Virus record (IMG/VR): IMGVR_UViG_3300000117_000183
Span: 1,243 to 27,777 of that record
Strand: one strand, 5' to 3'
DNA length: 26,535 nucleotides
DNA from: a virus
A program made the position numbers and the translations under genes. The notes beneath the pieces are model-generated. The model had not been told where the DNA came from. It was given only the letters and a program-made list of their open reading frames with translations, and did not search any database. Positions 1-26,535 of this stretch are shown in pieces. The first letter of the stretch is position 1; every line of letters begins with the position of its first letter.

Positions 1-53
1 TCACCACCTAAGTCACCACCTAAGTCACCACCTAAATCACCACCTAAGTCACC
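1..53 (-). repeat. 12-bp tandem repeat encoding LGGD tail of the portal
   Basis: Four full copies of the 12-bp unit tcaccacctaag (third copy with one change) plus a partial fifth are in frame with the portal gene and encode repeated Leu-Gly-Gly-Asp. The array continues beyond the window, so its full copy number is unknown. Confidence 0.9.
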
Positions 54-1652
54 TGTACCTGAATCAGTTGTTTCATCACCTAATGGGTCACCTCCTTCAC
101 CTGGTTTATTACCATATAGTTTATCTATATTTGCGAATACACCAGTTTTACTAATAACTTCGGATGTCTTTTCAAGTTCGGCAGCAACCGCTTTTTCGAT
201 TCTTTGTTGTTGTAAGTCTAATTTAATTTCCTCGTCACTAAAACCAAGTATGTGCTTCTTAGCCCAAGATGAGGAAACGGGTAAGATACCAGTTCCTGGG
301 TCAGTAACAGCATCTCTATATAATTGAATTTTTTGTTGCCATTGCTCAACTTTGAGTAAGTCCGCTTGTGTAGAAGGATTAGTAAGACCTAAAGTAAAAT
401 TACCTAATTCATCTTCAAAACCTAAAAGGTAAAGGTGTATAATTGCAATTTTATTTAGTTCTTGAATCATCGACTTTTGAATTCTGTTTATAGTTCTAGC
501 AAATCTTATATCCTGTAATGATAAGTTTTTACCGTCACCAACAACCTCTTCAAATCCTAAGAATGCTTTGGGTACTCTTAGAGATGTTAAAAGTTTCTTC
601 TGAATGTATTCTATATCTGCAATTTCAGATAGGTTTTGTGCACCTGGCAATGTATCTATAGGGTTAGGTGCGTTAGGGTCTCTAACGGGAATAAAATAGT
701 CTTGGTCGACCGCCATTTGATTGTATCTTAAATCGACATTTCCGTTACTCGAATCTACAACTTGGTCTCTCTTAAATTTGTTTGCCACTCTATTTACGTA
801 TGGTTCAACATCCTTGTCGTCCATATTTCCAACAAATACTTTAAATACTCTTCTTTCAGGTGCTCGCGATGTTCTATAGATTAACATGGCATCTTCTGAT
901 AGTATTAACTGTTTCCAAATTCTTCTACCTTTTTCCAACATAGATGTCCCGTATGGTAGTTTTCTATCGTCACCTAATAATCTAAAGTGAGCAATCTCCC
1001 AAGTATTAAATTCCATGTCTTTATTTTGCCATAAAAACTTTAGCGCATCATTCTCCGTATTTGTTGAGTTACGTTCAGGCTTCATTTTCATACCTCTCTC
1101 CTGTCTATTAATCTCAATATTAGGTAGTTGTTGCGCACCCATAATACCTTTTTCAGGGTCTAATTTCAGATAAACAAAATTGTCACCATACTTACATGTA
1201 TTTCTTGTCCACATAGGTAAGTTAGTATTAATATCTAATCTGTTATTAAACAAATCACCTAAAACAGATTTAATTCTTTTACTTTCCGAATATATCTGTA
1301 ACATATAACCGTCTTCATCGGGAGTAGTAGATTCTTCTGAGTATATATCTAAGGCGGCGGAAATTTCAGGAGTATACTCCATACTTTCATAATCATAAAA
1401 GGAGGCTAAACGAGTTGGTTCATAATAAACTGCTTGTGTATAAAGATTGTTTTCAATCTTTTGCCATTGTTGACCTAAATAAAGGGTTTGTTGTGCTTGT
1501 AACTTCTCTCTCTCATACTCTTGTTTATTAGTTGTCTTGAGTATTTGTTTTTTGTCGAAGTTATATACGGGTGGTTGTTGGTCCAAAGTTGAATCGGGAC
1601 CAAATACTCTTGTTAACCTTTGCCAAATCGTATAATTATTCTTTTCCGCCAT
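1..1652 (-). CDS. Portal protein, T4 gp20-like (3' end cut by window)
   Basis: The reverse strand is open from an ATG at 1650-1652 to the window edge, about 550 codons. The translation begins MAEKNNYTIWQRLTRVFGPD and contains blocks typical of T4-family portals: PEISAALDIYSEEST, WEIAHFRLLGDDRKLPYG, ILSEDAMLIYRTSRAPERRVF, and LLTSLRVPKAFLGFEE followed by GKNLSLQDIRFARTINRIQ. In this family the protein forms the dodecameric ring at one head vertex through which DNA is packaged and to which the tail attaches. T4 gp20 is 524 residues, so almost the whole protein is present. The visible C-terminus is an acidic Gly/Asp tail of LGGD repeats that runs off the edge. It lies 43 bases downstream of the terminase gene, as expected for a T4-type head cluster. 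Family call is confident; the true C-terminus is not visible. Confidence 0.93.
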   Translation of the reverse strand, partial: MAEKNNYTIWQRLTRVFGPDSTLDQQPPVYNFDKKQILKTTNKQEYEREKLQAQQTLYLGQQWQKIENNLYTQAVYYEPTRLASFYDYESMEYTPEISAALDIYSEESTTPDEDGYMLQIYSESKRIKSVLGDLFNNRLDINTNLPMWTRNTCKYGDNFVYLKLDPEKGIMGAQQLPNIEINRQERGMKMKPERNSTNTENDALKFLWQNKDMEFNTWEIAHFRLLGDDRKLPYGTSMLEKGRRIWKQLILSEDAMLIYRTSRAPERRVFKVFVGNMDDKDVEPYVNRVANKFKRDQVVDSSNGNVDLRYNQMAVDQDYFIPVRDPNAPNPIDTLPGAQNLSEIADIEYIQKKLLTSLRVPKAFLGFEEVVGDGKNLSLQDIRFARTINRIQKSMIQELNKIAIIHLYLLGFEDELGNFTLGLTNPSTQADLLKVEQWQQKIQLYRDAVTDPGTGILPVSSSWAKKHILGFSDEEIKLDLQQQRIEKAVAAELEKTSEVISKTGVFANIDKLYGNKPGEGGDPLGDETTDSGTGDLGGDLGGDLGGDLGG

Positions 1653-1661
1653 AGTTTTTTA

Positions 1662-1669
1662 GATAAATA
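1662..1669 (-). promoter_or_regulatory. TATTTATA-like box upstream of portal gene
   Basis: On the coding strand this reads TATTTATC, one mismatch from the octamer found exactly upstream of seven other genes here. It ends 9 bases before the portal ATG, in the short gap after the terminase gene, so the portal could have its own late transcript. It is the weakest member of the set. Confidence 0.4.
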
Positions 1670-1695
1670 TAAACTTTACCCGAATTAATTAAAGG

Positions 1696-3471
1696 TTATC
1701 TTCTTCTACCTCCAAATAACCAGTTATATTGTTCGTAATCTTGTTTTGTGATTCCATTTGGTCGGTAGTGATTGTTATTGTTTGGCATGACGGGTAAACC
1801 AGGATTAAAGTCTTTAGATGAATTTTTAACAGGAGTTTCATTGACCATCCAACTCTCCATCATCGCCTTGGTCTGTTCAGTAACCTTTTCAAGTTGTGTA
1901 AATGAGTTTTCACCAACATATATCGCCATAGCCATTGCCATGATAAGGTCGTCGTGTTGCCCTTTAATGTGGTCAGGTCTTCCGTTAATATATACAAACG
2001 TATTTAATTCATTCATTAAACGAGAAGAACGAACAATAAAGTTATGTCTTAAGGCTTCTTCAAATGACGCAACAATTTGAACACGTTTTGAATTAAAATT
2101 AAGACCTGGTATTTTTTCTATCGCTTTTGGGTTGTATTTCCATTTGTCAGCAGCATTTATACCATCAACATACAAATCCTTATAATTCATTTCCTGAAGT
2201 TTACGAGCGGTAGAAACTCCCATACCCCCAGTGATATCAATCACAACAAACGCAGAATACATAGTCGCCCATTTAAACGCGACTTCAGCGGCAACATCAG
2301 GTGGTACCTTACCCAAATACTCTAGTACCTGTTCTCTCTCATCAAAATCTATAATACAGAATGTTGTAAAGTCCTCACTATCACCACGAGAAACATCAAT
2401 ACCCATAATATATTTGTGACCCACCACAGGTTCTTTCCATTGCCATAACGCACCCCCCATAAATTTGTTTTCAGGTTCACGAATAAAGTTTTCCTTAATT
2501 TTTTCTACCGTATCAGAAGGAATAACATTGTCACCCGAACCCAAGAAATTACACTCTAATTCCTGTGCAATCTTACGTCTGTCAAACTTAAGTTTTTTAG
2601 CCATACCCTCAAACCATGATGAATATGGTTTGTACCCATCCAAGAAATGTGTTTTTATTTCTTCAAAATCCCTTTCCATGGGATTTATATGTGAATAATC
2701 TAATGTTATCTCTTCATCTTTATAGTCTTCTCTATTCAACATATAATGAACAATATCATTACACTTAATTAATTTTAAATCTCTTGCATATCGAGGGTCA
2801 CGGTACCAAAACATTTCGGTAATCTTAAAGTCATTCATACCTCGTAATGATTGGTCATAAATAGAGTAATATATACGGTCAAAACCGTTAGGTGTTGATA
2901 TCACAATCACTTTACCACCTGTAGAAAGTGATGCCATACACGCAGACCAAAAATCGTTATCCGCTTCAATAAACGCGGCCTCATCAAACACAAGTATCGT
3001 GGGGGTATATCCACGAAGTGCGTCTTTAGAAGTTGCCACTGACTTTACCTCACAACCATTAGTAAGTTTGTAATGCCTTTGTGAATTCTTTTCATTAGAA
3101 AAATCAACACCGAACCAAGAAGGCCATTGCTCTATAAACGCACGAATTTTACCCGCCATCTCGACAGAGGTATCAAGTTTGTTAGCGATTATAAGTATTT
3201 TCTCAGGTTTACTTTTAGATGCGGTTACTAATTTCTTTGATACCCATGCAGATGTTACTGTTGATACACCCGCTTGTCGATACTTTAATGCTATATTCTC
3301 TTCAAACTTATCATAATCCTTAATTAAACTTTCTTGGTCAGGAAATAATCTTAAAGGTACATATTTTGACTGTGTATTGTCATAAGTCTGTAGATATGTT
3401 CTTAACGCATACGAGGTGTCTTTAACACACCTCGCATACTCTAATAATACTTTTTCTCTAGTTAACGCCAT
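1696..3471 (-). CDS. Terminase large subunit, T4 gp17-like packaging ATPase/nuclease
   Basis: 591 residues, close to T4 gp17 (610). The N-terminal ATPase shows a Walker A-type loop RQAGVST (residues 65-71; the classical GKT lysine is absent, a variant known in terminases with a conserved earlier basic residue), a Walker B block ILVFDEAAF near residue 160 and the coupling motif VISTPNG near 190. The C-terminal RNase H-fold nuclease shows MGIDVSRGDSEDFTTF, VVIDITGGMG and a late acidic motif GQHDDLIMAMA. The protein powers DNA translocation through the portal and cuts the concatemer at the end of filling. It follows the 432-aa gene by 20 bases and precedes the portal, so it belongs to the same operon. 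No small terminase (gp16) is recognisable in the window. Confidence 0.95.
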   Translation of the reverse strand: MALTREKVLLEYARCVKDTSYALRTYLQTYDNTQSKYVPLRLFPDQESLIKDYDKFEENIALKYRQAGVSTVTSAWVSKKLVTASKSKPEKILIIANKLDTSVEMAGKIRAFIEQWPSWFGVDFSNEKNSQRHYKLTNGCEVKSVATSKDALRGYTPTILVFDEAAFIEADNDFWSACMASLSTGGKVIVISTPNGFDRIYYSIYDQSLRGMNDFKITEMFWYRDPRYARDLKLIKCNDIVHYMLNREDYKDEEITLDYSHINPMERDFEEIKTHFLDGYKPYSSWFEGMAKKLKFDRRKIAQELECNFLGSGDNVIPSDTVEKIKENFIREPENKFMGGALWQWKEPVVGHKYIMGIDVSRGDSEDFTTFCIIDFDEREQVLEYLGKVPPDVAAEVAFKWATMYSAFVVIDITGGMGVSTARKLQEMNYKDLYVDGINAADKWKYNPKAIEKIPGLNFNSKRVQIVASFEEALRHNFIVRSSRLMNELNTFVYINGRPDHIKGQHDDLIMAMAMAIYVGENSFTQLEKVTEQTKAMMESWMVNETPVKNSSKDFNPGLPVMPNNNNHYRPNGITKQDYEQYNWLFGGRRR

Positions 3472-3491
3472 ATAGACATTTTAGTAAGAAT

Positions 3492-4790
3492 TTATGTTAA
3501 AGAAATACCTAAATCACCTAATAAGTCTGAAAGACCACTATCATCATCGTCATCGTCATCATCACTGTATTGTGACATCGCGTCTTCATATTCGTATCCC
3601 TTTAACTCGTCAATAATTTCATCGACCATTTTTGACACTAAGTTTTTACCTTCATCTGAACCTGATAGAATCATTTTAGCTACCTCAAAAAATTCATCAG
3701 TAGATAATGATGAAAATCTTGAGAATAAATAATTTTGTATTTCTCTCATATCATCCTCATATAATTTATCAGGATATGATTGTGTGAATTTATCCCATAT
3801 TACAGGACCTAACCTTAAATCCCAAACCTCATAAGGTAAAGTGTCTGTTTGACCCATAACCATTTCGGCAGCTTTAGGGTCATCTGGTAGACCTTGTGTA
3901 CCTAAAACCTCATAAACACCTTTTATAAGTTCGTGAACCAACACAGGAAAGAATAAACCTTTAGCCTTAATTGTTGGTGGGTCTGTAGTATCATCTACTT
4001 CTTCTGAGCCTTGTACTCCTTCTCCACTACTCGCGGCACCCATAATCATTTGGTCAGGCATAATCCAATATAAAAGGTCATTAATTGACATTAATACTCC
4101 ATAAAGATTCAATAGTCGAGGGTTAATAGTGTTTAATTGTTCCTCAACTAAATGAAACATATAATGACCTTTTTTAGACGCACCTTGTATTAAAGAATTA
4201 ATAAATCTTCTTTTAGCCTTTTCTAAATCGAATTTTTCAAAAGCTGCCATAAAATTTTCTAAATCATCTTCAGCTTCATCAGAACTTATACCAAACTGTT
4301 GTTGTACCTCTTCATCATCAATTTCTTCAGGTTCTGATATCATTTGTGAAGTATCTATTTGACCTGGCATCGATGTTAGTTCGACATCATATTGAAAAGC
4401 ATCGTCGGGTATAGATAATTCTTTCTTAACTAAATCAACAGCTAACTGTTCTAAAAATCCTTCATTATTGGATTCTATAGACTTTACCTCTTGTACTGAC
4501 TGCATCAACATCATCTGAAGTTGCATAAATGCGTTTTGACCTGATATGTCCTCCATACCAGTATAACGCTTTACCTTTTCAACTACCTGTTTAAATCTTT
4601 CTGAGGCTACCAATTCGGCAAACGAATTATCAAATTCATCTTCTTCTTTTCCTGGTAATGCAGGATTATCTGATAAAGGAGTTTCACCACTAGAAATCTT
4701 TCTTTCTATTTCTCTGTCCATTCTTTCAGGACCATCATATTCTATCTGTTCTTTGATAGAATTAATAATATTTTTTGTCAACTTACTCAT
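3492..4790 (-). CDS. Acidic head-cluster protein of unknown function (432 aa)
   Basis: I do not recognise a domain. The protein is strongly acidic, with EEDEFDNSF near residue 50, EEIDDEEVQQQ near 160 and an almost pure Asp run (about eight in a row) near residue 415, before a short hydrophobic tail SDLLGDLGISL. The middle section, from about residue 205, is less charged and looks folded (GHYMFHLVEEQLNTINPRLLNLYGVL; FFPVLVHELIKGVYEVLG). It overlaps the upstream 287-aa gene by 8 bases and is followed 20 bases later by the terminase, so it is probably co-translated with packaging genes. A role in head assembly or packaging is inferred from position only. Confidence 0.8.
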   Translation of the reverse strand: MSKLTKNIINSIKEQIEYDGPERMDREIERKISSGETPLSDNPALPGKEEDEFDNSFAELVASERFKQVVEKVKRYTGMEDISGQNAFMQLQMMLMQSVQEVKSIESNNEGFLEQLAVDLVKKELSIPDDAFQYDVELTSMPGQIDTSQMISEPEEIDDEEVQQQFGISSDEAEDDLENFMAAFEKFDLEKAKRRFINSLIQGASKKGHYMFHLVEEQLNTINPRLLNLYGVLMSINDLLYWIMPDQMIMGAASSGEGVQGSEEVDDTTDPPTIKAKGLFFPVLVHELIKGVYEVLGTQGLPDDPKAAEMVMGQTDTLPYEVWDLRLGPVIWDKFTQSYPDKLYEDDMREIQNYLFSRFSSLSTDEFFEVAKMILSGSDEGKNLVSKMVDEIIDELKGYEYEDAMSQYSDDDDDDDDSGLSDLLGDLGISLT

Positions 4791-5646
4791 CTCTGAATTT
4801 AATATTTAAGTTGTTAAACTTAAGGAATTCAGGTAAACCTTGTTCCTCACCAGCCTTCGGTTTTGGACTGTGTTTTGGTTTGTATGGCGTACCTCTCTCC
4901 GGTTTAACTCCTGGTTTAACTGTTGGTCTTGCAGGTTTAACTTCCGTACCCGCTTTAGGTTTTGGACTGTGTTTTGGTTTGTACGGAGTACCTCTTTCAG
5001 GTCTAACTCCAGGTTTAACTGTTGGTTTCACAGGTGCAATGCTTGGTCCCTGCTCAAGAATATCTTTCTTAGTAAACATCTTACCTTGTGATTTATTAAT
5101 CAAAGATAAGATACTTTCTTCAATCTGTCTAACCTTTTCTTCTGTTTCTTCGAACATACCTAATGTAGTAATAGGTGTTTTCATTTTTTTCTTCGAACTA
5201 CCGAATAATTCTTCTAATACTTCATCTTCATTTATATCTCCAAAGAACTCTTCGTTAGACATCATTTTTCTATTATTATCAGAATCATCATCCATACCAT
5301 CAGGAGCCATATCATCCGCATCATGAGGCATTTCTTGACCTGTAGCTGTTTGCATCGCTAATTTACCTAATGCATTAGATGAGTCAATTTCTTCTTCCAT
5401 TTGTTTTGTTACAGTAACTGAACCATCCTCATTAGGTATAACTGTACCATTAACATTAAGACCCCCATCTCTTTTCAGTTTATCAATTTCAGTTTTACTA
5501 TACGTTGTCTTTTCTACAGTAGTAGTTTCCGCTTCTTCAATACTTTCGTATATCTTATTAATATGTAAATTAGACATCTTTTTAATAGTTTCATATGAGA
5601 AACCCTCCTCAAGAAGTCTTACGATTTTTTTTTCTTTATTCTTCAT
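4783..5646 (-). CDS. Repeat-containing protein of unknown function (287 aa)
   Basis: The N-terminus (KEKKIVRLLEEGFSYETIKKMSNLHINKIYESI) resembles a short helical DNA-binding-like segment, but this is weak. The middle is acidic (DADDMAPDGMDDDSD), with a helical stretch FEETEEKVRQIEESILSLINKSQGKM near 165-190. From about residue 205 there are two near-identical basic Pro/Lys-rich copies containing GTPYKPKHSPKPKAG, 33 residues apart, probably an extended linker or nucleic-acid-binding arm. The C-terminus is FLKFNNLNIKFRDE. It overlaps its upstream neighbour by 11 bases and its downstream neighbour by 8. No function can be assigned. Confidence 0.8.
   Translation of the reverse strand: MKNKEKKIVRLLEEGFSYETIKKMSNLHINKIYESIEEAETTTVEKTTYSKTEIDKLKRDGGLNVNGTVIPNEDGSVTVTKQMEEEIDSSNALGKLAMQTATGQEMPHDADDMAPDGMDDDSDNNRKMMSNEEFFGDINEDEVLEELFGSSKKKMKTPITTLGMFEETEEKVRQIEESILSLINKSQGKMFTKKDILEQGPSIAPVKPTVKPGVRPERGTPYKPKHSPKPKAGTEVKPARPTVKPGVKPERGTPYKPKHSPKPKAGEEQGLPEFLKFNNLNIKFRDE
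4859..5026 (-). repeat. Two 69-bp direct copies inside the 287-aa gene
   Basis: Copies at 4859-4927 and 4958-5026 (99-bp period) differ at a few, mostly silent, positions. They encode the PTVKPG(V)xPERGTPYKPKHSPKPK module. The mostly synonymous differences suggest the protein sequence of the repeat is under selection. Confidence 0.85.
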
Positions 5647-6046
5647 GGTTTACAAAACTTTTCTCATATGAAAGGACAATATCTCTTTCATATAATTTAT
5701 CTTCTACGGATTTAATTGTATCTCCATACCTGAAGACCAATCTTTTATAGTTACTATCAACTACAAACTCAGAATCGGATTTTTCCCATCCTAAAGATAT
5801 AACACCTTCCACTGCGTCATAAACAGAAAAAAAGTCGGAGTTTTGAACTAGTTCCAACTCAATATCTGAGTTTCTCAAAACACCAACTTTTTTAATATAT
5901 TCAATATTGGGAGGTAAAGGTTTTCCTGAAGCTGGTTCAGAGTCCCAATCTTCACCCCACACTTCTTCTACGTCAGAGAATATAAACTCATAGATATTAT
6001 CCCCTTTATAGTTGGGACCCAATTCGTTGACGTAGACTAACCTCAT
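5636..6046 (-). CDS. Conserved-looking head-operon protein (136 aa)
   Basis: A compact soluble protein beginning MRLVYVNELGPNYKGDNIYE with VWGEDWDSEPASGKPLPPN and VGVLRNSDIELELVQNSDFFSVYDAVEGVISLGWE. I recall similar small proteins near the terminase in T4-like marine phages, but know no assigned function. It overlaps the 395-aa gene by 4 bases (ATGA-type coupling) and the 287-aa gene by 11 bases, so it is part of the same translational chain leading to terminase and portal. A head or neck role is inference from location. Confidence 0.82.
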   Translation of the reverse strand: MRLVYVNELGPNYKGDNIYEFIFSDVEEVWGEDWDSEPASGKPLPPNIEYIKKVGVLRNSDIELELVQNSDFFSVYDAVEGVISLGWEKSDSEFVVDSNYKRLVFRYGDTIKSVEDKLYERDIVLSYEKSFVNHEE

Positions 6047-7230
6047 AATAATTCCCCATTAGGTGATACTTTCAACTGTTTACCGTCAACCTCAAATACT
6101 AAGTTACTTTTGTTTGTTTTACCTAAAAACTTAGAATTTTTATTTTCTTTCATGATAAACTCTGAAGTTAATTCTTGCTCTAAAGTTTCAGACATTTCTT
6201 TAACTTCAGACTTAACTTTAACTTTATTTACTTTTTCTGTGATAAACTTTTTTATGTTTTTTGACTCAGTTTCTTTTTTTTCTTCTTCTGAAATTATGAA
6301 ATACTTTGATATTACCTTATCAATCTTAGATTCAGTAAAGACTTCGTCTAAAACATTATTAATTCCATGACCTTCGCCTAATTCTTCATCACCCACAGGT
6401 TCTTCTTCCATATCTAAGTCTAAATCTAACTCATCACCTTCTTCATCACCTGCTTCTATATCAAGTTCTCCCTCAACTCCGTAATCAATTTCCTCATCCT
6501 CAAAATTAGCTAAAACATCCTCCAAGTCTTCTTCTGATAAGTTTTCTAAATTCACGGCAGATATAACTGAATTTAAAACATACTTAATGTCTTCAGAAGA
6601 TAGTCCTTCTTGAGAATCTAATGTTCTTAACTTTTGACCTAACTTCCCTGTTAGTTTTTGAATTAATTTAAAAGAAATATCTTCTTCCTCTCCTTCAACG
6701 CCCTCAGGTTCTGACTCATCACCTAAATCCATATCTAAATCTAACTCTTCGTCACCTTCAGGAGTATCTAAATCCAAGTCTAAATCTAAATCTTCACCAC
6801 CCTCTTCAGGTGCGGGTAATGCCTCAGGTGCATCTCCCATGTCGCTCATTTCAGATTCAGGTGTTTTTAAAACAAACTTTTTTTGCTCACCGATTAAATT
6901 AATATTTTCACTATGTTCATGTAGTCTATTTAATTCACCAGCTAAAAGGTTTATTTGTTTCATTGCCTGAGAATATGACCTGTGGTATTTTCTGTTTTTC
7001 ATTGGTTCACGATAATCCATTTCGGATTCGTTAATTCCTGACTTTACAATGTATCCATTTTTTTCATTTACAATACCGTAATAATTACCGTCAGCTAATT
7101 GAATTGTATAGTCGGCTTTACTTTCATTTATATTTTGTGAAGGCTCGTTATAACGAGCAATTTCAAGGATACGGTTAATTTTCTCCATACCTTGTAATTT
7201 TTCACTTCCTAAAGGGTTTAAATCTGCCAT
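6043..7230 (-). CDS. First gene of the packaging operon, acidic protein (395 aa)
   Basis: No family is recognised with confidence. Residues 40-100 look folded (DYTIQLADGNYYGIVNEKNGYIVKSGI; DYREPMKNRKYHRSYSQAMKQINLL). From about 130 to 285 the protein is extremely acidic, with Leu-Asp repeats (LDLDLDLDTPEGDEELDLDMD; ELDLDLDMEEEP), then a basic C-terminal half (KKETESKNIKKFITEKVNKVKVKSEVK) and a compact end FEVDGKQLKVSPNGELL. The acidic-then-basic layout would suit a scaffold, core or DNA-mimic role, but this is speculation. Its stop overlaps the next start by 4 bases. It begins 26 bases downstream of the 60-aa gene. Confidence 0.8.
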   Translation of the reverse strand: MADLNPLGSEKLQGMEKINRILEIARYNEPSQNINESKADYTIQLADGNYYGIVNEKNGYIVKSGINESEMDYREPMKNRKYHRSYSQAMKQINLLAGELNRLHEHSENINLIGEQKKFVLKTPESEMSDMGDAPEALPAPEEGGEDLDLDLDLDTPEGDEELDLDMDLGDESEPEGVEGEEEDISFKLIQKLTGKLGQKLRTLDSQEGLSSEDIKYVLNSVISAVNLENLSEEDLEDVLANFEDEEIDYGVEGELDIEAGDEEGDELDLDLDMEEEPVGDEELGEGHGINNVLDEVFTESKIDKVISKYFIISEEEKKETESKNIKKFITEKVNKVKVKSEVKEMSETLEQELTSEFIMKENKNSKFLGKTNKSNLVFEVDGKQLKVSPNGELL

Positions 7231-7255
7231 ATTTTTGTTTTTTAAAATTCGTTAA

Positions 7256-7438
7256 TTACATAAAGACACCATTTCCTCCAAGTTTCACGCTTCCACATTG
7301 AATTCTTTCTTGAGTCTCCCAAGTATTACCTGAGACGTATACTTCCACAGTTGCCACTGAATGTACTGTGGGTGTACTACCTGAATATAAGTTATACGTT
7401 GTTGACGCGCTTTGGGTACATGCTGTAAAACCTGCCAT
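7256..7438 (-). CDS. Small Thr/Ser-rich protein (60 aa), possibly virion
   Basis: A 60-residue protein starting MAGFTACTQSASTTYNLYSG and ending VKLGGNGVFM. It has no charged coil or membrane segment; the alternating Ser/Thr/Val pattern suggests a small beta structure with two cysteines (residues 7 and 48). An exact TATTTATA box ends 11 bases before its ATG, supporting a real, late-expressed gene. It precedes the packaging operon by 25 bases and may be its first gene. Function unknown; a minor virion protein is a guess. Confidence 0.7.
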   Translation of the reverse strand: MAGFTACTQSASTTYNLYSGSTPTVHSVATVEVYVSGNTWETQERIQCGSVKLGGNGVFM

Positions 7439-7449
7439 GATGATATTTT

Positions 7450-7457
7450 TATAAATA
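7450..7457 (-). promoter_or_regulatory. TATTTATA box upstream of 60-aa gene
   Basis: An exact octamer on the coding strand within TATTTATTTATA, ending 11 bases before the ATG at 7438. This is the first such signal ahead of the packaging operon and so a candidate start of the late head transcript. Confidence 0.55.
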
Positions 7458-7497
7458 AATATGTGATAAATTAGTATTTTCTAATATTTACTATCTA

Positions 7498-8238
7498 TTA
7501 CTTTAAATTTTCTTGTATTGATAGACTCTTATCTATCAAATTATTTTTATAATCAAAAAGTTTTTGGATATACCCGTTACGTCTTAAAAATTTAAAAACT
7601 AAATTTTCGTAAGAATATTCACCTCCTTTTTCAAGACCACTCGTCCTAAACTTTTTTATTTTATCTTTAACCGAGTCTAGTTTTTCAACAGAGTCGTCTA
7701 AATCACCAACTTCCAAATCTTCAATAGTATTATCGATAATTTCCATCCAATGATGTGATTTATCTTCTATTTTTTTTCTGTCTATTTTAACTTCTTTTGC
7801 TACTGGTTGTTTTAACCATTCATCATATAATACTGAATAGACACCTGTAGACATATGTGGTTCATTCATATCTTGAACATATAATTCAACTTCATAACCT
7901 TTTACTGTAATATCGTGTTGGGAATTAAAAACAGTTCTTTTTAAATTAAATAAGTCTTTAAATAGTTCTTCTTGTTCTCCCGACTCTTTAAAATCATAAA
8001 TTATGTGTAAGTCGATATCAGAATACTCTGACCAGTTAAAATTAGCTAAAGAACCCGTCATTGTTACGTCCTGTATAAAAATATCAAAACCTAAAAATTC
8101 TACGAATTTATTCGCAATATCTAATAACCCATCTCTTATTTCTGGTTTCATTTCTGATGACTCTACGTCAGCATAATTTTCCCAAATCTCAGGATTCAAA
8201 GTATCTTTAACAAAAAAACTACTAATTATATTATCCAT
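7498..8238 (-). CDS. Nucleotidyltransferase-fold protein (246 aa)
   Basis: Carries the signature of the polymerase beta-like nucleotidyltransferase superfamily: G62-S63 in MTGSLANFNWSEYSDIDLHI, followed by the D73-x-D75 metal pair, with a candidate third acidic site in VKGYEVELYVQD. Such enzymes transfer a nucleotide from an NTP to a protein, RNA or small molecule. The C-terminal half is helical and charged (IEDKSHHWMEIIDNTIEDLE) with no recognisable second catalytic domain. Its ATG overlaps the end of the KTSC gene by 8 bases, so the two are probably co-translated. Substrate unknown; the fold call is good, activity untested. Confidence 0.85.
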   Translation of the reverse strand: MDNIISSFFVKDTLNPEIWENYADVESSEMKPEIRDGLLDIANKFVEFLGFDIFIQDVTMTGSLANFNWSEYSDIDLHIIYDFKESGEQEELFKDLFNLKRTVFNSQHDITVKGYEVELYVQDMNEPHMSTGVYSVLYDEWLKQPVAKEVKIDRKKIEDKSHHWMEIIDNTIEDLEVGDLDDSVEKLDSVKDKIKKFRTSGLEKGGEYSYENLVFKFLRRNGYIQKLFDYKNNLIDKSLSIQENLK

Positions 8239-8485
8239 TTTTTTCTATTTTATTGTAAGTAAATTTTCTTGCAACTTCTTTATTAAAGAAACTACCTTGG
8301 GATTCTGCCATTCTAAACTTAGTAAAAACTGAGTGTGGAACATCCTCATATTCATACTGAATATCTCCTTTGAATGTTACTAGTAACTTCCTATTTGAGG
8401 TGTCGTACTCAACTTTTCTAAGTGTCGTCGAATCAATCTCACAGATTATTTTTTTACCTATTATTCTTTCCGTTTTTATACTCAT
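8231..8485 (-). CDS. KTSC-domain protein (84 aa)
   Basis: Most of the protein matches the KTSC domain pattern: an opening Ser-Thr-Thr-Leu (STTLRKVEYDTSNRKLLVTF), a central YEYEDVP and a closing GSFFNKEVARKFTYNKI. The domain is common in phages and bacteria as a stand-alone protein or fused to RNA-associated enzymes; its biochemical function is not established. It overlaps the nucleotidyltransferase gene by 8 bases and starts 5 bases after the 177-aa gene stops. Confidence 0.85.
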   Translation of the reverse strand: MSIKTERIIGKKIICEIDSTTLRKVEYDTSNRKLLVTFKGDIQYEYEDVPHSVFTKFRMAESQGSFFNKEVARKFTYNKIEKNG

Positions 8486-8490
8486 AAATA

Positions 8491-9024
8491 TTATTTTCTA
8501 TCAGATTTATCATTATCATCCATCCACGCACCTATTATAGTATTATCAATTCTAAATTTACATACATATGCATCTTCTTCTGTACCCGAAGTGGTCATTA
8601 TTTTAGTACCATCCTTTTTACCATAACCATCCATAGTACCAAACTGTATTAACGTTTTAAATGTTGAACCTCCTTCTGGTCTACAATGTGATAGGGCGTG
8701 ATATAATGTACTACATGCTATGTTCGCGTCTATAGATTTTTTAGAAAAGACGGTTTCTTTCGGACCAATAAAATACTCCATCCCACACACCGTCGGTACA
8801 TTAATGTTCTCATTTTCAATCTCAACTTCTGTATTAACAGTGCTTGGTTCTTCTACCGTTTTAAATTTACTTAACCTGTCTTTAATAAATTCTTTACCTT
8901 TTTCAAAACCTTTTTTTATACCATCTCTTATTCCTCTTAAAAACCCTTGCTCATCAAGTTCCGATTCTGTAATACCCATTAACTCACGATTACGTCTTAC
9001 TTCATTTAAAATATGTTTGTTCAT
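8491..9024 (-). CDS. 177-aa protein with capsid-targeting-like N-terminus
   Basis: The N-terminus NEVRRNRELMGITESE closely resembles that of the 446-aa protein at 25746 (TEVNRIKEIMLLKEHG). Both end in a hydrophobic-x-Glu site of the kind cut by T4 prohead protease. It is followed by a charged helix (GIRDGIKKGFEKGKEFIKDRLSKFKTVEE) and a C-terminal domain with three or four Cys (VPTVCGMEYFIGP; NIACSTLYHALSHCRPEGG; AYVCKFRIDNTIIGAW). No family recognised. An exact TATTTATA box ends 13 bases before the ATG, and the previous gene's terminator lies just upstream, so it begins a new transcript. Confidence 0.75.
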   Translation of the reverse strand: MNKHILNEVRRNRELMGITESELDEQGFLRGIRDGIKKGFEKGKEFIKDRLSKFKTVEEPSTVNTEVEIENENINVPTVCGMEYFIGPKETVFSKKSIDANIACSTLYHALSHCRPEGGSTFKTLIQFGTMDGYGKKDGTKIMTTSGTEEDAYVCKFRIDNTIIGAWMDDNDKSDRK

Positions 9025-9037
9025 AATAACATTTTAC

Positions 9038-9045
9038 TATAAATA
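9038..9045 (-). promoter_or_regulatory. TATTTATA box upstream of 177-aa gene
   Basis: An exact octamer on the coding strand, 13 bases before the ATG at 9024 and just downstream (in transcription sense) of the UVR-gene terminator at 9061-9085, where a new promoter is needed. Confidence 0.6.
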
Positions 9046-9060
9046 CTTAGGAGAATAAAA

Positions 9061-9085
9061 AACCCCTCAGTTTGTATGAGGGGTT
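9061..9085 (-). terminator. Terminator of the UVR-motif gene
   Basis: The 9-bp stem aacccctca / tgaggggtt with a 7-base loop is followed on the minus strand by a T-rich run. It starts 5 bases after the UVR gene stop at 9091. Confidence 0.85.
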
Positions 9086-9090
9086 ATTTA

Positions 9091-9531
9091 TTAGGAGTTA
9101 TACTTCTTAATTTTATCTCGAAGTTTGATTGCTTTTTCAAAATCTTGTTTAGAAACTGCTTCATCTAATTGTGATTGTAATTCCTGAATCTTTTCTTTAT
9201 TAGATTCGATAGAATTAATCTTATCTCTCAGTTGAGCTGCAGTTTCGTAGTCTTGTGATTCTACAGCTTTGTTCATTTTATCTTTTAATACTGAAACCTC
9301 ACTTGAATCTTTTTTAGGTGCTGTGTTACCATAACGGTAAATGGAAGTTACCTGATAGGTTCCATCTTCTGATGTAAATGTTTCTTTTGTCCAAGCACCA
9401 TTCTCATCTTCACCACTATCAACATCTTTTTTACCTCTTACGACCATAGGGTTGTTATAGGAACCGAATCCATCAAATAATGAGTCAAACTCAGAGAACA
9501 AGTCATTAAAATTAAATTTTCTACGTAACAT
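9091..9531 (-). CDS. Small protein with two UVR motifs (146 aa)
   Basis: The C-terminal half contains two UvrB/UvrC-type (UVR) motifs, VESQDYETAAQLRDKINSIE near 85-105 and VSKQDFEKAIKLRDKIKKY near 124-142, joined by a coiled-coil-like segment. UVR motifs mediate protein-protein contact in UvrB/UvrC, in ClpC and in McsA-type ClpC partners. The N-terminal half (FNDLFSEFDSLFDGFGSYNN; WTKETFTSEDGTYQVTSIYRYG) is not recognised and has no zinc-finger cysteines, unlike McsA. The gene is transcribed divergently from the ClpC-like gene, which carries its own UVR motif. This suggests, without proving, an adaptor or regulator of that unfoldase. It ends at its own terminator. Confidence 0.82.
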   Translation of the reverse strand: MLRRKFNFNDLFSEFDSLFDGFGSYNNPMVVRGKKDVDSGEDENGAWTKETFTSEDGTYQVTSIYRYGNTAPKKDSSEVSVLKDKMNKAVESQDYETAAQLRDKINSIESNKEKIQELQSQLDEAVSKQDFEKAIKLRDKIKKYNS

Positions 9532-9597
9532 TTTTGGTTTTTTTATTTAAGTTTATTAATTTTACACTCATATTATGAATATCGTGCCAAACGATAA

Positions 9598-9626
9598 ATT
9601 ATACCATTACACTGACATTATGTCAT
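9598..9626 (-). promoter_or_regulatory. Sigma-70-like promoter for UVR gene
   Basis: On the minus strand ATGACA (9621-9626), 17 bases, then TATAAT (9598-9603). The -35 box is formed by the right arm of the palindrome at 9613-9625, so a protein on that palindrome should block this promoter. Confidence 0.6.
9613..9625. promoter_or_regulatory. Palindromic operator candidate 1
   Basis: tgacattatgtca, a perfect 13-bp dyad (TGACAT-T-ATGTCA) preceded by ac. It matches the second palindrome centred 31 bp away in the form TGACA-N3-TGTCA and overlaps the -35 of the UVR-gene promoter. Confidence 0.65.
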
Positions 9627-9643
9627 ACAAATTAAAAATGAAC

Positions 9644-9656
9644 TGACAAAATGTCA
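9644..9656. promoter_or_regulatory. Palindromic operator candidate 2
   Basis: tgacaaaatgtca, with arms TGACA/TGTCA around AAA and again preceded by ac. Its centre lies 31 bp (about three helical turns) from candidate 1, putting both on the same DNA face. It lies just upstream of the clpC-like promoter. Confidence 0.65.
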
Positions 9657-9660
9657 ATAG

Positions 9661-9690
9661 TTGATTTAGTGGTATAATCTTTACTATAAT
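9661..9690 (+). promoter_or_regulatory. Sigma-70-like promoter for ClpC-like gene
   Basis: TTGATT (9661-9666), 18 bases, TATAAT (9685-9690), ending 21 bases before the ATG at 9712. A second TATAAT at 9673-9678 has no well-spaced -35 partner. The two operator candidates sit immediately upstream. Confidence 0.5.
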
Positions 9691-9711
9691 TGAACTAAAT
9701 AATTTTTAAAT

Positions 9712-11733
9712 ATGATAGAATCAGTAGACCCAAACGATAAAGGACCAAGAAAAAAGAAAGAACAACAAAGTTCATCTAAGACCCCTGTACTAGACAATTT
9801 TTCGAGGGACTTGGTGAAACTAGCTTCAGAAGGAAGACTTGACCCTGTAATTGGTAGGGACAGTGAGATTAAAAGAATCGCTCAAATTCTTTCTCGTAGG
9901 AAGAAGAATAACCCAATTATTATTGGTGAGCCAGGTTGTGGTAAAACCGCAATTGTAGAAGGTTTAGCTATGAAAATTTTTGAGGGTGATTGCCCTCAAA
10001 ATCTATGTGATAAACGACTCGTTTCTTTGGATATGACATCTATTGTTGCAGGTACTAAGTACCGTGGACAATTTGAGGAAAGACTTAAGGTAATTCTTGA
10101 TGAACTTCAAGATAATCATGATATTATTATTTTTATCGATGAAATTCACACAATTATTGGTGCAGGTAATACCTCAGGTTCTTTAGATGCATCCAACATC
10201 TTTAAACCCGCATTGGCTCGAGGTGAACTACAATGTGTAGGTGCAACCACCCTCGATGAATACCGTGAGAATATCGAGAAGGATGGTGCTTTGGAACGTA
10301 GATTTCAAAAGGTAATGGTTGACGGTTCAACTCCTGATGAGACTTTAGAAATTCTTCAGAACTTGAAGTCTCGTTATGAGGACCACCACAAGGTCGTGTA
10401 CACAGATAAGGCACTTCAGACGTGTGTAACACTTGCGGACCGTTATGTTACCGATAGGGAATTCCCTGACAAAGCAATCGATATTATGGATGAGGTTGGT
10501 GCTCGTGCACAAATCAACGTTAAACTTCCTGAAATCATCGAAGAACTTCGAGCAGAAGCCCTTGAAATTAAAGATAAGAAGATTCAGGTTGTAAAGAGTC
10601 AGAAGTACGAGGAAGCTGCTCAACTACGTGACCGAGAACGTAAGATTATCGAAAAACTTGAATATGAGAAAGAAAAGTTTGATTCAAGAAAAGATGAGGA
10701 GCGTAAAGAAATCACCGAAGAAATGATTTACGATGTAGTTTCACATATGACTAAGATTCCTTTATCTAAATTAAATGCAGACGATAAGGAGAGTCTGTTG
10801 GATTTGGAGAGTAACCTTAACTCATCTGTAATTGGTCAAGAAGCCGCGGTTAAGACGATTTCAAAAGCAATTCGTAGAAACCGTGTGGGTATTAAAGACC
10901 CAAGTCGTCCAATCGGTTCGTTTATCTTCTTGGGCTCCACAGGTATTGGTAAGACACACTTAGCCAAACAATTGGCAAAAGAAATTTTTGGTGATGAGGA
11001 TTCGTTAATCCGTGTTGACATGTCTGAATACCAAGAGAAATTCTCTATGAGTAGATTGATTGGTTCCCCTCCTGGTTATGTTGGATATGACCAAGGTGGT
11101 CAGTTGACCGAAGCAGTCAAAAACAAACCATACTCAGTAGTATTGTTTGATGAGATTGAAAAGGCAAATAAAGACATCTTCTCAATCCTCCTACAAATGA
11201 TGGATGACGGTCACCTAACAGACTCTTTCGGTAGAAAGATTAATTTCAGAAACTGTCTGATTATTATGACTTCCAATCTTGGTGTTAAGAAACTACAGGA
11301 CTTCGGTTCAGGTGTTGGATTCGACACTACAACACGAATCTCAAATAACGAAGCAATGAAGAAGGCTTTGTTGGAGAAAGAGTTGAAAAATCACTTCACT
11401 CCTGAGTTCTTGAATCGCGTAGATGAGGTAGTAATCTTCAACCCACTAAGAGAAAATGAAGTTGAGCAAATCGTAGAGATTGAATTGTCTAAACTAGACC
11501 GTAGACTCGACCGTCTCGGATATGAAGTGACCATCGACAATAAAGTTAAGAAGTTCTTATCAGAAGTAGGTTTTGATGAAAAATATGGGGCAAGACCAAT
11601 TAAACGAGCAATTCAAGAGAAAATCGAAGATTTGATTTCAGAAGAAGTTCTTAGAGGTAATATCACAGAAGGCGTACCTTGTAAACTGAAAATGAAAGGA
11701 AAAGAAGAAGTAGTTTTAGAAAAGGGGAAATAA
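9712..11733 (+). CDS. ClpC-like double AAA+ unfoldase lacking the N-domain
   Basis: 673 residues with two AAA+ modules. D1 starts with the classical entry [22 protein letters not shown], Walker A GEPGCGKT (72-79) and Walker [16 protein letters not shown] near 140. A UVR motif ([17 protein letters not shown]) near 295-311 marks ClpC rather than ClpA or ClpB. D2 has Walker A GSTGIGKT (about 408-415), Walker [11 protein letters not shown] near 480 and arginine-finger region [12 protein letters not shown] at about 535-537 (GSGVGFDTT) occupies the place of the ClpP-docking loop of ClpC, so pairing with host ClpP is likely. Cellular ClpC is over 800 residues; the missing part is the N-terminal Clp_N domain that binds substrates and adaptors. 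It would unfold proteins for degradation in the host cytoplasm. Divergent from the UVR gene, with its own terminator. No ClpP gene is in the window. Confidence 0.93.
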
Positions 11734-11747
11734 TTCCCCTTTTTTTT
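11720..11747 (+). terminator. Terminator of the ClpC-like gene
   Basis: Stem aaaggggaa / ttcccctt around a 4-base loop, followed by eight T residues. The gene's stop codon (11731-11733) lies in the hairpin, and the T tract also supplies the -33 TTTG of the next promoter. Confidence 0.88.
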
Positions 11748-11776
11748 GTTTTTACGAAAAAAGTTTTTTATATTTG
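11745..11776 (+). promoter_or_regulatory. Bacteroidota-type promoter for the peptidase gene
   Basis: TTTG (11745-11748), 20 bases, TATATTTG (11769-11776). This matches the known Bacteroidota housekeeping consensus TTTG...TAnnTTTG. It ends 19 bases before the ATG at 11796. Confidence 0.75.
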
Positions 11777-11795
11777 TATTCAAATCAACCACAAA

Positions 11796-12866
11796 ATGAA
11801 AAACGAACAGCTCAATCGTCTTAAAGAAGTTCTCTCAGTTCCCACAAAAACCTATAAGGAAGATGGGATGGTAGACTACATTATTAGTGTTCTTGAGACG
11901 ATTGATGGAGTGACGTATTACAATGACCCAATGAACAACGTTTATGCCACTAAAGGTACGCTACCTGATGGTGAGTTTTACCCGATGTTTGTTGCTCACA
12001 CAGATACGGTTCATGAGTTGGTTGATGACATTGTTGTAGAGGAGGAAAATCTCGAAAAACCCCCCACTTTTGGTCGAACGTTTACTGAAGAACTAAACTT
12101 ATCTCTAAAGGGATATACACCACAAGGGAATCCAACGGGAATCGGTGGTGACGATAAATGTGGTGTTTTTTTGGCACTCGAACTCCTTCGCACTTTGTCA
12201 CATGTAAAGGTCGGTCTTTTCGTATCAGAAGAGACTGGGTGTCACGGCTCGAAAGAGTGTGATGTTGAGTTCCTCAAGGATGTGGGATATGCGATTCAAT
12301 TTGACGCACCTGGAAATCATTTGGTTACCGAAGTTTGTTCGGGGGTTCGTTTGTTTGAAAGTAAAGGTGATTTTATTAATCGCATTATCCCCGTCTTTGA
12401 AAACTCTATGGGTGTGTCCCCATACCTTCAATCCCATCCATACACTGATGTATCTCAAATTAAGATGAAAGGAGATTTCTCTTGTATTAATTTCTCTTGT
12501 GGGTACTACAACATGCATACCTCTTCTGAGTTTGTTGTTGTGAAGGACGTAGAGGATGCGTTTAACTTGGCTGTCGGCGTTGTTAAGGAGCTTGGTAATA
12601 CGAAGTATGAGTACACTTATGTCCGTCCTACATATGACTACTACGGTCAAGGTAACTTGTTTACTAATTACGAAGACGAAGATGATGACTACAACTACAA
12701 GGAAACTGATTGGGTTGATGGTGATAACCACTACTTTCACATCAGTGAGGACGAGATTGAGATTGAATCTAAGTCGACTGGTGATGTAATCTCTCTGAGT
12801 CTAAAGGATATGGGTGATTTGTATCTCCTTATCCGTGAACGTTTGTTGGAAAACGAGGAGTTTTAA
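11796..12866 (+). CDS. M20-type zinc metallopeptidase (peptidase T-like)
   Basis: 356 residues. Motifs of the M20 (and related M42) di-zinc aminopeptidase group are in order: H68-T-D70 in FVAHTDTVHE, the bridging Asp in GIGGDDKCG (119-120), the catalytic/ligand pair E145-E146 in VSEETGCHGS, D170 in FDAPG and H241 in YYNMHTSSE. All expected metal and catalytic residues appear present. The lid domain between about 180 and 230 seems shorter than in cellular peptidase T (about 400 residues). The C-terminal ~75 residues are an acidic extension (NYEDEDDDYNYKETDW) outside the peptidase fold. No signal peptide, so it acts in the cytoplasm, probably trimming peptides. Placed after the ClpC-like gene under its own host-type promoter, it could process products of Clp degradation (inference). 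Its stop overlaps the convergent gene's stop. Confidence 0.88.
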   Translation: MKNEQLNRLKEVLSVPTKTYKEDGMVDYIISVLETIDGVTYYNDPMNNVYATKGTLPDGEFYPMFVAHTDTVHELVDDIVVEEENLEKPPTFGRTFTEELNLSLKGYTPQGNPTGIGGDDKCGVFLALELLRTLSHVKVGLFVSEETGCHGSKECDVEFLKDVGYAIQFDAPGNHLVTEVCSGVRLFESKGDFINRIIPVFENSMGVSPYLQSHPYTDVSQIKMKGDFSCINFSCGYYNMHTSSEFVVVKDVEDAFNLAVGVVKELGNTKYEYTYVRPTYDYYGQGNLFTNYEDEDDDYNYKETDWVDGDNHYFHISEDEIEIESKSTGDVISLSLKDMGDLYLLIRERLLENEEF

Positions 12867-14704
12867 AATGGGGAAAACAGTGTGTAGTTGTTCAACAGTT
12901 TAATTATTGTTGACAACTTCGCACTACCCATTTTTTTCTCACCATCTTTGTGGACTAAAATAAAATTAATTTTAGAATTTTTTGGGTTAACTCCTTTAAA
13001 TATAATTTCTGTACCATCATCTGATGTTTTAATCGGATATGGTTTATCTAACCCAAAATTCTTAGATATATAGTTTAGTATCCTTCTATACTCACTAGCA
13101 TCTGACACCACTTCGTCATCAGATTCCATTTCCTCTAAAACATTTTCCAAAAGATTAGTCATCTCACTATCAAACATTTCACTGAACACTTCATGGTCCT
13201 GATATTCGTGGTAGATTTCTAAAATATGTTCATTAAGGTCTATATTTCTATGTATATAATTCTCTAAGACTTGTTGTATAGATAAATCTTTATGATACTC
13301 CAAGTCATCTTCATACATTTCCAATAATCTATCTACACTTATTTTGTATTGGTCAAAACAACTACTATCATCTACACTTGTTAGTCCCACATCGTCATAA
13401 AGGTTACATACATTTTCATCAATATACTTTTTTACTCCCTCATGTATGGATGTATCTTCGGCTTGTGAGTATAAGTAACTAAATTCTTCATAAAATTTAG
13501 GAAGTCTTTCTTCTATAAACTTAGCCAATATCACATCTCCATCACCATTTCTAATTATTGTATCACCATCAAAGTACTTTAATAATTCTGGCTCCATAAT
13601 CTCAACGATAGAACGTAATAAACCAACGTGTTCCTCGTTTAGGGTATATAAAGGATAACCTTCTTTCATATCATCATCAAATCTATAAGTTTCATAAAAG
13701 AAATCACCGTTTGGATTTTCATAAGCCCAATTGTAATGACTTATAACGTCTTCACCTATCTCTTCCTCCATTAACTTTAAAAAGTTTGTCAATTCATCAC
13801 TAAAATTAAGTATTACATCTTCACCATCAAAACGGTCAAAGAAATCAGAATTTAAAGATTCATACATCGATAGTTTAGGATTACCCTTAACCTTTTTTAG
13901 GGTTTCATAATCATCACCCTTTTCAGTCAATTTTTGAATTTCATCTTTAATAGGTGCAAATCTTTCTAATAAGAACGTATATCTTTCACCACCGTCTTGT
14001 TGATTATATACTTCTGGTGTACCGTTACCAAACGGTATTAAAAGCGCCATCTTCCCATAAGTCCTATCTGAGGACTTTTTATCAATTATGTAATATAACT
14101 TACCTTTTGATGTATATCTGTTAAAGTAGTCTTCGTTATCTCGTGTAGTAGTACACCATTTGGTGTTTGCTCCGTAATAACAAGATGATGTATGTGATAA
14201 TGGTCTAATAATTAAAAATCTATCATCCTCATATAACTTTTCAGATTCCTTTTTACTTTTCTCTTCTTGGTCTGAAAGAAATTGAAATTTATCGTAAAAA
14301 TTTAAAAATTTCTGTAACTCATATACAGTATCGAAAGAGTTTATATCTTTTGGACTTCTTAAAACTTTATTTTTAGAATCTTCAGAGTAAAATATCGTTT
14401 CGCTCTCATCTTCGTCCATCATTTTTTCAACTTTTTCTTTAGAGAGTCTATCGACTATACTGTGATAATTTTTAACAATTTCACTAATTTCATCTGTGGT
14501 ATGTCGTAATGACGATACCCTATTACCTATAGTTATAAACTTTTTAATCGCCCACTCAGAGTACTTCTTAGTTACACTAGGGTCATTATCTATAATTTGT
14601 TCTGCAAGTGATATAGCATCATCAGACAGACCCTCAAGTTGTGGTCTGAACTTATCTATTATACGTTCCTTTTTACCTTCTATTAATAGAGTTATAAACT
14701 TCAT
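12863..14704 (-). CDS. Large phage protein with TKWCTT motif (613 aa)
   Basis: Begins MKFITLLIEGKKERIIDKF, which resembles the capsid-targeting leader of T4 internal proteins, including a cleavage-like LIE-G. A basic helical region follows. Around residue 180 is SCYYGANTKWCTTTRDNED, then GKLYYIIDKKSSDRTYGKMAL and EVYNQQDGG. I associate this Cys-Trp-Cys pattern with a family of large proteins frequent in T4-like aquatic phages; its function is unknown to me. The remaining 350 residues are acidic and helical. An exact TATTTATA box ends 7 bases before the ATG. Convergent with the peptidase gene, sharing the four bases TTAA at the two stops. A shortened copy of its N-terminus lies at 16087-16215. 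Confidence 0.82.
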   Translation of the reverse strand: MKFITLLIEGKKERIIDKFRPQLEGLSDDAISLAEQIIDNDPSVTKKYSEWAIKKFITIGNRVSSLRHTTDEISEIVKNYHSIVDRLSKEKVEKMMDEDESETIFYSEDSKNKVLRSPKDINSFDTVYELQKFLNFYDKFQFLSDQEEKSKKESEKLYEDDRFLIIRPLSHTSSCYYGANTKWCTTTRDNEDYFNRYTSKGKLYYIIDKKSSDRTYGKMALLIPFGNGTPEVYNQQDGGERYTFLLERFAPIKDEIQKLTEKGDDYETLKKVKGNPKLSMYESLNSDFFDRFDGEDVILNFSDELTNFLKLMEEEIGEDVISHYNWAYENPNGDFFYETYRFDDDMKEGYPLYTLNEEHVGLLRSIVEIMEPELLKYFDGDTIIRNGDGDVILAKFIEERLPKFYEEFSYLYSQAEDTSIHEGVKKYIDENVCNLYDDVGLTSVDDSSCFDQYKISVDRLLEMYEDDLEYHKDLSIQQVLENYIHRNIDLNEHILEIYHEYQDHEVFSEMFDSEMTNLLENVLEEMESDDEVVSDASEYRRILNYISKNFGLDKPYPIKTSDDGTEIIFKGVNPKNSKINFILVHKDGEKKMGSAKLSTIIKLLNNYTLFSPF

Positions 14705-14711
14705 GTTATTT

Positions 14712-14719
14712 TATAAATA
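14712..14719 (-). promoter_or_regulatory. TATTTATA box upstream of 613-aa gene
   Basis: An exact octamer (AGTATTTATAAAATAAC then ATG), 7 bases from the start. It is paired with a divergent copy at 14761-14768, so one gap carries two boxes for two divergent genes. Confidence 0.6.
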
Positions 14720-14760
14720 CTTTAGTTTGGAATAACTGTGATACTTTACTATAATAGTTA

Positions 14761-14768
14761 TATTTATA
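14761..14768 (+). promoter_or_regulatory. TATTTATA box upstream of 431-aa gene
   Basis: An exact octamer 18 bases before the ATG at 14787. It sits beside an inverted repeat ATAACT (14732-14737) / AGTTAT (14756-14761) of uncertain meaning. Confidence 0.58.
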
Positions 14769-14786
14769 TGATATAAGTTTAAAATT

Positions 14787-16082
14787 ATGAATCAATTTAG
14801 TATAAATGATGAAGAAAGAAAAAGAATTTTAAATCTTCATGAAAATGCGACAAAAAGACAGTATTTAAAAGAACAATCTAATACTATTAAATACGGTAAT
14901 TGTGTTGGTAAAGTACCTGTTAGTGACGCATCGGGGATGATACGTACTATAGAAAAGTCTGGAAATCGATACACTGCAGAATTTAGTTTAACGGCATATT
15001 TCTCAGCTACAGAATCTACTGATGAAGGTTACAGGTCCGCATTAAGTAAACTTAAAAAAAGTATTGACGCACAAATCAAAAAAAGAGGATTAGAAAATGA
15101 AGGTTTACAGTTTGCTAAAATAATTAATATATCTGATATTGAAGGAAGTGCAAGTAACTATTTAGGAGGTTCTCTTAAACCAACTAACGATAAATACGGT
15201 AAACCATTTTCTACAGAAGCATTAGAACAACCACCTTATGACAGTTTACCAGGAAAAGGTAGTCCTGACTGGGATAAAAACTTAGGATATGCGAATAGTA
15301 GATGGAGTAGTATGGTTAATTTTATTATTAATAATGGGGATTCAGTAGGATTCAAAGTTAATCCTAATGTTAAACCAGAAAACATAATATCTATCATTAG
15401 AGATACTGGTGGTTGTATCGACGAAAAAAGAGACACTAAAAATTATCCTGCAGCAGGACAATATGTTAAAGTGCAGGGCACTGTACAATTAACAAAAGGT
15501 GAAGAAGAGGAACCCGAAGAAGACATAATTAGTTGTGCCGATGGTCTTAAAATAATTATTGGTTATTTCCCAGAATCAATTAACCTCGCAGGAATTGAGT
15601 TTAAAAATTCAAGGTCCAGCCACACATGTAACTATGCTACTTATGATATATTTTTAAATGGGGTTAAAATAGGTATTTCTAATATGAATAATGATAAAGG
15701 AAATCGTCGCATTTTTGATAGTCGTGAAGCTAGTTTAGGTAAAGATGAACCGGGATATCGTGGACCAATACGTAGCGGTGCTCGTGTATATACTATTTTT
15801 GATGTTCCATCTTCAGAAATAGAAGAAATTGCTAAAAGAAGTGAGTCAGGTGAGATAACAATATCCATGCAAGGTACTGATGGTGCACTTAGAAAAAATG
15901 GTGAAATGCATGGAGACGCTCCATTAGTTTGTGCTATTGTTGAAGAAGAAGATGGAAATAATAGAGTCGTATACGGACCTAAGGAACCATTTAAAAATAA
16001 TAGTGGTTTTAACAAACCGACATTTAGAGAATTAGGTACTTTTGACCCTTGTAATGAGGTTCGAGTAATACCTAAGATTTAA
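14787..16082 (+). CDS. 431-aa protein, probably virion or packaged
   Basis: The N-terminus NDEERKRILNLHE-NATKRQYLKE-Q is charged and helical with two hydrophobic-x-Glu sites, in the style of the capsid-targeting leaders seen in other genes here. Residues 60-240 contain FSLTAYFSATESTDEGYRSA, GSASNYLGG and LGYANSRWSSMVNFI. This spacing of an AxN/RA-like helix loosely recalls OmpA-like periplasmic domains, but the match is too weak to claim. After an acidic linker (KGEEEEPEEDI) comes a second domain with paired cysteines (ISCADGLKIIIGYFPE; SHTCNYATYDIFLNGVKIG; PLVCAIVEEED). No known family. No terminator follows; the next gene is on the other strand 4 bases on. Confidence 0.75.
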   Translation: MNQFSINDEERKRILNLHENATKRQYLKEQSNTIKYGNCVGKVPVSDASGMIRTIEKSGNRYTAEFSLTAYFSATESTDEGYRSALSKLKKSIDAQIKKRGLENEGLQFAKIINISDIEGSASNYLGGSLKPTNDKYGKPFSTEALEQPPYDSLPGKGSPDWDKNLGYANSRWSSMVNFIINNGDSVGFKVNPNVKPENIISIIRDTGGCIDEKRDTKNYPAAGQYVKVQGTVQLTKGEEEEPEEDIISCADGLKIIIGYFPESINLAGIEFKNSRSSHTCNYATYDIFLNGVKIGISNMNNDKGNRRIFDSREASLGKDEPGYRGPIRSGARVYTIFDVPSSEIEEIAKRSESGEITISMQGTDGALRKNGEMHGDAPLVCAIVEEEDGNNRVVYGPKEPFKNNSGFNKPTFRELGTFDPCNEVRVIPKI

Positions 16083-16086
16083 GTTA

Positions 16087-16215
16087 TTAATTTTCTTCTA
16101 TTATTGTATCAGGAGGTGTTGTTAATAGTCTAATATCTTTTGACACGAGTTGACCATGGTACTTATCCATTAGTCGTTCCTTTTTATCCCCAAGTAGTAA
16201 ATTTAAGAATTTCAA
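16087..16215 (-). pseudogene. Truncated paralogue of the 613-aa protein's N-terminus
   Basis: A 42-codon reading frame starting at TTG (16213-16215) and ending at TAA (16087-16089). It reads KFLNLLLGDKKERLMDKY and aligns with KFITLLIEGKKERIIDKF of the 613-aa protein, then diverges and stops. The homology extends upstream: the octamer equivalent is TACTTATA (16227-16234) at a similar distance from the start. The expected ATG is TTG, and the LIE-G cleavage-like site is LGD. The simplest reading is a duplicated leader region whose gene body was lost; a tiny functional protein with a TTG start is possible. Confidence 0.6.
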
Positions 16216-16270
16216 AAAATATTTTTTATAAGTATTTGGTTTAACGAAAAAAAATTCATATATTCATAAT

Positions 16271-16825
16271 ATGAAAAAACTACTTACTATCCCATTATTT
16301 ATAATTTTTCTAACCGCATACTCCCAAGGATTTACATTAGTAGAAACTTGTTTTGTAGAAGACCTTAATGGGAACTTAATTGAAATTGATTGTAAAGATT
16401 TGATACCAAACATCAGTAACATTGATTCTATTTGTTGGGAAATGGAGAAACGTTTTGTAAATACATTAAATGAATGGAGACGAAATCATGGAATTAGTGA
16501 ATTAGAGTACGATTATGACATGCAATCACTATTGACAGTTCCTTGGAATGAAAGTCAAGTACAATCAGGTAAGATTAGTCACGGTGAAGGTTATAACAGT
16601 TTAAGAAATAGGAGTAATAGAGTCGGTATTGGTGGTGTAGGTGAGTGTTGTGCATATAATAGTAGGTCTGATATTGGAGAAGTGTCACAATTTTTTATTC
16701 AGTATAAGAATAGTCCTTTACACTGGAAAATTTTAACTGATGAAGACTACCACTATATTGCAGTCTCAGTACTATACAACCAAGAAAAAAATCGGTATTA
16801 TTCTGTAGTAAATGTTAGGTGGTGA
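16271..16825 (+). CDS. Secreted CAP-domain protein (184 aa)
   Basis: Starts with a clear signal peptide (MKKLLTIPLFIIFLTAYSQG; basic start, hydrophobic core, small residues before a likely cut near 18-20). The body fits the CAP/SCP superfamily: MEKRFVNTLNEWRRNHGISELEYD at the start of the fold, SHGEGYN with the cavity His, GGVGECC with the cavity Glu, FFIQYKNSPLHWKILTDEDYHYIAVSV and a closing VVNVRW. Bacterial CAP proteins are exported; proposed activities include binding of lipids or peptidoglycan-associated ligands, but no general reaction is known. Several extra cysteines (C27, C41, C55, tandem CC) suggest disulfides outside the cytoplasm. No strong promoter box was recognised. It directly precedes the tmRNA gene. 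Confidence 0.82.
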   Translation: MKKLLTIPLFIIFLTAYSQGFTLVETCFVEDLNGNLIEIDCKDLIPNISNIDSICWEMEKRFVNTLNEWRRNHGISELEYDYDMQSLLTVPWNESQVQSGKISHGEGYNSLRNRSNRVGIGGVGECCAYNSRSDIGEVSQFFIQYKNSPLHWKILTDEDYHYIAVSVLYNQEKNRYYSVVNVRW

Positions 16826-16826
16826 G

Positions 16827-16857
16827 TTGTTTATTTAAATAAAAGTATTTATCTTTG
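16827..16857 (+). promoter_or_regulatory. Bacteroidota-type promoter of the tmRNA gene
   Basis: TTG (16827-16829), 20 bases, TATCTTTG (16850-16857), giving transcription about 13 bases before the mature tmRNA end. The spacer holds a perfect 14-bp palindrome tttatttaaataaa (16830-16843), and the -7 box overlaps a TATTTATC octamer (16846-16853), one mismatch from the late-type box, so transcription by two systems is possible. Confidence 0.7.
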
Positions 16858-16876
16858 TAGTGTTCTTTGAAAATAT

Positions 16877-17262
16877 GGGGGCGTTTTTGGATTTGACTGG
16901 TACAGTCAGGCACAGAGTGCACGTAGTGAGAGGTTACCTATCACTTTAATACATGGTTACAAAACACAAACGGCGAAACTTTCGCAAAACTTCAGGCAGT
17001 CGGTTTACTCCGCACTGAAGAGGTTTACGCAGCCTAAGGCTCCGTTTACCGCGGGTCGGTCAGGACATATACCTAGGAACAGAAGTCCGTTGTTGAGGTG
17101 GAAAGGTGACTAAACCCTAAATTGAGTCACACATCTGTTGGTGGTAGAGGATGTTAAAATTCAACCACATATTTCGGATTGTTGAGAATCAATAATGACC
17201 TAAACGTGTAGTACTCTCTGTTTGGGGTATACAGGACGGGAGTTCGAGTCTCCCCGCTTCCA
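16877..17262 (+). ncRNA. ssrA: Transfer-messenger RNA (tmRNA), single-piece
   Basis: The 5' end GGGGGCG (16877-16883) pairs with CGCTTCC (17255-17261), giving a 7-bp acceptor stem with G-U at positions 3 and 4; G3-U70 is the alanine identity pair. The 5' domain contains TTTGGATTTGACTGG, close to the conserved tmRNA D-region. The T arm is GGGAG-TTCGAGT-CTCCC (17238-17254). Discriminator A is 17262 and CCA is not encoded (CTA follows). The tag frame fits GGC at 16972 to TAA at 17035-17037: it begins GETFAKL and ends TEEVYAA, 21 residues, preceded by ACAAAC, which I recall also from Bacteroidota tmRNAs. The stop sits in a small hairpin (AGCC-TAA-GGCT). The RNA rescues stalled ribosomes and tags products for Clp proteolysis. 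A host promoter and terminator bracket it. The tag start is inferred from homology. Confidence 0.93.
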
Positions 17263-17270
17263 CTAAAATA

Positions 17271-17306
17271 AATCCTCGATTGTTTTGGCAGTCGAGGATT
17301 TTTTAT
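17271..17306 (+). terminator. Terminator of the tmRNA gene
   Basis: The 9-bp stem aatcctcga / tcgaggatt around a 12-base loop is followed by TTTTATT. The loop contains the -33 TTTG of the next gene's promoter. Confidence 0.88.
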
Positions 17307-17314
17307 TATATTTG
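17284..17314 (+). promoter_or_regulatory. Bacteroidota-type promoter for DUF6011-like gene
   Basis: TTTG (17284-17287), 19 bases, TATATTTG (17307-17314). It ends 30 bases before the ATG at 17345 and overlaps the tmRNA terminator. Confidence 0.78.
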
Positions 17315-17344
17315 TACTGTAATCATCACATAAACATCATCACC

Positions 17345-17932
17345 ATGACACAAGAAGAAGTAACTAAAGAAGTTGAAAACTATAACGGAACTAATAGTTT
17401 CATGAATTCGCTCAAAAAAGGACTTAAGAAATACGGTTCCCTTACTGATAACCAAACTTCTGCAGCTATTCGTGTTATTGAAGGTGCTCGTCGACATGAA
17501 CAAGCGCAAAAACGGATGAATATCACTTTGGTTGGTGATACCATTAAGATTGGTCGTAAGATTGCTTTGGGTATTAAAGAAGAGTATGGTCTTGAGTTTC
17601 ACCCTATTCTTATCGATGTGACCGCAGTTACAGGTATGACGGACCGAGCACTTCGTATTAAAGGTAAGTTGACTAAAGAAAACGGAGGTATTTGCCGTTG
17701 TTGTGCTAAAACCCTTACGGATGATATTTCTAAAGTCACCGGTATCGGCCCTATTTGTTCTAAGTATGTCGGAGTACCCCATCCCCGTAACCTCTATGAC
17801 ACTAACGAAATTGAGACCTATAAGAAGAATATGTCTGAAAAGATTGATTCAATCGGGGAGTTTGAATTTTGGATTCCAAAGAAAGCAATTGTGAAATGGA
17901 ATGGTATGGGGGGAGTGATGGTTAAGATGTAA
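17345..17932 (+). CDS. DUF6011-like zinc-binding protein (195 aa)
   Basis: The frame is open from 17285, but the ATG at 17345 (MTQEEVTKEVENYNGTN) is preferred because an upstream start would lie inside the promoter. The C-terminal half contains GGICRCCAKTLTDDISKVTG followed by IGPICSKYVG: C-x2-C plus a later Cys in a GIGP-x-C setting, the zinc-knuckle pattern of DUF6011, common in phages and phage-related proteins. Upstream is a helical segment (FMNSLKKGLKKYGSLTDNQTSAAIRVI) typical of proteins that carry this motif, and a beta-rich GKxxxL segment (VTAVTGMTDRALRIKGKLT). A nucleic-acid-binding role is plausible but unproven. It has its own promoter and a strong terminator. Confidence 0.82.
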   Translation: MTQEEVTKEVENYNGTNSFMNSLKKGLKKYGSLTDNQTSAAIRVIEGARRHEQAQKRMNITLVGDTIKIGRKIALGIKEEYGLEFHPILIDVTAVTGMTDRALRIKGKLTKENGGICRCCAKTLTDDISKVTGIGPICSKYVGVPHPRNLYDTNEIETYKKNMSEKIDSIGEFEFWIPKKAIVKWNGMGGVMVKM

Positions 17933-17933
17933 G

Positions 17934-17963
17934 AAAAGGGGGGTAATCCCCCTTTTCCCTTTT
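17934..17963 (+). terminator. Terminator of the DUF6011-like gene
   Basis: Stem aaaaggggg / cccccttttt-type arms around GTAAT directly after the stop codon, with T runs at 17953-17956 and 17960-17963. Confidence 0.85.
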
Positions 17964-17969
17964 AGGTGA

Positions 17970-17977
17970 TATTTATA
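17970..17977 (+). promoter_or_regulatory. TATTTATA box upstream of small membrane protein
   Basis: An exact octamer 26 bases before the ATG at 18004 and just after the preceding terminator, so a promoter is expected here. Confidence 0.62.
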
Positions 17978-18003
17978 GTAATAAACTGTAAAAAATATTT
18001 ATT

Positions 18004-18231
18004 ATGGGAACAGCAGAAGTTAAAAGTTTAATTAGACACGCATTGACCGCTATTGGTACTTTATTAGTACTTACAGGTCTAAACACATGGATACCTTTGG
18101 TAGACTTATTAACGGAGAATTTAGATTCAGTGGTAAACGCTATCGAAGTCCTCGTAGGTTTAGGAGTGGCGGTATTTGGATTCTTCCGGAACAAAGAAAG
18201 ATTCAAATTAGTTGAAGAGGCCCAACAGTAA
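18004..18231 (+). CDS. Small two-helix membrane protein, holin candidate (75 aa)
   Basis: Two predicted membrane helices, about residues 13-27 (LTAIGTLLVLTGL) and 46-62 (EVLVGLGVAVFGFF), are separated by WIPLVDLLTENLDSVV, with a charged C-terminus NKERFKLVEEAQQ. Size, topology and position under a late-type box suit a class II holin, which times lysis by permeabilising the inner membrane. No endolysin is seen beside it, so the call rests on topology alone; a generic small membrane protein is the alternative. Confidence 0.65.
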   Translation: MGTAEVKSLIRHALTAIGTLLVLTGLNTWIPLVDLLTENLDSVVNAIEVLVGLGVAVFGFFRNKERFKLVEEAQQ

Positions 18232-18244
18232 AACCCCCGAAATT

Positions 18245-18277
18245 AAAACCCCCGACCAAAAATCGGGGGTTTTTTTT
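18245..18277 (+). terminator. Terminator after the small membrane protein gene
   Basis: Stem aaaacccccga (18245-18255) / tcgggggtttt (18263-18273) with a 7-base loop and a T run to 18277. A second copy of the left arm, taaaacccccga, lies at 18229-18240 and could pair with the same right arm. Confidence 0.9.
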
Positions 18278-18304
18278 GACATGTAAAATAAAGTGTCTTA
18301 TAAT
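18276..18304 (+). promoter_or_regulatory. Perfect sigma-70 consensus promoter for HNH gene
   Basis: TTGACA (18276-18281), exactly 17 bases, TATAAT (18299-18304). Both boxes match the proteobacterial consensus exactly. The -35 overlaps the T run of the previous terminator. Thirteen bases separate the -10 from the ATG at 18318. Confidence 0.65.
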
Positions 18305-18317
18305 TTAAAAAAAAAGA

Positions 18318-18815
18318 ATGAACAATGTGTTAGTACTAAATGCAGACTATTCACCTCTGAATATCACTAGTCTTCAGAGAGGGTTTGTTTTAGTAGATAA
18401 GGGAAAGGCTGAGATAATAAAAAGTGGAGAAAAAGACATTATCACAACTATAGGTAATTTTGTTAGACCAGTTATTATACGGTTACTAAACTTTATACGG
18501 TATAGACCAAAAAACATTAAAGTTAATCGAAGAAGAATTTTTAAAAGAGATAAATCAACTTGTCAGTACTGTGGGTCTAAAAAACACTTGACTATCGACC
18601 ACGTTATGCCTCGTTCTCGTGGTGGTGGTAATACATGGACAAATTTGGTTACATGTTGTTCAGGATGTAATGTTTATAAGGGTAATAAAACTCCAAAAGA
18701 GGCTGGTATGAAGTTAATTAATAGACCTTATGAGCCCTCTATTTTCTCTTCTGTTTTTTATGAAGAAGCTGAAGATATTTGGAACGATTTTAAGTTATCG
18801 TTTAAATCTTATTAA
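18318..18815 (+). CDS. HNH endonuclease (165 aa)
   Basis: Opens with NVLVLNADYSPLNITSLQRG, a block typical of one HNH subfamily found in bacteria and phages, with GKAEII. The catalytic module is KSTCQYCGSKKHLTIDHVMP then RSRGGGNTWTNLVTCCSGCN and KGNKTP: two CxxC pairs binding structural zinc, with the D-H of the beta-beta-alpha metal site (IDHV) and the later N. It would cut DNA. It may be a free-standing homing-type endonuclease or a packaging-associated HNH like those beside terminases; its distance from the terminase favours the former. Confidence 0.92.
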   Translation: MNNVLVLNADYSPLNITSLQRGFVLVDKGKAEIIKSGEKDIITTIGNFVRPVIIRLLNFIRYRPKNIKVNRRRIFKRDKSTCQYCGSKKHLTIDHVMPRSRGGGNTWTNLVTCCSGCNVYKGNKTPKEAGMKLINRPYEPSIFSSVFYEEAEDIWNDFKLSFKSY

Positions 18816-18826
18816 CCATTTTTAAC

Positions 18827-18834
18827 TATTTATA
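18827..18834 (+). promoter_or_regulatory. TATTTATA box upstream of the T9SS-type protein
   Basis: An exact octamer 39 bases before the ATG at 18874, in the 58-base gap after the HNH gene. It suggests late expression of the surface protein. Confidence 0.55.
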
Positions 18835-18873
18835 GGTAGTAGTTCTTCAATAAACAAGTAAACCTATAAATGT

Positions 18874-21800
18874 ATGCTTTTAACTTTTTTAAGGAATTTA
18901 TTCCTTCTTACACTCCCCCTGTTCCTATTTAATGGTAACTTAGGGGCTCAATGTGACGTTTTTATAGAACAAGGTTCTGTAGTCGTTACTGATAATGGTA
19001 GTGGTGTCAAATTTCAGTTTGATGTTACTAACAATTCAGGTAGTGAATGGGAAGGGGATGTACTTAAAATGTATTGGTCACTTAATTCAAGTGCACCTAT
19101 ATGGACCATAGATTATACCTCAAACAACAATGTTGGACCCTTACCTCCTGGACAAACTAGGACAATAACCACCCCATGGTTCGACATTCCAAATCTCCCT
19201 TCATGGTTTCCTGAAGACCCCGGTCCGGGTGGTGACTTGGACGATTATTGGGTCGAGGCTTTAGAATGGCCTTATTGGTCTGCAAATCCAAACGGTTTTG
19301 ATGGGACGTGGTCGCAAATGAATCTACGTCTCGGAAGTTGTGGTTTGGGTGATGGTGCGTGGGTATATAACGATAACGGTGACCCTTATTATGGTCCTTT
19401 TAATAGTGATTGTCCCGATGTAAATAATGATGCGTTTTGTGATTGTGATGTTAATTTTCTTGGGTTTGACCCCGAAACGTATGATGTTAGTGTTGAGGTA
19501 GTATCTCACTGGAATTGTGGTACTTCTTTAAATACCAGTGGTTTTTCGAGTGAAATGGATTATGTCAATATGATTCAAATCGGTGCTCATGTACCTGGTT
19601 GGGATTATCCGTGGGGTTGTACTGCAGCTCAGTACCATTTAGGATGGACGTTTGATAATCCTGTAGCTTTTGAAGAGTTTTATGCTGGTGACACAATTAA
19701 TTATAATATGTTTTCAGACGATACATTCTATGATGATTGTTTTCAGGAAATATTAGAAAGTGATACTTTAACTTCATGTTTAGAGATTGTTTTATGGCAA
19801 ATTAATTATTCTGAAACCGCGATTGTCGGTGAGATAGATGGTGGATGGGCGGCAACATGTGGTACTTGCGCGAACCAAACTCAATTTTACCCTGATATGT
19901 CTATGGAGTTAAACTCAATGAATATTTGTAATGCACCACCTCCATTGTATCCTGGTTGTATGGATTCAGATGCTGAAAATTATAACCCTAATGCGGGATA
20001 TGATGATGGTTCGTGTACATATCCTCCCATTCTTGGGTGTATGAATCCAATTGCATGTAATTATGATGTTAATGCAACTGAAAACTATGGATGTATAACT
20101 TGTGAAACACCTTATGAAGAAGGTCTTGCGTGTAATGAGTTTCAAAATTCATCTAGCTATTGGGATTGGTATTTATCTGTTTTTAACTGTAACCAAGGAT
20201 GTACAGACCCTGAAGCAATTAATTATGATGAAAATGCTGAAAATGATGATGGGTCATGTGAGTACGATACGATAACTTCACCTGACGCAAGTGGATACGT
20301 ATCATTTTTAGGTACTATATGTAATAACGGTATACCATCTAACGAAGTTAATATATTGGTGATTAACCCCGATACGGGTAGTTTTGACGCTACTGATACC
20401 TTATTTAACTACTGTGTTGAAGTACCTGAATTAGGGTTGGATAGTTGTCTGTACGGTGATGTTAACGCTTCCGATTATATGTTACCAGGTGAAGGTCAGG
20501 TAGTATGGAATGTTATTGTACCTAACTATATAACACAATTAACAGTAAATGCGTATTATGCTGAAGGTGAGATTGATGAAAACTCTTCTAATAATACTTA
20601 CTTTTATTCAAATCTTATTCAAGACCCCGATGTATGTCCCGTATTAGGGTGTACTGACCCTATTGCTGAAAATTATAATCCGTTGGCAACTGAAGATAAT
20701 GGTAGCTGTGAATATATGGTCGACCTATCATTAGATAGTGTAACTATAAACGAATACTGTGACGGATTTACCCCATACTGGATTCCTACAATACATCTTA
20801 ACAATTTAACTAACCCTGCAATAAATGAGTACTGTATTAAAATTCAAGTCTTAGGACAAACAAACGATACTATCTGTTTTAATGCAATGGGTACAACAAT
20901 TAATTCATTCGGTGATATTTCATTAGAATGGCCCGAACCAATATACTCATATGGTACTGTTAGTATTCATGTTTTAGATGTTAATGGTGAAAGTCCTAAC
21001 TCATGGGAAGATTTCGGAGAAGATGATAACATCAGTAATAACATGTTAGTTTTGACTATCGGTAACCCTACTATTAATTGTGACGTTTTAGGATGTATAG
21101 ATGAAACCGCTAATAATTTTAATCCTAACGCAAATATAGATGATGGAAGTTGTACCTATGATATTACAGAATTAAATTATTTAGGGTCAGAATGTACGGT
21201 ATATTGTGACCAAACAGGTCCTTACTATTACGTCACCTCCACCTTTCAAAATACGGGTAATGTTACAATTACTGATTTTTGTGCTGAGTGGAATGTAATT
21301 GGGGGTGAGGAAGAGATAGAGTGTTTTAATGGAGTTTTAGAACCTAATCAAACAGTAACTTTAGAATATGGTCCTATATACACTGATGGTAGTGGTGTTG
21401 TATGGGTCTATTTACAAGAACTAAATGGTGTTGTTTTAAACCCTGAAATAGGATTTACAGAAACATTGTTCTGTTTATCAGAAGCTGAATCAATTTGTAT
21501 TTATGGTTGTACAGATAATGAAGCGAACAATTACAACCCTGATGCGGACTTGGATGATGGGTCTTGTCAATATGATGTCTTTGGTTGTACGGACCCTGAA
21601 GCTAACAATTACGACTCGACCGCTAACGTGGACGATGGCTCTTGTACTTATGACGTATTCGGTTGTACAGACCCAACCGCAAATAATTATAACCCCTTGG
21701 CTACGACCGATGATGGAAGTTGTACTTATGATATCTATGGGTGTACTGATTCAAATGCAAATAACTTTAACCCGAACGCAAACGTGGATGACGGTTCTTG

Positions 21801-22272
21801 TGAATATGATGTATTTGGGTGTACTGATGAAAGTGCTAATAATTATAATCCGTTGGCTAACGTAGATGATGGTTCATGTGAATATGACGTTTATGGATGT
21901 ACGGACATGAATGCTATTAACTACAACAGTGATGCAAATATAGATAACGGAACTTGTATTTATCCTGGTCCTTGTGATGAGTTCGATGGTCAAGCGTTCG
22001 CACCAAACGCATTTAGTCCGAATAATGATGGTTTGAACGATTCTTGGGGTGTCATTACAGATGAAGAGTGTTGGAACTCATGGGAAGTGTTAATCTTTAA
22101 CAGATGGGGTCAAATAATATATGAGATGAATAACCCATCTGATAGATGGGATGGTAGTTTTAGAAATGGTGAGTATTATGTTGAAGACGGTGTATATGCT
22201 TATACGTTACGAGCTGTGGCATGGAATTTGGAGACTATAGAAACTACAGGTTTCATAACCGTTCTCAGATAA
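18874..22272 (+). CDS. Secreted repeat protein with T9SS type B sorting domain (1132 aa)
   Basis: The N-terminus MLLTFLRNLFLLTLPLFLF...LGAQC is a signal peptide. Residues about 27-340 form Trp/Asp/Cys-rich beta domains with a CARDB-like segment (VVTDNGSGVKFQFDVTNNSG). Residues about 365-1028 hold eleven units of the form GCTDPxAxNYNPxAxxDDGSCxY, a two-Cys Asp-rich motif familiar from secreted Bacteroidota proteins; between the early units lie three further CARDB-like modules, and the last six units are in strict tandem. The C-terminus (about 1042-1132: FAPNAFSPNNDGLNDSW, VLIFNRWGQIIYE, DRWDGSF, GVYAYTL, GFITVLR) is a gliding-motility-associated (CHU_C) type B sorting signal of the type IX secretion system. 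The product should cross the inner membrane by Sec and the outer membrane by T9SS, ending on or outside the host surface. Late-type box upstream, strong terminator downstream. A virion adhesion role cannot be excluded. Confidence 0.93.
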   Translation: MLLTFLRNLFLLTLPLFLFNGNLGAQCDVFIEQGSVVVTDNGSGVKFQFDVTNNSGSEWEGDVLKMYWSLNSSAPIWTIDYTSNNNVGPLPPGQTRTITTPWFDIPNLPSWFPEDPGPGGDLDDYWVEALEWPYWSANPNGFDGTWSQMNLRLGSCGLGDGAWVYNDNGDPYYGPFNSDCPDVNNDAFCDCDVNFLGFDPETYDVSVEVVSHWNCGTSLNTSGFSSEMDYVNMIQIGAHVPGWDYPWGCTAAQYHLGWTFDNPVAFEEFYAGDTINYNMFSDDTFYDDCFQEILESDTLTSCLEIVLWQINYSETAIVGEIDGGWAATCGTCANQTQFYPDMSMELNSMNICNAPPPLYPGCMDSDAENYNPNAGYDDGSCTYPPILGCMNPIACNYDVNATENYGCITCETPYEEGLACNEFQNSSSYWDWYLSVFNCNQGCTDPEAINYDENAENDDGSCEYDTITSPDASGYVSFLGTICNNGIPSNEVNILVINPDTGSFDATDTLFNYCVEVPELGLDSCLYGDVNASDYMLPGEGQVVWNVIVPNYITQLTVNAYYAEGEIDENSSNNTYFYSNLIQDPDVCPVLGCTDPIAENYNPLATEDNGSCEYMVDLSLDSVTINEYCDGFTPYWIPTIHLNNLTNPAINEYCIKIQVLGQTNDTICFNAMGTTINSFGDISLEWPEPIYSYGTVSIHVLDVNGESPNSWEDFGEDDNISNNMLVLTIGNPTINCDVLGCIDETANNFNPNANIDDGSCTYDITELNYLGSECTVYCDQTGPYYYVTSTFQNTGNVTITDFCAEWNVIGGEEEIECFNGVLEPNQTVTLEYGPIYTDGSGVVWVYLQELNGVVLNPEIGFTETLFCLSEAESICIYGCTDNEANNYNPDADLDDGSCQYDVFGCTDPEANNYDSTANVDDGSCTYDVFGCTDPTANNYNPLATTDDGSCTYDIYGCTDSNANNFNPNANVDDGSCEYDVFGCTDESANNYNPLANVDDGSCEYDVYGCTDMNAINYNSDANIDNGTCIYPGPCDEFDGQAFAPNAFSPNNDGLNDSWGVITDEECWNSWEVLIFNRWGQIIYEMNNPSDRWDGSFRNGEYYVEDGVYAYTLRAVAWNLETIETTGFITVLR
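21505..21963 (+). repeat. Six tandem 78-bp GCTD...DDGSC repeats
   Basis: Five full 78-bp (26-residue) units and a final 69-bp unit run in frame, joined by YDVF/YDIY/YDVY. Codons differ between copies while the protein motif is kept, so the array is not a very recent expansion. Five more dispersed units lie upstream in the same gene. Confidence 0.92.
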
Positions 22273-22290
22273 ACAATCGATAAATAAATT

Positions 22291-22315
22291 AGGTGACCTT
22301 CGGGTCACCTTTTTT
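22291..22315 (+). terminator. Terminator of the T9SS-type gene
   Basis: The 8-bp stem aggtgacc / ggtcacct closed by a TTCG tetraloop is followed by T5. A very stable hairpin. Confidence 0.92.
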
Positions 22316-22324
22316 ATACAAGAA

Positions 22325-22351
22325 AAAAGGACTGACACCGTCAGTCCTTTT
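22325..22351. terminator. Bidirectional terminator between convergent units
   Basis: The 12-bp perfect stem aaaaggactgac / gtcagtccttttt-side arm with an ACC loop has T-rich flanks on both strands. It mainly serves the minus-strand cluster that ends at 22387 and backs up the plus-strand terminator. Confidence 0.85.
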
Positions 22352-22386
22352 CGTAGATAATATTAACCCCCTTTTTTTAAAAAAGT

Positions 22387-23022
22387 TTATGAAAGTACAC
22401 TATCTCTAATGCCTTTCAGTTTCGAGTCCATGTTAGACTCTATTGAATCCAATAAGGAATCCAATGCTATTGTGAACTTATCCTCTAGTTCTCTTTTAAA
22501 ATCTTCGTTATCTATTCGGTTCATTAATAACTCCCTTGTCATGTCTGTTAAACCATTTAAATATTTCTCCCCAAATTCTCTTATGAATGTATCTGTGATA
22601 ATTCTGGCTAAAAATCTCTTATCTGAAAATACTTGTGGGAATTCATCTTCTTCTAATTCTAATATAGATTGTTTTAAGACTTCCTTTTCGAAAGAATCCA
22701 TATCTAATTTTGACTCTAAATAAGTTATTAATCTATCTTTAAGGGTATCTATCACTTGAGAGTTTTTATCTCCCATAAGACCCTTTAAAACCATTATAAG
22801 GTCCTCATTAATAGTGTTAGTAGATATACCCATATCCACTAAGTTCTTTGACTCCACAAAGAGTTTGTTAAAAAATTTAGTTGTTTGAATTCTTGAATTA
22901 AGGTTTACAGATTCAGAAATAATACCAAAACGTCCCTTAACAATTTTTGATTCTGTGAGTTTTGTAACCTTGACAGTCTTTGTGTCGTTTAGGTTCTTTT
23001 TTACTATCTTCTTTAGACTCAT
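22387..23022 (-). CDS. Helical protein of unknown function (211 aa)
   Basis: The frame could start at 23046 (overlapping the previous gene by 23 bases), but the ATG at 23022, one base after that gene's stop, gives MSLKKIVKKNLNDTKTVKVT and is preferred. The N-terminal 35 residues are basic and contain LTE-S and ISE-S sites, like the capsid-targeting leaders elsewhere in the window. The rest is a chain of amphipathic helices (LESKLDMDSFEKEVLKQSILELEED; FIREFGEKYLNGLTDMTRELLMNRI), ending SNMDSKLKGIRDSVLS. Last gene of the minus-strand cluster before a bidirectional terminator. Function unknown; a core or packaged protein is an inference. Confidence 0.7.
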   Translation of the reverse strand: MSLKKIVKKNLNDTKTVKVTKLTESKIVKGRFGIISESVNLNSRIQTTKFFNKLFVESKNLVDMGISTNTINEDLIMVLKGLMGDKNSQVIDTLKDRLITYLESKLDMDSFEKEVLKQSILELEEDEFPQVFSDKRFLARIITDTFIREFGEKYLNGLTDMTRELLMNRIDNEDFKRELEDKFTIALDSLLDSIESNMDSKLKGIRDSVLS

Positions 23023-23023
23023 C

Positions 23024-24406
23024 TTAATTCTTTGGTCTCCACGCATTTATTGATTCGTTGAATTCCTTACTATTAATCCTCACTCTTTCATAAATATCTG
23101 CGTTTTCTGGTTTGTCAAACTTAAATCCTTTTTTTTTTAAATTTTCTAACATTTCCTTCTGACGCTTTGTGAGTTCATTTGTAAGACCTTCCCCGTCCAA
23201 TAATGATTGTAAACCTTTCTTCTCTTTTGTCTTCATAACCTCTTCAAATGGTTCATCTTTCTCCATTTCTTGATTATGTGTATTAACATAAGTATCAGTC
23301 TGTATTTCTTCCTTTTCTTTATCGTTAAAATCTACTTCAGGTATCTTGTCTCCACCGACTATCTTAAAGTCCCTGTAATCAGGTCCTTCGTTGTTTAAGA
23401 CAGTAAAGTATACTATACCACCGTCGAGTAATTTACCGAGACCATTCATTTGTGAGTTAAATGGTAATTCGATATTCGCGTTGTTATAGTATGAACCCAA
23501 TCTAACGATAGGTTCACCTGTCTTTTTATCTTCACCTTTTGCAATAACAACTGACCTGATGAATGCAATATCCTCAGGGTATTTTTTGATAAGGTCATCG
23601 AACTCTTTACTTATTTCTTCTCTATCTTCATCAGTAAAGACTACTTTTTGTTTCCCTTTGTCATTGGCTGTGTAAAAGTTAAATTCCTTTAACTTATCAT
23701 CTATCATCTCAGGTAAAGAGTTATTCATTTCTTCTTCTTTTATTATATTCATTAATCCTTTAGATTCGTTTAATTTTTTATACGCATCAAATTCAGTCCA
23801 CCGACCATTAGGGTCAATTTCATCGTCTATCCATCCCCATGGTCCACTTGTTCCATTTTTTCTTTCTACTTTATACATTCTTGGTTTATTTTCTGATAAG
23901 TTTCTACCCCATAAAACAATTCTTTCTTTACCGTCAGGGGCACCTCCACTACCTGTATCCGGCCATTGTATTCTTAACATTTTAGCAACATATCTATTTT
24001 GAGGTTGCTCTGTTGTACCTGTTCTTAAATCATCATACAATTGTTTAAATTCTTTTTCTACCTCAGAGTTACTACTTTTACTATTAACATGTAAATTTAG
24101 GTTGTGATACATGTCTTTAATTTGACTTTGGAAGTCTCCTGTAAGTACTACTCCACCGGCTGAACCTGTAGAAGGTGTAGGTGCAGGTGTGGGTGCGGGT
24201 GCGGGTGCAGGAGTTGGTGTCGCAGTAATGGGACATTTATAATATTCCTTAGGGGGCGTTCCAAGAGTAACAGACTCTAACTCACTTTCTGAACATCCAC
24301 CACTACTGGCAGCAGCACTTTTATTGTGTTTCCATCCATTATTTCTAGCATCAATAGGGCTAGTGGGTGTAGGATTTGTATTACTCTGTTCGTTTAATAA
24401 ATTCAT
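23024..24406 (-). CDS. Protein with Pro/Thr-Ala linker, unknown (460 aa)
   Basis: The N-terminus is MNLLNEQSNTNPTPTSP, with an early LNE-Q. After a Cys-containing patch (GGCSESELESV; YYKCPITA) comes a low-complexity linker of alternating Pro with Thr/Ala (about residues 62-82), then a folded region with GKERIVLWGRNLSENKPRMYKVE and GPWGWIDDEIDPNGRWTEFD. A further part (residues 230-390) has FIRSVVIAKGEDKKTGEPIVRLGSYYNNANIEL and the end is charged and helical. No known domain. Its start overlaps the previous stop by one base (TAATG), so the two are translationally coupled. Possibly a virion-associated protein with a flexible linker. Confidence 0.75.
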   Translation of the reverse strand: MNLLNEQSNTNPTPTSPIDARNNGWKHNKSAAASSGGCSESELESVTLGTPPKEYYKCPITATPTPAPAPAPTPAPTPSTGSAGGVVLTGDFQSQIKDMYHNLNLHVNSKSSNSEVEKEFKQLYDDLRTGTTEQPQNRYVAKMLRIQWPDTGSGGAPDGKERIVLWGRNLSENKPRMYKVERKNGTSGPWGWIDDEIDPNGRWTEFDAYKKLNESKGLMNIIKEEEMNNSLPEMIDDKLKEFNFYTANDKGKQKVVFTDEDREEISKEFDDLIKKYPEDIAFIRSVVIAKGEDKKTGEPIVRLGSYYNNANIELPFNSQMNGLGKLLDGGIVYFTVLNNEGPDYRDFKIVGGDKIPEVDFNDKEKEEIQTDTYVNTHNQEMEKDEPFEEVMKTKEKKGLQSLLDGEGLTNELTKRQKEMLENLKKKGFKFDKPENADIYERVRINSKEFNESINAWRPKN

Positions 24407-25746
24407 TAGTCTAATCCAATTTTTTCCAAAAACTTATTAATTACACTCTCTTTATCATCATTTTCAACTGGACTTGCGTGTATGGTATTTGTCATTTTCA
24501 TTATTACATAATCACTATCTCTATTTTCGTCTTCACTGAAATTAATCATATCTACATAGTTTTGATTTTCATCCTCTTTAGTAAAAATATATTCGTTTTT
24601 TGAGTCTTTAAGTTGATTCGACAAATTTTCTTCCGCCCATTTTTCCGCGTCTTCCACACTAATATAAGTTAATTCTCGTTTTGTTTGAGAAACCAAAGTT
24701 CCTCCAACCGAAAGTACAGTAGAAACGAACCACGGAACTACACCGAGGTAGTATTCTGATTGAGGGTCATCATATTCACCCATTAACCAATTGGAAAAAT
24801 TACCCAAAACGATATCAACAAGAGCGGCATTAAGAAATGCACCTCCAGGACCATATAATACGGATTGAGCCTTGTTGTAACCTTTGTCGCGCTTTACTGA
24901 ATATCCGTATTTACCTTTGTACCAATCTCTTAATCTTTTTAAATTTGCAAGAACCTTAGGGTCATCAGCATATTTTTCACGAGAGGCAATTTTTTCGGCT
25001 AAAACATCACTTTTAGCCAATACATCGTCTATACTTTTTTGTAACTGTTCCTCTATCTCTTTTTCGGTTTTACCCCTACTACTTCTAATAAAATTTTTCA
25101 TTCTACTTTCAAAGTTAGGTAATCGGGTCAACATTTTTCTAGACTTCTCATCTTTTACTACCAAAGTTAATAACGCGTTTACGTCCAATGATTTAGTTAT
25201 CCCATGTTCTAAATTATACTTACCTCTACTAGCGGATTCGGCCATGTCATCAATTTGGTTGTACATATTATCTTTAAGTCCAGGTATATCATCTAAACCT
25301 TCAATCTCATCTAACTGTCCTTTTAAGTCAGTAACTAATGAATCAACATCTACTTTTTTACCGCTTGCTATTAAATTATCTACCTTAGTAAATAATGTAT
25401 CGATACTTTCACCTATTTTTGTTGCCCTTATAACAAATCCTGCAAATGCATCTGGGTCCTTAGCTCTTAAAAGAAGTTCAATTTCTTCATCAGTCATGTT
25501 TTTTACAGCATCATCACCAAATTTTGAAATATCATCTTTTAAATTACTCAATTTATTTTTAGTTTGTGGATTACTTCTAAATATGGTATCGAATTCATCT
25601 AAAAATCTTTCACCACCCATTTTTTGAATGCCACTTCTAATATATTCTCGACCGTATCTAACCCCTTTCGCCGTTATTCCCCCATGTTCTTTTAACAACA
25701 TTATTTCTTTAATCCTGTTAACTTCTGTTATTAACTTATTATTCAT
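24406..25746 (-). CDS. 446-aa protein with capsid-targeting-like leader
   Basis: The leader TEVNRIKEIMLLKEHGG parallels NEVRRNRELMGITESE of the 177-aa protein at 9024, ending in a hydrophobic-x-Glu site (LKE-H). Residues 40-270 are a long, charged, mainly helical region (KNKLSNLKDDISKFGDDAVKN; LKGQLDEIEGLDDIPGLKDN). Two moderately hydrophobic segments follow near 300-315 (GGAFLNAALVDIVLGNF) and 335-350 (VVPWFVSTVLSVGGTLV), so a membrane-interacting section is possible. The acidic C-terminus is EDENQNYVDMINFSEDENRD. An exact TATTTATA box precedes it by 13 bases. Function unknown. Confidence 0.75.
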   Translation of the reverse strand: MNNKLITEVNRIKEIMLLKEHGGITAKGVRYGREYIRSGIQKMGGERFLDEFDTIFRSNPQTKNKLSNLKDDISKFGDDAVKNMTDEEIELLLRAKDPDAFAGFVIRATKIGESIDTLFTKVDNLIASGKKVDVDSLVTDLKGQLDEIEGLDDIPGLKDNMYNQIDDMAESASRGKYNLEHGITKSLDVNALLTLVVKDEKSRKMLTRLPNFESRMKNFIRSSRGKTEKEIEEQLQKSIDDVLAKSDVLAEKIASREKYADDPKVLANLKRLRDWYKGKYGYSVKRDKGYNKAQSVLYGPGGAFLNAALVDIVLGNFSNWLMGEYDDPQSEYYLGVVPWFVSTVLSVGGTLVSQTKRELTYISVEDAEKWAEENLSNQLKDSKNEYIFTKEDENQNYVDMINFSEDENRDSDYVIMKMTNTIHASPVENDDKESVINKFLEKIGLD

Positions 25747-25759
25747 AGATTATTTTTTA

Positions 25760-25767
25760 TATAAATA
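25760..25767 (-). promoter_or_regulatory. TATTTATA box upstream of 446-aa gene
   Basis: An exact octamer (CTATATTTATATAAAAAATAA context on the coding strand) 13 bases before the ATG at 25746, in the 54-base gap after the 25801-26535 gene. Confidence 0.6.
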
Positions 25768-25800
25768 TAGTGTTTATTATTAAATGGTATATTAGTTTTT

Positions 25801-26535
25801 TTACTTAATCACATAATCGTTTATATCAATAGAATTAAGTACCTTCTCGACTTCTTTTATCGTCGCTTCTTCACTTTCATTTATAGTTTTTATCTGAACT
25901 GTTGCTCTTTCGGTCAATTCTGCGTTAGCCTCTTTTACCAATACGTCATCAGGAACAGCTAACTGTTCTTCAGTTAATGTCGGTTTAGGTCCCCATTGTT
26001 CTTCCCACTTTATATCATAATACTGAGTTAGTCTATATAATAGTTCATCTCCCATAAATAATACACCACCTATTCTAATAGACCATTTTAATGTAAAAAT
26101 AGATAACCTAGATAGGTTAAGTAATAATATTGTAATACCTCTTAAACCCATTGACATTAAGGTTGCTGCATTTTTAGCGATAGTAGTATATCTAACTGAT
26201 AATTTATACAATTCATCTTGTTGTTCGGCAATTTCATTAACCACCTTTGTTTCGGCAGCATTTAAAGGAAGTCCATCATATACCTTCTTAAGTAAATTAC
26301 CAATTGCACCTTCACCAGCTTCTTTGATTAGTCTTTTTACTCCCGGAATTCTACTTATTAACACCCCACCAGGAATAGCCATAAAAATCGTAGCTAATGC
26401 GGCTGTTGTAGTATCACCTTCTCTGTAATACATATATGCATCTGCAGCTTCTAACACACCAGCAAGAACAATACCTGCCACACCACCTGTAGCTATACTA
26501 ACAATTATAGCAGCTATCGGTAAAAAATAATGATG
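25801..26535 (-). CDS. Membrane-segment protein, 5' end cut by window
   Basis: The reverse frame stays open to the last base of the window, so the GTG at 26481 is an internal valine and the true start lies outside. The visible product begins with a hydrophobic stretch (FLPIAAIIVSIATGGVAGIVLAGV), continues AADAYMYYREGDTTTAALATIFMAIPGG, and has a second hydrophobic area near residues 140-165 (LMSMGLRGITILLLNLSRL). The C-terminal 60 residues are charged (LTERATVQIKTINESEEATIKEVEKVLNSI). The DAYMYY-EGD...AA segment recalls parts of large virion-associated phage proteins, but I cannot name a family. It precedes the 446-aa gene and may share its role. Confidence 0.72.
   Translation of the reverse strand, partial: HHYFLPIAAIIVSIATGGVAGIVLAGVLEAADAYMYYREGDTTTAALATIFMAIPGGVLISRIPGVKRLIKEAGEGAIGNLLKKVYDGLPLNAAETKVVNEIAEQQDELYKLSVRYTTIAKNAATLMSMGLRGITILLLNLSRLSIFTLKWSIRIGGVLFMGDELLYRLTQYYDIKWEEQWGPKPTLTEEQLAVPDDVLVKEANAELTERATVQIKTINESEEATIKEVEKVLNSIDINDYVIK

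Follow-up and report, generated by a model that had tools for sequence, protein, structure and literature searches.

A phage tmRNA with a conserved long tag, genetically linked to a phage ClpC-like unfoldase: a possible tag-and-degrade pathway

Introduction

Phages are already well known to carry tmRNAs (PMC4131195), and a tmRNA is present in 402 of 18,146 phage genomes (PMC9004378). The phage studied here shares a complete phage-borne ssrA with the Bxz1 group mycobacteriophages, Wildcat, Bacillus phage G and methylophage Melnitz. In mycobacteriophage Wildcat, the tmRNA is the top lytic transcript (PMC7474061). The tag of Bacillus phage G (AKLNITNNELQVA) ends in VA, an ending that is also found in the family described below. 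The Melnitz tmRNA is a two-piece molecule with a riboswitch (PMC9004378) and phage DS6A carries the tRNA-like part only (PMC4131195), whereas the tmRNA reported here is complete and in one piece. Pseudomonas phage pf16 encodes SspB, which is likewise a phage-borne part of the ssrA degradation route; unlike the present phage, however, it has no tmRNA (PMC5587285). Reasons proposed for the carriage of tmRNA by phages include maintaining the translation machinery that they have hijacked and recycling host protein (PMC9004378).

In this study, we analyzed a stretch of 26,535 nucleotides (the window) from the IMG/VR record IMGVR_UViG_3300000117_000183. Homologs were searched in IMG/VR using the window proteins and the tag pattern as seeds, followed by a nucleotide profile, and relatives of the DUF6011-containing protein encoded by the first gene 3' of the tmRNA (17345..17932, plus strand; Pfam PF19474) were used for finding further tmRNA loci. 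A total of 129 distinct full-length phage tmRNA homologs was collected with the nucleotide profile. The relatives are without exception contigs from metagenomes, and INPHARED yielded no cultured member of the group.

Results

The tmRNA gene

ARAGORN made a single tmRNA call in the window, at 16877-17263 on the plus strand, with the tag GETFAKLQAVGLLRTEEVYAA. The Rfam model RF00023 matched 16877-17265 with 99.4 bits (gathering score 47, E 5.2e-38) from model position 1 to 374, which is its full length; chance cannot account for a full-length match that scores more than double the gathering value. The one-piece gene occupies 16877..17262 (plus strand), and position 17262, given as its end by an earlier sequence-only reading, is the natural gene end. 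CCA is not encoded: the discriminator A17262 is followed by CTA. The acceptor stem is formed by GGGGGCG (16877-16883) and CGCTTCC (17255-17261) with G-U as its third pair, and a T arm is present. This G3-U70 alanine identity pair was found in 103 of 110 relatives, with a covarying acceptor stem. The tag reading frame (16972..17037, plus strand) consists of 21 codons at 16972-17034 and a TAA stop at 17035-17037, and the frame and its length (21-22) are kept in the 129 distinct relatives. By its score, its tRNA-Ala-like stem with T arm, and its tag frame with resume codon and stop, the gene belongs to RF00023. The sequence-only reading had described a complete one-piece tmRNA with a G-U-containing acceptor stem and a 21-codon tag before TAA. 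Both descriptions hold: the covariance-model score is above threshold, and the tag frame called by ARAGORN at 16972-17037 does not give a host-type tag. Because tmRNA is pseudoknotted, a single-sequence RNA fold (z -2.0) is uninformative.

The window tmRNA has its own promoter-like element. The Bacteroidota-type motif (16827..16857, plus strand) is composed of TTG at 16827-16829, a 20-nt spacer and TATCTTTG at 16850-16857, about 20 nt 5' of the tmRNA. In the relatives, TAnnTTTG lies 15-45 nt 5' of the tmRNA in 104 of 127 distinct sequences, versus 3.3% of shuffled sequence, and 98 of those 104 have a TTG 17-25 nt further 5'. On the other side, an intrinsic terminator with a 14-pair stem and a T run is predicted at 17270..17301 (plus strand; fold -19.1 kcal/mol). 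In two pairs of relatives (L091 and L092, L014 and L099), near-identical tRNA-like ends and tags are combined with pseudoknot modules of two unrelated kinds, as though recombination had exchanged this domain.

For comparison, host tmRNAs were read with ARAGORN in seven Bacteroidota genomes and in a sample of Flavobacteriales, giving 54 loci in all, mostly of Flavobacteriales. Host tags have 9 residues and are almost all of the form Gxx[N/E][YF]ALAA (GENNYALAA type), the exceptions being two miscalled starts. The statements in the sequence-only reading that Bacteroidota tags have about nine residues and that the phage tag is more than twice as long (21 versus 9) were thus both confirmed on these 54 loci. 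Like the Bacteroidota host ssrA, the phage tmRNA is a one-piece RNA of the same Rfam family; both have an acceptor stem of the alanine type, GGC as the resume codon and a tag that begins with G[EN]. In contrast, the host tag has 9 residues ending in ALAA, the phage tags have 21-22 and mostly end in VA, and the window tag itself has 21 residues ending in YAA, which sets it apart from the host type. In a tree of 66 phage tmRNAs and 55 others (the 54 host loci and phage G), the 66 phage sequences group in a single clade, separate from the host tmRNAs (support 0.997). No match to the window tmRNA was found by blastn in 395 Bacteroidota genomes, in a search run without a positive control, nor among the INPHARED phages. 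One Flavobacteriales chromosome (G086) contains, besides its normal host tmRNA, a weakly scoring tmRNA-like sequence of 49.3 bits (L440:4762-5173); ARAGORN calls no gene there, and the sequence was judged unrelated.

The tag family

All 129 homologs encode a tag of the family G[END][TV][FIL]xK[LM]xx[LIV]GL[LIVT]R...VA with 21 or 22 residues. The 85 different tags among them, of which 81 have 21 residues and 4 have 22, fall into the two subtypes GxTFAK[LM] and GNVLNKM. Residues G1, G11 and L12 are invariant in loci selected independently of the tag. The C-termini of the 129 tags are VA in 77, AA in 23 and GA in 11. Thus, the final Ala-Ala that the sequence-only reading regarded as kept from the host is present in the window phage, but it is a minority ending among its relatives. 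Five loci (L205, L206, L249, L277 and L282) have a tag ending in VVTI with no final Ala, which is unusual for an ssrA tag.

Loci found by the tag pattern were kept out of the selection test, because tag conservation in them would be circular; the test set comprised loci reached through clpC or the downstream gene. In this set, pN/pS was 0.58 in the tag frame and 0.35 in close pairs, compared with 0.98 and 1.42 in the +1 and +2 frames, and the third codon position was the most variable one. This indicates that the peptide itself is under selection, and the tag is under purifying selection at the protein level. A search for tag-like C-termini on phage proteins, which could reveal a shared degron, gave a single match, in which a reading frame runs by accident into the tmRNA. 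One tag-pattern match (L258, in record G503) proved not to be a tmRNA. With ARAGORN alone, only 26 loci were found at first, several of them with misread tag starts. In many contigs ARAGORN either fails to detect the long tags or reads them wrongly, and the group may have been overlooked for that reason.

The ClpC-like unfoldase and the neighboring genes

About 5 kb 5' of the tmRNA, the window encodes a ClpC-like Hsp100 unfoldase of 673 aa (9712..11733, plus strand). According to Pfam, it contains two AAA+ domains and a UVR motif in the middle domain, with no match to Clp_N. Its best solved relative in the PDB is ClpC, with query residues 13-665 on chain residues 149-800. The ClpP-docking loop reads GVGF in the window, and an [ILVM]GF loop was found in 81 of 81 phage ClpCs. 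Both AAA+ modules, the middle domain and the ClpP loop are shared with ClpC of Staphylococcus aureus and Bacillus, but the N-domain of those proteins, about 148 residues, is absent from the phage version. The 81 phage ClpC copies leave no room for it, as the upstream open frame extends for at most 36 aa. Since the Clp_N domain is missing while the other ClpC features are present, the protein is called ClpC-like. Of the six proteins chosen as "host ClpC" controls, five proved to be ClpB-like and to lack the ClpP loop; these five were retained as negative controls. In record G517 (IMGVR_UViG_3300042197_003333, 45306-50769, minus strand), which is from a tmRNA-bearing phage, clpC is interrupted twice and lies in three pieces; the two insertions, each about 1.7-1.8 kb long, are candidate inteins or introns.

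Among 80 clpC loci, 45 extend for 6.4 kb or more beyond the 3' end of clpC, and in all 45 a tmRNA lies 3' of clpC on the same strand at a distance of 1.1-6.3 kb. Conversely, clpC was found in 28 of 29 true tmRNA records picked by their tag, the exception being a 63-kb fragment. Two related records of 190-194 kb (G535 and G536) have neither clpC nor tmRNA. A tmRNA also occurs in a 484-kb uncultured phage whose ClpC is about 50% identical (LR756508.1, 92434-92880); the tag, read by eye, may have 36 residues (GVNNADYESAGF...KPAAV), and ARAGORN gives 8 residues.

A metallopeptidase gene of the peptidase T / M42-like type (11796..12866, plus strand) adjoins clpC in 77 of 80 loci. The sequence of its product scores under the NCBI cut-offs, and the assignment comes from fold and metal ligands together with the neighborhood: the AlphaFold2 model (pLDDT 85) matches the aminopeptidase PepT 3gb0 (E 7e-14), and the candidate metal ligands H68, D70, D119/D120, E145/E146, D170 and H241 are invariant. 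The modeled enzyme is a probable peptide recycler. Divergent from clpC, the window also encodes a protein of 146 aa with two UVR motifs (9091..9531, minus strand; PF02151 twice), which adjoins clpC in 39 of 80 loci (alignment A2) and matches NCBIfam McsA weakly, in its UVR part only. UVR motifs are found in known ClpC partners such as McsA, so this protein is a candidate ClpC adaptor; of the zinc fingers and UVR motif that mark McsA-type adaptors, it showed the UVR motifs alone. Directly 5' of the tmRNA, 16271-16825 encodes a signal-peptide-like start and a CAP domain, and is present in only 2 of 80 clpC loci. Further downstream, 18874-22272 encodes a probably secreted protein of 1132 aa that contains DDGSC repeats as well as a CHU_C domain of type IX secretion; such a protein in a phage genome points to a Bacteroidota host.

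ClpP and SmpB in related phages

Neither clpP nor smpB was seen in the window, whose record is only 27.8 kb long. Among 21 module-carrying records of at least 150 kb, ClpP is encoded in 16 and was undetected in 5; thus, the phage protease is not always self-contained. Where present, clpP lies tens of kb from clpC. A relative of 115 kb (L002), with a clpC 87% identical to that of the window and the same tmRNA tag, also has clpP. The copy inspected (L460) scores 237 bits as ClpP, below the NCBI cut-off of 361 bits, versus 71 as head-maturation protease, and it has the Ser-His-Asp motifs GMAASMGS, MLHQ and SQRD. Judged by this copy, the ClpP of the relatives appears to be a true ClpP and not a head-maturation protease. 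SmpB was found in 2 of 40 records, at L464:1483-1935 and L465 (records G502 and G528, 280-310 kb), and the one copy checked of the two, L464, scores above the NCBI cut-off.

Discussion

We consider it probable that these phages own a tag-and-degrade pathway, in which the phage tmRNA marks stalled products for the phage ClpC working with ClpP. During infection, the phage tmRNA would rescue stalled ribosomes, adding Ala and a phage-specific degron of 21 residues that would be fitted to the phage-encoded ClpC unfoldase without N-domain. From ClpC, the tagged proteins would pass to ClpP, encoded by the phage itself where it has the gene and otherwise by the host, and the peptidase-T-like enzyme would break the peptides down to amino acids. 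The host would supply ribosomes, alanyl-tRNA synthetase and, apart from the two relatives that bring their own, SmpB. The phage would benefit by the clearing of stalled products and the recycling of amino acids. The computed results behind this pathway are the complete tmRNA, the conservation of the tag, the linkage to clpC, the docking loop, the ClpP of the relatives, the promoter-like element and the terminator; from these we infer that ClpC reads the tag, that degradation follows, and that clearing and recycling benefit the phage.

The sequence-only reading had suggested that the phage RNA may divert tagged products to a different protease or away from host ClpXP. The former idea gains circumstantial support, as the tmRNA is always linked to the phage's own ClpC-like unfoldase and ClpP is encoded in most long relatives. 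The latter is weakly argued, because a C-terminal hydrophobic residue followed by Ala may still be read by ClpX, as in LVA-type degrons. The point of the tag is likely its fit to the phage unfoldase more than the mere loss of a host signal. In its protective form, in which the tag takes the place of the host degron and host ClpXP would spare the rescued phage polypeptides, the idea accounts for the replaced ALAA signal. However, the unfoldase and the peptidase encoded near the tmRNA suggest destruction rather than protection, VA and AA ends persist, and truncated polypeptides are seldom worth keeping; we regard this explanation as very improbable.

Alternatively, the tmRNA may serve ordinary rescue, with host ClpXP and Lon degrading the products, the linkage to clpC reflecting synteny, and a long tag being tolerated where only its hydrophobic, Ala-ending C-terminus matters. 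Phage tmRNAs are indeed widespread (402 of 18,146 genomes; PMC9004378), nearly all tags end in Ala, mostly as VA or AA, which suits general Clp recognition, and some long records lack a detected ClpP. Nevertheless, this leaves unexplained why the length is conserved at 21-22 residues in all 85 tags and why the inner KLxxxGL motif is kept; a divergent tag of 21 residues would be superfluous for a second signal of the host type, and the tmRNA occurs where clpC occurs and is missing where clpC is missing. Ordinary rescue therefore seems unlikely. Another explanation is that host defense or RNA breakdown removes the host tmRNA in infection and a resistant phage version stands in for it, the tag being incidental. 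The promoter-like element and terminator of its own would fit such a backup, but neither the protein-level conservation of the tag nor the linkage to clpC is accounted for, and we think it improbable.

For the tag-and-degrade pathway, the linkage between clpC and tmRNA could also come from shared ancestry of a syntenic block rather than from function, and the phage ClpC could have other substrates. ClpC usually engages its adaptors and substrates through the N-domain. Since this domain is missing here, recognition by the phage ClpC would need the pore or an unproven adaptor.

A broader proposal, which we put forward tentatively, is that a large clade of Bacteroidota phages has an orthogonal system of trans-translation and proteolysis, with a private degron of 21 residues recognized by a ClpC without N-domain, usually its own ClpP, a recycling peptidase and sometimes SmpB. 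This system would be parallel to the host ssrA-ClpXP route and not interchangeable with it.

In sum, phage tmRNAs as such are known, but a search of the open-access literature gave no account of a long, conserved family of tags whose gene is linked to those of a phage ClpC and a peptidase. Within that literature, the association of a dedicated tag family with a phage Clp machine appears to be new. With the tmRNA tied to a machine that would destroy its products, the question of what phage tmRNA is for becomes testable. If the tag is private, the degron and unfoldase would be a phage-made pair orthogonal to the bacterial one and a useful tool, and a virus would be shown to be able to bring most of a quality-control pathway with it.
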